From Denitrovibrio sp. (GTDB taxonomy: Bacteria; Chrysiogenota; Deferribacteres; Deferribacterales; Geovibrionaceae): a stretch of DNA of 64,000 nt. Each line of letters starts with the position of its first letter. Positions within the stretch are counted from its first letter, which is position 1. Of the stretch, positions 1 through 64,000 are shown piece after piece. The notes beneath the pieces were generated by a model. It had not been told where the DNA came from. It worked only from the letters and a program-made list of their open reading frames with translations, and made no database searches. A program made the position numbers and the translations under genes. Location: positions 386,236 through 450,235 of the forward strand of contig PKTM01000011.1 in assembly GCA_002869145.1 (NCBI GenBank), in the 5' to 3' direction.

Positions 1-750
1 AGGATTATCCCCTGTTTGGATGTTAAAGACGGCAGGGTTGTTAAAGGCACTAATTTTGTGAACCTTCGAGATGCAGGTGACCCTGTTGAGGTTGCTGAGA
101 TATATGACGCCCAAGGTGCAGATGAACTGACATTTCTGGACATTACCGCCAGCTCTGACAACAGAGGCATCATTCTGGAAGTGGTTGCAAAGACCGCTGA
201 GAGGGTGTTTATGCCTGTGACAGTGGGCGGAGGTGTACGTGAGGTGGCAGACATAAGAAACCTGCTTAATTCTGGCGCGGACAAGGTCTCTATAAATACC
301 GCAGCTGTTCATAATCCCGATTTTGTTAAGGAATCCGCACTCCGTTTTGGTTCCCAGTGCACTGTTGTGGCAATAGATGCCAAACGTAAAAAGGATGGTT
401 CCGGCTGGGAGGTTTACACTCATGGCGGTCGAAATGCGACAGGGATAGATGCCATAGAGTGGGCTCTTAAAATGGAGAGTTTCGGAGCTGGTGAGATACT
501 TCTTACAAGCATGGACTGCGACGGGACAAAGGATGGTTATGACAACGGTCTTAATGCCGCTGTGTCTGAAGCTTTAAAAATACCCGTTATCGCATCAGGC
601 GGTGTGGGCAATCCTGAACATATATATGACGGACTCACCAAGGGTAAGGCTGATGCTGCCCTTGCGGCAAGCATCTTTCACTTCAGAGAATACACAATCG
701 GCGAAGTGAAGCAGTATCTCAAAGAGAGAGATGTACCCATTAGGATATGA
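1..750 (+). CDS. hisF: Imidazole glycerol phosphate synthase subunit HisF (5' end outside window)
   Basis: HisF is the cyclase subunit of imidazole glycerol phosphate synthase. It uses ammonia from HisH to convert PRFAR to imidazole glycerol phosphate and AICAR in histidine synthesis. The frame is open from base 1 and begins [16 protein letters not shown], the conserved N-terminus with the first catalytic Asp. So the true start lies a few codons upstream, and the TTG at 16 is internal. Other (beta/alpha)8-barrel signatures are [27 protein letters not shown] with the second catalytic Asp, and IASGGVG. The C-terminus is complete. hisE follows 80 bases later, so this is the end of a his operon. 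Confidence 0.97.
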
Positions 751-830
751 ACTGTTTAGAAACAGACCACGGTTCAGCTCTTTCGAGATTTTTCTCAGAA
801 AGACATCAGCCGTGCCGGGAGTAGAATAAA

Positions 831-1133
831 ATGAACGTAGAGATTATTGAGCAGCTTGTGGAAGTGATAAGGGAGCGCAAGGCGAACCCTTCAGATAATT
901 CATATACATGTCAGCTTTTGAATGGCGGCGCAAATAAAATAATAAAAAAACTGGGTGAAGAGAATGCTGAGCTCATAAAGGCGATACTTACAGAAGAGGA
1001 TAAAGATGTTGCTGCTGAGACGGCTGATTTTCTCTATCACCTTATTGTTGCTCTCGAATTCAGAAATGTCAAATTTGAAGACGTGCTTGAAGTTCTCACT
1101 GAAAGGTTCGGAAAATCAGGCATCCGAAGATAA
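831..1133 (+). CDS. hisE: Phosphoribosyl-ATP pyrophosphatase HisE
   Basis: HisE hydrolyses phosphoribosyl-ATP to phosphoribosyl-AMP and pyrophosphate, the second step of histidine synthesis. The 100-residue all-alpha protein has the MazG-like signature: KLGEENAELIKA in the first metal-binding helix and AAETADFLYHLIVAL in the second, so the Glu and Asp Mg2+ ligands are present. No HisI (cyclohydrolase) domain is fused to it, so HisI must be encoded elsewhere. A GGGAG ribosome-binding site lies about 8 bases before the ATG. It follows hisF in the same direction and probably ends the operon. Confidence 0.95.
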   Translation: MNVEIIEQLVEVIRERKANPSDNSYTCQLLNGGANKIIKKLGEENAELIKAILTEEDKDVAAETADFLYHLIVALEFRNVKFEDVLEVLTERFGKSGIRR

Positions 1134-1217
1134 GTCTGTTTCTATCAAACAATAACTTGACTTTAATGTGTGTTATTATTACTATTGTTGCTCTTTAACG
1201 TCGAGAGGGAGAAGTGC

Positions 1218-1712
1218 GTGAAACTGTCGTACAAAGAACTTTCTAGAGAAAATGCTTCGTTTGAAGGGACACACAGCTTTACAGAAGGCGATTTCAGCGT
1301 TGAAGTAAAAAACTATCAGGCTGACTTTGTTCCGACTGATGCAGGTGTATATCTTGATCTCAGATTTGATTATGAGTTCAAAGCTCCATGTGACAAGTGC
1401 ATAGCTGAAACCACAGGTTTCGGTTCTGAGCGCAGCGGAGTGCAGTTTCTGGAGCAGTTAAAAGATGTTTCCTCGGAAGCGGAGCTGAAAGATGATGACA
1501 TGGGCACCGTCTATGTTGAAGATGACGTTATAGAGCTTGATGACATCATCAGACAGGAGGTTATCTTTTACCTTCCGTTAAAGATGACATGCGGTGACGA
1601 CTGTCGTGGACTTTGCCCAAAATGCGGCGAAAACCTTAATATCGGCAGCTGTAAATGCGAACAAGACGCTGATCCCAGGTGGACAGCACTTAAAGATATA
1701 AAGAAGAATTAG
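1218..1712 (+). CDS. yceD: DUF177 / YceD family protein (23S rRNA accumulation protein)
   Basis: This YceD (DUF177) family protein is typically encoded just before rpmF. In E. coli and plants the family is linked to 23S rRNA accumulation. The C-terminal half has the family Cys pairs: CDKC near residue 59, then CGDDC, CPKCG and CKC, likely a structural zinc site, followed by DPRWTAL near the end. I place the start at GTG 1218, which has a GAGAGGGA ribosome-binding site just upstream. The frame can be extended to 1170, but that adds only a leucine run unlike the family. The protein is then 164 residues. rpmF starts 18 bases after the stop. Confidence 0.85.
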   Translation: MKLSYKELSRENASFEGTHSFTEGDFSVEVKNYQADFVPTDAGVYLDLRFDYEFKAPCDKCIAETTGFGSERSGVQFLEQLKDVSSEAELKDDDMGTVYVEDDVIELDDIIRQEVIFYLPLKMTCGDDCRGLCPKCGENLNIGSCKCEQDADPRWTALKDIKKN

Positions 1713-1730
1713 TAGTAAGGAGAAAGTAAT

Positions 1731-1913
1731 ATTGGTGTTCCAAAGAATAAAACTTCAAGACACAAGAAAGGCTCAAGAAGAAGCCATCACCACGCAACAA
1801 CAATGGCGTACAGCAAATGTTCCAACTGCGGTGAGCTGAAACTTAACCACAGAGTGTGCCCTGATTGCGGTCACTATAACAAAAAGCAGGTCATAGCAAC
1901 TGACGAGCTTTAA
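1731..1913 (+). CDS. rpmF: 50S ribosomal protein L32, apparent ATT start codon
   Basis: This is ribosomal protein L32 of the large subunit, about 60 residues. After the initiator the protein reads GVPKNKTSRHKKGSRRSHHH, the classic L32 N-terminus. It also has the zinc ribbon CSNCG and CPDCG, about 15 residues apart. The codon in the Met position is ATT (1731-1733). An AAGGAG ribosome-binding site at 1717-1722 stands 8 bases before it, the ideal distance. An in-frame TAA at 1716 closes the frame upstream. No ATG, GTG or TTG exists in frame before ATG 1803, which would delete the basic N-terminus. Initiation at AUU is therefore implied, unless base 1733 is a miscalled G. The gene sits between yceD and plsX, its usual place. 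Confidence 0.93.
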   Translation: MGVPKNKTSRHKKGSRRSHHHATTMAYSKCSNCGELKLNHRVCPDCGHYNKKQVIATDEL

Positions 1914-1916
1914 AAT

Positions 1917-2996
1917 ATGAAAGTCGTCGTTGATGCGATGGGCGGGGACTATGCCCCGCGCGAGATCATCAAAGGTGCCGTGCAGGCAAACAAAGAGTAC
2001 GGCATAAACCTTATCTTAGTCGGCGACGAAGAGCAGGTCAGGCGTGAGCTTGAATCCTGCGGGGCAGGTGCGGTCAAAAATATCGAGATCGTACATGCCG
2101 AACAACAGGTCGAAATGGACGACAGTCCTACTCAGATACTGCGGTCCAAAAGAAACTCTTCCATACATACAGGTCTGCGTCTGGTTAAACAGGGTGATGG
2201 TTCCGCATTTTTCAGTGCCGGAAACACAGGCGCTGTTATGGCTTGTGCCAAGATGATTCTCAAAACCCTGCCCGGAATAGACCGTCCCGCTATAGCCGCT
2301 GTTATGCCCACTGTAAAAGGTGCCACAGTAATGTGCGATGTGGGTGCAAATGTAGACTGCCGCATAGAGAACTATGTGCAGTTTGCTATTATGGCAAGTG
2401 CATATTCATCCATTGTAATGAATAAAGAGATTCCTACAGTAGGTCTTATGTCTGTGGGGGAAGAGGACGTTAAAGGTAACGACATAACTAAAAATGTGTT
2501 CAAATTCCTTTTTGAGCTGGGCAAATCCGGAGTTATTAATTTTCATGGAAATGTCGAAGGTAAAGACGTTTTCAGGGGGACATCTGATGTTATCGTTGTG
2601 GACGGATTTTCCGGCAACGTTGCATTGAAAGTTTCAGAATCTGCGGGCTGGTATGTTTCGCAAATGCTGAAAGAGGAGATACGCTCATCCTTTCTTGCTA
2701 AAGTGGGTGCACTCTTTATGATACCCGCTTTGAAGAGGATTAAAAAGAGAGCTGACCACTCAGAATATGGTGGAGCTCCTTTACTAGGAGTTAACGGTGT
2801 CTGTATAATAGGACACGGAAGTGCAAATCAAACCGCTGTAAAGTACAGCATCAAAATGGCTCACGATCTGGCAGAAAACCGTCTAAATGACCTTATAGAA
2901 GAGAAGATAACAGAGTATGTTAAGGTTTTAAAAGTTGACAAAGAAGACTCTTTCTGGAACAATATTGTCGAAAAGTTCAAGAAGAAAACTATCTGA
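1917..2996 (+). CDS. plsX: Phosphate acyltransferase PlsX
   Basis: PlsX makes acyl-phosphate from acyl-ACP, feeding PlsY in phospholipid synthesis; it acts at the cytoplasmic membrane surface. The 359-residue protein begins with the family signature VVVDAMGGDYAP. It also has SAGNTGA and the conserved VDGFSGN and EYGGAPLLG stretches. Length is normal for the family. The ATG lies 3 bases after the rpmF stop, so the two are translationally linked. This yceD-rpmF-plsX-fabH order is widespread and couples membrane lipid synthesis with ribosome production. Confidence 0.97.
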   Translation: MKVVVDAMGGDYAPREIIKGAVQANKEYGINLILVGDEEQVRRELESCGAGAVKNIEIVHAEQQVEMDDSPTQILRSKRNSSIHTGLRLVKQGDGSAFFSAGNTGAVMACAKMILKTLPGIDRPAIAAVMPTVKGATVMCDVGANVDCRIENYVQFAIMASAYSSIVMNKEIPTVGLMSVGEEDVKGNDITKNVFKFLFELGKSGVINFHGNVEGKDVFRGTSDVIVVDGFSGNVALKVSESAGWYVSQMLKEEIRSSFLAKVGALFMIPALKRIKKRADHSEYGGAPLLGVNGVCIIGHGSANQTAVKYSIKMAHDLAENRLNDLIEEKITEYVKVLKVDKEDSFWNNIVEKFKKKTI

Positions 2997-3038
2997 TTTT
3001 TCTTGTTAACAAGCAATATTCAATAAGGTGCAATTTTA

Positions 3039-4019
3039 ATGAATACATATTCCAGAATTATTGGTACAGGTTCATACTTTCCCGAAAAAATCATGACCAA
3101 CAAAGATTTCGAAAAATTCCTTGAAACAAATGATGAGTGGATTGTAACCAGAACCGGAATGAAAGAACGCAGAATCGCAGCAAAAGGCGAATACACAAGC
3201 GACATGGGCGCAGAAGCAGCCAGAAGAGCTCTTGATATGGCTGGGGTGAAGCCTACAGAGCTTGATGGTATCATTGTCGGAACATTTACCCCAGATACAA
3301 CTATGCCCTCAACAGGGTGCCGCATTCAGGACAAGATAGGCGCAGGTCACTGTTTCGCTTTTGACCTTAGCGCAGCTTGCTCAGGTTTTATCTACGGATG
3401 TAATATTGCAAACGGCCTTATTCGTTCAGGCAGTGCTAAGAAAATACTTGTGATTGGGGCTGACAATCTGACTGCTTGTGTTGACTGGCGTGACAGGGGT
3501 ACGTGTATACTTTTCGGCGACGGCGCAGGTGCTGCTGTTTTATCAGCAGACTTAGAGCCGGGCATCAGAAGCATCCATACATATGCAGCCGGAGAGCACG
3601 GCGAACTGCTGAAACAGGACAACCTCGGAACAAAATACCTCAGAGACCTCAGGCATGAGCCCATAGAGGACAACATGATAAAGATGAAAGGGAATGATGT
3701 CTTTAAGATTGCTGTGCGTGCTATGGCAGATGCAGCCGGAGAAGCTGCTGAGGCTGCCGGGTTTTCATCTGAGGACATAGACTGGGTTATCCCCCATCAG
3801 GCTAACATGAGAATAATTGAGGCTGCAGCAAAGAGACTGAACGTCTCGATGGATAAAGTGGTCATTAATATACAGCAGTATGCAAATACATCTGCGGCAA
3901 CTATCCCTACAGCACTGGATCAGTATGTGAGGGAAGGTAAGATTAAAAAAGGGGACAATATAGTCTCTGCTGCTTTCGGCGGCGGTCTTACATGGGGCAG
4001 TATGTCATTTACATTTTAA
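3039..4019 (+). CDS. fabH: 3-oxoacyl-ACP synthase III FabH
   Basis: FabH (KAS III) starts type II fatty-acid synthesis by condensing acetyl-CoA with malonyl-ACP. All three catalytic residues are visible: Cys near residue 114 in AACSGF, His in PHQAN, and Asn in QQYANTSAA. The early motif WIVTRTGMKERR is the CoA-binding region. At 326 residues it has the usual length. An AAGGTG ribosome-binding site precedes the ATG. It is followed closely by fabD in the same transcription unit. Confidence 0.97.
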   Translation: MNTYSRIIGTGSYFPEKIMTNKDFEKFLETNDEWIVTRTGMKERRIAAKGEYTSDMGAEAARRALDMAGVKPTELDGIIVGTFTPDTTMPSTGCRIQDKIGAGHCFAFDLSAACSGFIYGCNIANGLIRSGSAKKILVIGADNLTACVDWRDRGTCILFGDGAGAAVLSADLEPGIRSIHTYAAGEHGELLKQDNLGTKYLRDLRHEPIEDNMIKMKGNDVFKIAVRAMADAAGEAAEAAGFSSEDIDWVIPHQANMRIIEAAAKRLNVSMDKVVINIQQYANTSAATIPTALDQYVREGKIKKGDNIVSAAFGGGLTWGSMSFTF

Positions 4020-4032
4020 GAGGTTTTAGATA

Positions 4033-4953
4033 ATGGGCAAAACAGCAGTTGTTTTCCCCGGACAAGGCTCACAGTATGTGGGTATGGGGAAGGACTTCTA
4101 CGAGAAGTTTGACAAGGTTAAAGAAATTTTTGACAAGGCTGACGAGGCTCTCGGCTACAGCCTTACTAAGATTATGTTTGAAGGTTCAGAAGAAGAGATC
4201 AAACTGACTTCCAACGGTCAGCCTGCACTACTGACCATGAGCATCGGCATTTGGGAGATTCTGAAGGATAAAATTGATGTCGATTATTTTGCAGGACACT
4301 CACTGGGTGAATATTCTGCTGTTGTTGCAGCGGGCGGACTCACTTTCGAAGAGGCTGTAAAAGCTGTTCACAACAGAGGCAAGTTTATGCAGTCAGCAGT
4401 CCCTGTCGGTGTTGGCACCATGGCGGCTGTTATGTGTGCTGCTGATAAAGATATACTGGATACATGCAAAGAGGTTAGCGGAGCACAGGTTGTGGAACCT
4501 GCTAATTTTAACTGCCCTGGGCAGGTTGTTGTTGCAGGTCACACAGAAGCAGTTGAAGAATTTTGTGCTAAAATGAAAGAGAAGGGCGCAAAGAGAGCTA
4601 TGGTGCTCCCTGTGAGTGCACCTTTTCACTGCACACTGATGAAACCAGCCAGAGAAGAGATGGCGAAATACCTTAAAGAAGAGACTCAGATTAGAGATTT
4701 AAATACACCAATATTTAACAATGCAGATTCTAAAATAGAAAATAAAGCCGAAGACGTATATGATGCACTCTGCCGTCAGATAGACGGACCTGTTATGTGG
4801 ACTGAGCTTATCAGAAACATGATAGAAGATGGAGTGGATAGATTTATAGAAGTGGGTGCTGGAAAGGTTCTCACTGGTCTTATCAAAAAAATAGATAAAA
4901 CTGTCACAGTAGAAAACATCTCCACAGTGGCAGATTTTGAGAAAGGAGAATAA
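4033..4953 (+). CDS. fabD: Malonyl-CoA:ACP transacylase FabD
   Basis: FabD transfers malonyl from CoA to ACP, supplying the extender unit for fatty-acid elongation. The protein (306 residues) starts with VVFPGQGSQYVGMGKD, the conserved first strand, and has the nucleophile elbow GHSLGEYSA with the catalytic Ser. The partner His lies in PVSAPFHC. A conserved QQ-like loop and GAGKVLTGL near the C-terminus complete the family pattern. The gene is 13 bases after fabH and one base before the fabG start codon, so it is inside the fab operon. Confidence 0.97.
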   Translation: MGKTAVVFPGQGSQYVGMGKDFYEKFDKVKEIFDKADEALGYSLTKIMFEGSEEEIKLTSNGQPALLTMSIGIWEILKDKIDVDYFAGHSLGEYSAVVAAGGLTFEEAVKAVHNRGKFMQSAVPVGVGTMAAVMCAADKDILDTCKEVSGAQVVEPANFNCPGQVVVAGHTEAVEEFCAKMKEKGAKRAMVLPVSAPFHCTLMKPAREEMAKYLKEETQIRDLNTPIFNNADSKIENKAEDVYDALCRQIDGPVMWTELIRNMIEDGVDRFIEVGAGKVLTGLIKKIDKTVTVENISTVADFEKGE

Positions 4954-4954
4954 A

Positions 4955-5704
4955 ATGCTTAACGGTAAAACAGCACTCGTAACAGGAGCCTCCAGCGGTA
5001 TCGGTCGTGTCATAGCTCTCAAGCTTGGCGCACTAGGTGCAAAGGTTGCTGTTAACTATATCGACATCGCAGACATTAAAGCAGATGCTGAATCTGTAGT
5101 GTCAGAGATTGAAGGAGCTGGCGGTAAAGCTGCAGCGTTCGCCGCAGATGTCTCCAGCGAAGAATCAGTTAATAACATGATAAAAGAGATAGGCGACACT
5201 TACGGGCCTGTTGATATACTTGTTAATAACGCAGGAATCACACAGGACACACTCATCATGAGGATGAAAGTGGAGCAGTGGGAAAAAGTGCTTGATGTAA
5301 ACCTTAAAGGTGCTTTTATCTGTACGAAATCAGTACTGAAAGGTATGATGAAGACTAGATACGGAAAGATAGTCAATATAGCATCTGTTGTTGGTTTTTC
5401 TGGTAATGCAGGTCAGGCTAACTACTCAGCCAGCAAGGCTGGTCTTGTGGGGCTTACAAAAACAAGCGCACAGGAACTTGCCGGAAGAGGTATCAGAGTG
5501 AACGCTGTTGCTCCGGGATTTATCAAAACTGCTATGACAGAGGTTCTTCCTGAGAATGTCATCGAAGCTATGAAGGCGAAAATCTCACTGGGGACACTTG
5601 GCGAAGCTGAAGATGTTGCAAATGCTGTAGTGTGGCTGGCAAGCCCTGAATCCGACTATGTTACTGGTAACACTATTCATGTTAATGGCGGCATGTACAT
5701 GTGA
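4955..5704 (+). CDS. fabG: 3-oxoacyl-ACP reductase FabG
   Basis: FabG is the NADPH-dependent beta-ketoacyl-ACP reductase of the elongation cycle. It is a short-chain dehydrogenase with the Rossmann motif TGASSGIGR near residue 11, NNAG for the adenine pocket, and the Ser/Tyr/Lys active site, seen as the Ser of NIASVVG and YSASKAG. The C-terminal VNGGMYM is typical of FabG. The start is ATG 4955, with GAAAGGAG just upstream. The frame could extend a few codons to a TTG inside the fabD end, but that would consume the ribosome-binding site. Length is 249 residues. Confidence 0.97.
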   Translation: MLNGKTALVTGASSGIGRVIALKLGALGAKVAVNYIDIADIKADAESVVSEIEGAGGKAAAFAADVSSEESVNNMIKEIGDTYGPVDILVNNAGITQDTLIMRMKVEQWEKVLDVNLKGAFICTKSVLKGMMKTRYGKIVNIASVVGFSGNAGQANYSASKAGLVGLTKTSAQELAGRGIRVNAVAPGFIKTAMTEVLPENVIEAMKAKISLGTLGEAEDVANAVVWLASPESDYVTGNTIHVNGGMYM

Positions 5705-5764
5705 GCACCTGATCAATTAAATAATTTGTAATTTAAAACTTGCATAAAAGTTAAAATAATTATA

Positions 5765-5780
5765 TTTCTCTAACGAGAAA
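5765..5780 (+). promoter_or_regulatory. Small hairpin in the acpP leader
   Basis: TTTCTC and GAGAAA flank a TAAC loop, placing a short stem a few bases before the AGGAGG ribosome-binding site of acpP. The A+T-rich stretch before it (5705-5760) probably holds an internal promoter, but no clear -35/-10 pair at good spacing can be picked. A 5' stem like this could stabilise the abundant acpP message; that is inference. Confidence 0.3.
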
Positions 5781-5796
5781 TCTAGGAGGACCCAAA

Positions 5797-6033
5797 ATGG
5801 CAGATATCGAAGCTAAAGTAAAAGAAATTATCGTAGAGCAGCTTAATGTTGAAGAGGATGCAGTAAAAGCTGATGCATCTTTCATTGATGATCTTGACGC
5901 TGACTCTCTTGACACAGTAGAGCTTATCATGGCTTTCGAAGAAGAGTTCGGTCTTGAAATTCCTGATGAGGAAGCTGAAAAGATCAAAACAGTTGGCGAT
6001 GCAATCGAGCACATCAAAAAAGCTGCTGAGTAA
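5797..6033 (+). CDS. acpP: Acyl carrier protein
   Basis: ACP carries growing acyl chains on a phosphopantetheine arm during fatty-acid synthesis. The 78-residue acidic protein has the attachment site [10 protein letters not shown] with Ser37, and the usual four-helix pattern ending in a lysine- and alanine-rich helix. A strong AGGAGG ribosome-binding site lies at about 5784-5789. It is separated from fabG by 92 bases, more than elsewhere in this cluster. That suggests an extra promoter giving the high expression typical of acpP. fabF follows. Confidence 0.97.
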
Positions 6034-6089
6034 TATTTAGTTTTTATGGGGGCGGCCTTTGTTGTCCCCTGTTTATTTCGGAGGATCTT

Positions 6090-7334
6090 GTGAAGAAAAG
6101 AATAGTTGTAACAGGCTATGGTCTTATTACGCCTATTGGTATAGGCAATGAAGAAAACTGGAATTCCCTTGTAAACGGTAAATCAGGAATCGGTCTTATC
6201 CCTCAGGAAAGACTTGATACCACAGATCTTCCTGTTAAGTTTGCCGGACTGGTTAAAAATTTTGATGCATCAAAATATGTAGACCCTAAAACGGTAAAAC
6301 GTCACGAAGATTTTGTTACTTTTGCTATAGTGGCATCACAGATGGCTATTGATATGGCGGAGTTTGATCTTGAAAAAGCAGATCTCGACAGATGCGGTAC
6401 ATGTGTTGGTTCTGGTATCGGCGGTTTCCACGCCATAGAGAAGACTACCACTGCATTTAACGAAAAAGGGTACAAGAAAATATCTCCATTCTTTATACCG
6501 ACTTCTATCATAAACATGGCAAGCGGCGGAGTATCGATACAGTTTAATTTTAAAGGACCTAATCTCTCTATAGTTACAGCTTGTACTACGGGAACACACT
6601 CTATTGGTGAGGCGGCACACATTATAATGCGGGGCGATGCTGACGTTATGCTTGCAGGCGGAACAGAAAGCTCTATTACACCACTTGCCATAGGCGGCTT
6701 TTCAAACATGAAGGCACTCTCCAAAAGAAACGACGACCCCACAAAAGCTTCCAGACCTTTCGATAAGGATCGCGACGGATTTGTTATGGGTGAGGGCTGC
6801 GGTATGTTACTGCTGGAATCCCTGGAGCATGCTCAGGCAAGAGGCGCTAAAATATACGGCGAAGTTGCCGGATATGGTGCTTCCGCTGATGCACATCACA
6901 TGACAGCACCTGATGATACAGGTGACGGAGCTAAAAGATCTATGAGAGCAGCACTGAAGAGTGCAGGGCTTGAACCCACAGACATCGACTATATAAATGC
7001 GCATGGTACATCCACGCCTTTCAACGATAGGGGAGAATCTATCGCCATAACAGAAGTTTTCGGCGAACATGCTAAAAAACTGAAAGTGAGCTCCACAAAA
7101 TCTATGACAGGACATCTTTTGGGTGCCGCAGGTTCTGTGGAAGGTATCTACTGCTGCATGGCAATAGAGAAGGGTGTAGTCCCGCCTACTATAAACCTGG
7201 AAAATCAGGATCCAGACTGTACACTTGACTATGTGCCTAACAAAGCACAAGATTTTAGTGTCAAATATGCACTTAGCAATTCTTTCGGGTTCGGCGGCAC
7301 AAACGGTACTTTGATATTCAAAAAATATGAGTAA
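6090..7334 (+). CDS. fabF: 3-oxoacyl-ACP synthase II FabF
   Basis: FabF (KAS II) elongates acyl-ACP by condensation with malonyl-ACP. The 414-residue thiolase-fold protein has the catalytic Cys near residue 165 in TACTTGTHS. The two catalytic His residues lie in [11 protein letters not shown] and GHLLGAAGS, and the C-terminal glycine-rich loop is NSFGFGGTN. The GTG start at 6090 is supported by GGAGG about 5 bases upstream. The stop overlaps the rnc start, a translational coupling often seen for fabF-rnc. Confidence 0.97.
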
Positions 7335-8031
7335 GCAAGCAGCCGTTGATATTGATTCTCTGGAAAAGGTGTTAGGTTACAGCTTTTCTGACAGGTCAAT
7401 AGTGTTCGAAGCTCTTACGCACAGGTCATATTCGCACGAAAAAAAGAATAAACTTAACTATGAACGGCTGGAATTTCTGGGCGATGCTGTTTTGCAGCTT
7501 ATAGTCACAGAATATCTGCTGGACAGATATAAGAACTACGACGAAGGTCTCCTCTCTAAACTTAGAGGATATTTTGTCAGTGAGGATTTTCTCAGCAAGA
7601 TCGCCACAGAGCTGAAACTTGGGAATTATCTCCTCCTTGGCAAAGGTGAAAAAGCCTCCGGCGGCAAATACAAAGAATCCCTGCTTTGCGACATTTTTGA
7701 ATCTGTAGTGGCTGCTATATACATTGACGGCGGATACTCACAGGCCAGAGACATAATAATAAATCACTTCGGCACGTCCATAGATGAGGACATATCCAGC
7801 AGTGCATTTATGGACTCCAAGAGTGAACTTCAGAAGATATCACAACGCAAATACGGTAATTTGCCGGAATATACTGTTTTGGATGAAAAAGGGCCTGAGC
7901 ACGACAAGATTTTTGTGGTGCGGGTAGACGTGCAGGACCTTGTGTCCGAAACCGGAATAGGAAAAACCAAAAAAACCGCAGAGAAGGATGCTGCCAGGAA
8001 AGCACTGAAAAAACTGGATGATGAACAATAA
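7327..8031 (+). CDS. rnc: Ribonuclease III
   Basis: RNase III cleaves double-stranded RNA, including the 30S rRNA precursor. The N-terminal nuclease domain contains the signature [15 protein letters not shown] with Mg2+-binding Glu and Asp, and the second acidic site [14 protein letters not shown]. The C-terminal double-stranded RNA-binding domain (about residues 160-230) ends with [16 protein letters not shown]. Length (234 residues) is standard. It overlaps fabF by 8 bases and is overlapped by the next gene by 14 bases, so this is a compact operon. Confidence 0.97.
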
Positions 8032-9052
8032 TATTTTACCTGTATTTATAAGTTTTGCAGGATGCACTTCAAGATGCATCTATTGCGATCAGCACCGTAT
8101 AACCGGTGTCCCTCCGGAAGAGATCATTTCATCAGCAAAAAGACAGATCGCCGAGCACCTCAGTATGGGTGTGAAGTGGACAGAGCTCGCTTTTTTCGGC
8201 GGAAGCTTTACATGCTTGCCTGTTAATATTCGTCATGATTTATATGCAGTTGCTCAGGAAACCGGCATAAGAACTTTAAGGTTTTCCACCTCACCAGACT
8301 GCGTAAATGAAGAAGTGTTAGCAGAAGCTGTGGAAAATAATGTTGAAATTGTAGAGCTTGGGGTGCAGTCTCTTGATGATGAAGTGCTCAAAGCTAACCG
8401 AAGACCTTATACATCAGGTGAGTGTATGGAAGCTTTTAAGCTTGTAAAAAAGCATGTGAAAAAGGCCGGTATACAGCTTATGACCGGACTGTATAAAGAG
8501 ACTGATCAGGCATTCACAGAGACTGTAAACAGAGCCCTTTTGATGAATGCTGATTACGCTCGTATCTACCCCTGCGTAGTGCTTTCGGGTACTGAACTGG
8601 CAGAGAAGTTCGCATCCGGCGAACACCGCCCCGTATCTCTGGCTGACTCTGTTGCAAGGTGCGCTTACGCTTACATACTGCTCACCGCAGCAGGTACAGA
8701 TGTTATCCGTGTCGGACTGCATGACAGCCTGTCAGTGAAAGAATCAGCTGTGGGCGGAGCTTATCATCCTGCTATGGGTGAGCTGGTCAAAACAGTTGCT
8801 ATGGCAACCTTTTTTAAAATGGGGCACAAAATCAAGCTTGATCACAAATATTTAAACGTAGCATATGGTTACGGCGGTATTTTAAAGAAAATGAACAGAG
8901 ATAATGTGACGGTAAAAGCGGGAGAGAAACCCGATTTCAGAGATATATGCAGAAAGATAACGGAGAGCTTAGGTGAAGATAGTCAGCGGAAGCTTAAAGA
9001 ACAGACAGTTAGCCACGCCGAAAGACTTGTCAGTGAGACCAACAACAGATAA
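8018..9052 (+). CDS. Radical SAM protein, Elp3/YhcC-like
   Basis: This is a radical SAM enzyme. The cluster-binding motif is C-x3-C-x2-C at residues 16, 20 and 23 (GCTSRCIYC). It is followed by FFGGSF, the SAM-binding GGE-like element, and ELGVQSLDDEVL, as in Elp3-related and oxygen-independent coproporphyrinogen oxidase-like proteins. There is no acetyltransferase domain, so it is not a full Elp3; YhcC-like proteins of this length are common and poorly defined. The start is ATG 8018, or the adjacent ATG 8021, inside the end of rnc. Its C-terminal 80 bases are shared with rsmD in another frame. I cannot name a substrate. Confidence 0.85.
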   Translation: MMNNNILPVFISFAGCTSRCIYCDQHRITGVPPEEIISSAKRQIAEHLSMGVKWTELAFFGGSFTCLPVNIRHDLYAVAQETGIRTLRFSTSPDCVNEEVLAEAVENNVEIVELGVQSLDDEVLKANRRPYTSGECMEAFKLVKKHVKKAGIQLMTGLYKETDQAFTETVNRALLMNADYARIYPCVVLSGTELAEKFASGEHRPVSLADSVARCAYAYILLTAAGTDVIRVGLHDSLSVKESAVGGAYHPAMGELVKTVAMATFFKMGHKIKLDHKYLNVAYGYGGILKKMNRDNVTVKAGEKPDFRDICRKITESLGEDSQRKLKEQTVSHAERLVSETNNR

Positions 9053-9506
9053 GGTTCGCAATGCAGTCTTTTCGTCACTTTTCGACCTTGTAAATGGCGC
9101 AAAAGTGCTGGATCTGTTCTGCGGCACAGGCGCATACGGCTTAGAGGCAATAAGCAGAGGTGCGGCGCACTGTACTTTTGTGGATATTAATACAGATCTG
9201 GTGAAAAAAAATACAATGCTGACAGGAGAGAAAACTTTCAGGATTGTTAAAGGGAAGGCTGAAGCTCTGCTGGAAAGGCTTAATGAAAGTTTTGACCTTA
9301 TATTTATTGACCCTCCATACGGAAAAGCAGAACCAATGGAACTGCTGCAGAAGATTGCAGAAAACGAACTGCTTGCAAATGATGGTGTTTTAATATATGA
9401 AGAAAGCATAAGAACCCAGTTTGAGTATCCTGTGGAAACCTTTGAGATAACAGGTGAAAAAAAATATGGGGAAACTAAAATCTACTATTTGTCGGTGAAA
9501 AAATGA
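8973..9506 (+). CDS. rsmD: 16S rRNA (guanine-966-N2)-methyltransferase RsmD
   Basis: RsmD methylates N2 of G966 in 16S rRNA during 30S assembly. The protein starts with KIVSGSLKNR and RPTTDKVRNAVF, the family N-terminus. Next come the SAM-binding LDLFCGTGAYGLEA and the catalytic FIDPPYGK (a D/N-PPY motif). Length is 177 residues. The start is GTG 8973 with GGAG about 7 bases before it; the family N-terminus confirms it. This makes an unusually long 80-base overlap with the preceding radical SAM gene. The stop overlaps the coaD start by 4 bases. The rsmD-coaD pairing is widely conserved. Confidence 0.95.
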   Translation: MKIVSGSLKNRQLATPKDLSVRPTTDKVRNAVFSSLFDLVNGAKVLDLFCGTGAYGLEAISRGAAHCTFVDINTDLVKKNTMLTGEKTFRIVKGKAEALLERLNESFDLIFIDPPYGKAEPMELLQKIAENELLANDGVLIYEESIRTQFEYPVETFEITGEKKYGETKIYYLSVKK

Positions 9507-9994
9507 TAGCACTTTACCCGGGGACATTCGACCCCCTTACAAACGGTCACATAGATATAGCCCTCAGAGGCGCAAAAATTTTTGATAAATTGATACTAGC
9601 AGTTTCAGAGAATCCGAAAAAGCAAACAGCTTTCAGTCTGGAAGAGCGGGTTGCAATGACAAAAGAGGCTCTTGCGGATCAAAAGAATATTGAAGTAGTT
9701 CAATTTAACTGTCTTCTGATCAAGTTTATGAAAAAAGTGAACGCAGATGTTGTAATAAGAGGGCTCAGAGCAGTTGGCGACTTTGAGTTTGAGTTTCAGC
9801 TCGCCCTTATGAACAGAAAGATGGATTCGGATTTTGAAACAGTCTTTCTTATGCCAAACAAAGAGTATATATTCCTCTCTTCCAGCATGGTGAGGGAAGT
9901 AGCCGCGCACTACGGAGACGTTTCACCTTTTGTGCCGGAATGTGTAAACCGGAGGATAGTGGAACGCTTCGGAAAACCTACTCCGTCCTGCTGA
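9503..9994 (+). CDS. coaD: Phosphopantetheine adenylyltransferase CoaD
   Basis: CoaD adenylates 4'-phosphopantetheine to dephospho-CoA, the penultimate step of coenzyme A synthesis. This nucleotidyltransferase has the T/HxGH signature in YPGTFDPLTNGHIDI, RGLRAVGDFEFE in the middle, and SSSMVREVA (the ISSTxVR-like motif) near the C-terminus. Length (163 residues) matches the family. Translation is coupled to rsmD through an ATGA overlap. The 138 bases after the stop are noncoding and carry the probable promoter of the next gene. Confidence 0.97.
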   Translation: MIALYPGTFDPLTNGHIDIALRGAKIFDKLILAVSENPKKQTAFSLEERVAMTKEALADQKNIEVVQFNCLLIKFMKKVNADVVIRGLRAVGDFEFEFQLALMNRKMDSDFETVFLMPNKEYIFLSSSMVREVAAHYGDVSPFVPECVNRRIVERFGKPTPSC

Positions 9995-10048
9995 ATTTCC
10001 CTTATTTTGTGCCCCTTTGCATGACTCATGCTGTTGATTATTAATATG

Positions 10049-10054
10049 TATAAT
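10049..10054 (+). promoter_or_regulatory. Candidate -10 box for the receiver-scaffold gene
   Basis: A perfect TATAAT lies 79 bases before the start of the gene at 10133, in a 138-base A+T-rich gap after coaD. No convincing -35 sits at 16-18 bases, so it may be activator dependent, or the match may be chance. Confidence 0.35.
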
Positions 10055-10132
10055 GATAATATTATTTGTTAGGCGCAGTTTTATTTATGCAAGTGCGTCT
10101 GTTTGCTACCTTTTGTTTTATGAGGGGACTTC

Positions 10133-12577
10133 ATGAAAAAGAAAATATTGCTTATTGATGACAGTGTAACAATTCATAGGGTCATAGACCTTTGTGTAGA
10201 TAAGGAAAAACTCGATGTCTTCAAGGTCTTTTCAAGAGAAGAGGCCGTTATGAAGCTTAAATCTGAATCCCCCGACCTGGTACTTCTTGATAATAAACTT
10301 GCAAACATTAAAGCCAGTGAAATGGTGGCTGTTGTCCGTGAGCACTGCCCGGACTGCTGGGTAATACTCCTTGTAGGTGCTTTCGACCAGTTTGAAGCAG
10401 AACAGTGTGAGCAGGCTGGTGCTGACGATTTTATTTTCAAACCATTTGATTCAGAAGCTCTAGACGAGAAGATTGAGACTGGGCTTGTTTCTGAAAGGAC
10501 ACCTGTGGCTGCAAGTGCTCCAGAGATGGAAGACGGCGAAGAGGAAACAGAAGAACCAGAGCTTGAGATAGATGAAGCCGAGGAAGAAGTCTTAGATGAA
10601 GATGAGGCGGAAGCTTTGGCGGAAGAGGAACTTCAGGCGGACGATCTTGATGATATTCTTACTGAAGTAGAATCCGAAGAGATGGTTACTGATGACGAAA
10701 CCGAAGATGACGAAGTAGATATTCAAGAAACAGAGGAAACTGAGGCTGATGAAGAAGAGTCACAGCCTGATATAGAAGTAGACGATGAACCTTCGGATGA
10801 AGGTGAAGCAGAAGCTTTAGCAGAAGAGGAACTTCAGGCGGACGATCTTGATGACATACTTACTGAAGAAGAATCCGAAGAGATGGGTACTGATGACGAA
10901 ACCGAAGATGACGAAATAGATATTCAAGAAACAGAGGAAGCTGAGCCTGATGCAGAAGAGCCAGAGCCTGAGGTAGATGAAGCAGTACATGATCCTGAGA
11001 CTTCAGAAGAAGAGATTGACGAAAATGCGGCACTGCTTGAAAGCATGGGTGAGGATGATCCTGACGTTTCGCAAATAGACGGGCTGGACGATTTGGAGAT
11101 AGAGAGTTCTGATGAGATTATGAACGATGAAGAGCTGGAAGCACTCCTTGGGGCAAGCAGTCTAGACGAAGAAGAGATAGACATGTCTGAACAGGACGGC
11201 GAAACAGAAGATGGAGCTACAGATTCTGATATAGATGAACTTGAGATAGATGGGCTGATGGATGAAAGGGTGCTTCCTGAGCTACCCGAGCTTGACGAAG
11301 AGCCTAGCATGGCTGACGATGCGGCTGATCTTCTGGAAGAGCTTGCTGATGAACCAAAGGCGCAAGAAGAGGAAGCCAAAGCTGATGATGAACTTTATAA
11401 CTTCGAAGATGCAGATGATAGCGAAGTTTCAGAGGAAGAACTTCTGAGGGAGCTTGAGAACCAGCCGGAAGAGGAACCTTCAGCTGTTGAAGAAGAATCC
11501 ATAGAGGATCTTCTTGCTTCTGTGCAGGAGGAAGCGGAGGAAGAGGAACAGCCTGAGGTTTCAATTGATGAACCTGAGCTGGATGGCGAACAGATTTCTG
11601 AAAAAGAGGAAGATGTTTTTGAAGAAAAAGATGCTGACATAGATGCCACAGCACAAAGCCTGCTGGCTGAGCTAGATATAGATGGAGAACAACAGGACGA
11701 AGAGCCTGAATCTATAGATGAGACTGAAGTGCCTGAGTTAGAAAAAGAGCCCGCAGCAGAAGATGAATCTGCTGACAGCGATGACCTTTTTGCAGGGCTT
11801 GAAGAGTTTGATGAGGAATTGCTGGAAGGTGAAACCAAAAAAACTGAAGAGGCTGTCGATCAGGCTGAAAGTGTTGAGACTGATGAAGATGATGACGTGG
11901 AAGAGCTTGATGAAGATCTGGAAAGTATGTTGAAGGAAATCCCTACAGAGCCTGTTGTCGGTAAAAGCATAGACGAAATTCTTGCAGAGGAATCTGCCGA
12001 TGATGGGGAAGATGACCCTGAATTTGACGTTGATATTACAGAACATCCTGCTGCTGAAGATGATTCCGGGCAGAAAGAAGAGATAGAAGAACCTGAAGCG
12101 GATGAAGAGCCTGTTGATATGGATGACCCTTTCGCAGGGCTTGAAGAGTTCGACGAAGAAGAAGCTGATAAGGAGCCTGAGAAGGTTTCTCCCGAAGAGG
12201 ACGAAGATATCAGCATGCTCATTGAAGGCCCGCCCGAAGACGAGGACACTGACAAATTTGGCGAACTGCTTGACAGCATAAACGAAGAAGATTATGACGG
12301 CATTACCGATGATGACGATATAGATGGCGCTATAAAAGAGGCGGAAGATTGCCTTGACTGCGATGAGGACGATTTTGGTGATGAAAAATCCGAAGGCATC
12401 AGTGATGAATTGATAGCAAGTGCTGTGGAGGATTCCATCGATGATGATCTTCTGCGGGATACTGTTAAAGAAGTTCTTTCTGAAAAGATATCAGCAATAC
12501 TGAAACAGGAACTTCCTGCAATTTTAGAGAGAGCTATCAAGGCTGAGATAGAAAAACTTGTTAAAGGTGATAAATAA
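10133..12577 (+). CDS. Receiver-domain protein with giant acidic repeat region and PopZ-like C-terminus
   Basis: This 814-residue protein has three parts. Residues 3-118 form a CheY-like receiver with acidic pocket D9/D10, phosphorylatable D53 and K103 in FKPF. The switch Thr/Ser position is Val (V81). Residues about 125-750 are extremely rich in Glu and Asp and low in hydrophobics, apart from repeated short motifs such as ADDLDDIL, ELEALLG, IEDLLAS, and FAGLEEFDEE (near 550 and again near 665). This part is probably disordered. The last 60 residues are predicted helices ending VLSEKISAILKQELP then AILERAIKAEIEKLVK, which recalls the C-terminal oligomerisation helices of PopZ (DUF2497) and the tails of polar response regulators such as RomR. 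I infer a polar or scaffold role. The resemblance is by eye and the exact function is unknown. Confidence 0.8.
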   Translation: MKKKILLIDDSVTIHRVIDLCVDKEKLDVFKVFSREEAVMKLKSESPDLVLLDNKLANIKASEMVAVVREHCPDCWVILLVGAFDQFEAEQCEQAGADDFIFKPFDSEALDEKIETGLVSERTPVAASAPEMEDGEEETEEPELEIDEAEEEVLDEDEAEALAEEELQADDLDDILTEVESEEMVTDDETEDDEVDIQETEETEADEEESQPDIEVDDEPSDEGEAEALAEEELQADDLDDILTEEESEEMGTDDETEDDEIDIQETEEAEPDAEEPEPEVDEAVHDPETSEEEIDENAALLESMGEDDPDVSQIDGLDDLEIESSDEIMNDEELEALLGASSLDEEEIDMSEQDGETEDGATDSDIDELEIDGLMDERVLPELPELDEEPSMADDAADLLEELADEPKAQEEEAKADDELYNFEDADDSEVSEEELLRELENQPEEEPSAVEEESIEDLLASVQEEAEEEEQPEVSIDEPELDGEQISEKEEDVFEEKDADIDATAQSLLAELDIDGEQQDEEPESIDETEVPELEKEPAAEDESADSDDLFAGLEEFDEELLEGETKKTEEAVDQAESVETDEDDDVEELDEDLESMLKEIPTEPVVGKSIDEILAEESADDGEDDPEFDVDITEHPAAEDDSGQKEEIEEPEADEEPVDMDDPFAGLEEFDEEEADKEPEKVSPEEDEDISMLIEGPPEDEDTDKFGELLDSINEEDYDGITDDDDIDGAIKEAEDCLDCDEDDFGDEKSEGISDELIASAVEDSIDDDLLRDTVKEVLSEKISAILKQELPAILERAIKAEIEKLVKGDK
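10604..10949 (+). repeat. Tandem 201-bp in-frame repeat inside the acidic protein
   Basis: Two copies of a roughly 145-base segment start at 10604 and 10805, exactly 201 bases (67 codons) apart. Each encodes EAEALAEEELQADDLDDILT followed by ESEEM and TDDETEDDE. The nucleotide sequences are nearly identical, differing at a few third positions, so the duplication is recent or kept by recombination. It lengthens the acidic body without changing frame. Confidence 0.9.
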
Positions 12578-12603
12578 GCTTCGTAAAGCAAAAGGAGAAT
12601 AGT

Positions 12604-13635
12604 GTGTCAGAGGGACTGGATTATAAAGCGAGCGGAGTTGACATAGACGAGGGGAACAAGTTTGTTTCCGTCATTAAAAAAACAGTAGAATCAACTTATA
12701 ATAAAAAAGTTTTGGGAAGCATAGGCGGTTTCGCCGGCTTTTTTGATATAACAGAAGCAAAAGATATGGAACAGCCGGTTCTTGTTTCAGGCACGGATGG
12801 TGTTGGCACAAAACTGAAAGTTGCCATAGACTCAGGTATACTGAACACTGTAGGGATAGACCTTGTGGCTATGTGCGTGAATGACATTATAGTCACAGGA
12901 GCTAAGCCGCTCTTTTTTCTGGACTACATGGCTACAGGCAAACTGAGCAGTGAAAAGATGGCTCAGGTGGTAGAAGGTATAGCGGAAGGCTGCCGTCAGG
13001 CAGGCTCACCTCTTGTGGGTGGAGAGACCGCTGAGATGCCGGGCATGTATTCCGGTGAGGATTTTGACCTTGCGGGGTTTGCCGTTGGGATACTTTATAA
13101 ACCAAAGGCTATAACAGGCGAACGCATCTCCACAGGGGATTTACTGGTGGGGATTCCTTCCAGCGGCCTGCACAGCAACGGCTTTTCTCTGGCCAGAAAA
13201 CTGTTTTTCGAACAGCTTAAAATGAAACCTGACGATATCCTTTTTGACGATGTAATGCTTAAGCATGCGCTTCTCGCTCCCACACGCATATATGTGCCGC
13301 AAGTGCTGAAAGTTTTGAAAGAGGGTGTAGACATCAAAGGGATGGTGCATATCACAGGCGGCGGTTTTTACGATAATATTCCAAGAGTTTTACCGGAAGG
13401 TAAAGGAGTCAAAATAAATCCGGAGGCCTTTCCTACACCGGGACTTTATAAATTTATTCTGGAACGCTCGGGTATAAATGAGAAAGAGCTTTACCGTGTT
13501 TTCAATATGGGCATCGGCTACATTATGGTTATGGAGCATTCTCAGGCAGAGAAGGCGATGTCGCTTATAGATGATGCCTGTGTTATTGGCAGTGTTACTG
13601 ATTCCGGCGAAGTTGAGATTAAGGGGATAAATTGA
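12604..13635 (+). CDS. purM: Phosphoribosylformylglycinamidine cyclo-ligase PurM (AIR synthetase)
   Basis: PurM closes the imidazole ring of aminoimidazole ribotide, step 5 of purine synthesis, using ATP. The 343-residue protein has SGTDGVGTKLKVA, VNDIIVTGAKPLFFLDY, GGETAEMPGMY and HITGGGFYDNIPR, the family signatures. I take GTG 12604 as the start, with AAAGGAG 6 bases before it; an out-of-frame GTG is 2 bases upstream. The stop overlaps purN by 4 bases. Confidence 0.97.
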   Translation: MSEGLDYKASGVDIDEGNKFVSVIKKTVESTYNKKVLGSIGGFAGFFDITEAKDMEQPVLVSGTDGVGTKLKVAIDSGILNTVGIDLVAMCVNDIIVTGAKPLFFLDYMATGKLSSEKMAQVVEGIAEGCRQAGSPLVGGETAEMPGMYSGEDFDLAGFAVGILYKPKAITGERISTGDLLVGIPSSGLHSNGFSLARKLFFEQLKMKPDDILFDDVMLKHALLAPTRIYVPQVLKVLKEGVDIKGMVHITGGGFYDNIPRVLPEGKGVKINPEAFPTPGLYKFILERSGINEKELYRVFNMGIGYIMVMEHSQAEKAMSLIDDACVIGSVTDSGEVEIKGIN

Positions 13636-14234
13636 AAAAGATAGCAGTTTTGCTCTCAGGAAGAGGGAGCAACTTTATGTCGATAAAAAAGGCTGTTGAC
13701 GAAGGTAAAATTAACGGCGAAATAGCTGTTGTTATTAGCAATAAAGCAGATGCAAAAGGGCTTGAGTTTGCAAAAGATAGCGATCTTAATGCAGTATTTG
13801 TAAATCCAAAGGACTTTGAAGGGAGAGAAGCATATGACCGGGAACTTATACGAATTCTGAATGAAAAGGGCGTTGACCTTGTCTGCCTTGCAGGTTTTAT
13901 GAGAATAATCTCACCTGCTTTTGTAAAGGCATTCCAGAATCGCATAATAAATATTCACCCGTCTTTACTTCCGTCTTTTAAAGGGCTGGATGGGCAGAGG
14001 CAAGCTCTGGAATATGGCGTAAAGTTCTCCGGCTGCACAGTCCATTTTGTAGACGAAGAGATGGACCACGGAGCAATAATATTGCAGGCTGTTGTGCCTG
14101 TGAACCAGACAGATACAGAAGATTCGCTGTCGGCAAAAATACTGAAAGAAGAACATAGGATATATCCTGAAGCTGTTGCGCTCTTTTGTGACGACAGAAT
14201 AAGAGTGGAAGGAAGAAGAGTATTTATAGATTAG
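13632..14234 (+). CDS. purN: Phosphoribosylglycinamide formyltransferase PurN
   Basis: PurN formylates GAR with 10-formyl-THF in purine synthesis. It has the N-terminal VLLSGRGSNF phosphate loop and the catalytic region LAGFMRII, with the Asn/His/Asp triad around INIHPSLLPSFKG and HFVDEEMDHGAII. The 200-residue length is typical. It starts with TTG (13632) within the purM stop region, so translation is coupled. The M16-like gene follows 9 bases later. Confidence 0.96.
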   Translation: MKKIAVLLSGRGSNFMSIKKAVDEGKINGEIAVVISNKADAKGLEFAKDSDLNAVFVNPKDFEGREAYDRELIRILNEKGVDLVCLAGFMRIISPAFVKAFQNRIINIHPSLLPSFKGLDGQRQALEYGVKFSGCTVHFVDEEMDHGAIILQAVVPVNQTDTEDSLSAKILKEEHRIYPEAVALFCDDRIRVEGRRVFID

Positions 14235-14243
14235 GAACCAATT

Positions 14244-15491
14244 ATGAAAAAGTCGATTTATATATTATTTATACTGCTGCTGAGCATCTCTGCTTTTGCA
14301 GGGGGGAAAACAGTGCTTGAAAACGGCGTAAAATTTATAGAGATAAGAAGAGATTACACAGAAACTATGTCCGTGGTGTTTTTTGTACGTGGCGGAACCG
14401 TTAGGGAGACAACTGCAAACAACGGATTGGGCTCGCTTTTCAGCTCTGTCTGGGTAAAATCCAGTGAACTGCTGAAAAAAATCGAATTCTATGGCGGTGG
14501 CGTAGGTGCATCCGTAGGTTCAGATTTTATGGAATCTAGTTTTTCTATCCCGTCAGAGTATTTCGATGAACTGATACCCTATTACGAAGAGATGCTGCTT
14601 AACCCAGTCATTGATAAAAAGATATTTGAACATGATAAAAATCTTCAGAAAGAGGGGATAAAAGCTTCAGACGACAGCCCAGATTCCAGGTCATTCAGAG
14701 GCTTTATGAAAGCTACTTATGCTAATCACCCCTATGGGCTGAGCTCTGAGGGTACACTTGAGAGTGTAGACACGTTTACACTGGAAGACATTACGGAATA
14801 TGGGAAAAATATTCTTCAAGGGGCAAACATAACTGTCGCTGTGGCGGGAAAATATACTGACAAACAGCTTGAAAAAGTGAAATCAGTTTTTGCCAAACTG
14901 CCAAAAGGTGAGCCTTTTGAAGTAGATTGCTCTGGAAGTGTTATTAAAGAAGATAAGACTGTCACTGACCATGATGATGATCTTCAGCAGGCAAAACTTT
15001 ACATAGGCTACACCGCACCAAATGCATCTGATGAGAACTATCCTGCTGTAAAGGTTATATCCGATATTCTTGGCGGCGGCATGAGCAGCAGATACTTTAA
15101 CGAGCTTCGTAAAGATAAAGGCTACGCCTATTCAGTGGGTGCTGCATATCCATCAAGAATATGTTCGTCCAGATTCATAGCACACATAGGTCTTTCCGAA
15201 ACCAATGTTGAAGATGCCATAGAGAGTATTCAGAGGATGAACGAAGAGTTTGTGAACGATCTTACTGAGAAGGAACTCGAAGCTGTTAAAAATTATATGC
15301 TCGGACGAATCCTTATAGATTCACAGACCAATTCAAAACAGGCTTGGTATGCTTGTTTTTTTGAAAACGCAGGGCTTGGCAGCGAGTACTTCGCAAACTA
15401 CATAGACGTGCTTAAAAAGATAAGCCTTAAAGAGATTAAGAAAGCTTCGGAAATATTCCACAAGCCAAAAACAATATTTATTCTTAAGTAA
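14244..15491 (+). CDS. Secreted M16 (insulinase-like) peptidase homologue lacking the zinc motif
   Basis: This is an M16-family protein of 415 residues with a Sec signal peptide: a basic KK, a hydrophobic run, and cleavage expected after AFA near residue 19. The fold signatures are present: VRGGTVRE, HPYGLSSEG, and LRKDKGYAYSVGA, the conserved R/Y pair that orients substrate in the C-terminal half. Where the HxxEH zinc-binding motif should follow the first signature, the sequence reads NNGLGSLFSSVW, with no His or Glu ligands. It is therefore probably the non-catalytic subunit of a two-subunit periplasmic M16 protease, whose partner is not in the window. An alternative is a stand-alone binding protein. 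Confidence 0.85.
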   Translation: MKKSIYILFILLLSISAFAGGKTVLENGVKFIEIRRDYTETMSVVFFVRGGTVRETTANNGLGSLFSSVWVKSSELLKKIEFYGGGVGASVGSDFMESSFSIPSEYFDELIPYYEEMLLNPVIDKKIFEHDKNLQKEGIKASDDSPDSRSFRGFMKATYANHPYGLSSEGTLESVDTFTLEDITEYGKNILQGANITVAVAGKYTDKQLEKVKSVFAKLPKGEPFEVDCSGSVIKEDKTVTDHDDDLQQAKLYIGYTAPNASDENYPAVKVISDILGGGMSSRYFNELRKDKGYAYSVGAAYPSRICSSRFIAHIGLSETNVEDAIESIQRMNEEFVNDLTEKELEAVKNYMLGRILIDSQTNSKQAWYACFFENAGLGSEYFANYIDVLKKISLKEIKKASEIFHKPKTIFILK

Positions 15492-15532
15492 TATAGAAAA
15501 AGCCGCTTTTCAGCAAAGTTTTATGTCTTATG

Positions 15533-15546
15533 GCTATGTACATAGC
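15533..15546. promoter_or_regulatory. Perfect palindrome upstream of dnaA
   Basis: GCTATGTACATAGC is a perfect 14-base palindrome about 54 bases before the dnaA start codon, inside the 108-base gap after the M16 homologue. A GATATAG sequence lies just downstream. It could be an operator for a dimeric regulator of dnaA. It does not resemble a DnaA box (TTATNCACA). Confidence 0.4.
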
Positions 15547-15599
15547 AGGGGCGTTTTGATATAGTGTGCTTTCCTAAAAAAATCGGGATTATGTTTATT

Positions 15600-16934
15600 A
15601 TGGACGAAAGCAGTATTTGGGAAGAGGTTCTTAAGAACCTTCAGAAAGAACTAGGTGAGAGTGAAATAAAGACGTGGCTTGAGCCTCTGACAATAGGCGA
15701 ACTTCGTGGCGACATGATAACCCTGACTGCTCCTAATAAGTTTTATAAAAAATGGGCTGATGATAAGTTTCTTGTGTATATCAAAAAAGCGTTCAATGAA
15801 ACTTTAGGTATAGATGCGGACGTTACAGTTGTTGTGGGCGGAGTAAAAAGAACCAGTGCATCAGAAGGCACAAAAAAACAGTCAGGTGCACCTGTTTACG
15901 GTCACAAGAATGGCTCCGGGCTGAATAAAGACTACACCTTTGAGAACTTTGTTGTTGGTGGTTCAAACGAGTTTTCATACTCTGCATGCGAGGCAGTTTC
16001 CGAAGGTCAGTTCATGCAGTATAATCCGCTTTTCATATACAGTGGTTCTGGTCTTGGAAAAACTCACCTGATGCATGCCGTAGGTAACCGTATTTTAGAA
16101 AAATTTCCAAAGATGAAGGTACTTTATATAACTTCTGAGACTTTCGCTAATGATATGATAAACTCCTTGCGTACCAGAAAGATGGAGGAGTTTCAAAACA
16201 GATATAGAACCATAGATGTGCTGCTTTTTGACGATGTTCAGTTTTTGTCCGGCAAACAGCGGACAACCGAGGAATTTTTTAATACATTCAACGCTCTGTA
16301 TGACAATCAGAAGCAGATCATTATAACCAGTGACAAGACCCCTGCTGAGATACCTGATATGGAAGAAAGGCTGAAAAGCCGGTTTTCATGGGGGCTCATA
16401 GCTGACATTCAGGCTCCAAGCACTGAGGAAAAAACAGCTATACTCATGAAGCGTGCTGAGTTTATGGGGTTAAAACTCCCCGGCGAGGTTGCGCTTTTCA
16501 TAGCAGAAAACATGATGACGCAGAACATCCGTGAGCTTATGGGTGCTCTTGTCAGGCTTTCGGCTTTTGGTTCCTTTCATAAACGCAGTATGACCATAGA
16601 TCTTGCCAAAGAAGCCCTTGAAAAATTTATCGCAAAGAAGGATAAGGTTGTCTCTTCTGAAGAGATAATAAATGCTGTGTGTAAATATTTCGGAGTGAAG
16701 CTGGCTGATCTGCGATCGAAAAAGCGCACAAAGAGTATTTCGTTTCCACGCCAGATATCGATGTATATGCTGAGAGAAAAACAGAACATGTCTCTTCAGG
16801 AGATTGGTTCTATCTTTGGCGGAAGAGACCACTCAACAGTGCTTCACGCAGTTAACTCTATAGCTTCAAAATATGATGAGAATAAAGAGATACAGCTGAT
16901 TATCTCTACCCTAGAAAAAGACCTCTACTCCTAG
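15600..16934 (+). CDS. dnaA: Chromosomal replication initiator protein DnaA
   Basis: DnaA binds DnaA boxes at oriC, opens the origin and loads DnaB. The protein has domain I starting SSIWEEVLKNLQKEL, AAA+ domain III with Walker A SGSGLGKTHL and Walker B LLFDDVQFL, and domain IV with the helix-turn-helix signature GGRDHSTVLHA. I use ATG 15600, which gives the usual MDESSIW beginning (444 residues). In-frame ATG 15591 and GTG 15564 are alternatives; GGGA at 15585 fits 15600 best. No cluster of DnaA boxes is visible on either side. The usual neighbours rpmH-rnpA-yidC are 26 kb away. Confidence 0.97.
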   Translation: MDESSIWEEVLKNLQKELGESEIKTWLEPLTIGELRGDMITLTAPNKFYKKWADDKFLVYIKKAFNETLGIDADVTVVVGGVKRTSASEGTKKQSGAPVYGHKNGSGLNKDYTFENFVVGGSNEFSYSACEAVSEGQFMQYNPLFIYSGSGLGKTHLMHAVGNRILEKFPKMKVLYITSETFANDMINSLRTRKMEEFQNRYRTIDVLLFDDVQFLSGKQRTTEEFFNTFNALYDNQKQIIITSDKTPAEIPDMEERLKSRFSWGLIADIQAPSTEEKTAILMKRAEFMGLKLPGEVALFIAENMMTQNIRELMGALVRLSAFGSFHKRSMTIDLAKEALEKFIAKKDKVVSSEEIINAVCKYFGVKLADLRSKKRTKSISFPRQISMYMLREKQNMSLQEIGSIFGGRDHSTVLHAVNSIASKYDENKEIQLIISTLEKDLYS

Positions 16935-17018
16935 CTTCTATAAGCTGCCAAATTATTGCTTTTAGTCATTCTGAAAAGCCGCAGGCGACGTAAGAATATC
17001 TCATAAATTTGCTAAAAA

Positions 17019-17050
17019 AAGCCGGAGTTATTAGCTCCGGCTTTGTTATT
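17019..17050. terminator. Bidirectional terminator between dnaA and the aminotransferase
   Basis: A stem AAGCCGGAG/CTCCGGCTT with loop TTATTAG is followed by T-rich sequence on the plus strand and preceded by a run of A on the same strand, which is a T run on the minus strand. It lies between convergent dnaA and dapL-like genes and can serve both. Confidence 0.88.
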
Positions 17051-17095
17051 TTTATTGGCATTATCGAAGCTTATAGCTTCTCAGGTGCTAGTCGT

Positions 17096-18325
17096 CTAGA
17101 ATATAAATGTCTCACTGGAGAGGCGTTCGTCTATGATTTTAGCGATACGCTCCTCTTCTTCCACAGTGTCTGCAACAAATGTAGCGCTGAAGCGAAGGAA
17201 GTTTCCTGCGTCATCCCACGGTACAGAAGATATAAGCTTCTCTCTGATAAGGTAATCACAGAACTGCTCACCTGATTCGAATTTGCGCCCGGACTGAGTG
17301 CCTTTTGGGATACCGAAGTAAAGGTAGAAAGTCCCCTTAGGCTCTTCAACATCAAAACCGTGCTTGCGAAGTACTTTTGCAAGCATGTTCAGCCTGCGTG
17401 AGTATTTCTTTTTGGTCGGTTCAACAAGCTCCGGATGCTCTAAGCAATAGCTGGCAGCTTTCTGGATAGGGATGTACTGACCTGAGTCGTTGTTGTCTTT
17501 AACAGTAGCAAACGCTTTAACAAGATGCTCGTTTCCACACACAAACCCTATTCTCCAGCCTGTCATATTAAATGACTTAGAGAGTGAATGTATTTCAATG
17601 CCGACATCCATCGCACCGTCAACAGAGAGGAAAGATATCGGCTCTTCGCCGTATGTAAGCTCTATGTATGCTGCGTCAGAGACAACAGCCACATTGTTCT
17701 TTTTAGCAAATGCAACAACCTTCTCGTAGAATTCTTTCGGTGCAAGAACACCGGTAGGGTTGTTTGGATAGTTCAGGTAAAGAAACTTAGCTCTTTCGCA
17801 TATGTCCGCAGGGATGCTGTCGAGATCCGGCAGAAAGTTATTCTCTTTCAAAAGCGGGATGTTATAAACATTGCCACCTAGGTATTTTGTAGTTGTACCT
17901 GAAACAGGGTAGCCAGGAACTGTCATAAGTGCCACATCGCCAGGGTTTATAAGTGCTATAGGAAATAGCGCAAGGGCAGGTTTTGAGCCTATGCAGTGGT
18001 TGAACTGAGAAGCTGCATCCATGTCCACGCCAAATCTCTTTTTCATATAGCTTGCGGCTGCGTTCTTGAATTCTTCAATTCCGTTGTCTGAATAAAATCT
18101 GTTTTCGCGCTTTTCTGATTCTATCTGAAGAACCTTGACAACATCCTGATGCGCCATTGCATCTGGTTCGCCAACGCCCATGTCTATAAGCTCCATTCCT
18201 GGGTTTTCAGTCATTGCAGCTCTTTTAGCTCTTTTGATTTTTTCAAACTTGTAAATAGTGGTATCTTTGCCGAACATCTTTCCACCGAGACGTTCAGAAA
18301 TCATATTTTCCATAAAAAGGCTCAT
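17096..18325 (-). CDS. dapL: LL-diaminopimelate aminotransferase-like class I aminotransferase
   Basis: This is a PLP-dependent fold-type I aminotransferase of 409 residues. It has YPNNPTG, the SDAAY PLP-contact region, and the PLP lysine in HSLSKSFNMTGWRIGF, followed by a C-terminal RFSATF with the substrate-carboxylate Arg. The N-terminal GVGEPD and the HSLSKSFNMTG stretch are closest to DapL, which makes LL-diaminopimelate directly from tetrahydrodipicolinate for lysine and cell-wall synthesis. Other aspartate or alanine aminotransferases cannot be excluded. ATG 18325 is chosen because GGGAGAAC stands at the right distance; upstream in-frame codons extend into the preceding gene. The start overlaps the transporter stop (ATGA). 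Confidence 0.8.
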   Translation of the reverse strand: MSLFMENMISERLGGKMFGKDTTIYKFEKIKRAKRAAMTENPGMELIDMGVGEPDAMAHQDVVKVLQIESEKRENRFYSDNGIEEFKNAAASYMKKRFGVDMDAASQFNHCIGSKPALALFPIALINPGDVALMTVPGYPVSGTTTKYLGGNVYNIPLLKENNFLPDLDSIPADICERAKFLYLNYPNNPTGVLAPKEFYEKVVAFAKKNNVAVVSDAAYIELTYGEEPISFLSVDGAMDVGIEIHSLSKSFNMTGWRIGFVCGNEHLVKAFATVKDNNDSGQYIPIQKAASYCLEHPELVEPTKKKYSRRLNMLAKVLRKHGFDVEEPKGTFYLYFGIPKGTQSGRKFESGEQFCDYLIREKLISSVPWDDAGNFLRFSATFVADTVEEEERIAKIIDERLSSETFIF

Positions 18326-19248
18326 TTTGTTCTCCCAAATTTTTTTCTTCCGTATTTTTCGCAGACACCGCATTCCTCACACATGTCTCCGGTACACTGC
18401 TCAATATATAAATTTACATCTGCGCCATCTAGCGCATTTTTAATCCTGTTTTCAATGTCTATACGGAGGCTGTTTGCCTCTTTGAGACTTAAATCTTGCC
18501 ATAATACAAGGTGCATATCCACAAATCTTTTTACACCAGCACGTCTGGTGCGGAACTTGTGAACTTCTACAATTTCTTGGTCGTGACTTGCAAGTATATC
18601 ATTTATAACAGAAAGTTCTTCGTCGGGCAATACTTCGTCAAGGAGGTCTTTTGTTACAGAAAGATTAAGCTTAAGGGCGGAAAAAATTATATATACAGCT
18701 ATTACAGCACTGACAATGGAGTCTATAAGCTGATAACCAGTGTATTTTATGGCAATAAGGGCCACAATTACACCGCCGTTAGTGAGAAGATCTATCTGGT
18801 AGTGCAGGCTGTCTGCTTCTATAACTGCGGACTTCTCTTTTTTTGCCACATATTTTAAAAAGACCACAAGGAAGAATGTAGCTGTAATGGAGAAAAACAT
18901 CACCCATAAATTTATACCCATATTGGTTATGACGGCGTTGTTCTCTGCATTAGAGTAAGCTTTGTAAAAAATATATAAGCCTGAAAAAAGGATGAGAAAA
19001 GACTGGATCTGTGCAGCCAGCGGTTCGAATTTTGTATGTCCGTATGGGTGGTTTTCGTCAGGAGGCTGTTCTGCCACACGCACTGCGAAATAGTTTATGG
19101 ATGAAGAAACTATGTCCAGGATTGAATCTAAAGCTGAGGACAAAACTGCAAGAGAGCCTGTCCATATGCCTATGACGGCTTTGGTAACTGCAAGTATAAA
19201 AGCTGTGGTGATCGAAACCTTGGTCGCAAATATCTTTGTTATTCGGAT
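18322..19248 (-). CDS. Cation diffusion facilitator transporter, apparent ATC start codon
   Basis: This CDF-family divalent cation/proton antiporter is an inner-membrane exporter, probably for Fe2+, Zn2+, Mn2+ or similar. It has six hydrophobic segments. The metal-site residues fall in SALDSILDIV (TM2, Asp pair) and DSLHYQIDLL (TM5, His/Asp), then a cytoplasmic domain ends in a Cys cluster CTGDMCEECGVC. Residues encoded before TTG 19143 (RITKIFATKVSITTAF) are the normal first segment of the family. No ATG, GTG or TTG precedes them before a stop at 19285-19287. ATC at 19246-19248 has GAGGAG 8 bases before it and gives 308 residues, the family length. So initiation at ATC, or a mutated ATG, is implied. 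Confidence 0.85.
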   Translation of the reverse strand: MRITKIFATKVSITTAFILAVTKAVIGIWTGSLAVLSSALDSILDIVSSSINYFAVRVAEQPPDENHPYGHTKFEPLAAQIQSFLILFSGLYIFYKAYSNAENNAVITNMGINLWVMFFSITATFFLVVFLKYVAKKEKSAVIEADSLHYQIDLLTNGGVIVALIAIKYTGYQLIDSIVSAVIAVYIIFSALKLNLSVTKDLLDEVLPDEELSVINDILASHDQEIVEVHKFRTRRAGVKRFVDMHLVLWQDLSLKEANSLRIDIENRIKNALDGADVNLYIEQCTGDMCEECGVCEKYGRKKFGRTK

Positions 19249-20141
19249 GGTTTTTGCTCCTCTTCCGGCGGTTTGCCATAGAAATTAAACCATACGCTGA
19301 AAAGCCCTATCAGCGAAAGAACAAGTATAATGGGGGGTTCTGAAAAAATAAAGATAAAAATTATCGCTTTCAGAAACGGCATGACATTAAACCTGTTCAT
19401 CCAGAAGAGGATTATTTCAAATCCTTGAAAAGCATACAGTGCTAGCAGAGCAAGAGATAGGTTTATACCTATGAATCTGCCGTATAGCACAGGGGCAAAT
19501 ATTAAAAACAAGGACAATATTAAAAACCACACAAAACTGTCAGGCAGTCTGAATCTTTCTGTGGGTACATTTTTTATTTTTGCAAAAATGTGCTGTGAAA
19601 CAAAAGCGGAAAATACGGTGTACATGTAGTTGAACGCAGGGAAGACAAGAACCAGTGCAAGCGCTGCCTGATTAAGGTTGTTTTCAACCTGTGCGAAATA
19701 TGGAGACTGCACCATAGGTGCATTAACTTCTTTCGCGGCGTTTATAAATGTCTGCATGGAGTTTGCTGTAAACTCAATAAGACCCTCTCTGTATCCGGCG
19801 AAAGTATAGATAATAATGAAAGTAACAGCAAAGCTGAGTGCAGCAGCTCCTGCCACATGTAGCCAGCTTGTCTGTATGCCGTTTCTTTGGGCATATCTTA
19901 TGAAAAATGCTGTGAAAAGAGGCGATATGACGAAAAAAGCAGCCAGGGTGAAATTTGCTACAGCCAGTGAAATCACCAGCACCAGAAGCATTATGTCGTA
20001 CTGTTTTGCCCGTTTTTCATGTGCGAGATACAGCATGAGAACCAGCGGACTGAACACGGCAGTTATGATCCCTATTTGCGGGGCGATGCCGTTTGCGCCA
20101 AAAAGTATAACTGACAATAATGGGTATAAAGCTATATGCAT
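19239..20141 (-). CDS. DUF2232 (YybS-like) multi-spanning membrane protein
   Basis: This 300-residue protein has about eight hydrophobic segments and a short charged tail (KPPEEEQKPSE). Its position next to rpsR, ssb and rpsF and its hydrophobicity profile match the DUF2232/YybS family, which often lies between rpsR and rplI. The function of the family is not known. The ATG has no ribosome-binding site, and a TATAAT box ends 7 bases before it, so the message is probably leaderless. A terminator separates it from rpsR. Its last codons overlap the start of the transporter gene. Confidence 0.75.
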   Translation of the reverse strand: MHIALYPLLSVILFGANGIAPQIGIITAVFSPLVLMLYLAHEKRAKQYDIMLLVLVISLAVANFTLAAFFVISPLFTAFFIRYAQRNGIQTSWLHVAGAAALSFAVTFIIIYTFAGYREGLIEFTANSMQTFINAAKEVNAPMVQSPYFAQVENNLNQAALALVLVFPAFNYMYTVFSAFVSQHIFAKIKNVPTERFRLPDSFVWFLILSLFLIFAPVLYGRFIGINLSLALLALYAFQGFEIILFWMNRFNVMPFLKAIIFIFIFSEPPIILVLSLIGLFSVWFNFYGKPPEEEQKPSE

Positions 20142-20147
20142 GTTATT

Positions 20148-20175
20148 ATTATAATATATTTTTGAATTGGTTAAA
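20148..20175 (-). promoter_or_regulatory. Promoter of the DUF2232 gene, predicted leaderless transcript
   Basis: On the minus strand TATAAT occupies 20153-20148 and a weak TTTAAC -35 lies at about 20175-20170, 16 bases away. Transcription starting 6-7 bases after the -10 would begin at the ATG (20141) itself. The absence of a Shine-Dalgarno sequence there agrees with this. Confidence 0.5.
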
Positions 20176-20176
20176 G

Positions 20177-20204
20177 AAAAAAAAGGGGGACAAAAGCCCC
20201 CCTT
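20177..20204 (-). terminator. Rho-independent terminator of rpsF-ssb-rpsR
   Basis: Read on the minus strand, AAGGGGG and CCCCCTT form a stem around the loop GCTTTTGT, followed by eight T. It lies 34 bases after the rpsR stop and separates the ribosomal protein operon from the DUF2232 gene. Confidence 0.9.
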
Positions 20205-20237
20205 GATTTATCTCTTGTAATGCTTTTTCAGCCAATA

Positions 20238-20468
20238 CTATTTTGTAAGGCTAAACGGCAGAAGAGCAATTATTCTTGCTGTTTTTACCGCTACTGCAAG
20301 CTGACGCTGGTGCTTAGCACATGTGCCTGTAAGCCTGCGGGGCATTATTTTTCCACGCTCAGTAACAAATTGTCTGAGCAGTTTTACATCTTTGTAATCA
20401 ATATCTATAGTTTCTGTGCAGAATCTACATACTTTTTTGCGCTGAAATTTGCGTTTTACAAAGGCCAT
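20238..20468 (-). CDS. rpsR: 30S ribosomal protein S18
   Basis: S18 binds the 30S platform as a dimer with S6. The 76-residue basic protein has VCRFC near residue 13, [18 protein letters not shown] in the middle and the signature [19 protein letters not shown]. It begins with ATG behind TAGGAGG. It lies 9 bases after ssb in the conserved order rpsF-ssb-rpsR. The C-terminus LPFSLTK is slightly longer than usual. rplI, which often follows, is absent here. Confidence 0.97.
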
Positions 20469-20477
20469 TAAATCCTC

Positions 20478-20870
20478 CTAGAATGGTATGTCGTCTTCGT
20501 CTATGCTGTCAGCAGAAGGTTCTTTGTAAGAGCTACCGGAATCACTACTGTCGTTTCTTCTGGAAACGAACTGAATGTTTTCAGCCACCACCTCGTGTTT
20601 GCTCCTTTTTTGTCCCTCATGCTCCCAAGTGTTGTATGATAGCCTGCCCTCTATAAGTATCGGCATACCTTTTGTGATGTATTCACCACACATTTCGGCA
20701 GTTCTGCCGAATGCTACTATGTCGATAAAGCAGGTTTCTTCTTTGTCTCTTGTTTTTCTGTTAACCGCTAGGCCGAATTTAGCTACTGGAAGGTCACGCC
20801 CTGGTATGTAGCGTACTTCCGGATTTCTTGTTACGTTACCAAGCAGCATTACTTTATTCAGAAAACCCAT
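20478..20870 (-). CDS. ssb: Single-stranded DNA-binding protein
   Basis: SSB coats single-stranded DNA during replication, recombination and repair. The OB-fold starts with MGFLNKVMLLGNVTRNPEVRY and includes FIDIVAFGRTAEMC and RLSYNTWEHEGQKRS. After a Ser-rich linker the protein ends DEDDIPF, the acidic tip that recruits partner proteins. At 130 residues it is compact. It lies between rpsF and rpsR, as in many bacteria. Confidence 0.97.
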   Translation of the reverse strand: MGFLNKVMLLGNVTRNPEVRYIPGRDLPVAKFGLAVNRKTRDKEETCFIDIVAFGRTAEMCGEYITKGMPILIEGRLSYNTWEHEGQKRSKHEVVAENIQFVSRRNDSSDSGSSYKEPSADSIDEDDIPF

Positions 20871-20891
20871 AAGATACTCCTAAAGACGAGA

Positions 20892-21467
20892 TTACTCAGC
20901 GTCTGCTTTTGTCTCTTCTTTTGTTGTTGGGGCTTCTGGCTCAGCAGCAGGAGCTTCTTCTTTAGCCGGAGCTTCAGGAGCAGTCTCTTTAGCTGGCTCA
21001 GCAGCAGGAGCGGCCTCTTTAGCCGGAGCTTCAGGAGCAGCTTCTTTAGCTGGTGCTTCAGCCTTAGCCTCTGTTGTTTCAGATTTCTCTGCTTCTTCTC
21101 TCGGTCTTCTTGTTCCGCCAGGTCTTTTACCGTAACGTTTTGGACCGGATGTGTCTCTTTTGGGATTAAGTTTAAATTTCTTTTCATCGATAGCAACCAG
21201 AACAAACCTGAGAACGTTTTCGTTGAAACGGAAACGCTTGTTAAGCTCTAGGTGATAGTCTGCGTCTGCTTCGAACTGGATTAGAAAGTATACACCCTCA
21301 CGGAAGTCTTCTATGTCATATGCCATAGTCTGCTTGCCCCAAGGCTCCACTTTGAGAATCTTTCCGCCGTTCTGCTCGATGTTGTTTTTGTAGAACTCAA
21401 GCTCTTTGTCGAGTTCCTCCTGCGGCAGATCAGGACGGACGATGAATACGGTTTCGTAAGTGTTCAT
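20892..21467 (-). CDS. rpsF: 30S ribosomal protein S6 with long Ala/Pro/Glu/Lys-rich tail
   Basis: S6 pairs with S18 in the small subunit platform. The normal S6 domain spans about residues 1-100 (YETVFIVRPDLPQEELD near the start, then VEPWGKQTMAYDIEDFREG). The rest, to residue 191, is a low-complexity tail. It is first basic (KRYGKRPGGTRRPREE) and then built of repeats such as EAPAKEAAPEAPAKE. The tail has no stable fold in view; S6 tails vary among bacteria (E. coli S6 is post-translationally glutamylated). The start has AAGGAGGAAAA immediately before ATG. Confidence 0.95.
   Translation of the reverse strand: MNTYETVFIVRPDLPQEELDKELEFYKNNIEQNGGKILKVEPWGKQTMAYDIEDFREGVYFLIQFEADADYHLELNKRFRFNENVLRFVLVAIDEKKFKLNPKRDTSGPKRYGKRPGGTRRPREEAEKSETTEAKAEAPAKEAAPEAPAKEAAPAAEPAKETAPEAPAKEEAPAAEPEAPTTKEETKADAE
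20935..21065 (-). repeat. Low-complexity repeats encoding the S6 tail
   Basis: Near-identical units of about 24-45 bases encode alternating PEAPAKEAA and PAAEPAKE blocks in the C-terminal part of rpsF. Such tracts change length easily by slippage or recombination, so tail length may vary between strains. Confidence 0.8.
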
Positions 21468-21492
21468 TTTTCCTCCTTCATGGTCTTACGTA

Positions 21493-21518
21493 GTTGCGCA
21501 CTTATAGGTGCACGCAAC
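21493..21518 (-). promoter_or_regulatory. Hairpin in the rpsF leader, possible S6:S18 autoregulatory site
   Basis: On the transcript from the promoter at 21533-21561 the leader is about 60 bases. It contains the stem GTTGCG/CGCAAC continued by CAC/GTG with a two-base bulge and a six-base loop. Leaders of rpsF in many bacteria bind the S6-S18 complex through a bulged hairpin. I do not see the canonical CCG in the bulge, so the assignment is inferred from position. Confidence 0.45.
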
Positions 21519-21532
21519 AAAGGTGGTCGAAC

Positions 21533-21561
21533 TATATAACAGGTGGCTTTTTGATTGTCAA
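21533..21561 (-). promoter_or_regulatory. Sigma-70 type promoter of rpsF-ssb-rpsR
   Basis: The minus strand has a perfect TTGACA at 21561-21556, a 17-base spacer and TATATA at 21538-21533. Transcription would start near 21526, giving the hairpin-containing leader in front of rpsF. Confidence 0.75.
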
Positions 21562-21579
21562 TATATTAATATCTTGCTT

Positions 21580-22488
21580 ATGTCTGAAATAGAGAGAGTT
21601 ATCGAAATTACAGCAGAAGAGAATTCCGAGAGGCTGGATGCATTCATAGCGTCTCAGTCTGACATCACCCGTTCGTTCGCTGAAAAACTAATCTCGGAAG
21701 GCTTTGTAAAGGTAAACGGCGAGTCCAGACAAAAAAAATATAAGGTAAAAAGCGGCGACCATATATATATAGAGGTGCCTAAAGAGGGAGTGCCTGACCT
21801 GACACCTGTGAAGATGGACATTAATATAGTGTATGACTGTGAGCATTACGCAGTAATAGACAAGCCGGCAGGAGTTACAGTGCACCCTGCCCCAGGGCAT
21901 ACGGATGATACAATTGTAAATGCCATGCTGTACGAATTTGAGATAAGCGATGAAAACGATCTGAGGCCGGGGATTGTGCACAGACTGGACAAGGATACCT
22001 CCGGTTTAATGCTGATAGCGAAGAACAGAGATGCCAGAGAGAAGCTGGCGAAGGTTTTTGCTGACAGGCTTGTAGACAAATATTATATGGCTGTTTGCTG
22101 GGGTAGACCAAAGAAGGATCATTTTGTCATAAACGAACCGATAGGCAGACACCATAAAGACCGCAAGAAGATGACTGTTCGAGAGGACGGCAGACAGGCA
22201 AAAAGTGAGATTAATGTCATAAAGCAGAAAGATTTGGCTTTTCTTGCGGAAGTGAGAATTTTTACTGGACGAACACATCAGATAAGAGTACATATGACCC
22301 ATGCAGGTTTTCCGCTTGCAGGCGATGAGGTTTATGGAAACAAGCAGTCATTAAAGCTGCCGATCAGCAGACAGGCTTTGCACTCCTGCAGATTGTCGTT
22401 TTTAGACCCCTTCACTAATGAAATGGTAGTATACGAATCTGGCTTGCCGCCGGATATGCAGGAGCTTATAAAAAGACTTAAATTATAG
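21580..22488 (+). CDS. rluD: RluA-family rRNA pseudouridine synthase (RluD-like)
   Basis: This protein converts specific uridines in 23S rRNA to pseudouridine; RluD acts on helix 69. An S4 RNA-binding domain occupies about residues 10-70 (RLDAFIAS and GFVKVNG). The RluA/RsuA catalytic domain has the Asp in HRLDKDTSGLMLIAKN and also GRTHQIRVH. I place the start at ATG 21580, giving MSEIERVIEIT (302 residues). No good ribosome-binding site is visible there, and the frame can be extended to ATG 21508. It is divergent from rpsF. RluC or another RluA paralogue is possible. Confidence 0.88.
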   Translation: MSEIERVIEITAEENSERLDAFIASQSDITRSFAEKLISEGFVKVNGESRQKKYKVKSGDHIYIEVPKEGVPDLTPVKMDINIVYDCEHYAVIDKPAGVTVHPAPGHTDDTIVNAMLYEFEISDENDLRPGIVHRLDKDTSGLMLIAKNRDAREKLAKVFADRLVDKYYMAVCWGRPKKDHFVINEPIGRHHKDRKKMTVREDGRQAKSEINVIKQKDLAFLAEVRIFTGRTHQIRVHMTHAGFPLAGDEVYGNKQSLKLPISRQALHSCRLSFLDPFTNEMVVYESGLPPDMQELIKRLKL

Positions 22489-22578
22489 TATTTATTTTGA
22501 ACTTTTGCTTGTTAAAAATCTACTGACAGGAAAGGTTGTTAAGGACTGAAACTTTTAATCCTAAAACGATGTTTCTTG

Positions 22579-22608
22579 TTGACACCCTTGCTATGTTCGT
22601 GATAGATA
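22579..22608 (+). promoter_or_regulatory. Candidate promoter of the nuo operon
   Basis: A perfect TTGACA at 22579-22584 lies 58 bases before nuoA, in the 153-base gap after rluD. The -10 position (ATAGAT/TAGATA at 17-18 bases) is a weak match. The gap holds no other gene. Confidence 0.4.
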
Positions 22609-22641
22609 CTGCATACTGTATACAAAATACAGAGGTGATGT

Positions 22642-22995
22642 ATGAATGGATATTTGCCTATAGTTATGTTTCTTTTGGTAGCGGGGACTCTCGGTATAGT
22701 CGTTATGTTTGCCGGAGTTATAGTTCGCCCAAAGAAATACGAAAAAGTTAAGTTTAGTGTTTATGAGTGCGGTATGCCGCCACTCGACGAAAACAGAAAG
22801 CGTCTTAATGTAAGATTCTACATTATAGCTATGCTGTTTGTAATTTTTGACGTGGAGACAGTTTTTCTGTTTCCGTGGGCCGTCTCTTTTGACATGATCG
22901 GCCTATTTGGACTTATCGAGATGATCTTATTTCTCGTAATACTTGTCTTCGGCTATTTTTATGCTTGGCAAAAAGGAGCGTTGGAATGGGATTGA
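22642..22995 (+). CDS. nuoA: NADH-quinone oxidoreductase subunit A
   Basis: NuoA is a three-helix membrane subunit of complex I near the quinone channel. The 117-residue protein has the loop YECGMPP with the conserved Cys, and [22 protein letters not shown], the second helix with its conserved Glu and Asp. GAGGTG precedes the ATG. It is the first gene of the nuoA-N operon and overlaps nuoB by 10 bases. Confidence 0.96.
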
Positions 22996-23462
22996 TTGAT
23001 GGGAAACTACCAGAAAATGTACTGACTACAACTATTGATAACGTAATCAACTATTGTAGAAAGGGCTCACTGTGGCCAATGACTTTTGGTCTGGCCTGCT
23101 GTGCTATTGAGATGATGGCCTGCGGTGCTGCGAAGTATGACTTCGACCGTTTGGGTATCATTTTCAGAGCTACACCAAGACAGTCAGACGTTATGATTGT
23201 TGCCGGTACAGTGACAAGAAAGATGGCTCCTGTAGTCCGTAAGGTTTATCTTCAGATGCCAGAGCCGAAATGGGTTATCGCTATGGGTAGCTGTGCTACA
23301 TCCGGCGGTATCTACAACACTTACTCTACAGTTCAGGGTGTGGACGAGGTTGTTCCAGTGGACTTTTATATCCCGGGATGTCCTCCAAGACCAGAAGCAC
23401 TGTATGATGCAATCGTAGCTCTTCAGTCAAAGATTATGACTGAGAAAGTTCTCAGGAAATAG
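22986..23462 (+). CDS. nuoB: NADH-quinone oxidoreductase subunit B
   Basis: NuoB holds cluster N2, the last Fe-S centre before quinone. Its four Cys ligands are visible: the adjacent pair in [10 protein letters not shown], one in GSCATSGG and one in PGCPPRPE. I take ATG 22986 as the start, with AAGGAG at good distance inside the nuoA end; the frame could be extended to a TTG at 22965. At 158 residues it is standard. Confidence 0.97.
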
Positions 23463-23471
23463 GAGAGAGTT

Positions 23472-23969
23472 ATGACATTTGAGCAACTTACAGAAAAACT
23501 GACAGCAATGTTCCCTGAAAAGCTTAACTGCTACTCAGAGTTCAAGTGTAATTTTATCAAAGTGAAGGACTCTTCTGTTTATATGCAGGTGCTTGAAGCA
23601 CTTAAAGAAGAATTCTCCTTCAAGTATATGGTCGACGTTATGGCGACACACTGGCCTAAAAAGCGCGAGAAGTTTGAAATAACAAACAATCTCTTCTCTA
23701 TTGAGAACAAGCTTAGGGTCTTTGTAAAAGTTGCAGACTAAGACAATAAGTTCCCTACCATCACAGGTCTCTGGGCAGGCGCCAACCTTATGGAGAGGGA
23801 GCAGTATGATCTGGTTGGTGTTGTTTTTGAAGGACACCCGGACCTCAGAAGAGTACTTCTGCCGGAGTTCTTTGAAGGGCACCCTCTCAGGAAAGACTTT
23901 CCGCTTAAGGAGAGAGCTTGGTTCAACAATGCTGATGAACAAGGCCTTGGCCTTAAGTTTTCAAGGTAG
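23472..23969 (+). pseudogene. nuoC: NADH-quinone oxidoreductase subunit C, interrupted by in-frame TAA at codon 90
   Basis: NuoC (30-kDa subunit) supports the quinone-binding peripheral arm. Starting at ATG 23472 (GGAGAG upstream), the frame encodes the N-terminal domain up to RVFVKVAD. It then meets TAA at 23739-23741. It continues in the same frame without shift as [36 protein letters not shown] and [10 protein letters not shown], ending at TAG 23967-23969. The signature after the stop (DLxGxxFxGHPDLRR) is the family hallmark, so one base change separates this from an intact 165-residue NuoC. It may be a recent nonsense mutation, readthrough or a base-call error. The rest of complex I is intact, which argues that a functional product is made. 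Confidence 0.88.
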
Positions 23970-23980
23970 GGGCTGAAAAT

Positions 23981-25168
23981 ATGAGTAGGACAGAAAACAT
24001 ATCAGAAGTAGTAACCATAAACATGGGGCCTCAGCACCCCAGTACACATGGTGTTTTGAGACTTGTTGTAGGACTCGACGGTGAAACAATCGTCAATGTA
24101 GACCCTGACGTAGGGTTCCTGCACAGGGGCACAGAGAAACTTGCTGAAAACAGAACTTATCATCAGACTATTCCTCTCACAGACAGGCTTGACTACTTAT
24201 CACCTCTTTCAAATAACCTTGCATATTGTCTGGCTGTAGAGAAATTTTTTAATGTTGAAATCCCTGAAAGTGCTGAGTACCTCAGAGTTATCCTTGCAGA
24301 AATGTCAAGGCTCGCTTCCCACCTTGTGTGGATAGCTACTCACGCTCTTGACATAGGTGCTATGACAGTCTTCCTGTATGCTTTCCGTGAGCGCGAAGAG
24401 ATTCTCGACATGTTTGAAGTAGGTACAGGCCAAAGAATGACATCCTCATGGATAAGAATCGGCGGTCTCAGAGAAGACATGCCTGAAGATTTCTTTGTAA
24501 GACTTAAAGATTTTATAAGCAGATTCGACGGTCTGGTTGATACATATGAAAACCTTCTTACAACCAACAGAATATGGATGGGACGTACAATAGGCATTGG
24601 TAAACTCACTGCAGAGGAAACAATGGTCTACGGTACATCAGGCCCTCTTATGAGAGGCTCCGGTGTTGATTTTGACCTCAGAAGGGACGAAACATACGGA
24701 ATCTATGACAGATTCGACTGGGAAATTCCTGTTGAGCAAGAAGGCGATACATACGCTAGATATAAAGTAAGAATGAAAGAGATGCGCGAATCCAACAAGA
24801 TTCTCGCTCAGGCTCTTGAGCAGATTCCGGCTGAAGGCGATGTGATGACCGAGGACCCTCGTGTCGCACTCCCTGCACACGAAGACGTTTACGAGCGCAT
24901 GGAAGCTCTTATCAGAAGATTCTATATAGTTTCTAAAGGATTTAAACCACCTAAAGGCGAGACATATCAGGGTATCGAAGCTCCTAAAGGCGAGCTTGGT
25001 TTTTACCTTGTCAGTGAAGGAGAGGAGAGACCTTACAGAATGAAGATCAGATCTCCTTCCTATGTAAACCTTGGTGTGCTTAACCTTATGGCTAAAGGGC
25101 ACATGCTTGCCGACCTTGTCGCAATCATCGGTACAAATGACGTAGTACTCGGCGAAATCGACAGGTAA
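23981..25168 (+). CDS. nuoD: NADH-quinone oxidoreductase subunit D
   Basis: NuoD (49-kDa subunit) forms the quinone pocket with NuoB. It has NMGPQHPSTHGVLRL at residues 14-28, with the His and the region facing quinone, FLHRGTEKLAE, LDYLSPLSNN, and the C-terminal FYLVSEGEERPYRMKIRSPS. A Tyr and His at the quinone site are expected in these segments. The 395-residue protein is separate from NuoC, not fused. The gene starts 11 bases after the nuoC stop. Confidence 0.97.
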   Translation: MSRTENISEVVTINMGPQHPSTHGVLRLVVGLDGETIVNVDPDVGFLHRGTEKLAENRTYHQTIPLTDRLDYLSPLSNNLAYCLAVEKFFNVEIPESAEYLRVILAEMSRLASHLVWIATHALDIGAMTVFLYAFREREEILDMFEVGTGQRMTSSWIRIGGLREDMPEDFFVRLKDFISRFDGLVDTYENLLTTNRIWMGRTIGIGKLTAEETMVYGTSGPLMRGSGVDFDLRRDETYGIYDRFDWEIPVEQEGDTYARYKVRMKEMRESNKILAQALEQIPAEGDVMTEDPRVALPAHEDVYERMEALIRRFYIVSKGFKPPKGETYQGIEAPKGELGFYLVSEGEERPYRMKIRSPSYVNLGVLNLMAKGHMLADLVAIIGTNDVVLGEIDR

Positions 25169-25179
25169 AGGAGGCTATC

Positions 25180-25713
25180 ATGGCAGAAAATGAAGTAGTT
25201 GAAACTGAAGAAATTGAAGAGATACCAGATATAGAAGCAAATTTCGACCCTACAGCGTGTGACGAGATCTGTGAGCAGTACAAAGACTGGAAAGGGGCTA
25301 CAATCCCTGTACTCCAGAAAACTCAAGATGCTTACGGTTACCTCTTTCCTGCACTGGTGGAGAGAATAGCTGAAAATATGAATATGTCTCCCCACACCAT
25401 TTATGGTGTTATTACGTTTTACGCTCAGTTCTATACCAAACCAAGAGGTAAGTATATCATCAGGGTTTGCAGAGGGACAGCGTGTCACGTTCAAGGGTCA
25501 GGACGTATCTCTGAGATTGTCGGAGAAGAGTTTCAGATAAAAGACGGCGAGACATGCAAAGACCTTCTTTTCACATTGGAAGAGGTGTCCTGCATCGGTG
25601 CATGCGGATTGGCTCCCGTTATAATGATTAATAATAAAACTTACGGTAACTTAAAACCTGAAGATGCTAGAAAGATCTTCAAGGATTACGCTACAAACCT
25701 TCCGGAAGCGTAG
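25180..25713 (+). CDS. nuoE: NADH-quinone oxidoreductase subunit E
   Basis: NuoE (24-kDa subunit) carries a [2Fe-2S] cluster next to FMN. The thioredoxin-like domain has ligands in VCRGTACHVQGS and in CIGACGLAPV, the pattern C-x4-C then C-x3-C. The N-terminus has an acidic extension of about 25 residues (EVVETEEIEEIPDIE) not needed for the fold. It has the normal helical bundle with YGVITFYAQF. It is 177 residues, with a GGAGG ribosome-binding site. Confidence 0.96.
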   Translation: MAENEVVETEEIEEIPDIEANFDPTACDEICEQYKDWKGATIPVLQKTQDAYGYLFPALVERIAENMNMSPHTIYGVITFYAQFYTKPRGKYIIRVCRGTACHVQGSGRISEIVGEEFQIKDGETCKDLLFTLEEVSCIGACGLAPVIMINNKTYGNLKPEDARKIFKDYATNLPEA

Positions 25714-25722
25714 GGGTAGTTT

Positions 25723-27516
25723 ATGAAAGAATATAGTACAGATCACGTTGAAGTTCACGTCTGCATGGGGACCGCAGGGGTTGCCACAGGCGGAATGGAG
25801 GTCATGGAGGCTCTTAACGAAGAGTTTGCAAAACATGGCCTTTTAAACGCTGAATCAAAAGAGAGAAACTGCGAAGCTAAGCAGACAGGGTGCAGAGGAC
25901 TTTGCGCCCGTGATGTGCTCATAGATGTATACGCTCCCAATAAGGGTTCTGTGACATACGAGCATGTTACAGCAGAGATGGTTCCTACAATTGTGCAAGA
26001 GCATCTTGTTGATGGAAACATTGTAGAGAAATGGGCTGCTAAAAAAGATTATTTCCAGTTCTACGATAAACAAAAGCGTTACGTTCTCCATGACTGCGGT
26101 AAAGTTGACCCGGAAAGTCTTGAGGATTACGTGAGGCTGGGCGGATATGATGCTATTAAAAAAGCTATCACAATGAAGCCCGAAGAGGTTATTGAAGAAG
26201 TTAAAAAGTCAGGTCTCCGCGGTCGCGGGGGCGGTGGTTTCCCTACAGGACTTAAGTGGACTTTCTGTAGAAACTCACCAACAGATGATCATAAATACCT
26301 TATCTGTAATGCAGACGAGGGCGACCCCGGAGCGTTCATGGATCGTTCCATCATAGAGGGTAACCCGCACGCTGTTATAGAAGGTATGCTGATAGCTGGA
26401 TACGCAATCGGCTGTGACGAAGGTTACATCTACTGCCGTGCAGAGTATCCGCTTGCAATAGAAAGAGTTATTAAAGCGATCAAAGATGCTGAAGATGCAG
26501 GATACCTTGGCAAAGGGGTATTCGGTTCCGATTTCAACTTCAAACTGAAGCTGAAAGAAGGTGCTGGTGCATTCGTTTGCGGAGAAGAGACTGCTCTTAT
26601 CGCATCTATTGAAGGCGAAAGAGGAATGCCAAGACCAAGACCTCCTTTCCCTGCTGTTAAAGGACTCTGGCAGAAGCCTTCCAACGTTAATAACGTTGAG
26701 ACATTTGCTAACCTTCCGCTCATCCTCCTTGAGGGTTCTGAGTGGTATGCTGGAATCGGTACTGAGAAATCAAAAGGTACTAAGATTTTCGCTATTTCAG
26801 GAAAAGTTAAGTCAACAGGTCTCGTTGAGGTTCCTATGGGAATCACCGTACGTGAGCTGATTTTTGATGTTGGCGGCGGTATCCCGAAAAAGAGAAAATT
26901 CAAGGCTGTTCAGCTTGGCGGACCATCCGGTGGCTGTCTTACACCAGATCACCTTGAAACACCTATCGATTACGACTCACTTATAGCAGCCGGAGCCATG
27001 ATGGGTTCAGGCGGCGTGGTTGTTATGGACGAAACAAACTGCATGGTTAACGTTGCGCAGTTCTTCCTTACATTCACACAGAGAGAGTCCTGCGGTAAGT
27101 GTATTCCATGCCGTATCGGTACTAAGACAATGCTTAATATTCTCGACCGCATCACAACCGGTGGTGGACGTGAAGGGGATATCGAACTTCTTCAAAAGGT
27201 CGGGGAGGACATTAAGACGTCTTCTCTTTGCGGTCTTGGACAGACAGCTCCAAACCCTGTACTCACTACGATAAAATATTTCAGAGATGAGTACGAGGCG
27301 CACATTTACGATAAAAAGTGTCCTTCAAGGGAATGCGCTGAGCTTGTTGAGTTTGTCGTAATAAACGAAAGATGTAAGAAATGCGGACTCTGCAAAAAAG
27401 CCTGCCCGGTTGATGCTATTTACTGGGAGAAGAAAGAGTTTGCAATAATAGATCAGGAAAAATGTGTTAAGTGCCGCGAGTGTATCGTGAACTGCCCATT
27501 TAACGCAATAGATTAG
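25723..27516 (+). CDS. nuoF: NADH-quinone oxidoreductase subunit F with extra N- and C-terminal Fe-S domains
   Basis: NuoF binds NADH and FMN and cluster N3. In this 597-residue version, residues about 1-110 are a thioredoxin-like domain (VHVCMGTAG then GCRGLCARD). The FMN/NADH core spans about 140-520 with RGRGGGGFPTGLKW, the NADH loop GEETALIASIEGERG and the N3 ligands CGKCIPCRIG. The C-terminus adds a two-[4Fe-4S] ferredoxin domain (CKKCGLCKKACP and CVKCRECIVNCP). This layout is like NuoF/HndC/HydB subunits of bifurcating or NADP-linked complexes, but it sits in a complete nuo operon. The extra clusters could take electrons from ferredoxin or another donor. Confidence 0.95.
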   Translation: MKEYSTDHVEVHVCMGTAGVATGGMEVMEALNEEFAKHGLLNAESKERNCEAKQTGCRGLCARDVLIDVYAPNKGSVTYEHVTAEMVPTIVQEHLVDGNIVEKWAAKKDYFQFYDKQKRYVLHDCGKVDPESLEDYVRLGGYDAIKKAITMKPEEVIEEVKKSGLRGRGGGGFPTGLKWTFCRNSPTDDHKYLICNADEGDPGAFMDRSIIEGNPHAVIEGMLIAGYAIGCDEGYIYCRAEYPLAIERVIKAIKDAEDAGYLGKGVFGSDFNFKLKLKEGAGAFVCGEETALIASIEGERGMPRPRPPFPAVKGLWQKPSNVNNVETFANLPLILLEGSEWYAGIGTEKSKGTKIFAISGKVKSTGLVEVPMGITVRELIFDVGGGIPKKRKFKAVQLGGPSGGCLTPDHLETPIDYDSLIAAGAMMGSGGVVVMDETNCMVNVAQFFLTFTQRESCGKCIPCRIGTKTMLNILDRITTGGGREGDIELLQKVGEDIKTSSLCGLGQTAPNPVLTTIKYFRDEYEAHIYDKKCPSRECAELVEFVVINERCKKCGLCKKACPVDAIYWEKKEFAIIDQEKCVKCRECIVNCPFNAID

Positions 27517-27536
27517 GACCGGGGAGAAAAATCAGT

Positions 27537-29783
27537 ATGCTAAACGTTAAAATAAACGGAAAAGAAGTACAGGTTGCTCCAGGGTCTACTATCCTTGATG
27601 CAGCGAAAGAAGCTGGTGTTAGCATTCCTGTGCTTTGCCACGATTCAAGACTGAATCCTTTCGGTGCCTGCAGGGTCTGCCTTGTGGAGCAGGTCGGCAT
27701 GCCAAAACTTATGGCTGCCTGCACAACACCTGTTACCGACAAAATGGAAATCATTACAGAATCAGAAAAACTTGCAAGGGTTCGTAAGACTGCCATAGAG
27801 CTGCTTCTTATCAACCACCCACTGGACTGTCCTGTCTGCTACAAGGGCGGGGAGTGCGGACTGCAGGACCTTACATATGAAGTAGGCGTTACCAAAGTAC
27901 GCTTTGACGCTTCACCTAACGACACACCTGTTGACCACACCAATCCTTTTATTGAAAGGGATATAGACAGATGTGTACTTTGCGGACGCTGCGTACGTAT
28001 TTGTGATGAGGTTGTTAATATTCAGGCGATAAGCTTCCTGAACAGAGGTACAGACACTATGATCGGTACTTCATTTGAGCAGCCTTGGAATTGTGAATAC
28101 TGCGGACAGTGTATCAGTGTTTGTCCAGTAGGCTCTCTGAACAACAGGGTTTATCTTTTCAAGAACAGACCTTGGAACCTTGAGAGTGAAAAGACAATCT
28201 GCGGTCTCTGCTCATGCGGATGTACCGTGAGCATAGACTACGAATGTAACGAAGTCTTCCGTATGAATGAAATGCCTGAAGAAGGCGTTAACCACGGATA
28301 CATGTGTGCTAAAGGGCGTTTCGGTTTCGATTTCATGAATAGTGTGAAACGTGAAACTGAGGCTCAGATAACTGTAGGCGGCGAGGCCAAAAAAGCTACT
28401 GTCGCTGAAGCTGTAGAGTATGCTGCTGAGAAACTGAAAGGGCTCAAGGCGGAAGAGGTTGCTGTTGTTGTATCGCCACGTATTACAAACGAGGAAGCTT
28501 TCCTCGCTTCTAAACTTGCTGAAACAATAGGAACTAAAAATGTCTTTTCTACAGAGACAGATGAGATAATGCCTGAAGGTGCTTATTCAGAGGTAGAGGC
28601 TAGTGATGCACTGGCAGTTCTGAATATTAATGTTACCGAATCAAACCCGATTCTCGGACTTGCTGTAAGAGTTGCAGCTAGGGAAGAAAATGCAAACTGT
28701 TTCGTTTTCTACCCTTCTGAAACTGCTCTTAAAAGAGTTGCCACTGAGCTTATCACAGGCAACCCTGACGAGCTTGCAGTAAAGATGGAGAAATTCTGCG
28801 CCGCTATGGGCGGAGCTGACAACGACTTTTCAGCGATGGCAAAAACAATGCTTGAAGCCGAAAAGCCAGTTGTTGTTTTCGACCCTTATAATAAAGCGGA
28901 TGCTTATATAGCTCAGGAAATCAAGAAAGCTTGTGACAAGGTTATACTTGTCCCTGCAAAATCCAAGAATAACTCAGTTGGTATCGTCGACATGGGATTT
29001 GGCAAGAATAATCCTGCCGATTTCGCAAAAGGTGTTGAGGGTGGAACAATCAAGGCTGTACTGTGCTTCGGCGAGAACATCCTTGTTCGTTCTGGCTGGA
29101 GTAAGCTTGAAGGTGCTCTTGCCAAACTTGATCTCCTGATGGTTACCGATCCTTTTATGAGCGACACAGCTAAAGCTGCAAATGTTTATGTACCAGTTGC
29201 AACATTTGCTGAGAAGTCCGGATCTTTTACAAACCTTGAAGGTAGAGTTCAGGAAGTGAGCAAAGCTGTAGACAAGGGTGTTTCTGCTGATGCAGATGTC
29301 ATCGCAGCTCTCGGAAAGGCTCTCGGTGCAGAGCTTCCCACAGATGTTTACGCTGTGAGAAAGCTCATCGAAAAAGAGGTAAAGCTTTATTCCGGTATCC
29401 AGTGGGATGGCGGCAAGGTTGCTTATCCTTCAGTGTTTAAAACTGAAATGGAGAAAGCATCAGCAACTGCAAAAGGCAGCGGCAAGTTCTACCTTTATCC
29501 CGCTAGCCTCAGGCTGCATTCCGGTTCTTACACAAGATGGTCACCTGACCTTGCGAAAGTTTACGGTACACCGAAACTGGAGCTGAACGATGCCGACGCC
29601 AACGAGATGGAGAGCGCTGAAGGCGACACTGTCAAAATTAAAGGCGACGGATTCGCAGGTGAGTTTGTTGTTGAGATAAATAAGCAAATCACAAAGGGTT
29701 GTGTATCACTCCCTGAGGACTTTGCAAGCACAGCCGATATCTTCTCTCTGGGAAGATATTTGAAAGCGGAAATAAGTAAATGA
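27537..29783 (+). CDS. nuoG: NADH-quinone oxidoreductase subunit G
   Basis: NuoG (75-kDa subunit) passes electrons along the peripheral arm. The N-terminal plant-type [2Fe-2S] domain has CHDSRLNPFGACRVC. Next come the His-Cys motif in NHPLDCPVCYKGGECGLQD, two ferredoxin-like clusters (CVLCGRCVRICDE and CEYCGQCISVCPVG), and a molybdopterin-oxidoreductase-like domain beginning with CGLCSCGCTV. The C-terminal half lacks clear cofactor residues, as usual in NuoG. At 748 residues it is on the short side. The ATG is 20 bases after nuoF. Confidence 0.95.
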   Translation: MLNVKINGKEVQVAPGSTILDAAKEAGVSIPVLCHDSRLNPFGACRVCLVEQVGMPKLMAACTTPVTDKMEIITESEKLARVRKTAIELLLINHPLDCPVCYKGGECGLQDLTYEVGVTKVRFDASPNDTPVDHTNPFIERDIDRCVLCGRCVRICDEVVNIQAISFLNRGTDTMIGTSFEQPWNCEYCGQCISVCPVGSLNNRVYLFKNRPWNLESEKTICGLCSCGCTVSIDYECNEVFRMNEMPEEGVNHGYMCAKGRFGFDFMNSVKRETEAQITVGGEAKKATVAEAVEYAAEKLKGLKAEEVAVVVSPRITNEEAFLASKLAETIGTKNVFSTETDEIMPEGAYSEVEASDALAVLNINVTESNPILGLAVRVAAREENANCFVFYPSETALKRVATELITGNPDELAVKMEKFCAAMGGADNDFSAMAKTMLEAEKPVVVFDPYNKADAYIAQEIKKACDKVILVPAKSKNNSVGIVDMGFGKNNPADFAKGVEGGTIKAVLCFGENILVRSGWSKLEGALAKLDLLMVTDPFMSDTAKAANVYVPVATFAEKSGSFTNLEGRVQEVSKAVDKGVSADADVIAALGKALGAELPTDVYAVRKLIEKEVKLYSGIQWDGGKVAYPSVFKTEMEKASATAKGSGKFYLYPASLRLHSGSYTRWSPDLAKVYGTPKLELNDADANEMESAEGDTVKIKGDGFAGEFVVEINKQITKGCVSLPEDFASTADIFSLGRYLKAEISK

Positions 29784-29807
29784 AAGTTATAGATAAGAGG
29801 TAGGGGA

Positions 29808-30794
29808 ATGGTACTCGCGATTGTCTTCACACTAATCAAGATACTGATTATTATCGTGTGTTCGCTTCTGGGTGTCGCCTATATGACCTATGCTGAACGT
29901 AAAGTCATAGGTAGTATGCAGGCACGACTCGGACCCACACACACAGGTCCATTTGGACTGTTACAACCCATAGCTGACGGTCTGAAGCTTTTTACTAAGG
30001 AAGATATGACTCCTGATATGGTAGACAAACCAGTCTTCTATATCGCTCCTTTTCTTGGTATGGTTCCAGCACTTGCAGCCTTTGCGGTTATCCCTTTTGC
30101 CGATGAAATGACAATATTCGGCATGAAGGTACAACCTTATGTAACTGATATCAATGTAGGTCTGCTCTACATACTGGCACTCTCCTCTGTGGGTGTGTAC
30201 GGTATTATTATGGCAGGCTGGGCTTCTAACTCGAAGTACTCCACAATGGGTTCTCTTCGATCAACAGCTCAGGTTATCAGCTACGAAACAGCTTTGGGAC
30301 TTTCCATAATAGGCCCAGTCCTGCTAGCAGGATCCCTTAGCCTGAAAAGCATTACAGATGCACAGGCTGGAATGTGGTTTATAGTTACTCAGTTTGTTGC
30401 TTTTATAGTTTTTATAATATCAGCTGTGGCTGAAGTAAACAGAGCTCCGTTTGACCTGCCTGAGGCAGAGACAGAGGTCGTTTCAGGTTTCCACACAGAG
30501 TATTCATCCATGAGGTTTGCAATGTTCTTCCTCGGTGAATATGCTGCAATGTGGGTTATGGCCTGCCTCGTGACCATACTCTTTCTTGGCGGATACAACG
30601 GTCCTTTCTTACCGCCGCTTGTCTGGTTCTTTATCAAGGTTCTTGGGTTTATGTTTTTCTACCTGTGGCTGAGAGCAACACTTCCACGACTCAGGTATGA
30701 CCAGCTGATGAACCTTGGATGGAAAATACTTATTCCAATCGCACTGGCCAACGTGTTTATTACAGGCATCGTTGTCTATGCGATAAGGAATTAA
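29808..30794 (+). CDS. nuoH: NADH-quinone oxidoreductase subunit H
   Basis: NuoH links the peripheral arm to the proton-pumping membrane arm and lines the quinone chamber. The 328-residue protein has eight hydrophobic helices. Its signatures are AYMTYAERKVIGSMQARLGPTHTGPFGLLQP near the start (split here between helix 1 and loop 1) and EVNRAPFDLPEAETE, followed by GFHTEYSS. The conserved charged residues of the E-channel are retained. GTAGGGG precedes the ATG. Confidence 0.97.
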   Translation: MVLAIVFTLIKILIIIVCSLLGVAYMTYAERKVIGSMQARLGPTHTGPFGLLQPIADGLKLFTKEDMTPDMVDKPVFYIAPFLGMVPALAAFAVIPFADEMTIFGMKVQPYVTDINVGLLYILALSSVGVYGIIMAGWASNSKYSTMGSLRSTAQVISYETALGLSIIGPVLLAGSLSLKSITDAQAGMWFIVTQFVAFIVFIISAVAEVNRAPFDLPEAETEVVSGFHTEYSSMRFAMFFLGEYAAMWVMACLVTILFLGGYNGPFLPPLVWFFIKVLGFMFFYLWLRATLPRLRYDQLMNLGWKILIPIALANVFITGIVVYAIRN

Positions 30795-30805
30795 GGGGTG
30801 ATAGA

Positions 30806-31303
30806 ATGAGAAAAAATATCTTTGAAACAATCTTTTTTACAGAGATTCTGAAAGGTCTCAGCATCACTCTTGGTCATATGTTTACTAAACCTGTAACATA
30901 CAAATACCCTTTTGAAGCTACTCCAATTCAGGACAGATTCAGGGGTGTTCAGTATATCAAGACACATGCAGACGGAAGCACCAAATGCGTTGGTTGTTAC
31001 CTCTGCCAGAAGGTATGCCCTTCTGAGTGTATTCATATTGAGACCGATTGCGGTCCTAATGGCGAGAGGCTTATCAGAAAATACGAATTAGACCTTTCCA
31101 GATGTATCTATTGCGGATACTGCGAAGAGGTCTGCCCTGTAGATGCTATCCATATGGGGTGGGAGTGGAACCTTGTTGACAACACTAGAGACAACTACGT
31201 TGTGAACATGAGAGTCCTTTCTCAGAACTACAAGGATAACCTTGAGGGTAACTGGAAGAATAAGCACCTCAAAAAGAAACTTGAAGAAGGAGTACAGCAA
31301 TGA
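30806..31303 (+). CDS. nuoI: NADH-quinone oxidoreductase subunit I
   Basis: NuoI carries clusters N6a and N6b in the chain to N2. It has two C-x2-C-x2-C-x3-C motifs: CVGCYLCQKVCPSECIHI and CIYCGYCEEVCPVDAI. The start is ATG 30806, preceded by AAGGGGTGAT; an in-frame extension to 30719 runs into nuoH and is not used. The N-terminal amphipathic segment (IFETIFFTEILKGLSI) probably sits on the membrane. Length is 165 residues. The stop overlaps nuoJ by 4 bases. Confidence 0.96.
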   Translation: MRKNIFETIFFTEILKGLSITLGHMFTKPVTYKYPFEATPIQDRFRGVQYIKTHADGSTKCVGCYLCQKVCPSECIHIETDCGPNGERLIRKYELDLSRCIYCGYCEEVCPVDAIHMGWEWNLVDNTRDNYVVNMRVLSQNYKDNLEGNWKNKHLKKKLEEGVQQ

Positions 31304-31812
31304 ACGCAATTCTGGCAAACATAGGTTTCTGGGTGCTGGGAATCACTGCGGTAGTTTCTGCTCTGTTTCTAGTAACCAGAGAGAACCCTGTACATTCAGC
31401 ACTTTGGATGCTGCTCACATTCTTTTGTGTTGCGGGCATCTTCGTACAGCTTGATGCCGAGTTCATTGCGGCTATTCAGGTAATGGTATATGCAGGCGCG
31501 ATTCTAGTTCTGTATATGTTTGTGGTAATGCTGCTTAACCCTAAGTCAAAAGGTTTCATTAAGATGCCTTTTAAAGTGATACTCGGAGGGATAGTGTCTT
31601 TTATCGTATTCCTTCAGATAATCATGACGCTGATGGGTGCAGATATCATCAAAACGACTAAGCTTACAGGTATTAACGATCCAAATCAGCTCGGAAACGT
31701 TAAACTGTTCTGTATAGACCTTTTTACAAAATACATCGTTCCGTTTGAGATTGTATCAATCATGCTTCTTGTAGCTATGATCGGCGCGATTGTAATAGCG
31801 AAAAAGGATTAA
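31300..31812 (+). CDS. nuoJ: NADH-quinone oxidoreductase subunit J
   Basis: NuoJ is a five-helix membrane subunit of complex I. The 170-residue protein has [20 protein letters not shown] and [23 protein letters not shown] (quoted here in two parts of the same helix region). The latter contains the pi-bulge helix with the conserved Tyr and Gly. The end [20 protein letters not shown] is typical. It overlaps nuoI by 4 bases. Confidence 0.95.
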
Positions 31813-31822
31813 GGGGGAAAAG

Positions 31823-32125
31823 ATGCTTACGCTAGCACATTATCTTGTTCTGAGTTGTATCATCTTTGCCATTGGCATGGCTGGTGTTCTTGTTCGCAGG
31901 AACCTTATAGTAATGTTCATGTCACTGGAATTGATGCTTAACGCTGTTAACATCAACCTCGCAGCCTTTTCGAACTATCTTCAGTCCATGACCGGACAGA
32001 TATATATCGTTTTCGTAATGGCTGTAGCAGCTGCTGAAGCCGCTGTTGGTCTGGCTCTGATCATTACAATGTTCAGAAACAAGCAGACAATAAACGCTGA
32101 TGAAATTAATACAATGAGAGGATAG
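31823..32125 (+). CDS. nuoK: NADH-quinone oxidoreductase subunit K
   Basis: NuoK is the small MrpC-like membrane subunit. The 100-residue protein has three helices. The two conserved glutamates lie in the middle of helices 2 and 3: [12 protein letters not shown] and [13 protein letters not shown]. These acidic residues belong to the central proton axis. GGGGG precedes the ATG. It lies 10 bases from both nuoJ and nuoL. Confidence 0.97.
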
Positions 32126-32134
32126 AGGTAGGTC

Positions 32135-34057
32135 ATGATATTTGCAGTATTAACACTACTCGGGCCACTGGTAGCCTTTTTGATAAACGGACTTCTTGGA
32201 AGAAAGTATATCAAAAATCTTGCTCCAATTGTGGCTATTGCAGGTGTTAGTGTTTCCTTTCTCTGCGCACTGGTTATTTTCTACCTTGTATCCACACAAG
32301 GTTTCAGCGTAGACGGCACACTATACACCTGGGTCATAGCGGGCGACCTCAGTGTACCATTTGGTATACTTATTGATCCGCTGTCATCCATTATGCTTAT
32401 TGTTGTTACAACAATATCCCTGATGGTGCACATTTACTCCATCGGGTACATGCACGGTGATCCTGGATTCTGGAGATTCTTTACATATCTTTCAGTCTTC
32501 ACACTCTCCATGCTAGTACTTGTTCTTGGTAACAACTTCCTGATGCTCTTTGTAGGATGGGAACTCGTGGGTCTTTCTTCATACCTGCTTATCGGTTTCT
32601 GGTTCCACAAAAAGAGCGCAGCTGATGCATGTAAAAAAGCTTTTGTAATGAACAGAGTCGGTGACTTCGGCTTTTACGTTGGACTGCTGCTTGTAGTAGT
32701 TACTTTTAAAAGCGTAAACTACTCTGATGCATTCAATGCAGAAGCGATTCACCATATTAAAGAGGCTGGCTTTGTTGTCTTTGGCATGAAGCTTTCACTT
32801 ATAGACCTTATGACATTCGGTCTTTTCTGCGGAGCGATGGGTAAATCTGCTCAGTTTCCTCTGCACACTTGGCTTCCGGATGCTATGGAAGGTCCTACAC
32901 CGGTTTCCGCACTTATCCACGCGGCTACAATGGTTACAGCCGGTGTTTACATGGTAGCGCGTTGCAACGCACTCTTCTCCGAAGCTATGATGACATCTTC
33001 TTTTGTTATCTTCGCGGGTGCTATGACAGCATTCCTCGGTGCTACAATAGGTCTTACACAGTACGACCTGAAGAGAATCCTTGCTTACTCAACAGTATCA
33101 CAGCTTGGTTATATGATCATGGCTACTGGTGTTGGAGCATATGTTGCAGCTATCTTCCACCTATTCACACACGCTATGTTCAAGGGACTTCTTTTCCTTT
33201 GCTCAGGTTCTGTAATGCACGCTATGCATGATGATCTTGATGTTAGAAACATGGGTGGACTGAAAAAGAAAATGCCGATCACCCACTGGACATACCTTAT
33301 CGGTTGTATCGCCATTGCAGGTATTCCGCCACTCGCAGGTTTCTGGTCTAAGGACGAGATCCTTGCCATGACATTCGCAGGCGGCCACAACATTGCATGG
33401 TTAGTCGGTACAGGCGTAGCCGGTATGACAGCATTTTATATGTTCAGGTCTTACTTCCTCGTGTTCCAGGGAACACCGAGAAACCAGTACCTACACGATC
33501 ACGCTCACGAGTCCCCTTGGACAATGGCTGGACAGCTTGTATTCCTTGCGTTCCTCTCCATCTTTGTGGGTATGATCTTCGGATATCCGCTTGAAAACGG
33601 ATATATACACACTTTCCTCGGGCCAGTGCTTACTCCTGCACACGCTGGTGAGGCGCATCATATGTCACACGCAACTGCGACAATCCTGATGCTTCTCTCA
33701 ATAGGCGTTGCTGCTGCGGGTATATTTGTTTCGTACCTCTTCTATGTGAAGATGTACCCTGCGCTTCCTGAGAAGACAGTTAAGACATTTAAGCCAATCC
33801 ATAAGTTCTTCTATAACAAGTGGTACTTCGATGAGCTTTATGACTTTATCTTCGTACACCCAATCGTAACAATCTCCAACATGCTTTGGAGAGGGTTCGA
33901 TGTAAATGTCATCGATTTTATCGTAAACGCATTCGGAAAGGTTCCTATGTGGTTCGGTGGACTTGTAAGACATGTACAGACAGGACGTATTCAGACATAT
34001 GTGTTCACTATGGTGATCGGTCTGATAGTTCTAGTCACAATATTTTACACAGTGTAA
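32135..34057 (+). CDS. nuoL: NADH-quinone oxidoreductase subunit L
   Basis: NuoL is the distal antiporter-like pump subunit, with a long lateral helix that ties the membrane arm together. The 640-residue protein has FVGWELVGLSSYLLIGFW (with the key Glu), HTWLPDAMEGPTPVSALIH, and RILAYSTVSQLGYM (with the Lys). The C-terminal region contains the lateral helix and KWYFDELYDF. About 16 hydrophobic segments are visible. The AGGTAGG ribosome-binding site lies 5 bases before the ATG. Confidence 0.97.
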   Translation: MIFAVLTLLGPLVAFLINGLLGRKYIKNLAPIVAIAGVSVSFLCALVIFYLVSTQGFSVDGTLYTWVIAGDLSVPFGILIDPLSSIMLIVVTTISLMVHIYSIGYMHGDPGFWRFFTYLSVFTLSMLVLVLGNNFLMLFVGWELVGLSSYLLIGFWFHKKSAADACKKAFVMNRVGDFGFYVGLLLVVVTFKSVNYSDAFNAEAIHHIKEAGFVVFGMKLSLIDLMTFGLFCGAMGKSAQFPLHTWLPDAMEGPTPVSALIHAATMVTAGVYMVARCNALFSEAMMTSSFVIFAGAMTAFLGATIGLTQYDLKRILAYSTVSQLGYMIMATGVGAYVAAIFHLFTHAMFKGLLFLCSGSVMHAMHDDLDVRNMGGLKKKMPITHWTYLIGCIAIAGIPPLAGFWSKDEILAMTFAGGHNIAWLVGTGVAGMTAFYMFRSYFLVFQGTPRNQYLHDHAHESPWTMAGQLVFLAFLSIFVGMIFGYPLENGYIHTFLGPVLTPAHAGEAHHMSHATATILMLLSIGVAAAGIFVSYLFYVKMYPALPEKTVKTFKPIHKFFYNKWYFDELYDFIFVHPIVTISNMLWRGFDVNVIDFIVNAFGKVPMWFGGLVRHVQTGRIQTYVFTMVIGLIVLVTIFYTV

Positions 34058-34069
34058 GGGGGTGGAAAG

Positions 34070-35569
34070 ATGATGGAGAATATCCTAAGTATCCTTATTT
34101 TCTTCCCGCTGGTGGCGGCACTTTTCATCCTTATATTCTTTAAGAGTGGAAAAGCAACCATGTGGGCTGCCTTTGCGGCATCAGTGGTAGAGTTTATATT
34201 TACTATACCTTTGATGACCAATTTTAATAAGGCAAACCCCGGCATGCAGTTCGTTGAGAAGATGGACTGGATCCCGGCTTTAGGCATAAACTACTCTGTA
34301 GGTGTTGATGGAATTTCTATCCTTATGATTTTCCTTACAACTCTCCTGAGTGCGATTGCTATACTCGGCTCATTCAGCTATATCCAGAAGAGACAGAAAG
34401 AGTTCTACATCTCCATGCTTATCCTTGAGACAGGTATGGTGGGAACATTCCTTGCAATGGACTTCTTCCTCTTCTACGTATTTTGGGAGGCTATGCTTAT
34501 CCCAATGTACTTGATAATAGGCGTATGGGGCGGAAAGAGAAGAATTTACGCTGCTGTAAAGTTCTTTTTATACACATTCGCAGGTTCTGTACTTATGATG
34601 ATTGCTATCATCGCGCTTTACTTCAAGCATGGTTCAGTAACCGGCAACTATACATTCGACATTCTGGCCATAACAGCACAGCACGCAAGCTATGGTGTAG
34701 GATTCCAGATGCTCGTATTTGCGGCATTCTTCCTCGGATTTGCCATAAAAGTTCCAATGTTTCCAGTACACACATGGCTTCCTGACGCTCACGTTGAGGC
34801 GCCTACAGCAGGATCTGTTATCCTTGCCGGTGTACTTCTTAAAATGGGAACTTATGGTATGCTGAGGTTCTGTCTGCCTATGACAACTATCGCCTCCATA
34901 AAACTGATGCCTTTTGTTGCTGTCATGTCAGTGATAGCTATCATTTATGGTGCACTTGTGGCGATGGTTCAGCAGGACATTAAAAAACTCGTTGCTTACT
35001 CATCGGTTTCACACATGGGTTTTGTGACACTCGGTATATACGCTCTTAACCAGGCTGGTATCGAAGGCGGTATCCTCCAGATGTTTAACCACGGTATAAT
35101 AACTGGTGCGCTCTTCCTTCTGATCGGTCTTATTTATGAGAGAACACACACTAGGGAGATATCAGACTACGGCGGTATCGCTAAAAGCGTGCCACTGTTT
35201 GCTACCATCTTCCTTATCTTTACAATGGGTTCCATAGGACTTCCTTCTATGGGCGCTTTCATCGGTGAATTCCTTGTACTTGTTGGTGCATTTCAGGCAT
35301 TCTCCGACTGGGCTATCCTAGCTGCGATCGGTGTGATTTTTTCAGCCGTTTACATGCTGTGGGTATACCAGAGGGCATTCTATCAATCACTTAATACTAA
35401 GTGGGAGAACCTGAAGGATATGAACCTGAGGGAAGTTATTTATCTTTTCCCTCTTTTGGTCATCGTGTTCTGGGTTGGTATGTATCCTGAGACATTCACT
35501 GAGTACATGCATGCAAGTGTTAAAAATCTTGTTGAACACATGCAGACAGTCGCAGTGGCGATGAAGTAA
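34070..35569 (+). CDS. nuoM: NADH-quinone oxidoreductase subunit M
   Basis: NuoM is the middle antiporter-like subunit of the membrane arm. The 499-residue protein has the TM5 glutamate in FYVFWEAMLIPMYLIIGVWG. It also has FPVHTWLPDAHVEAPTAGSV and the Lys-containing helix KKLVAYSSVSHMGFVTLG. Two ATG codons are adjacent at the start; the first has GGGGGTGG upstream. Fourteen hydrophobic helices can be counted, as in the family. Confidence 0.97.
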   Translation: MMENILSILIFFPLVAALFILIFFKSGKATMWAAFAASVVEFIFTIPLMTNFNKANPGMQFVEKMDWIPALGINYSVGVDGISILMIFLTTLLSAIAILGSFSYIQKRQKEFYISMLILETGMVGTFLAMDFFLFYVFWEAMLIPMYLIIGVWGGKRRIYAAVKFFLYTFAGSVLMMIAIIALYFKHGSVTGNYTFDILAITAQHASYGVGFQMLVFAAFFLGFAIKVPMFPVHTWLPDAHVEAPTAGSVILAGVLLKMGTYGMLRFCLPMTTIASIKLMPFVAVMSVIAIIYGALVAMVQQDIKKLVAYSSVSHMGFVTLGIYALNQAGIEGGILQMFNHGIITGALFLLIGLIYERTHTREISDYGGIAKSVPLFATIFLIFTMGSIGLPSMGAFIGEFLVLVGAFQAFSDWAILAAIGVIFSAVYMLWVYQRAFYQSLNTKWENLKDMNLREVIYLFPLLVIVFWVGMYPETFTEYMHASVKNLVEHMQTVAVAMK

Positions 35570-35582
35570 GGGAGGTTAAGAT

Positions 35583-37022
35583 ATGACACCACAAGCAATA
35601 ATGAACCTTCTTTCAATATACCCAGAAGTTATTATGACCATGTTCGGCCTTATTCTTGTTGTTCTTGATGTAATGACAAAGAATGAGAAAAAGTCCATGG
35701 TAGGTTACTTCGGTATAGCGTTTCTGGTTATCACCGTACTGATTGCCTGGCCACCTGTTGGGAAAAAATTCCTAGGCTTCGGTAACATGGTGATGTGGGA
35801 CTCATACTCCTTTGTATTCTTCTTTATCTTTGCAATAGCTTATTCGCTGACAACACTCGGCTCTGTAAGCTATCTGAAAGAAAACGGAATACTTAAAGGT
35901 GAGTTCTATACAATTATGTTCTTCAGCGTAGTTGGAATGATGTTTATGGTATCCGCATATGACCTGACAGTGTTTTACGCTGGTATGGAAACAATGGCGA
36001 TATCCATGTACATCCTCGCTGGATTCAATAAAAAATGCGCAAGGTCGTCTGAGGCCGGTATTAAGTACTTTATCATTGGTGCTTTCTCTTCCGGTATATT
36101 CCTCTACGGTCTTACTTTCGTATACGGCGCAACAGGCAGCATGAACTATCTTGAGATAGCTGCTGCTCTTAAAGGCGGCGCAGCTTCCACCACAACTTTT
36201 AAGTTTGGTCTTGTGCTGATGCTTGCTGGATTTGCGTTCAAAATATCTGCCGTACCTTTCCATATGTGGGCACCTGATGTTTATCAGGGAGCGCCTACTC
36301 CTTCTGCTGGTTTTATGACAGTAGCTCCAAAAGCTGCTGCAATGGGTGCACTTATCCGCTTTTGCTGGATAGCACTTGAGCCTGTTGGAAACATGTTGGC
36401 ACTGTTCTTCGGCATACTTGCTGTTATAACGATGACATATGGTAACCTGGTAGCTCTTGCACAGAACAACGTGAAGAGAATGCTTGCTTACTCAGCCATC
36501 GCACATGCGGGATTTATGCTTATGGGTCTTGTTTCCATGAACCCAGAGGGCTACCAGTCTGTGGCACTTTATGCCATAATCTATGCCTTCATGAACATTG
36601 GAGCCTTTACACTGCTTGGCGTTGTGAAGAACAAAGGTATGATAGATGATGAGAGACTTGAGAGCTTTGCGGGGCTGTCTAAGACTAACCCTATGTATGC
36701 TCTCGGTATGCTGATTTTTATGTTCTCTCTTGCGGGTATTCCGCCCCTTGCAGGGTTCATAGGAAAATTTCAGGTAATCATGGCTACTATGAAAGCTGAG
36801 CTTTACTGGCTCGCTATCATCGGTGGTCTTAACAGTGCACTTGCATGTTACTACTACATGCGTGTCACAATTTACATGTACTTCAAAGAGCCAGAGTACG
36901 AAGTGGATGCAACAGTTTCACGTTCAGCTTTCATTACATCTTTTATAGGTGCAGTGATGGTGATATTGATAGGTTTCTTCCCTACGTTCTTTGTGAATCT
37001 TGTGAAGACCCTGTTAGTTTAG
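35583..37022 (+). CDS. nuoN: NADH-quinone oxidoreductase subunit N
   Basis: NuoN is the proximal antiporter-like subunit. The 479-residue protein has the Glu in YAGMETMAISMYILAGF and then PFHMWAPDVYQGAPTPSAGF. It also has the Lys helix VKRMLAYSAIAHAGFMLMG and FSLAGIPPLAGFIGKF. Its partner helices and overall length match the family. It is the last nuo gene and is followed 11 bases later by a ferritin-like gene. Confidence 0.97.
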   Translation: MTPQAIMNLLSIYPEVIMTMFGLILVVLDVMTKNEKKSMVGYFGIAFLVITVLIAWPPVGKKFLGFGNMVMWDSYSFVFFFIFAIAYSLTTLGSVSYLKENGILKGEFYTIMFFSVVGMMFMVSAYDLTVFYAGMETMAISMYILAGFNKKCARSSEAGIKYFIIGAFSSGIFLYGLTFVYGATGSMNYLEIAAALKGGAASTTTFKFGLVLMLAGFAFKISAVPFHMWAPDVYQGAPTPSAGFMTVAPKAAAMGALIRFCWIALEPVGNMLALFFGILAVITMTYGNLVALAQNNVKRMLAYSAIAHAGFMLMGLVSMNPEGYQSVALYAIIYAFMNIGAFTLLGVVKNKGMIDDERLESFAGLSKTNPMYALGMLIFMFSLAGIPPLAGFIGKFQVIMATMKAELYWLAIIGGLNSALACYYYMRVTIYMYFKEPEYEVDATVSRSAFITSFIGAVMVILIGFFPTFFVNLVKTLLV

Positions 37023-37033
37023 GAGTGATATAA

Positions 37034-37495
37034 ATGGAAGCAACAGTTGTTGAGGCTTTGAAAGAAGCCGCACGGAAAGAACAGCTCACATATGACTTTT
37101 ACGAGAAACTTCTCTCTTTGGTATCTGAACTTTCCTCTAAAGCTATTATTAAAGAGCTGATGGAGACAAAGCTTAGGTTTAAGAATGAGATAGAATCAGC
37201 TGTCGAATGTGGATGCCTGGATAAACTGGGGCTTGACTCCTCATGTAAACTTAGAGATCTTGGGATAGGCAGAACAGGTCATTCAGAGGTTGTAAAGCCA
37301 GACCTGAATGTTCAGGAACTACTCCTTATAGCCATCAGGCACGAAGATGGTTCTATGAAATTCTATGAGCAGATGGCTGAAAAATTCACCGGAACAGAAG
37401 CCGGAGAAGCATTTCAGAGGCTGGCTTATGATGTTGCCTGTCATAAGAAAGATATTCAGTATATTTACGATGACCTCGTAAACATCGAAAACTAA
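37034..37495 (+). CDS. Ferritin-like (rubrerythrin-type) four-helix protein with degenerate metal ligands
   Basis: This 153-residue protein is built of two helical hairpins. The first helix (KEAARKEQLTYDFYEKLLS) and third helix (AIRHEDGSMKFYEQMAEKF) look like rubrerythrin helices with an ExxxxxFY pattern. The second and fourth helices should carry ExxH, but read ETKLRFKNE and YDVACHKKD. At most part of the diiron site remains. It lacks the rubredoxin domain. It is encoded right after nuoN, likely in the same transcript, ahead of a strong terminator. It may be a stress or assembly protein for the complex; that is inference. Confidence 0.7.
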   Translation: MEATVVEALKEAARKEQLTYDFYEKLLSLVSELSSKAIIKELMETKLRFKNEIESAVECGCLDKLGLDSSCKLRDLGIGRTGHSEVVKPDLNVQELLLIAIRHEDGSMKFYEQMAEKFTGTEAGEAFQRLAYDVACHKKDIQYIYDDLVNIEN

Positions 37496-37501
37496 TAAAC
37501 T

Positions 37502-37530
37502 AAGGCGGCTCATTGAGCCGCCTTTTTTTT
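37502..37530 (+). terminator. Rho-independent terminator of the nuo operon
   Basis: AAGGCGGCTCA/TGAGCCGCCTT forms an 11-pair stem with a very short loop, followed by a run of T. It lies 6 bases after the ferritin-like gene and overlaps the 3' end of the convergent gene at 37529. On the minus strand only weak T-rich sequence follows, so it mainly serves the plus strand. Confidence 0.93.
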
Positions 37531-38212
37531 ATTTACATAAGAGAGTGAAATCTGCACTGATGCTGATGTCTTCGTTATTTTTATCTGGTGTAGTGGATTG
37601 AAAAGACTCAGCGGATGATCTTGCAAGCATAGGAGTTCCGTTAGGTGGCGGTGTAGCTCCTCTGTAAGTAACATAAGTGGTGTAGCACTTTCTGGAGAGC
37701 GCTTCTCCGTATGTCACACGCTTTATATCTATTTCTGAAAGCACTTTTATTTTAAGCTCAGCATGTATTTCATCTTTTACATTTTCTGAAACAGTCCACT
37801 GTACTGGGCTTATAGAAGTTACGTAAGATTTATTAGCAGCTGTGACAGAATCCAGATCGTTCAAAACTTTGTCAAATTCAGATATGTTTGAGAAACTGCA
37901 AGGTGACATTATTTTAGCTGAATATCCCTCTAGATTTCTGGTGTTGTTGCTGTAACTGTATTTTGGACTTATCTGGTAGCTGGAAAAACTGCATGTGGAT
38001 GAATGTGCATTGATAATAGTTGCAATCTTTTCTATCCCAATCGATGCAGTTTTAAAATCTTCAACAGTATAGGTAATCGTTAAGTTAGATTTCATGACAT
38101 CAGGGCTTACTGATTTGGAAGCGGTGGCTTTGTCATTAATCCTGGTTGGAATCTCTGCGGCTATTGACATATGAACTGTAAAAACCATTAATAACACGAT
38201 AAAAAAACGCAT
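37529..38212 (-). CDS. Secreted SIMPL-domain-like (DUF541) protein
   Basis: This 227-residue protein has a clear Sec signal peptide (hydrophobic run ending SIAAE near residue 19). The middle resembles SIMPL/DUF541 proteins. It starts with a strand containing TYTVEDFKTASIGIEKIATI, then an extended YSNNTRNLEGYSAKIM segment and SEFDKVLNDLDSV, which match the family order. Four Cys residues (CSFSSY, PCSF, KCYTT and LLCK) could form disulfides in the periplasm. The family's function is poorly defined. It is the last of three secreted-protein genes in a row. Confidence 0.6.
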   Translation of the reverse strand: MRFFIVLLMVFTVHMSIAAEIPTRINDKATASKSVSPDVMKSNLTITYTVEDFKTASIGIEKIATIINAHSSTCSFSSYQISPKYSYSNNTRNLEGYSAKIMSPCSFSNISEFDKVLNDLDSVTAANKSYVTSISPVQWTVSENVKDEIHAELKIKVLSEIDIKRVTYGEALSRKCYTTYVTYRGATPPPNGTPMLARSSAESFQSTTPDKNNEDISISADFTLLCK

Positions 38213-38221
38213 GTTTACTCC

Positions 38222-38674
38222 TTATTTATATACATCGCCATCGTATTTGATAATATTACCATCAACAGAGATATCATTAAAGCCATTAGAGGTAGCATCA
38301 AGGACTTTAATGTCAAAAGACTGTGTACGCGCCTGAGTTTCTATCTTATGAAAAGAGTAGTCATTTGCGATAAGTATATATAAAGGGTAGGCACCATTTT
38401 GTTGAAATTTGAAGTTATCAAGTGTACCGATTATATCTTTTATTCCGTCGTTATTCAGATCTGCGTTAAGAGTTAAAAAATCTTCCTCTGTCAGCCTAAA
38501 AGGGGGGAGTGTGAATTTTTGTCTAAACTTTTGTTTGGGTTGCATCACAAAACGCTCTAACACTGTGTTGTTATGAACTTGGTGTCTGAGAAAAGATCCT
38601 GTTTTGCCGCCGTATGTTACATTAGCACACGAAATTACTAATGCAAGTAGCGTGCAAACTATATATTTTGTCAT
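38222..38674 (-). CDS. Probable lipoprotein with one FG-GAP/EF-hand-like calcium motif
   Basis: The 150-residue protein begins with a signal sequence containing a lipobox, LVISC near residue 16. A cleavage at a normal signal-peptidase I site (VTYGG) is the alternative. It has a single Ca2+-binding loop like those of FG-GAP/VCBS repeats: DLNNDGIKDIIG near residue 72. No larger domain is recognisable. It lies 9 bases before the SIMPL-like gene and in the same direction, suggesting a joint envelope function. I do not recognise the family. Confidence 0.6.
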   Translation of the reverse strand: MTKYIVCTLLALVISCANVTYGGKTGSFLRHQVHNNTVLERFVMQPKQKFRQKFTLPPFRLTEEDFLTLNADLNNDGIKDIIGTLDNFKFQQNGAYPLYILIANDYSFHKIETQARTQSFDIKVLDATSNGFNDISVDGNIIKYDGDVYK

Positions 38675-38747
38675 AAAAACCTCTTTATATAAGCAATATA
38701 AGTGCTTACAGTGAAGAGGGCTAGTGGTTTTTATAAAGATTTTACAA

Positions 38748-39272
38748 CTATTCTAGACTCATGTCACCTTCTTCAAGTTCCTCAAAGGCGCTGTCAGCAC
38801 GTTTATGAGTAAGTTCATATTTAATAACGTCTGCCCGAGCTTGCTGATATTTGAGTATTATGTCTTTATCTATGCATGCTTGAATAAAAGCCACCTGCTG
38901 TTTCTTTTTATACTCAATACCAGTGAACTGCATGTTTTTTCTGATAAAAACAGGTGCATCAGGATCATTTTTGAATGCCATTACAAATTTTTTCTCTTTA
39001 GGGTCTTTAAGTTTAGAATAGTTTTCATAGATCACAGCTTCTATGATGCCAGAGAGTTCTTTTTGCATTTTAGGATATGTATCGGCTTTTGCCTTGTCGA
39101 TGGCTTCCAGCCCTCCGTATTGGTGTTCGTAAACACACACTTGAGACTGAACATTTGACATATACCAGTTTGGCGCACCTTCAATATTGACCTTTGCTGT
39201 ATAAAGTACGTATGTTTTGAAGAGATACGTAGCAAGTGTTTTCATTAAAGCTAAAGCAAGACCTTCAATCAT
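38748..39272 (-). CDS. Hypothetical membrane-anchored or secreted protein
   Basis: This 174-residue protein starts with a hydrophobic segment (LALALMKTLATYLFKTYVLY) that is a signal anchor or signal peptide. The rest is charged and probably helical. The fragment EGAPNWYMSN followed by the Ala/Lys/Glu-rich helix EAIDKAKADTYPKMQKEL has the order seen in LPP20-type outer-membrane proteins, but the match is weak. The last residues are acidic (FEELEEGDMSLE). It is the first gene of the three-gene envelope cluster. I do not recognise a function. Confidence 0.5.
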   Translation of the reverse strand: MIEGLALALMKTLATYLFKTYVLYTAKVNIEGAPNWYMSNVQSQVCVYEHQYGGLEAIDKAKADTYPKMQKELSGIIEAVIYENYSKLKDPKEKKFVMAFKNDPDAPVFIRKNMQFTGIEYKKKQQVAFIQACIDKDIILKYQQARADVIKYELTHKRADSAFEELEEGDMSLE

Positions 39273-39333
39273 AACTCACCCCAGTGATACTATTTATTAA
39301 TAATATCACGTTATGAGCGGGTATGCGTTGCGA

Positions 39334-39861
39334 TTATTCCATCCCAGTGACAATATAGTCACCTTCAGCTATACGCCTCTTAATTGCTTTTTTTAAAGTA
39401 TCTCTTTTGTATGAAGGAAGTCTGTCTATAAAAAGAACACCATTAAGATGGTCTATTTCGTGCTGTATTACACGGGCAAGAAATGCTTCAGCCTCAAGAG
39501 TAAATTCTTTTCCGTTCTCATCCTGAGCTTTAAGGATAATTTTTTCTGCTCTTCTAATGGGCTCATATTCACCTGGTACACTCAGACAGCCTTCTTCACC
39601 GAGCTGTTCCCCTTCTTCAGAAATTATCTCTGGGTTAATAACACGCAGGAGACTGCCTTCTTCTTCGGCCTGAGTTGTATCTATAACTAAAATGCGTTTG
39701 CTTACAGCTACCTGTGGAGCAGCAAGGCCAACTCCAGAATTTGCACGCATAGTTTCCATCATATTATCAAGAAGCAGTTTAAGCTCATCATTAAATTCTA
39801 TAACTGGCTCTGCCTTTTTACGTAAAACCTTGTCAGGGAATGTCTTTATATCAAGAATCAT
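39334..39861 (-). CDS. def: Peptide deformylase
   Basis: Peptide deformylase removes the formyl group from nascent N-terminal fMet. All three motifs are present: GVGLAAPQV, EEGCLSVPG with the Cys metal ligand, and QHEIDHLNGVLF with the HExxH ligands. The protein has 175 residues and a TGGAGG ribosome-binding site. It is transcribed away from nuo and lies 112 bases after the DUF721 gene. The partner gene fmt is not in the window. Confidence 0.97.
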   Translation of the reverse strand: MILDIKTFPDKVLRKKAEPVIEFNDELKLLLDNMMETMRANSGVGLAAPQVAVSKRILVIDTTQAEEEGSLLRVINPEIISEEGEQLGEEGCLSVPGEYEPIRRAEKIILKAQDENGKEFTLEAEAFLARVIQHEIDHLNGVLFIDRLPSYKRDTLKKAIKRRIAEGDYIVTGME

Positions 39862-39974
39862 TGTTCCTCCAGATGTATATTAAAATTTTATCCTCCATAA
39901 AAAGATGAAATTTAAAAATATTAAACTAATTTTTATTTAAAATAATAAAATGAAAGGTACATGTAAACAGAAAA

Positions 39975-40427
39975 TTAGCAGTTAAGGTAGTCTTCAATAG
40001 TATATAAAGTGAAATAACCGTAAATAGCTTTTCTGAATGCAGCCCTAAGAGCCTCATCTTCTATGGTGTCTATGAGCCTGTCTGCAAACTTTTTCTCTTT
40101 TTCAGTCATGGATTTTCTTGTGGGATAGATAATTTCTGAATCATTGAGTTTGCGATGTTTGTAATAAAAATTGATGTTGTCCAATTCCAGCCCTTTCATT
40201 TTAAGGCGCTGTATTAGCTCGCCTTTCAAAAAGCCTATCTCAGAGAGCCATGTCTGGTCGTGCACCGCAACATTCAGAACTACTTCAGAAACGCTGCCCG
40301 GTGTGGTGATAAAAGCAATTGTATCACCTGCACAATCGCTCCATAGTTTTTTTATTTTACTATAGGAAGCGAAGCCTTGCGGCATAGAGTTTGGAAGTAT
40401 CTCAGAGAGTCTCTTCATAGTTGCCAC
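39975..40427 (-). CDS. DUF721 / DciA-like protein
   Basis: This 150-residue protein belongs to the DUF721 family, whose best-known member, DciA, loads or regulates the replicative helicase DnaB in bacteria lacking DnaC. The N-terminal KH-like domain is recognisable. A helix has KIKKLWSDCAGDTIAF, and LNVAVHDQTWLSEIGFLKGEL is the VxVxSxxWAxEL-like core. The C-terminus is basic and probably flexible. The start is GTG 40427 or ATG 40418; AAGGTGG upstream fits either. The nearest neighbours are def and obgE. Confidence 0.75.
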   Translation of the reverse strand: MATMKRLSEILPNSMPQGFASYSKIKKLWSDCAGDTIAFITTPGSVSEVVLNVAVHDQTWLSEIGFLKGELIQRLKMKGLELDNINFYYKHRKLNDSEIIYPTRKSMTEKEKKFADRLIDTIEDEALRAAFRKAIYGYFTLYTIEDYLNC

Positions 40428-40519
40428 CTTATAGAATAGAAATTTTTTAGCCGCTAGTAAGCATCATGATATCTTGAGCCTCGAACGGCAATTCTTATCC
40501 ATAGGAATATTAGCTGGTG

Positions 40520-41536
40520 CTATTCGTCGTTTATTTCAGTTAACTCATTAAGAGCTTCATCAAGGTGCTTTATAAGCGAATCTGTACCTTGTTTAGCGAT
40601 AGCTGATATCTCAAAAAAGACTGCATCAGGTTTTTCAGATTTTAAAAATTGTTTAAATTCATCGAGATTTTCCTGATAAACAGAGTCCATTTTAGTAGCT
40701 GCAATAATTTCAGGCTTTTGAGAAACATCTTCTGAAAACTTATCCAGCTCTATTCGCAGTTTTTTATATCTTTCCACCATAGATTCTTCGTCAGAAGCAT
40801 CTATAAGGTGAAGCAGAAGTTTTGTTCTTTCAATATGGCGCAGGAATTGTATACCTAAGCCCACACCTTCGTGTGCGCCTTCTATGAGTCCAGGCATGTC
40901 TGCAAGGACATAAGCATTTCCATAAAGACCTTTAACAACACCGAGATTAGGAGTAAGTGTGGTGAAAGGGTAGTCAGCTACTTTCGGTTTGGCTGCGGAC
41001 ACTGTAGATATCAGAGTAGATTTCCCTGCGTTAGGTAATCCTATTATACCAACATCAGCAATAAGCTTAAGCTCAATGGCAAGTTTTACCTGCTCACCCG
41101 GAAACCCTTCTTCGTGTCTTCTGGGTGCTCTGTGGGTCGGTGAAGTGAAGTTTGCGTTTCCACGTCCGCCTCTACCGCCTTTGGCAACAATGATCTCTTC
41201 ATCCTGTTTGGTCAGGTCTGCTATTACTTCACCTGTTTCGAAATTTCTGACAACAGTTCCAATGGGAACAATAACAACTGCATCTTCCCCCTTGCGGCCA
41301 TGCATGTCTTTGCCTTTACCGTGTATGCCTCTTTCTGCTTTACGGTGGTAAATGTAGCGAACATCCATAAGAGTATGTTTTGTACTATCGGCACGGAGTA
41401 CAACATCACCACCAGGTCCGCCGTTTCCGCCGTCTGGTCCGCCTCTTGGCACAAATTTTTCTCTTCGAAAACTCATGCATCCGTTTCCGCCGTCTCCGGC
41501 AACGGCCAAAATTTCACAGGTATCTATAAACTTCAT
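40520..41536 (-). CDS. obgE: GTPase Obg/CgtA
   Basis: Obg is an essential GTPase linked to 50S assembly and the stringent response. The glycine-rich OBG domain (residues 1-158) starts KFIDTCEILAVAGDGGNGC. The G domain has G1 GLPNAGKSTLIS, G3 DMPGLIEGA and G4 TKMD. The C-terminus is short (338 residues), lacking the acidic extension of E. coli. No good ribosome-binding site is visible at ATG 41536, although the N-terminus is clearly right. It is separated from rpmA by a 246-base gap with a terminator. Confidence 0.96.
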   Translation of the reverse strand: MKFIDTCEILAVAGDGGNGCMSFRREKFVPRGGPDGGNGGPGGDVVLRADSTKHTLMDVRYIYHRKAERGIHGKGKDMHGRKGEDAVVIVPIGTVVRNFETGEVIADLTKQDEEIIVAKGGRGGRGNANFTSPTHRAPRRHEEGFPGEQVKLAIELKLIADVGIIGLPNAGKSTLISTVSAAKPKVADYPFTTLTPNLGVVKGLYGNAYVLADMPGLIEGAHEGVGLGIQFLRHIERTKLLLHLIDASDEESMVERYKKLRIELDKFSEDVSQKPEIIAATKMDSVYQENLDEFKQFLKSEKPDAVFFEISAIAKQGTDSLIKHLDEALNELTEINDE

Positions 41537-41598
41537 GTTATTGTTGGCACTATCAGAAACGCTGGTTTCTTCTGGTGCTCTCCTTTCTTAATGTTAGC

Positions 41599-41613
41599 AT
41601 ATGCATTGCATAT
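41599..41613. promoter_or_regulatory. Palindrome upstream of obgE
   Basis: ATATGCATTGCATAT is a perfect 15-base palindrome with a central T, 63 bases before the obgE start, inside the 246-base gap. It could be a repressor operator for obgE. No -35/-10 pair is clear. Confidence 0.35.
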
Positions 41614-41710
41614 TACAAAAGTTGTTTACAAAGGCACTTAAAAGATTTCTCCGATAAAAGCGTAATAAACGCCTGTTTATAAGGATCAGACCTTTATTTT
41701 TGTTAGTGCC

Positions 41711-41740
41711 AAAAAAAACCCACCGGGTGGTGGGCTTTTT
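41711..41740 (-). terminator. Rho-independent terminator after rplU-rpmA
   Basis: On the minus strand CCCACC/GGTGGG form a stem followed by eight T. It lies about 43 bases after the rpmA stop, ending the L21-L27 unit and leaving obgE with its own promoter. Confidence 0.88.
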
Positions 41741-41782
41741 AATTATCTTATTAGGTTGTAAGCCAAAAAACTTGTAAAGGAC

Positions 41783-42043
41783 TTACGCTCTTTCAGAAAT
41801 AATGTTGATGAATTTGCCTTGTGTGCCTTTGTCCTGAAACTTAACGTATCCAGGGATAAGGGCGAAGATAGTGTAGTCGTTTCCGATACCAACTCCGGTT
41901 CCAGGCTTAAATTTTGTTCCGCGCTGTCTAACTATGATGTTTCCAGCCAGAACTTCTTCACCGTCATACTTCTTAACGCCGAGGCGTTTCGAGTTCGAGT
42001 CCCTTCCGTTTCTGGTACTACCACCAGCTTTTTTATGAGCCAT
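41783..42043 (-). CDS. rpmA: 50S ribosomal protein L27
   Basis: L27 reaches the peptidyl-transferase centre with its N-terminal tail. The 86-residue protein begins [21 protein letters not shown], quoted here as the start of the tail, followed by VKKYDGE and [13 protein letters not shown]. The N-terminus starts directly with MAHKK, with no cleaved leader of the Firmicutes type. It is 11 bases after rplU in the usual rplU-rpmA order. Confidence 0.97.
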
Positions 42044-42054
42044 TAGACGCCTCC

Positions 42055-42369
42055 TTAACCTACTTTAATATCTTCGATCTTAATTGATGTAAGTGAAGAG
42101 CGGTGACCATATCTTTTCTTGTAGTCTTTACGACGCTTTCTTTTGAAAACGAGTAATTTATCGCCCTTCTCATGAGCTATTACTTTAGCCTTCACAACAG
42201 CACCCTCAACAAAAGGGGCACCAACTGAGAGCTGACCATTATCGCTCACTGCAAGCACATCGTTAATTTCAATAACTGAGTCTTCATCGGCTTTTATACT
42301 GTCAACCTTCAGCGTATCGCCGGGTTTGACTGAGTATTGTTTTCCGCCGCTTTTTATAATTGCGAACAT
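42055..42369 (-). CDS. rplU: 50S ribosomal protein L21
   Basis: L21 binds 23S rRNA. The start is ATG 42369, giving [17 protein letters not shown], the family N-terminus; GGAGGTACG is just upstream. An in-frame extension to 42414 adds unrelated residues. The C-terminal [29 protein letters not shown] is the basic L21 signature (shown here as a continuous region of about 30 residues, positions 62-90). The protein has 104 residues. Confidence 0.96.
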
Positions 42370-42390
42370 TTTATGCGTACCTCCACGAAT

Positions 42391-42405
42391 CCTGCCAGCC
42401 GCAGG
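42391..42405 (-). promoter_or_regulatory. Small hairpin in the rplU leader
   Basis: CCTGC and GCAGG flank GGCTG, giving a short stem 22 bases before the rplU start codon. L21 leaders are regulated by hairpins in several phyla. This one is too small to assign with confidence. Confidence 0.3.
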
Positions 42406-42465
42406 GAACATCACTTATACATAAGCTTATAATTTTAGTCAAGAAAAAAATGCATGTTTCAATTA

Positions 42466-42494
42466 TTGACAAACAGGAAGTGACCTTATATAAT
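42466..42494 (+). promoter_or_regulatory. Consensus sigma-70 promoter of rpmH-rnpA-yidD-yidC
   Basis: TTGACA (42466-42471), a 17-base spacer and TATAAT (42489-42494) match the consensus at every position. Transcription would begin near 42501, about 70 bases before rpmH. It lies in the gap between divergent rplU and rpmH. Confidence 0.88.
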
Positions 42495-42571
42495 CACGGG
42501 CTTACCAAATAGTAAGACAGTATAATAGTCTCTATATACAAACGATAAGAAAGAAATAAGGAGTAGTTGAG

Positions 42572-42715
42572 ATGGCACAGATGCTCACTATGAAGAAGCC
42601 CAGTAACATTAAGCGCAAACGCAAGCATGGTTTCAGGGCCAGAATGAAGACAAGAGGCGGTAAACTCGCCATTGCTAGAAGAAGAGCTAAAGGACGTAAG
42701 CGTCTTACAGTCTGA
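42572..42715 (+). CDS. rpmH: 50S ribosomal protein L34
   Basis: L34 is the small basic protein of the large subunit. The core reads [19 protein letters not shown], then [20 protein letters not shown]. In-frame ATG codons at 42572, 42581 and 42590 are possible. The AAGGAG ribosome-binding site at 42558 fits 42572, giving 47 residues with the extra MAQMLT in front. The end overlaps the rnpA reading frame by up to 44 bases. This gene is too short for ordinary gene finders. Confidence 0.93.
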
Positions 42716-43091
42716 TGATCAGCGACTTAAGAAAAACGAGAAGCTGACAAAAACGAAGGAATTTGAACAGGTCTTCAGACAGGGTAGAAAAAAAATCGGC
42801 AAGTTTGTCGCTCTGCACTATATATATAATGGTAAAGACCTGAATAGAGTTGGGGTCACCGTCAGCAAGCGTGTTGACAAAAAAGCGGTGACCCGAAACC
42901 GGCTAAAGCGCATCTTTAGAGATATTTACAGAACTAGCAAAATGGCATTCCCAGTCGGGCACGACTTTGTGCTTAGGGCCTTGCCAAAAAGCGCCAACGC
43001 CCAATACGGTGAACTCAGATATGAAATTCTCTCTCTTGCGAAAAGTATTAGACCTGAGACGCCCTCTGATAGGCCTGCTCAGGGTTTATAA
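42672..43091 (+). CDS. rnpA: Ribonuclease P protein component
   Basis: RnpA assists the catalytic RNA that matures tRNA 5' ends. The protein has [18 protein letters not shown] and RQGRKK near the start. The RNA-binding signature is [18 protein letters not shown], and DFVLRALP follows. Apart from TTG 42672 no ATG, GTG or TTG exists before the conserved part. So it begins either at that TTG deep inside rpmH (139 residues, a rather long N-terminus) or at a near-cognate codon further down. yidD overlaps its 3' end. Confidence 0.94.
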
Positions 43092-43263
43092 ATTATTCAT
43101 ATCTCCACTGCTCGGCAACCGCTGCCGGTTTTATCCATCATGCTCTGACTACGCTGCAGAAGCCCTGAAAAAGAAAGGGCTATTCAAAGGAATTCTCCTT
43201 GCCGTTTGGAGAGTTGCCAGGTGTAATCCGCTTTCGAAAGGCGGGTTTGACCATGTTAAGTAA
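43021..43263 (+). CDS. yidD: Membrane protein insertion efficiency factor YidD
   Basis: YidD is a small protein that helps YidC-dependent membrane insertion. The start is ATG 43021 in frame with [19 protein letters not shown] and YPSCSDYAAEAL, the signature with its Cys residues, followed by WRVARCNPLSKGGFD. The first 24 residues are amphipathic ([19 protein letters not shown]). It overlaps rnpA by 71 bases, typical for this gene pair, and is 80 residues long. Confidence 0.93.
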   Translation: MKFSLLRKVLDLRRPLIGLLRVYKLFISPLLGNRCRFYPSCSDYAAEALKKKGLFKGILLAVWRVARCNPLSKGGFDHVK

Positions 43264-43290
43264 GCTGAAACCTCTGGAGGTTATTTTTCG

Positions 43291-44823
43291 ATGAATAGAA
43301 ATACCGTACTTGCAATAGGACTTAGTGCAATAGTTATACTAGTATTCCAGTTTTTCTTTGCTCCACAAGCCCCCGTACAAACAGAATCAAGACAACTGAC
43401 CGAACAGATACAAACAACAGACCAGCCAGCAGAGACTTCTCCGGCAGAACCGGTGGAAGTTCTTGAGCAGACAACTGATGTTGCCCCTATAGAAATGAAG
43501 ACATTTGATGTTAAAACAGATTATGTAGATTACAGTTTCAACGAAGTTACAGGAAACATTAAGTCTGCAATAGTAAACTACTATCATGGCAGAAAGCTTG
43601 AAGGAGTCGGCTTTTCAAGTGGCGCATCCGATGTTGTTTTTACAAACGTACCTTTTATTACTGCTTACAAATCAGAAGTAAAAAAGAACAATGGAACAAC
43701 AACTGTGACATTCACAGGCTCTCAGGGCGAGGTTGTTGTTACTAAAAAGTATATAATTAACGAAAATGATTACCTAATCAAAGGTGCAGTTACATTTACA
43801 AATACTGGCGAAAGAACACTCAGTGTTCCTTTCCGCTCTGGTATCGGACAAAATGCAGTAGACGGCTTCGAGGGTGACAGATATACTTTCCAAGGTCCGC
43901 TTATGTTCGACGGTAAAAGGCTGAAGAAAGAGAAGGCTGAGAAAGTCGATAAAAACATAGTTGTAGAAAATCCTGAATGGGTTGGTTACATGTCAAAGTA
44001 TTTTCTTGTGGCTGTAGCTCAGGATTATGAATCAGGTGTATTTTCACCTAAAGGCAATTCCGCTGAAACTGCAGGGCTCACAGAGCTAAAGCTTAATCCC
44101 GGAGACAGACAGGAGATCAAGTTTTCTGTTTTCGCAGGTCCTAAAGAGTATGACCTGCTTAAGTCATATGATATTAAATTCGAGAAATCTATCAATTTTG
44201 GTATTTTTTCATTCATCGCCATACCAATGCTTAAGTTCCTGAAAATGATATACGGAGTAGTAGGCAACTACGGTTTTGCAATCATTCTGCTTACATTTGT
44301 CATAAAGCTAATAACATTCCCGCTCACACAAAAGAGTATGGTGAGTATGAAAAAGATGTCATCGCTTGGTCCTAAGATGGCTGAAATCAAAGAGAAGTAC
44401 AAAGGCGATAAAGAGAAGATGAACGCAGCTAACATGGAGCTTTACAAAAAAGAGGGTGTGAACCCCCTTGGCGGATGCCTCCCTATGCTTCTTCAGATTC
44501 CGGTATTTTTTGCACTTTATAAGACGCTTCTGCTGTCCATTGAGCTGCAGGGTGCGCCTTTCATCTTCTGGATAACAGACCTTTCTCTGAAAGACCCTTA
44601 TTACATCACACCTGTTGTTATGGGTGCTACAATGTTCCTTCAGCAGAAAATGACCCCAAGTACAGCCACAGATGAGCTTCAGAAGAAGATATTCACCTTT
44701 ATGCCGCTCATCTTCACATTCCTTTTCCTTACATTCCCTTCGGGGCTTGTTGTTTACTGGCTGACAAACAACGTACTGACCATCGCGCAGCAGTATGTTA
44801 TTAACAAGAAACTTGCGCAGTAA
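43291..44823 (+). CDS. yidC: Membrane protein insertase YidC
   Basis: YidC inserts membrane proteins alone or with SecYEG. The N-terminal signal-anchor helix starts at residue 5. A large periplasmic domain (about residues 60-310) carries a beta-sandwich, as in Gram-negative YidC. The five-helix core follows, with KMIYGVVGNYGFAIILLTFV, QKSMVSMKKMSSLGPKM, NPLGGCLPMLLQIPVFFALY, and FTFLFLTFPSGLVVYWLTNN. The 510-residue length is usual. GGAGG precedes the ATG. Confidence 0.97.
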   Translation: MNRNTVLAIGLSAIVILVFQFFFAPQAPVQTESRQLTEQIQTTDQPAETSPAEPVEVLEQTTDVAPIEMKTFDVKTDYVDYSFNEVTGNIKSAIVNYYHGRKLEGVGFSSGASDVVFTNVPFITAYKSEVKKNNGTTTVTFTGSQGEVVVTKKYIINENDYLIKGAVTFTNTGERTLSVPFRSGIGQNAVDGFEGDRYTFQGPLMFDGKRLKKEKAEKVDKNIVVENPEWVGYMSKYFLVAVAQDYESGVFSPKGNSAETAGLTELKLNPGDRQEIKFSVFAGPKEYDLLKSYDIKFEKSINFGIFSFIAIPMLKFLKMIYGVVGNYGFAIILLTFVIKLITFPLTQKSMVSMKKMSSLGPKMAEIKEKYKGDKEKMNAANMELYKKEGVNPLGGCLPMLLQIPVFFALYKTLLLSIELQGAPFIFWITDLSLKDPYYITPVVMGATMFLQQKMTPSTATDELQKKIFTFMPLIFTFLFLTFPSGLVVYWLTNNVLTIAQQYVINKKLAQ

Positions 44824-44840
44824 ATGGAGATTTTTGACTA

Positions 44841-45584
44841 ATGAAATATTTTGAAGTGGAAGGCAGAACAGTCGATCAGGCTGTTAACAACTTCCTGGCA
44901 GAAAATGATATACCAAAAGACTTTGTTGAATACGAGGTTATGACATCAGGTTCTAAAGGTTTTTTAGGTATAGGCAGCAAAAACGCACAGGTTAAGATTA
45001 AGTTCAACGAAATAGAGTTCCTTAAAAGAAAGGGGCGTCTGCTCATTTCAGAACTGCTCGAAAAGGCAGGCTTTGAGGATTTCAGCATAGAGGTTAAAAA
45101 CAGAAACCCTGATATAGTGTTGAATATTATATCTCCTGACTCGAAACTTCTCATAGGTAAAAACGCTCAGATGCTTGACTCTATGCAGTTCATTATAAAC
45201 AGAATGATGGACTGGGAAGGATCTGATTCTAGTTTTATAGTTGATGTTGAGGACTATCGTGAGAGGGTGGTGGAAACACTGAAAGAGAAAGCTGTAAAAC
45301 TTGCCAAAACAGTTCGCAGAACAGGCAAGCCTATAAAAATGTCGCCTATGGTAACCTTGGTTCGCAAAGAAATACACATGGCTCTCAAACAGGTACAGGG
45401 CATCAGCACTGTAAGCAAAGGTGACGGACACCTGAAAGAGATACTGATACTGCCGGAGCGCAAAGCGGGCGGAAGAAGCCGCAGACCCGACAACAGAGGC
45501 GGTAGACCACAAAGAAGCCGCAGACCGGAAAACAAACAGGAAACAAAGACCGAACAGCCTGATAATAAAGATGGAGCCGAGTAA
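44841..45584 (+). CDS. jag: RNA-binding protein KhpB/Jag (Jag_N, KH and R3H domains)
   Basis: KhpB (Jag, EloR) binds RNA and is linked to cell-wall elongation and sporulation in other bacteria. Residues 1-50 form the Jag_N domain with MTSGSKGFLGIGSKNA. The KH-like and R3H domains are around residues 60-200, with LIGKNAQMLDSMQFIINRM. R3H lies near VEDYRERVVETLKE, and VSKGDGHLKEI is close to the end. The C-terminal 40 residues are an Arg/Gln/Asn-rich tail (RRPDNRGGRPQRSRRP). It follows yidC by 17 bases; the two genes are usual neighbours. Confidence 0.93.
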   Translation: MKYFEVEGRTVDQAVNNFLAENDIPKDFVEYEVMTSGSKGFLGIGSKNAQVKIKFNEIEFLKRKGRLLISELLEKAGFEDFSIEVKNRNPDIVLNIISPDSKLLIGKNAQMLDSMQFIINRMMDWEGSDSSFIVDVEDYRERVVETLKEKAVKLAKTVRRTGKPIKMSPMVTLVRKEIHMALKQVQGISTVSKGDGHLKEILILPERKAGGRSRRPDNRGGRPQRSRRPENKQETKTEQPDNKDGAE

Positions 45585-45844
45585 TGATAATGAAGATTGT
45601 TTTGGCTGCCATACTAGGTTTTTTAGCTTTTAAGCTTTTCAAAAAACCAGTAGGTGCTGATGACAATAAGACTGAAACCGGAGCTGTAGAGACAGTGCAG
45701 GATCCAGTCAACGGTGTTTTTGTTGGAAGAGATACTGAGTTTAAAGTGAAATATTACGATAAACTGTATTACTTTAGCTCACAGGAATCTATGGACGAAT
45801 TTATTGCTCAAAAAAAAGGTGAAAACAATGAAGATATTTCTTGA
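45584..45844 (+). CDS. Small membrane-anchored protein with YHS-like domain lacking cysteines
   Basis: This 86-residue protein has one N-terminal membrane helix (MKIVLAAILGFLAFKLFKK), a short linker, then a YHS-like domain. The order DPVNGVFVG, F-x-V-K-Y-Y-D and KLYYFSSQESMDEF follows the YHS pattern. However, the Cys in DPVCG is Asn and the Cys pair at FCS..C has become Ser, so no metal site remains. The start ATG overlaps the jag stop codon, so it is translationally coupled. It overlaps the transaldolase start by 17 bases. Function unknown. Confidence 0.75.
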   Translation: MIMKIVLAAILGFLAFKLFKKPVGADDNKTETGAVETVQDPVNGVFVGRDTEFKVKYYDKLYYFSSQESMDEFIAQKKGENNEDIS

Positions 45845-46472
45845 TACTGCAAACGTCGAAGAGATAAAAATGGTGAAGGACCTTGGTGTTCTTGACGGTG
45901 TTACAACAAATCCGTCTCTTATAGCTAAAGAGAAGAAAGACTTCAAAAAGACTGTTGCAGAGATATGTGAAGTTGTTAAAGGTCCGGTCAGCGCAGAAGT
46001 TATCGCTCTTGACTGGGAAACAATGGTAAAAGAAGGACGTGAACTGGCAGAGATCAGTGAGCACATAGTAGTTAAGATACCTTTTACTAAAGACGGACTT
46101 AAAGCCACAAGTATTCTTTCAGGCGAAGGCATAGATGTAAACGTTACTCTTATTTTTTCCGCTAATCAGGCGCTACTTGCATGCAAGGCTGGCGCTGCAT
46201 ATATAAGCCCTTTTGCGGGGAGACTTGACGACATAGGTCACGACGGCATAGATGTTGTTGCTCAGTGTCAGGCAGTTGTAGACACCTACGACTACGACAC
46301 AGAGGTTATAGCAGCCTCTATCCGCTCAACAGCTCACATGCTTCAGTGTCAGGAGATAGCTGTAGACATAGCCACTATACCTTATAAGGTGATAGAGCAG
46401 ATGATGAAGCATCCTCTCACTGATGCCGGGATCGCACAGTTTCTTGCTGACTGGGAAAACGCTGTTAAGTAA
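45828..46472 (+). CDS. tal: Transaldolase / fructose-6-phosphate aldolase-like protein
   Basis: This is a class I aldolase of the transaldolase (TalC/FSA) family, which interconverts sugar phosphates through a Schiff base. The 214-residue protein starts KIFLDTANVEEI at ATG 45828. Signatures are GVTTNPSLIAKE, the Schiff-base Lys in HIVVKIPFT, and AAYISPFAGRLDDIG. Family members of this length include both transaldolases of the 'short' group and FSA; sequence alone does not settle the substrate. The coding region starts within the end of the YHS-like gene and ends before a terminator. Confidence 0.93.
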   Translation: MKIFLDTANVEEIKMVKDLGVLDGVTTNPSLIAKEKKDFKKTVAEICEVVKGPVSAEVIALDWETMVKEGRELAEISEHIVVKIPFTKDGLKATSILSGEGIDVNVTLIFSANQALLACKAGAAYISPFAGRLDDIGHDGIDVVAQCQAVVDTYDYDTEVIAASIRSTAHMLQCQEIAVDIATIPYKVIEQMMKHPLTDAGIAQFLADWENAVK

Positions 46473-46522
46473 TTGCTTGACTCAAACTACGTGTATCTAG
46501 AAACTAATATAGGTTGTAAAAT

Positions 46523-46550
46523 AAGCCCCTCAAATGAGGGGCTTTTTGTT
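46523..46550 (+). terminator. Rho-independent terminator of the yidC-jag-tal unit
   Basis: AAGCCCCTC/GAGGGGCTT with an AAAT loop is followed by TTTG and more T. It lies 50 bases after the transaldolase stop. thiD is encoded on the other strand and ends just beyond it, so the A-rich flank could also serve as a weak terminator there. Confidence 0.9.
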
Positions 46551-46553
46551 TTG

Positions 46554-47345
46554 TTAATAATACCAGTAGAAATGGTGGACAGGACCGTGACCGGAACCAA
46601 TCTTTAGCTTGTCAGCGTTTTCTATGGCTCCCTGAATATATTCTTTAGCGTGTTTTACAGCGTCAAAAATCGACTGACCCTTTGCAAGGTTTGCAGCTAT
46701 GGCTGATGCCAGTGTGCAGCCTGTTCCGTGTGTGTTATTGGTTGGGACACGTTTTGAAGTGAAGGTGTGAAAACTAGACCCGTCAAAAAGTAGATCATTC
46801 GCCTCGACTGTTCCCATGTGGCCGCCTTTGAGAAGTACAGCATGTGCACCCATGTCGGTCAGTTCAAGGCACACCTCATGCATATCAGATGTGGAGACTA
46901 TCTTCTTTTTTATTATGAATTCAGCTTCCGGTATGTTCGGAGTGATTATGGTTGCCTGTGGAAACAGCATCCCTACCATGTTCGCAATAGCGTCATTCTA
47001 AAGAAGCTGTGAGCCTCCTTTAGCGATCATAACAGGGTCAACTACAATGTTTTTAGCTTTAAGTTCGTGTAGCTTTCGCGCCACAAGAGCTACTGTGTCC
47101 GGGTTTGAAAGCATTCCGGTTTTAACAGCATCAGGTCTGATATCGTCAAACACAGAATCTATCTGCATGTCAATATATTCCAGAGGTACATCCACATACC
47201 CCTGCACGCCGGTGGTGTTTTGTGCTGTTATGGCAGTTATTACAGACATGCCGTATACGCCGTTTGCGCTGAAAGATTTGAGGTCGGCCTGTATGCCTGC
47301 GCCTCCGCTTGAATCAGAACCCGCTATTGTTAGAGCCTTGAACAT
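46554..47345 (-). pseudogene. thiD: Hydroxymethylpyrimidine (phosphate) kinase ThiD, interrupted by in-frame TAG at codon 116
   Basis: ThiD phosphorylates HMP and HMP-P for thiamine synthesis. Starting at ATG 47345, the frame encodes [31 protein letters not shown] and [15 protein letters not shown]. It then meets TAG at 47000-46998. It resumes in the same frame with NDAIANMVGMLFPQATIITP, NIPEAEF, VLLKGGHM and THGTGCTLASAIAANLAKG with the catalytic GTGC Cys. The full frame is 264 codons, the normal length, so a single base change separates it from an intact gene. TAG is a normal stop codon elsewhere in this window (dnaA, for example). It follows dnaE by 8 bases. Readthrough, a recent nonsense mutation or a sequencing error would all fit. 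Confidence 0.9.
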
Positions 47346-47353
47346 ATACTACC

Positions 47354-50300
47354 TCATGCAGTTTTATATCCGTTTTTTCTGAACCCGTTCTTTCTCTCTT
47401 CGTGTTTATAAGGTTTAGAGACTATTTCGTATCTGTCTTTACCCAGCAGTGAGTCTATTTCGTTGTAAAAATCGTATCCGGGTTTTATACAGAAATCGCT
47501 GCCTGTGCTTATATATACAGCGAATGTTTTTGGCTTTTCCAGCCTTAAACAAACTGGGACCTCTCCGTGATGTGTGCCTACAAGTGTTTTCAGCTTACTG
47601 ATAACCTCTGAGGTCATCCCGACAGAGCTGAGCCTTATTGTAACTTTATCGGTTAGCATCTCCATAGCTTCAGTCACATCCATTATCTTATCGGCCATAA
47701 TCACAGTTTTATCTTCTTTTTTATCAATTTTACCAGCAATTATCACAATACTGTCGTTTTCCAGATGTCTTTGATACTGCTCGTATGTTCTCGGAAATAC
47801 AACCACCTCAACCCCTGAGTCCATATCTTCAATGTTTACAAAGGCCATTTTTTCGCCTTTCTTTTTTGTGACTATGCGTTTTACGTTTTTGACCAGTCCG
47901 CCAACAACAATGTCCCCTTCGCTTTGGGGATCAAGCACTTCGCCTAGTGGTGTTGTGAAGGTTTTCAAAATATTATTGTAAATAGCCAGAGGGTGATTTG
48001 AGATATAGAAATCTAGAACCTCTTTCTCCATCTTCAGAAGTTCGTTCTCCGGCATCTCTTCCACGTTTGGATAAAATTGCTCCTCTTCCTCTTCGTTCTC
48101 GTCCAGCAGAAAAGCTTCAATGGATATTATCCCCTGTTCTGCCATTTTGTGTTTTCTCTGTCCTTCCTCCAGAGCTCTTTCCACCACCTGCAAAAGCTGT
48201 CTCCGGTTTTTGCCGGTACAGTCAAACGCACCTGCTTTTATAAGTGATTCCAGAACTCTTTTGTTGCAGGAACGAAGATCGACCCGCTCACAGAAATCGT
48301 ATATGCTTTTAAATTTACCGTTTTCCGCTCTCTCTTTGAGGGCTGTCTCTATTGCGACATAGCCTACATTTTTTATAGCGCCCAGCCCAAAGTGGATTGA
48401 GTTTCCTTCTATCGCAAAGTTCACATCTGATTTGTTTATGTTAGGCGGAAGCACCTCTATACCCATAGCCTTGCACTCTTCGGTAAAGGTAACAATCTTT
48501 TCACCTTTATCTATTTCGCATGAGAGGATAGCGGCCATGTATTCCACAGGGTAGTTCGCTTTAAGGTATGCAGTCTGGTAACTGATCATAGCGTAGGCAG
48601 CAGAGTGGGATTTGTTAAACCCGTATCCGGCAAATTTCGCCAGCTTGTCAAAAAGGTCTTCAGCCATGACCATGTCATAGCCTCTGGCTTTTGCGCCCTG
48701 TATGGTTTTGCCGTCACCATAAAGGAAAAACTCTTTTTGCTTGTCCATCTCTGCGGCTTTTTTCTTCCCCATGGCTCTTCTAATGATGTCCGCAGCACCC
48801 AGTGAGTATCCGGCTACAGTCTGGGCTATCTGCATTACCTGTTCCTGATAGATAACAACCCCTCGGGTCTCTTCTAGAAACTCTTCCAGATCAGGAAAGA
48901 TATAATCTATCTCTTCTTCGCCATATTTACGCTTTACAAAGGAATCCAGCATGCCTGATTCCATAGGCCCCGGACGGTATAGCGCCACAAGGGCTATGAT
49001 GTCTTCGAAGCATTCAGGCTTAAGTTTTTTCAGCAGGTTTTTCATGCCGGAGCTCTCCAGCTGGAAAACACCTGTGGCATCCCCTCGGCTGAGCAGTTCG
49101 TACACTTTTTTATCATCAAGTGGTATTTTTGTTATATCCAGATCTTCCCCTTTGTTCTTTTTTATCTGACGGATAGCCTCGTCTATGATGGTAAGGTTGT
49201 TCAGGCCTAGAAAGTCGAATTTAACAAGCCCTACACTTTCAAGAGTATCTTTTTCAAACTGGGCGATAACCTCGTTATTCTGCCCCTTACACAGAGGGAC
49301 ATACTCATTAAGCGGTTTATCAGAGATAACAATCCCAGCCGCATGCATCCCTGTGTTTCTCACCAGCCCCTCAAGCTTTACTGCATGGTTCAATATAAGC
49401 TCGCCGTGTTCCACCGCCTGAAATGCTTTTTTCAGACTGTCGTCTTTAGCGAGAGCCTTTCGAAGTGTCATGCCGGGGTCAGACGGGATAGCCTTGGCCA
49501 GTTTATCCACTACCGGCAGGGGAACCTCAAGTACACGGCCAACATCGCGTACTGTGCTTCGTCCAAGCAGTTTGCCGAATGTTATAATTTGGGCAACCCT
49601 GTCATCGCCGTATTTCTCTCTCACATATTTGATGACCTGTTCTCGGCCTTTTACACAAAAATCGATATCGAAGTCGGGCATGGACTCCCTTTCCGGGTTA
49701 AGAAATCTTTCGAAAAGAAGGTTAAAGTGTATAGGGTCAAGGTCTGTTATTCCAAGCGTGTAAGCCACAAGTGAGCCTGCACCGGAACCTCTTCCGGGGC
49801 CAACCGGGATACCCACTCTTCTGGAGTAATTCATGAAATACCATACAATAAGAAAATACCCTGCAAAATTCTTTCCTACGATAACTTCAAGCTCAGTATC
49901 AAGTCTTTTATGATATTCCTCGTGTTTCTCCACAGGAACCTTTGCCAGTTTTTCGTGTAAGCCTTTTTTTGCCAGATGTGTAAGGTAGCTTGAAATAGAG
50001 TAGTCCTTCGGGACTTCGTATTCCGGCAGGTGCAGTTCGCCGAAAGTTATAGCTGTGTTGCATCTGTCTGCTATCTCGACAGTATTAGTGAGCGCATCCG
50101 GAACTTCGCCGAAAGCTCGCCACATCTCTTCGCCTGTTTTAACCCAGAGCTGGTCAGAGTGTATCTCCATCCTGTTCGGGCTATTTATAGTAGATTGGGT
50201 CTGTATGCATATGAGCACCTCATGTGAGAGGTGATCCCCTTTGTTGAGATAATGGCAGTCGTTTGTTGCCACCAGAGGAATTCCAGATTCTCTGGATATC

Positions 50301-50887
50301 TTTATGATGTTTCTGTTTACCATCAGCTGTTCTTCGATGCCGTTCTCCTGTATCTCTAGGAAAAAGTTATCTTTGCCCAGTATGTCACTATATTCGTGGG
50401 CAGCGGCTACAGCTTCGTCGTATTGGTCACGCATTATCTTACGCGGTATCTCACCCGCCAGACATGCGGAAAGACCGATAAGCCCTTCTGAGTATTTTGC
50501 GAGTATCTCTTTGTCTATCCTCGGTTTGTAGTGAAAACCCTCGAACTGTGCAAGTGACACAAGTTTCTGAAGATTTGAAAGCCCTTTGTTTGTTTCCGCC
50601 TGAAGCACAAGGTGATGGTTTCTCTCCTGACCACGCTCGTAAGTTGTGTTGAATCTGTTGTCAGGGGCTACATAAACCTCACATCCTATAATAGGTTTTA
50701 TGCCGTTGCTGAGTGCCTGACGATAAAAATCGACTATCCCGTGCATAGTGCCGTGGTCCGAAATGCCGACCATAGGAGTCATTCCGGTCTCTTTTATCTT
50801 TTGCATCAGGTCTCCGACGATAACTGCGCCGTCCAGAAGTGAATACTGTGTATGTAAATGAAGATGTACAAAATCGTTTTTGTTCAT
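47354..50887 (-). CDS. dnaE: DNA polymerase III subunit alpha
   Basis: DnaE is the replicative DNA polymerase catalytic subunit. The 1177-residue protein has the N-terminal PHP domain ([14 protein letters not shown] near residue 9) and the palm catalytic acids in [10 protein letters not shown] with a second site. It also has the finger and thumb region including [13 protein letters not shown], a helix-hairpin-helix region around residue 790, and the C-terminal OB-fold (ILVGGL-type strand near 960). PHP residues look intact, which would fit a built-in exonuclease-like metal site. thiD follows 8 bases later. Confidence 0.97.
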
Positions 50888-50990
50888 TAATAATTCCGGT
50901 ATTTTTTAATGCTCAATACTAGCAAAACTGAACTATGAAATAAACATAAAATAATTTACAATTATATATTGCGCAAAAGGTTGAGGGATA

Positions 50991-52691
50991 ATGAAAAGGC
51001 TTGTATACCAAATATTTATTCTAGGTGTAGATAGAGTCGAGTTTTTCTTTTTTGCCTCTTTGTGCGCTGCATTTGTCTTTTACCCCAGTAACTTTGCGGG
51101 TATGTTTTTTTCCTTTTGCATCACTCTGTTTTTTATCAGAAAGAAGTCAGGAATTTTAATATCTTTCTTGATTTTGCTTCTGCATCTTTTTGCAGCGAAC
51201 TGTTTGCTGGTGACAGATATAAAATCCTACAGCGGAGACAGATATAACTATGCCACCACAGGCGGGACGCTTATCTCCGCTCAGGAGCTTCAGGTGGGCG
51301 ACATCGTTATTGGAAATTTCAGACTTCAGATATATTCCGGTGAAGACGAAGGTCGTTTTGCCAGAGGTTATAACATAGCAGAAGATGACGGAGTGGTTTT
51401 TCACATGCCTTTGGTGGGCAGTGTGCTTTCGTATAGAAAGTGGCTCTCAGAAAAACTTTTTGACAGCTCCGGTGCTAAATTAAGACTGACACAGGCTGTG
51501 GTTCTTGGGGATAAGAAATTTCTGGAAACACCTGTCAAAGACAATTTTTATCTGACAGGGCTGGGGCATCTGCTGGCTGTTTCCGGTCTGCATGTCGGGC
51601 TTTACGCTATGATGTGCTATTTCATATTTAGCTTTTTGCCTTTCAAACTGAGGCTTTTCCCTGCTGGGGTTATGCTGCTTCTGCTGATACCTTTTACAGG
51701 ATTTAAAGTGCCGGTGCTGCGAGCAGGACTTATAGGTTTTGCTGTTATTGCGGCAAAGCTTCTGGATTACAAAACAGACCTTAAAAAGATACTTCTTTTT
51801 TTTGCGGGAATCTTCATCCTGATATCACCTTCAATGGCAGCAGACCCCTCTTTTTTACTGTCATTTTCTGCGGTTTACGGGCTGCTCAGCATGCATATGA
51901 TAAAGGTGCGCAGATACCTGGAACCCTTTCTGGTGGGGCTTGTGGCAACGGTGTTTATAATCCCTGCGGCCTCTGTTTCTTTCGGATCGTTTAATGTCTC
52001 CTCCATAATATCAACACCTGTCTTGATTCCTGTTTTATCTTTGCAGGTGATAGTGTTTTTCATATATCTCATTTTTCCGTCAATTTCCCTTGAGCCTCTT
52101 ATCCTTCTGGAAAAGCTTCACCTTGGTCTGGTAGACTTTTTTGCAGATATTTTCAGATTTATGTTCACGCTATACAGCACAGAGCTTATCTGGGCTCTGC
52201 TTGCGTGGGTCTTTCTGGTTTTGTGCGTAAGGCTAAGAGTGCTGTGGATGACTTTTTTTCTGCTGCTTGTACCATATCTTCCTGCGAATGTTGAAGATGG
52301 CTGGTATATTCCGAACATGGGGCGGTCAAAGGGGTTTGTGGTTCAGGGGCGTGAGACGCATATTTTTTACAAGGGCTATCATTCAGATTTCCTGTATGGA
52401 TTTCTGCCATATCTTGCAAAGCTTGGTGTGCAAAAAGCTGATAAAGGGACTATAAATATATATGGTGCTGATAATATTTTTATACCAATAAAAACAGAAT
52501 CCGAAGATTATGGCGGCATCTGCGTTAATGAATCGACACCTGATTGCAGAGCTGTTTACCATACCAGATCAAACACCTATAATTGCAATGACGACAAGGT
52601 GCATGTATTGTATAAAAATAGATGTGAAACAGAAAAAACATATCTGCTCAGTAAAACAGGAGATGTGAAAATTGAATATAAGAGTAAATGA
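50991..52691 (+). CDS. comEC: ComEC/Rec2-family protein without a C-terminal nuclease-type domain
   Basis: ComEC forms the inner-membrane channel for single-stranded DNA uptake. The N-terminal region has two hydrophobic segments, then a soluble OB-like (DUF4131) part. The competence domain begins LTGLGHLLAVSGLHVGLY and spans about ten membrane segments to residue 430. The last 90 residues are soluble but show no metallo-beta-lactamase motif (no HxHxDH). At 566 residues it is shorter than full ComEC (about 750). Whether it still imports DNA cannot be told; other com genes are not here. The start has TTGAGGGATA ahead of ATG. It overlaps thiF by 20 bases. Confidence 0.85.
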   Translation: MKRLVYQIFILGVDRVEFFFFASLCAAFVFYPSNFAGMFFSFCITLFFIRKKSGILISFLILLLHLFAANCLLVTDIKSYSGDRYNYATTGGTLISAQELQVGDIVIGNFRLQIYSGEDEGRFARGYNIAEDDGVVFHMPLVGSVLSYRKWLSEKLFDSSGAKLRLTQAVVLGDKKFLETPVKDNFYLTGLGHLLAVSGLHVGLYAMMCYFIFSFLPFKLRLFPAGVMLLLLIPFTGFKVPVLRAGLIGFAVIAAKLLDYKTDLKKILLFFAGIFILISPSMAADPSFLLSFSAVYGLLSMHMIKVRRYLEPFLVGLVATVFIIPAASVSFGSFNVSSIISTPVLIPVLSLQVIVFFIYLIFPSISLEPLILLEKLHLGLVDFFADIFRFMFTLYSTELIWALLAWVFLVLCVRLRVLWMTFFLLLVPYLPANVEDGWYIPNMGRSKGFVVQGRETHIFYKGYHSDFLYGFLPYLAKLGVQKADKGTINIYGADNIFIPIKTESEDYGGICVNESTPDCRAVYHTRSNTYNCNDDKVHVLYKNRCETEKTYLLSKTGDVKIEYKSK

Positions 52692-53478
52692 GAAGCAAGT
52701 TGATTTTATAGGTGAAACAGCGGGGGATGTCGCTGCCAGTTACAAACCGGATGCTGATATTATTATCCAGAACGGACATATTGTAAATAGAGAGAGCGCA
52801 ATATTAGATGGTGATAATATTTATCTGATAAAGCGCGGCGAAAAGCCTGATGAACAGCAGATGCGTTATCTTCTGACTGCCAGACACACACCGAAAGTTG
52901 CGGAAAAGATGGCTAAAACAAAAATTGCAGTGTGCGGTCTTGGCGGTCTTGGTTCAAACATTGCACTCGCACTTGCCCGTATGGGGGTTGGCGAATTGCT
53001 CCTTATAGACTATGATGTCATAGAGCCTTCCAACATAAACAGGCAGCAATACTATATAGACCAGATAGGGATGAAGAAGACCGAAGCCACCCTTGAGAAC
53101 CTGAAAAGGGTCAATCCGTATGTTAAGTACGACATGCAGGATGTATTTATCACAAAAGAGCTGATAGGTGGGCTTTTTGAAGGCTGCGAAGTTATTATCG
53201 AGGCTTTTGATGGTGCAGAGACAAAGGCGATGTTCATTGTGGAGGCATCTAGGTGCTATCCGGATGCGCTTATTGTAGGTGCATCGGGTGTTGCAGGGCT
53301 TTCCAGCCATGAAAAATTTCGGGTGGTATCCGCCGGAAAAAATGTGAAGCTGGTTGGTGATTTTGAAACAGCAGCGCAGGTAGGAAGAGGGCTTATGTCC
53401 ACAAGGGTAACCATAGCCGCTGGTATACAGGCAAATGTAGCTGTAAGACATGTACTGGCAGATATTCTGGAGGATTAA
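52672..53478 (+). CDS. thiF: ThiF family-2 adenylyltransferase with N-terminal ThiS-like domain
   Basis: ThiF adenylates the C-terminus of the sulfur carrier ThiS for thiazole formation. The 268-residue protein starts with a ubiquitin-like (beta-grasp) stretch of about 70 residues that ends without a Gly-Gly. The E1-like Rossmann domain follows, with VCGLGGLGSNIALAL and the nucleotide-binding region IDYDVIEPSNINRQQY. The zinc Cys pairs of MoeB-type E1 enzymes are missing, as in the short ThiF family 2. TTG 52672 is the start; AGGAG is 9 bases before it. It ends directly before thiS (ATG at the next codon). Confidence 0.9.
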   Translation: MNIRVNEKQVDFIGETAGDVAASYKPDADIIIQNGHIVNRESAILDGDNIYLIKRGEKPDEQQMRYLLTARHTPKVAEKMAKTKIAVCGLGGLGSNIALALARMGVGELLLIDYDVIEPSNINRQQYYIDQIGMKKTEATLENLKRVNPYVKYDMQDVFITKELIGGLFEGCEVIIEAFDGAETKAMFIVEASRCYPDALIVGASGVAGLSSHEKFRVVSAGKNVKLVGDFETAAQVGRGLMSTRVTIAAGIQANVAVRHVLADILED

Positions 53479-53679
53479 ATGGAAATTACATTAAACGGCG
53501 AAAAAGTGAATCTGGAGAAATCGTACAGCCTTAACCAGATAATAGATATATACGACATGAACAGAGAGACTGTTGTTGTAGAGGTGAACGGAAACTTACC
53601 TGAAAAAACCGAATACGATACAATATACCCCACAGAGGGTGACGTTATTGAGCTTATCCGTTTTGTTGGCGGCGGCTGA
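53479..53679 (+). CDS. thiS: Sulfur carrier protein ThiS
   Basis: ThiS is the 66-residue ubiquitin-like sulfur carrier for thiazole synthesis. It has VVVEVNGNLPEKTEYD in the middle, and the acidic EGDVIELIRFVGGG ends with the Gly-Gly that is thiocarboxylated. The start ATG is one base after the thiF stop codon. thiG and thiH are not in the window. The partly overlapping thiF provides the activation step. Confidence 0.9.
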   Translation: MEITLNGEKVNLEKSYSLNQIIDIYDMNRETVVVEVNGNLPEKTEYDTIYPTEGDVIELIRFVGGG

Positions 53680-53695
53680 CGAGCGGTCAGTGCTT

Positions 53696-54106
53696 TTAGC
53701 GATTTTTGAGAACTTCGGCACAGTTGCGGAGAGCCTGCATAAGGTCGTCTTTAATAACGGGCTTTTTAAGATATTCGTTTATGCCGATTTCTTTAGCTTT
53801 TTCCAGAAATGGTTTTTCGTTGAAAGCGGTGGTGACTATGATAAGTGCAGAGCTGTCTGCTTCTTTTATTTGACGTGACATCTCTATCCCGTCCATAACA
53901 GGCATCTGGATATCTGTGATGACTATGTCAGGCTTATGGGCCAAATAAAGTTCCAGCCCTTCTGCACCGTCTTTTGCAGTATAGATGGAATCGAACCGTC
54001 TTTTAAGAAAGCGCATAAGGCTTTCGCGCACGCTGGTATCGTCCTCAACATGCATCACTGAAAACTGTTTTAAAAGCTCTACATCTTTAATATAGTCTGT
54101 ATTCAT
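53696..54106 (-). CDS. Orphan CheY-like response regulator
   Basis: This single receiver domain of 136 residues has an N-terminal stretch of about 15 residues before it. The acidic triad is E21/D22/D23 and the phosphorylation site is D65 in IVITDIQMPVMDG. The switch T93 lies in VTTAF and Lys115 in LKKPV. All key residues are present, so it should be phosphorylated. It has no output domain, so it acts by protein contact, and no sensor kinase is adjacent. It is transcribed toward thiS and away from the mrp promoter region. Confidence 0.93.
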   Translation of the reverse strand: MNTDYIKDVELLKQFSVMHVEDDTSVRESLMRFLKRRFDSIYTAKDGAEGLELYLAHKPDIVITDIQMPVMDGIEMSRQIKEADSSALIIVTTAFNEKPFLEKAKEIGINEYLKKPVIKDDLMQALRNCAEVLKNR

Positions 54107-54239
54107 TGAAATCCCTTTACTTTCTAAAGGTATATTAGACTTTATTGATTAATGAGGCAATAAAAAACTAATTGTTATGTTCAATAAAGATTCAAAAAAC
54201 AACTGGCAATAATATTCAATTGTTTATATATTTGTGGTC

Positions 54240-54254
54240 GGCACTTAAAGTGCC
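54240..54254. promoter_or_regulatory. Perfect palindrome overlapping the predicted mrp promoter
   Basis: GGCACTTAAAGTGCC is a perfect palindrome (centre A) 69 bases before the mrp start. A TATAAA -10 lies at 54268-54273, so the palindrome covers the expected -35 region. It is well placed as a repressor operator. It also lies on the 5' side of the divergent orphan regulator gene. Confidence 0.5.
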
Positions 54255-54322
54255 TAGTGAAACATGTTATAAAATGATAAATAAGTTTTGTGTTTTTCAA
54301 GGTTTAACAGGAGGTACTTTTA

Positions 54323-55204
54323 ATGAGTAGTTGTAATTCAGACAGTTCATGCAGCTCTTGCGGTTCACAGAGCAGCTGTGACACAGATGCTCAGAAGCAG
54401 CACACACAGGCTATGCTTAAGGCGAGGCTGTCTAAGATAAAATATAAAATAATGGTAATGAGCGGAAAAGGCGGCGTGGGCAAATCAACCGTAAGTGTCA
54501 GCCTTGCTTCCGCACTGCATGCTCTCGGTTTCAGCGTTGGGATACTTGATGCTGACATCCACGGGCCTAACATTCCTAAGATGTTCGGGATGAAACAAAA
54601 AGGCGTGACACAGGACGAAGACGGGCTCATCCCTTTTGAGGCTGTTGAAGGTCTGAAGGTTATGTCCGTAGTCTTTTTAGTTCGCGACGATGACGATGCT
54701 GTTATATGGCGTGCACCTGTTAAGCACGGGATGATAGAGCAGTTTGTGAGCGATGTAAACTGGGGCGAGCTTGATTTTCTTATAATTGATCTTCCGCCGG
54801 GCACAGGTGACGAACCCCTCAGCGTGGCGCACATCATAAACGGTGTGGACGGAGCTGTTATAGTTACCACCCCTCAGGAGGTGGCACTGCTTGATTCCAG
54901 AAAATCTGTGACATTCGCCAGAAAACTGAATATACCTATTTTAGGTATTGTGGAAAATATGTCAGGAATGTCTTGTCCTCACTGCGGCGAGCTTGTTGAT
55001 CTTTTCAAATCCGGAGGAGGAGAAAAGGCTGCCGGCGAGATGGGCGTGAATTTCCTCGGCCGTATACCGTTAGACCCTATGGTTGTTATGCAGGGCGACA
55101 GCGGAAAACCTTATGTGCTTGAAGTTACAGACACTCCGACTGCCGCAGCTTTTAAAGCTGTTGCGGAAAATGTAATAGGTCAGACTATAAAATCTGAAAA
55201 ATAA
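54323..55204 (+). CDS. mrp: Mrp/NBP35-type Fe-S carrier ATPase
   Basis: Mrp/ApbC carries and transfers Fe-S clusters. The P-loop is GKGGVGKSTVSVSL near residue 50, and the deviant Walker A has the two Lys residues. The C-terminal Fe-S site has CPHCGE. The first 20 residues are rich in Cys and Ser (CNSDSSCSSCGSQSSC), a C-x5-C-x2-C-x5-C pattern like the N-terminal ferredoxin-like cluster of Nbp35. At 293 residues it is typical of the NBP35-like branch. GGAGG precedes the ATG. Confidence 0.95.
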   Translation: MSSCNSDSSCSSCGSQSSCDTDAQKQHTQAMLKARLSKIKYKIMVMSGKGGVGKSTVSVSLASALHALGFSVGILDADIHGPNIPKMFGMKQKGVTQDEDGLIPFEAVEGLKVMSVVFLVRDDDDAVIWRAPVKHGMIEQFVSDVNWGELDFLIIDLPPGTGDEPLSVAHIINGVDGAVIVTTPQEVALLDSRKSVTFARKLNIPILGIVENMSGMSCPHCGELVDLFKSGGGEKAAGEMGVNFLGRIPLDPMVVMQGDSGKPYVLEVTDTPTAAAFKAVAENVIGQTIKSEK

Positions 55205-55210
55205 TATATA

Positions 55211-55240
55211 AAGGGGGAGGCGCTGCTTCCCCTTTTTTTC
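55211..55240 (+). terminator. Rho-independent terminator after mrp
   Basis: AAGGGGGAGG and CTTCCCCTT form a stem with one mismatch around CGCTG, followed by seven T. It lies 6 bases after the mrp stop. The rest of the 211-base gap to glgA is A+T-rich with no ORF. Confidence 0.85.
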
Positions 55241-55415
55241 TATCCTCATATGTCATTTACTTCTTTTAATCTTATATTATTTCATCTTGCTGCATTCTGA
55301 TTCTCAGGGACAATGTTTCTATCAGGAATTCTTATTAGACATATCCATGCAAATACGTTAAACCATAGATGTATGTTCTAAGAGAGGTATAACTATTATG
55401 TCATAAATAAATATT

Positions 55416-56867
55416 ATGTTTGTAACAAGCGAGGCGGCTCCTTATGCAAAGACCGGGGGGCTGGCGGATGTATGCTCAGCACTGCCTAAAACTCTCGCAA
55501 AAAATAACAGCGTAAAGGTAGTAATGCCCCTTTATTCGTCCATAGACGTGGTTAAATACGGCATTACAGAATACATGCACGGCTGTTGTGTTCACATGGG
55601 TAACTGCGAGGAGTTCTACTCGCTTTATCACGCTAAAGATTCAGGTGTGGATTTTTATTTCATAAAATTTGACAAGTATTTCGACAGAGACGGTATATAT
55701 GACACAAAAGCTGGCGAATATGCTGATAACCCATACAGATTCAGCTTTCTTTCAAAAGCGGCCTTTCAGGTGGCGAAAGATATTGAGTTTGTGCCTGACG
55801 TTATGCATGCAAACGACTGGCAGACAGCCCTTGTCCCATATTATCTGTCAAAAGGGTGGGATCCTTATTTTGTAAACACTTCCAGCGTGCTTACCATCCA
55901 CAATATCGGTTTTCAGGGTGTTTTCGCCACAGATTTTCTAGAATATGCCGCCATAGACCCTGCTGACATGCACCAATGGGCTTTCGAGTCTTTTGGCGCT
56001 GTGAACCTTCTGAAAGGAGGTATTGCTTTTGCGAATAAAATAACAACAGTCAGCCCTAAATATGCAGAAGAGATAAAAGGCCCAATCGGCTCATCCGGCC
56101 TTCATGAGATATTAAATAGAAGAGCGGCTGATCTGTCTGGTATTTTGAACGGAATAGACACGGATGTCTGGAATCCTTCAAAAGATAGCTACATCCCTCA
56201 CAAATTCAGCGTGAAAAACCTGGCAGGTAAAAAGAAGAACAAGCTTGCACTGCAAAAAAAACTTGGTCTTACAGAGAATGCTGACATAGCTCTTTTCGGC
56301 TTTGTGGGGCGTTTCGCTGATCAGAAAGGGCTGTATCTTATTCAGGGCGCCATAGAACGAGCCATGAACGAGATGGCCTGTCAGTTTGTTGTAGTGGGTA
56401 CTGGAGACCAGAAGTATGAAGAATATTTCGGCGGTCTGGCAGACAGGTTTCCCGGAGAGTTTGGAAGTTTCATAGGTTACAGCGAGGAACTTGCTCACTT
56501 AGTAGAGGCGGGTTCGGACTTTTTCCTTATGCCTTCGCTTTACGAACCTTGCGGCTTGAACCAGATGTATTCTCTGGCCTACGGGACACTCCCTGTAGTT
56601 CGTGCAACAGGCGGGCTTGACGACACAGTGGAAAACTATGACGAGAGCACTGCTGAGGGGACAGGCTTTAAATTTTATGCCATAAGCAGCAATGCATTGT
56701 TTGACACTATTGGCTGGGCTGTAAGCACTTATTATGATAGACCGAAACACTACGCAAAGATGCAGCAGACGGCTATGTTGAAAGATTTTAGCTGGTCAAG
56801 CTCAGCAGCTGCATACGAAGAGTTATACAGAGAGATTTTGAAGGACAGGCCGGATATCTTTATCTAG
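55416..56867 (+). CDS. glgA: Glycogen/starch synthase, with an in-frame TAA just upstream of the apparent start
   Basis: GlgA transfers glucose from ADP- or UDP-glucose to glycogen (GT5). It has TSEAAPYAKTGGLADVCSALP with the nucleotide-sugar KTGGL. The C-terminal GT-B half has SLYEPCGLNQMYSLAYG and RATGGLDDTV. The 483-residue form starting at ATG 55416 lacks the first residues of the opening beta strand. In the same frame lie ATA AAT ATT (INI, matching the family) after ATG 55398, TCA and TAA 55404-55406. AGAGAGGT is 9 bases before ATG 55398. So the original start was probably ATG 55398 and codon 3 is now TAA. The actual start may be ATG 55416 with little ribosome binding. The branching enzyme and pyrophosphorylase are not here. 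Confidence 0.9.
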   Translation: MFVTSEAAPYAKTGGLADVCSALPKTLAKNNSVKVVMPLYSSIDVVKYGITEYMHGCCVHMGNCEEFYSLYHAKDSGVDFYFIKFDKYFDRDGIYDTKAGEYADNPYRFSFLSKAAFQVAKDIEFVPDVMHANDWQTALVPYYLSKGWDPYFVNTSSVLTIHNIGFQGVFATDFLEYAAIDPADMHQWAFESFGAVNLLKGGIAFANKITTVSPKYAEEIKGPIGSSGLHEILNRRAADLSGILNGIDTDVWNPSKDSYIPHKFSVKNLAGKKKNKLALQKKLGLTENADIALFGFVGRFADQKGLYLIQGAIERAMNEMACQFVVVGTGDQKYEEYFGGLADRFPGEFGSFIGYSEELAHLVEAGSDFFLMPSLYEPCGLNQMYSLAYGTLPVVRATGGLDDTVENYDESTAEGTGFKFYAISSNALFDTIGWAVSTYYDRPKHYAKMQQTAMLKDFSWSSSAAAYEELYREILKDRPDIFI

Positions 56868-57751
56868 GCGATCTGTTTGACACGCTTCTTGTGATTAATA
56901 AGGTAAACGGCAGTGATGGCGCAAAGACCGCCTACAACAGTGTTTATCTTTATAGCTTCACCGAGGAAGAGATAGCTCATAACCAGAGCGTTCAAAGGCA
57001 CCAGAAATATAAAAGAGCTGGCCTTTTGGCTTCCGAGAACATTAGTTGCGATAAAATATATTGTAGTTCCATATGTTGTAGCTCCAACCGCTATAAGCAT
57101 GATGTTTGACACAAACATAGTATTTGCGGGAACTGCTACTGTCAGACCTTTTGCGTAGATGATCACAAAAATAATTACAGATGTGAACATGAAAAGGTAA
57201 AAGCTGAATGTGTATAAAGAGACATATTTATTAGCTCTTTTGCTGGTATGAGTCAGCAGTGCCCATGTGGTTGCGGCTATAAGGAAATATGCGTTACCAC
57301 TTTTGAAAAGCAGATGCATGTTTATATGCCATACCTCCATTATGACCGCAGCACCTATAAAACCGAGTATAAGCCCCGCCGAATCCCTCAGTGTGGGGGA
57401 TTTTAAGGTAAAAACACATCCAAGTGCAAATGTGATGAGCGGAATGAGTGTTGTTACTAATATGCCGCCCGCTCCTGCGAGCCCGTATATAAGTCCGGTG
57501 AAGAACATTTCGTTGTACAAAACAAGAAACACTGCGCCAACTATTGCTGCCACGAGCCCCTTGCTGTTTATCTTAAAAGACTTTTTCATAATGAACATTA
57601 CTGGAATGAATGTGAGCCAAGTTATAAAGAAACGCCAGAATACCAGGACTTCTGGTTCAGCAAATCTTGTCAGTACTTTTGCTGATATCCACGATTCACC
57701 CCAGCTGACCATACCGACGGTTAAAAGAAGATACAAAAGCCCGTTTCCCAT
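56864..57751 (-). CDS. EamA/DMT-family transporter
   Basis: This is a ten-helix membrane protein of the drug/metabolite transporter (EamA) superfamily. Two EamA repeats are visible: residues about 5-140 and 150-285, each with helices like LLLTVGMVSWGESWISAK and FIFLVPLNALVMSYLFLGE (helix 9 with the conserved Pro and Glu). Length is 295 residues. Families of this type export amino acids, metabolites or drugs. No specific substrate can be given. The gene converges on glgA with a 4-base overlap at the ends. Confidence 0.9.
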   Translation of the reverse strand: MGNGLLYLLLTVGMVSWGESWISAKVLTRFAEPEVLVFWRFFITWLTFIPVMFIMKKSFKINSKGLVAAIVGAVFLVLYNEMFFTGLIYGLAGAGGILVTTLIPLITFALGCVFTLKSPTLRDSAGLILGFIGAAVIMEVWHINMHLLFKSGNAYFLIAATTWALLTHTSKRANKYVSLYTFSFYLFMFTSVIIFVIIYAKGLTVAVPANTMFVSNIMLIAVGATTYGTTIYFIATNVLGSQKASSFIFLVPLNALVMSYLFLGEAIKINTVVGGLCAITAVYLINHKKRVKQIA

Positions 57752-57850
57752 TTTTCCCTCATTAAAAGAACGATAATATATCTAACAGAAAAACAAAAAC
57801 AGATACAGTTTTAGATAAATCTTAACAGGACAGTTTGCACATTATTATGC

Positions 57851-57884
57851 ACAAAAAAAGCCCCCTGATCAATCAGGAGGCCTT
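57851..57884 (-). terminator. Rho-independent terminator after tRNA-fMet
   Basis: On the minus strand GCCTCCTGAT and ATCAGGGGGC pair with one mismatch around a short loop, followed by seven T. It lies about 7-10 bases after the tRNA 3' end. Confidence 0.88.
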
Positions 57885-57890
57885 CGTGAA

Positions 57891-57964
<74 letters not shown>

Positions 57965-58103
57965 TCAAGGATTGGAAGACTACCAACTTTTTATATGTAT
58001 GTCAACATGTAAATCGAAAAAGATAAAACAAAACTCTTTCCCCTTGAAAATGTCTGTAAAAAGTAGCTTAATAGTATGAAATATAAAATCAGAGGTTCTA
58101 AAA

Positions 58104-59600
58104 ATGAAGATTTCTTGTAGAAAAAAGACTGCTCTCAATTCTAAGAAAGATGCAGTGCTTATACCTGTTTACCGCAATATGCGCCCGCTGAAAGTTCTCA
58201 CCGGGAAAAAGATAGAAGACCAGATAAACGAAATGATAGCTTCGGATTACTTTTCTTACGAAGAGAAGGAATTTACTGGGTTTTTCATGGAGATAGGCGG
58301 AAAGCTGAAAAAGATTTATCTTGTTACAGTGCCTAAAGACCCTGCCGACCACAGATATTACACCGAGCTTGGCGGCAGTTTTGCAAAACTTCTAAAAAAA
58401 GAACGGATAACGTCCTTCTCTATCCTTGCTTTTGAGGACATTTACATGGAGAAGAGGGACTGCAATTTTACCAAGTCCTTTCTGGACGGTTTCTTCTTTG
58501 GGCAATACAGCTTTGATACTTTCAAAAGCAAGCAGGAGAAGAGCTATCTTTTTGAAGAAGCAGAGGTTATTACATCCTTTGCTAAACTGAAGCGGTTTGT
58601 TGATGAAAATGCTGAAAACTGGAACTCCATTTTTGAATCAGTATATCTGGCAAAAGACCTTATAAACACTCCACCTGCTGATATGACGCCTCAGATTTTT
58701 GCCGAGAAGGCTCTCTCTTTTGCTGATGAAAATCTGAAAGTGGAAGTGATAGACGATATGGATGTTCTGGAGAAAGATTTTCCACTTGTACATGCTGTTG
58801 GCAAGGGGAGTACGAACCTTCCTAAATTTCTGAAAATACAATACAACGGTGCGCCGGAGGTGGATAAGCACGTTGCTCTTGTTGGCAAGGGCGTGACATT
58901 TGATTCAGGCGGAACAAATTTGAAACCGACAGGCTCTATCGAAGATATGAAGACAGATATGTCCGGTGCCGCAACAGTTCTGGCGGTTACAAAAATAGCT
59001 GCTGACACAGGAATGAAGATAAATATTAAAACATACATCCCACTTGTGGAGAATATTATAGGTTCATGTGCGTATAAACCGGGGGATATTCTTACCAGTA
59101 AGATGGGCAAGACCATCGAAATTCTGAACACCGATGCTGAGGGGAGGCTGATACTCGCCGATGCGCTTTATGAGGCCACAAAAACTGACCCTGAGCTGAT
59201 AATAGACGTTGCCACCCTCACCGGGGCATGTGTGGTTGCTCTCTGCTCACACTGTGCCGGGCTTTTTTCCAATAGAAAATTTCTGGCAAAAAACATGATG
59301 GACACATCCGGTGCCATAGGTGAAGACATTTGGGAGCTTCCGCTTCTGGAGGCTTATCAGGAGCGAGTGAAAAGCGATATAGCTGATCTTCGCAACATCT
59401 CCAAACAAAAAGGTGAAGCCGGCTCTACTGTAGCAGGTCTTTTTCTTCAGGAGTTTGTAGATAACTGGCCGTGGATACATCTGGACATAGCGGGTCCGGC
59501 CTATCTGAAAGAACCGCACCCTGTCTTTGGTAACCACGCCACAGGGTTTGGGGTTAGGCTTCTGGCAGAATTTTTGAAAAATAACTATATGACTGACTAA
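58104..59600 (+). CDS. pepA: Leucyl aminopeptidase PepA (M17)
   Basis: This is an M17 family aminopeptidase of 498 residues that removes N-terminal Leu and other residues in the cytoplasm. The two-metal site is visible: GKGVTFDSGGTNLKPTGS with the Lys and Asp, MKTDMSGAA, and NTDAEGRLILADAL with the catalytic Arg. The N-terminal domain (residues 1-160) is divergent, as usual. The ATG is preceded by AGAGG. The gene ends before a terminator. Confidence 0.95.
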   Translation: MKISCRKKTALNSKKDAVLIPVYRNMRPLKVLTGKKIEDQINEMIASDYFSYEEKEFTGFFMEIGGKLKKIYLVTVPKDPADHRYYTELGGSFAKLLKKERITSFSILAFEDIYMEKRDCNFTKSFLDGFFFGQYSFDTFKSKQEKSYLFEEAEVITSFAKLKRFVDENAENWNSIFESVYLAKDLINTPPADMTPQIFAEKALSFADENLKVEVIDDMDVLEKDFPLVHAVGKGSTNLPKFLKIQYNGAPEVDKHVALVGKGVTFDSGGTNLKPTGSIEDMKTDMSGAATVLAVTKIAADTGMKINIKTYIPLVENIIGSCAYKPGDILTSKMGKTIEILNTDAEGRLILADALYEATKTDPELIIDVATLTGACVVALCSHCAGLFSNRKFLAKNMMDTSGAIGEDIWELPLLEAYQERVKSDIADLRNISKQKGEAGSTVAGLFLQEFVDNWPWIHLDIAGPAYLKEPHPVFGNHATGFGVRLLAEFLKNNYMTD

Positions 59601-59603
59601 AAC

Positions 59604-59636
59604 AAGGGCTCTTTCGGGAGCCCTTTTTGTTTGCTA
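59604..59636 (+). terminator. Rho-independent terminator after pepA
   Basis: AAGGGCTC/GAGCCCTT flanks a short TTTCGG loop and is followed by TTTG and T. It lies 4 bases after the pepA stop codon. The next gene starts about 10 bases beyond it and would need its own promoter or depend on readthrough. Confidence 0.88.
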
Positions 59637-59645
59637 ATATAAATT

Positions 59646-61271
59646 ATGAGCAATACAAAGATTTTTATGTTGTTTCTTATTTTTGTATACCTAAGCTGTA
59701 CAGCTGTGCGCCTGCACCAATATACCGTGATACTGTCAGATCAGCAGTATTTTGCACAAAGCGGGATTATACTCACTGCCCACGACAGCTACAGATGGCT
59801 AAGGTATGCATCAGAGCATCAAAAAGGTGAGTACTATAATGGTGCTGATAAGCTTTCCGGTGTTCCGAACAACATTCAAAAGCCTCCGGCTATTCCGCTT
59901 ATAAGCTACTTCATGTCAAAATTATCTAGTCTCACAGGTATTGCGCCAGAAAGGGTCGGCGGATTTATGTCAGTCATTTTTCCGGGACTTTTTGTCTTTC
60001 CGCTAGGGGTATTTTTTCTGATAGCCGGATTTCCTTCTGCCGGACTAGGTGCAGGGCTTCTGGGCGGACTATCGTTTGCTTATCTTTCCAGAACATCAGC
60101 ATTTCAGATAGACACCGACATGCTGAATCTCTTTTTCCTTTCTGCGGGAGTGCTTTTTTGCTTGTGTGCTGAACGTGGAAGGTCTTTGGTTTGGTCAGCA
60201 CTCCTGGGCATCACTATGTATATCTTCTGGCGCTGGTATTTTCATAGCGGGTTTACGGTTATCTTTTTCTTTATGCTTCTCTATGCGCTCAGACGGAAAG
60301 AGGTCAAAGAGATACTTTTGTCACTTGTTGTTTATCTGATATTTGCATCGCCATTTGTTTTTTTTAGAGGGTTTTCAGGTGTTTCTGAGTTTCTGAAACC
60401 AGATGTAGTGCGTTTTTTCCCGGCGGAAGTTGCAGAACTGCATAGCTCAGGGGTAATAGGAACTTTTATGCACATATCGCCTTTCTGGATGCTTGCACTG
60501 CTAGGGTTGTTGTTGTCTCTGCTTTTGCGCAGGACAGTTTTATATATGGCAGTGTTTTACGTTTTAGGTTTTTTGTCATTCAGCAGAGGGGTTCGTTTTG
60601 AGATGTTTCTTGCGCCCCTTTGCGGAGCAGGTTTAGGGGTAGCTTTTGACATCATTTCCAAAGGACGTTCGCAGGCGATGAGCTATGCGCTTGTGACATC
60701 TCTTTGTATGGTGTTCCTGCTTAAACCTTTTTTTAAGGAGGTTCCGCCTCCGGTAATAAGCAGCAGCACCTATGAGACTATCAAAAAGATCAATGAGGCG
60801 GAGAGTGACAGCGTTGTTGCTGCTCTTTGGGACAATGGTTTTCTGGTTCAGCACCTTACAGGGCGAGCTGTTTTTGCCGATGGTGCCAGCCAGTTTAAAC
60901 AAGGAGCAAAAATATTTGCTGAGTCTTTGTTTATATCTGACAGTAAAAAAGCTGCGCAGAAACTGATGAGTGTATCAGGCGGGAGGCCTGTTTACATGCT
61001 TCTCACACCTGACATGGATGTTAAGCTGCCTGCTATTATAAAATCTGCAGGTTATAAAGCAGAAACAAGGAGAGTTGATGGCAAAACAAATATATTCTTC
61101 ACATCTTCCGATGATGGCAATATGAAAAAAAGTGTTGAATTGACTGATACGATGTATTTTCGTCTTCACGTTATAGGTGAAACCGATATCCCTTGTTTTA
61201 ATAAAATTTACTCAAATACCCGCTTTACAGAGGTATATAGGTTGGATGAGAAGTGCAGATTACCCTCCTGA
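59646..61271 (+). CDS. STT3/PglB-like membrane oligosaccharyltransferase
   Basis: This 541-residue protein has about 11 hydrophobic segments and a soluble C-terminal end. It resembles STT3/PglB, which transfers lipid-linked oligosaccharide to Asn. The first acidic motif is HDSYRWLRYA (D47, first external loop) and the second is QIDTDMLNLFF (D156/D158). The WWDYG motif, the sequon-binding signature, appears as LWDNGFLVQHLTGRAVFADG near residue 395, with N in place of the Tyr. An Arg (R317 in SRGVRFEMFLAP) is at the expected place. The soluble C-terminal domain is much shorter than in C. jejuni PglB (about 710 residues), so it is a minimal member. The glycan pathway is not in the window. Confidence 0.75.
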   Translation: MSNTKIFMLFLIFVYLSCTAVRLHQYTVILSDQQYFAQSGIILTAHDSYRWLRYASEHQKGEYYNGADKLSGVPNNIQKPPAIPLISYFMSKLSSLTGIAPERVGGFMSVIFPGLFVFPLGVFFLIAGFPSAGLGAGLLGGLSFAYLSRTSAFQIDTDMLNLFFLSAGVLFCLCAERGRSLVWSALLGITMYIFWRWYFHSGFTVIFFFMLLYALRRKEVKEILLSLVVYLIFASPFVFFRGFSGVSEFLKPDVVRFFPAEVAELHSSGVIGTFMHISPFWMLALLGLLLSLLLRRTVLYMAVFYVLGFLSFSRGVRFEMFLAPLCGAGLGVAFDIISKGRSQAMSYALVTSLCMVFLLKPFFKEVPPPVISSSTYETIKKINEAESDSVVAALWDNGFLVQHLTGRAVFADGASQFKQGAKIFAESLFISDSKKAAQKLMSVSGGRPVYMLLTPDMDVKLPAIIKSAGYKAETRRVDGKTNIFFTSSDDGNMKKSVELTDTMYFRLHVIGETDIPCFNKIYSNTRFTEVYRLDEKCRLPS

Positions 61272-61381
61272 CTATGAGAGAGACTGTTAAATAATGGATT
61301 TCTGTATTGATTTTCTCAATATTTGTGATATTTTGAATACACAATTTACTTATTAACTTTTGTAATATCTTGGAGTATTTT

Positions 61382-62272
61382 ATGGATTTTAAACAGATAG
61401 AGGCTTTTGTTTTTGTAGCTAAGTATAAATCTTTCTCCAGAGCAGCGGAAAAACTTCTGCTTTCTCAGCCCACAATATCAACGCATATATCAACACTGGA
61501 AGAGCAGCTTGGAGTTAAGCTTTTTGACAGGCTTTCCAAAGAGGTTGTGCTCACAGAGGCCGGACAGGTCTTTTACCCATATGCTGTTGATATTCTTGAC
61601 CTTCGTGAGCGTTCACAGGAGGCTGTGAAGGAGTTCTTAAACGAAATCAGCGGGCATTTGCATATAGGCTACAGCACCGTAGCTGCTGAGTTCATTCTGC
61701 CTGAGGTAATCAAAGAGTTCAAAGAGGACTACTACAAGACTTTCTTTACTCTGGACAACGGCAGCACTCAAAATATCATCCAGAGACTCTCCGATGGAAT
61801 ACTTGACCTTGCTATTGTAGCCAGAAAAATCCCCAAGAAAGACCTCGAATACAAAGTTCTAACTAAGGACAAGATAGTCCTTATTGTACATAAAAATCAT
61901 AAATTCTATACACGCGATTCTGTGTTTATAGAAGAGATACTTGCTGAAGAATTTATCACACGGGAAGTAGGCTCGGGAACCAGAGCTTCCGTGGAGCATG
62001 CTTTTAAAGCGAAAGGATACGACTTCGACAGCCTGAACGCTGTAGCTGTACTAAGCTCCACCTTTTCCATAAGAAACGCCGTCAAACGTGAGCTGGGTAT
62101 AGCTTTCATGTCTGAGATGGCTCTCTCTGAAGAGGGGCATGATTCCAGTGTAAAGGCTATCCCTGTGACAGATCTTGTGGTTGAAAAAGATGTCTATGTT
62201 GTCTACAGCAAAAACAGGACAAACAAAAAACTGCTTAAACACTTCATAGAGACAATCCTGAAGTTCAAGTGA
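61382..62272 (+). CDS. LysR-family transcriptional regulator, probably of selenium genes
   Basis: This LysR regulator of 296 residues has a winged helix-turn-helix at residues 1-60 (FSRAAEKLLLSQPTISTHI and LEEQLGVKLFDRL) and a substrate-binding domain from about residue 90. The start is ATG 61382, with TTGGAG 6 bases upstream. The next gene, selU, overlaps it by 4 bases, so they are co-transcribed. I recall a described selenium-associated LysR family, which fits this context; I could not check it. Effector unknown. LysR regulators usually bind upstream of their own gene; the 110 bases before it are A+T-rich. Confidence 0.85.
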   Translation: MDFKQIEAFVFVAKYKSFSRAAEKLLLSQPTISTHISTLEEQLGVKLFDRLSKEVVLTEAGQVFYPYAVDILDLRERSQEAVKEFLNEISGHLHIGYSTVAAEFILPEVIKEFKEDYYKTFFTLDNGSTQNIIQRLSDGILDLAIVARKIPKKDLEYKVLTKDKIVLIVHKNHKFYTRDSVFIEEILAEEFITREVGSGTRASVEHAFKAKGYDFDSLNAVAVLSSTFSIRNAVKRELGIAFMSEMALSEEGHDSSVKAIPVTDLVVEKDVYVVYSKNRTNKKLLKHFIETILKFK

Positions 62273-63318
62273 GTTTGAACGAAGAGCTGGAACTCAGCTA
62301 TATTCTGGACAAAGGGCTCGAAAATATCAACCTGGTGGATGTGCGTTCCCCTTCAGAGTATGTAGAAGACCACATTCCGACAGCAGTTAATATCCCGCTT
62401 TTAGACGACGAAGAGCGTAAGCAGGTGGGAATATGCTATAAGCAGGTAGGGCCGAAAGAGGCTCGTGTGCTTGGCGTGGACATTGTCAGCCCAAAACTTC
62501 CTCAGTTCATCAGAGATTTCTTAGAGATAAAACAGAACAATAAAATAACAGTTGCTTACTGCTGGCGTGGCGGGCTTCGGAGCAACTCAGCCGCAGGGCT
62601 TGTCAGGATTGCTGGTGTTCAGGTGTATACAATCAAAGGCGGCTGGAAAGAGTACCGCAGATATGTGGCTGACTTTATTGAAAATTTGCCGTTAGAGCTT
62701 AACTTTATAAACTTTTACGGCCCTACTGGATGCGCCAAAACAGAGATACTCCGCAAACTCCACAAAGACGGTCTTAATGTGCTCGATCTGGAGATGGCTG
62801 CGGCTCACAAAGGTTCAAGCTTCGGCAGAATTGACGAACCCGAATATAAAAACGTCACACAGAAAAATTTCGAATCAAAAATATGGCATACTTTTTACAG
62901 AAACGAAGGGGAGTTATTCCTCTGCGAGGGTGAAAGTAAGAAGATAGGCAAGGTGAGCATACCAAACCCAGTTTATGAACGCATGAACTCCGGCGTGAGC
63001 GTTGTGGCAGACACTAGTTTGGATTTTCGCATAGCCTTTACTGTAGAAAACTATAAACCTGACCGATATATTGAGGAGATAAGGGGATCTCTTCTGCGGC
63101 TGAAGAGGTTCATCGGAAGCGCAAAGATAGCTGAGCTTTCTGCTATGCTTGATCGTGGTGACTACGAAAGCTTCACCAGAGACATGCTGGTGGAATACTA
63201 TGACCCGCTGTACATGCGCTCAACACCTGAAAAGCCGGATTATGTTATAAAATATGAAAGTATTGAAGAAGGGTCAGAAAAACTTGCTCAAATATACAAA
63301 AACTCTGCGGCTTCTTAG
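62269..63318 (+). CDS. selU: tRNA 2-selenouridine synthase SelU
   Basis: SelU (MnmH) replaces sulfur with selenium at the wobble 2-thiouridine of some tRNAs, through a geranylated intermediate, using selenophosphate. The N-terminal rhodanese domain has the Cys at residue 98 (VAYCWRGGLRSNSAAG). The C-terminal P-loop domain has GPTGCAKTEIL near residue 152. The length (349 residues) is normal. Translation starts with GTG overlapping the LysR stop. selD, which supplies selenophosphate, is not in the window. Its last bases overlap the next gene. Confidence 0.93.
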   Translation: MSLNEELELSYILDKGLENINLVDVRSPSEYVEDHIPTAVNIPLLDDEERKQVGICYKQVGPKEARVLGVDIVSPKLPQFIRDFLEIKQNNKITVAYCWRGGLRSNSAAGLVRIAGVQVYTIKGGWKEYRRYVADFIENLPLELNFINFYGPTGCAKTEILRKLHKDGLNVLDLEMAAAHKGSSFGRIDEPEYKNVTQKNFESKIWHTFYRNEGELFLCEGESKKIGKVSIPNPVYERMNSGVSVVADTSLDFRIAFTVENYKPDRYIEEIRGSLLRLKRFIGSAKIAELSAMLDRGDYESFTRDMLVEYYDPLYMRSTPEKPDYVIKYESIEEGSEKLAQIYKNSAAS

Positions 63319-64000
63319 TCTTTTTGCGTTTCTTCTTGTTGCCTGCTCATCCACATCTTACTCCGCTTACCAGACAGAAGCAAAAGACCGCACACCAGAT
63401 GGTGCTGTTATGGATGGTGCTGTTTATGACCGCCCATACACTGTACGAGGTATAACCTACCACAGGCTGAAGTCTGTGAAAGATTTCCGTCAGTCAGGGA
63501 TAGCAAGCTGGTACGGTAAAGAGGAACACGGGAAGCTGACAGCAAGCGGTGAAAGATATAACATGTACGCTATGACTGCGGCACACAAACAGCTCCCTCT
63601 GGGCAGTAAAGTTCTGGTGCGCTGTATGGAGACAAACAAAGATATTATAGTAACCATAAACGACAGAGGGCCTCATGTGCCGGGCAGGGTCATAGATCTT
63701 TCATACACAGGCGCAGTAAAGCTAGGGATAGTGGACAAAGGGCTTACGAAAGTAACTCTGGAACTGCTGAATGGGGCTGAGATTGAACCCGATGATGGGC
63801 ATTTCTCTGTTCAGCTGGCATCATTTTCTATAAGGAAATATGCTAAAGATCTTGCTGACCAGATAAGCAACTCAAAGATAGTGATGGCATATGTCAGCGG
63901 TAAACCTTTCTATAGAGTAAAGGTGACGGGGTTTTCCACCAGACGGGATGCCGAGAACTATAGATCAAAGATAAAGAAAAACTATCCGGGTGCACTTGTT
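63284..64000 (+). CDS. rlpA: RlpA-like septal ring lytic transglycosylase lipoprotein (3' end outside window)
   Basis: RlpA cleaves peptidoglycan strands lacking stem peptides, at the septum. The N-terminus has a lipoprotein signal ending LLVACSS with the lipidated Cys near residue 19. The DPBB domain has ASWYGKEEHGKLTASGERY, HKQLPLGSKVLV, and INDRGPHVPGRVIDLSYTGA with the catalytic Asp. The C-terminal SPOR domain starts HFSVQLASFSIRKYAKDLAD, and the frame is still open at base 64000. The start is TTG 63284 or the in-frame ATG 63254; both overlap selU. The signal peptide looks right from 63284. Confidence 0.9.
   Translation, partial: MLKYTKTLRLLSLFAFLLVACSSTSYSAYQTEAKDRTPDGAVMDGAVYDRPYTVRGITYHRLKSVKDFRQSGIASWYGKEEHGKLTASGERYNMYAMTAAHKQLPLGSKVLVRCMETNKDIIVTINDRGPHVPGRVIDLSYTGAVKLGIVDKGLTKVTLELLNGAEIEPDDGHFSVQLASFSIRKYAKDLADQISNSKIVMAYVSGKPFYRVKVTGFSTRRDAENYRSKIKKNYPGALV

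Follow-up and report, generated by a model that had tools for sequence, protein, structure and literature searches.

The gene and its locus

The stretch of Denitrovibrio DNA analyzed here (64,000 nucleotides in full, hereafter the window) contains an open reading frame whose product joins a receiver domain to a long acidic body and a short helical tail, and the locus raises the question of what family this protein belongs to and whether it might organize the cell pole. The reading frame, at positions 10133 to 12577 of the forward strand, is real: it stays open from an ATG start over 814 codons, encodes a protein with a whole-protein pI of ~4.05, and follows a GAGGGG (10122 to 10127, forward strand), 5 nt 5' of the ATG, which, judged by eye only, is a plausible ribosome-binding site. 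Upstream lies coaD (9503 to 9994, forward strand), and 26 nt beyond the 3' end of the gene lies purM (12604 to 13635, forward strand). Neighboring genes were named from their translations, except for those that were searched for, and the order rnc, a radical-SAM gene, rsmD, coaD, the gene itself, purM, purN, and an M16 peptidase gene is common to all 12 genomes of the window's family.

The initial annotation had proposed a hub for cell-pole organization or chromosome segregation, having correctly placed the gene about 3 kb from dnaA, whose start is at ~15564, downstream of the gene. A scaffold function is still the best inference, but the idea of a role in chromosome segregation was dropped, as the two genes are not consistently close. 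In just two genera of the family, the window's own and one other, does dnaA adjoin the gene, following directly after the M16 peptidase gene, and elsewhere it lies from ~40 kb to 0.68 Mb away.

Receiver and linker

The three-part architecture described in the initial annotation was borne out. The receiver (residues 1-120; 10133 to 10492, forward strand) matches Pfam Response_reg (PF00072) over residues 5-114 with E = 1.8e-17, above the curated cut-off, and retains the acidic pair (D9 and D10), D53, and K103. Asp53 (10289 to 10291, forward strand) is the predicted phospho-acceptor and is Asp in 38 of 39 aligned orthologs, with Asn in one member of family f6 (the families of the phylum are designated f1 to f10). 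The position usually held by the Thr/Ser switch residue is occupied by Gly82, and by Gly in most of the phylum, so the response of the receiver to phosphorylation may be atypical. The protein shares its receiver fold and acceptor Asp with stand-alone receivers and adaptor response regulators of the CheY and CpdR type but differs from them in this Gly and in the addition of a long linker and a putative oligomerization tail. Within the genus, receivers are 84-85% identical and tails ~58-72%. A scan of genome contigs recovered a Denitrovibrio metagenome-assembled contig (L002) with a receiver 84% identical to that of the window, and its other matches were an OmpR-type and an NtrC-type regulator only, with similarity confined to the receiver.

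The linker (residues 121-750; 10493 to 12382, forward strand) comprises 630 residues, of which 47% are Asp or Glu and 3% Lys or Arg, giving a net charge of -281, and it is predicted to be disordered on the basis of this composition, which differs by family among the orthologs of the phylum. Within it lies an in-frame tandem duplication of 201 nt (10574 to 10975, forward strand), found by a repeat search, the two copies of which are 87% identical; this suggests that the linker has grown through slippage or duplication. Among 39 orthologs, the linker has a median length of 472 residues in genomes lacking the MglA/MglB/MglC GTPase module discussed below versus 270 in those that have it, and a Lys/Arg content of 3% versus 7%. 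Such a repeat-rich and lengthened linker, together with the eroded tails of two f6 members, is what might be seen if the gene were a decaying relic, drifting without function after loss of the module while its linker expanded neutrally by repeat slippage. We regard this as very improbable, given that a single copy is kept in 37 of 39 good-quality genomes, that the frames are open, that Asp53 is nearly invariant, and that receiver and tail are conserved within the genus to the degree given above.

Orthologs across the phylum and membership in the RomR family

Receivers at least 45-61% identical to that of the window, each followed by a long open frame, occur throughout f1-f5 and f7; those of f6 and f8 are less similar (27-38%). 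In all, 39 proteins complete at both ends were compared, and two more were seen in f10. Nearly all orthologs on an intact contig adjoin purM, including those of f8 and f10; in the latter, on the far side of the phylum, the purM neighbor is kept and the upstream gene is dGTPase-like instead. Of 51 Deferribacterota genomes, 46 contain a single match, and no more, to a profile built from 22 tails; among them are the 37 good-quality genomes mentioned above. One tail per genome, taken together with the purM locus, implies that the receiver-linker-tail architecture was probably present in the ancestor of the sampled phylum. No tail was found in f9. The two f6 members with eroded tails (L073 and L076, from genomes G033 and G030) have tails shortened through the conserved Pro region and are the only members without the spacing P-x3-E-x2-[IV]-x2-E.

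Previous work defined RomR by a receiver, an unstructured linker whose composition differs between taxa, and RomR-C, a Glu-rich helical module that has an invariant Trp and Pro and was described as unlike any characterized domain, and it had already reported RomR from Deferribacterales and plotted their linkers (Keilberg et al. 2012; PMC3441718). The motif published as invariant in RomR-C, "VIWEVVPELAEKLI" with its Trp and Pro, is found in the tails of four families, f2-f5, which read LEKVIWEVVPELAEKLIIEEIEKLKKG and variants and are of the W-E-x-x-P type. Since these orthologs at the purM locus carry the RomR-C motif and their genomes encode the GTPase module, the f2-f5 proteins are best identified as RomR and the window gene as their ortholog. 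Its tail aligns with the W-type tails of the sister families without gaps and at an hhalign probability of 99%, and retains the Pro (Pro795) but has Lys791 in place of the RomR-C Trp. The A2 tail profile, which was built with the window tail included, matches that tail with E = 1.4e-22.

Based on its locus, the published motif descriptions, and the 2012 report, the window gene is a RomR-family gene as far as sequence comparison can place it, and it follows that it can be considered neither distinct from RomR nor part of an undescribed system, as the initial annotation would have it. The features it has in common with RomR of Myxococcus xanthus and Bdellovibrio, which belongs to a RomR/RomX-MglA-MglB-MglC polarity module, localizes to the poles, and in complex with RomX acts as an MglA GEF, are the receiver, the long disordered linker, and the short helical Glu-rich C-terminal module. 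However, proteins of the window's family have another residue in place of the tail Trp and a longer linker with hardly any Lys or Arg, and their genomes lack MglA, MglB, and MglC. Because its tail lacks the Trp, we classify the protein as a divergent RomR-family ortholog rather than a canonical RomR.

The tail and its resemblance to PopZ

The C-terminal module (residues 751-814; 12383 to 12574, forward strand) is predicted by AlphaFold2 to form helices at residues 758-768 and 771-810, the second of which (12443 to 12562, forward strand) reaches a pLDDT of ~93-96 over its core. The initial annotation had likened this tail to PopZ, and several comparisons agree with it. The last 65 residues match PopZ/DUF2497 (PF10691) with E = 4.4e-5 and 24.3 bits, under the cut-off of 27, and the whole 814-residue protein gives a sub-threshold E = 0.006 and 17.4 bits; nonetheless, nothing else in the 2.88-Mb genome matches PF10691 at E <= 1e-3, and of 14 control genomes searched in this way only Caulobacter gave a match. 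When PopZ C-termini are aligned to the tails of the window's family by hhalign, the probability is 96%, gapless over 45 columns, and for the W-type tails of f2-f5 it is 87%, with one gap. When the columns of the PopZ profile were shuffled 200 times, the highest probabilities obtained were 8.6% and 7.9%, respectively, so that no shuffle attains the real score, and reversed profiles used as an hhalign control likewise fail. An unfiltered search of 1,094 open reading frames from these loci with a PopZ HMM made from five sequences places the orthologous tails at ranks 1-36, ahead of the first unrelated frame, with an f10 ortholog at rank 7.

The PopZ sequences came from plasmid records and from Caulobacter. 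The Caulobacter PopZ sequence used matches PDB 6XRY exactly over residues 1-133 and PF10691 with E = 3.2e-24; the tail compared here falls within the final 44 residues, which are supported only by that Pfam match and by tblastn matches to annotated and unannotated relatives.

The four conserved positions of the tail, namely Pro, Glu at P+4, Ile/Val at P+7, and Glu at P+10 (P795, E799, I802, and E805 in the window protein), coincide without gaps with PopZ P29, E33, V36, and E39 in alignment numbering, and tails and PopZ thus have the P-x3-E-x2-[IV]-x2-E spacing in common. It could be argued that the tail is a generic amphipathic or coiled-coil oligomerization helix that resembles PopZ by convergence, and that the protein is a soluble, non-polar multimeric receiver acting as a phosphate sink or adaptor. 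The matched segment is only ~45 residues, short enough for a helix to converge, AlphaFold2 gives one long helix, the Pfam score falls under its cut-off, and the tail profile finds no significant relative in the PDB (best E 0.22). We nevertheless consider convergence unlikely, as the four positions coincide gaplessly with PopZ invariants, the PopZ HMM places these tails, and no others, first, shuffling and reversal abolish the match, and experiments have shown RomR-C, the sister tail, to be an element that targets the pole (PMC3441718). In our judgment, RomR-C and the PopZ oligomerization domain are probably homologous. We found no paper tying the two together in a literature search whose reach excluded preprints and most subscription journals.

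The resemblance extends to the overall plan, as alphaproteobacterial PopZ, which condenses at poles and tethers ParB, likewise ends in a helical oligomerization domain preceded by an acidic disordered linker. The differences are nevertheless considerable: a receiver stands where PopZ has its N-terminal client-binding helix H1, the linker is far longer than the ~78-93 residues of PopZ, the EWLD motif is absent, the host belongs to a different phylum, and the window tail scores under the Pfam and far under the NCBIfam family cut-offs. In the course of these comparisons, an unannotated popZ was encountered beside valS in Sinorhizobium meliloti (L124; CP090106.1, 1853291-1856413), with its N- and C-terminal parts in different frames, a frameshift or sequencing error being likely.

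Absence of the GTPase module and co-variation with the tail Trp

MglA was found in 12 of 51 genomes, all belonging to f2-f5 and accounting for all 12 genomes there, with E = 1e-94 to 1e-128, and roadblock proteins were found in the same 12. The MglB of these families is ~160-180 aa long and encoded beside mglA, and most of the genomes also encode a second, shorter roadblock protein of ~120 aa, which by length and paralogy is the probable MglC. In one f5 genome (G015), a TPR protein whose C-terminal half is acidic (L106, 4220-5564) is encoded directly before the probable MglC in the same orientation and could partner the phylum's polarity module. In the 12 genomes of the window's family, no MglA or roadblock protein reached a credible score at E <= 1 (best E 0.02 and 0.08, with none over the roadblock cut-off). 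MglA, MglB, and MglC are all absent from this family and five others, most of which keep the receiver-linker-tail protein.

Every ortholog from a genome with the module has the tail Trp (11 of 11), and none from a genome lacking it does (0 of 28); these counts are genomes rather than independent events, and the twelfth Mgl-positive genome, being incomplete, did not yield its RomR gene. Either one gain, in the ancestor of f2-f5, or several losses could lie behind this pattern. In the purM tree, f2-f5 cluster with f8 (91/94), and the receiver tree lacks resolution, with 2-4 changes. Five RomR genomes of the 2012 survey lacked a complete MglA/MglB system, and these had lost either the receiver or RomR-C (PMC3441718), in contrast to the window's lineage, where both ends are kept.

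RomR normally co-occurs with MglA and MglB (PMC3441718), and PilT genes of the type IV pilus are kept in the window's family, with one to four in f1-f5. Both observations would fit an ordinary RomR, still acting on an MglA-like GTPase that governs type IV pili, whose divergent partners profile searches have missed. We consider this rather improbable because searches that detect MglA so strongly in sister families yield no credible candidate in any genome of the window's family, because the RomR-C Trp is gone from every genome without the module, and because f7 retains the protein despite having lost both the module and PilT. In f7 genomes (e.g., G040 and G042), a search for PilT-family proteins gives nothing at E <= 1e-60, so retention there can be attributed neither to MglA nor to type IV pili, and type IV pilus polarity was rejected as the conserved role.

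A proposed GTPase-independent scaffold

The reading that we prefer, and consider reasonably probable, is that the window gene encodes a RomR-family scaffold, most likely polar, that acts as a GTPase-independent hub and self-assembles via its tail. Previous work on M. xanthus has demonstrated that RomR-C is required and sufficient for oligomerization, binds MglC, and is needed for polar localization (PMC10329633), and that RomR gathers at the poles cooperatively even without MglA and MglB (PMC7332107). For PopZ, the helical oligomerization domain provides attraction and the acidic disordered linker repulsion, and together they set condensate fluidity (PMC9512792). By analogy with both, the window protein would be expected to self-assemble by its tail, to stay fluid through its linker, and to present its receivers as regulated client sites. 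The C-terminal helix (residues 771-810) would self-associate into oligomers, and the long, strongly negative linker would act as a soluble spacer, maintaining the fluidity of the assembly and perhaps providing motifs to which clients bind. The receiver would be a regulatory or client-recruiting head, presumably tuned via phosphorylation of Asp53, and the assembly would most likely concentrate at one or both cell poles. Such a scaffold would work with neither the Ras-like GTPase MglA nor its GAP MglB nor the adaptor MglC, and would constitute a GTPase-independent polar hub with a working principle nearer to that of PopZ than that of Myxococcus RomR is.

As judged from its architecture, its orthology by locus, its tail signature, the absence of MglA, MglB, and MglC, and the co-variation of the tail Trp, the window protein is a lineage-specific RomR-family variant uncoupled from the module and bearing a PopZ-like, putative self-assembly tail. 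What is new here is the retention of RomR without the module and the likely link between RomR-C and the PopZ oligomerization domain. A phylum that keeps a RomR-type scaffold after loss of MglA, MglB, and MglC and, in one family, of type IV pili as well, amounts to a natural experiment, and the persistence of the protein suggests a scaffold function independent of the GTPase.

A more far-reaching interpretation, which we put forward tentatively, is that RomR-C is by homology the PopZ oligomerization module and that the window's family and other Deferribacterota possess a RomR-type protein freed from its Ras-like GTPase and forming a phospho-controlled, PopZ-like polar condensate. The RomR-C Trp, whose loss or gain coincides exactly with that of MglA, MglB, and MglC, would then be part of the contact with the module rather than of self-assembly. 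If this were true, the polar hubs of Myxococcus and Bdellovibrio and that of Caulobacter would share one self-assembly tail, which would link two separately studied systems and explain why both self-assemble at the poles. The co-variation of the Trp points to one tail residue as a likely contact with the polarity module, a prediction that is testable at the level of single residues.

A link to the polar flagellum via FlhF was also considered and rejected, as FlhF-type matches occur in nearly all genomes and provide no discrimination. Outside the window, the best FlhF match in the same genome (G000:C10:224091-224936) and that in a congener (G019:C11:365288-366136) each contain one in-frame stop codon, TGA in the former and TAA in the latter, which suggests that flhF is broken or misassembled in this genus.
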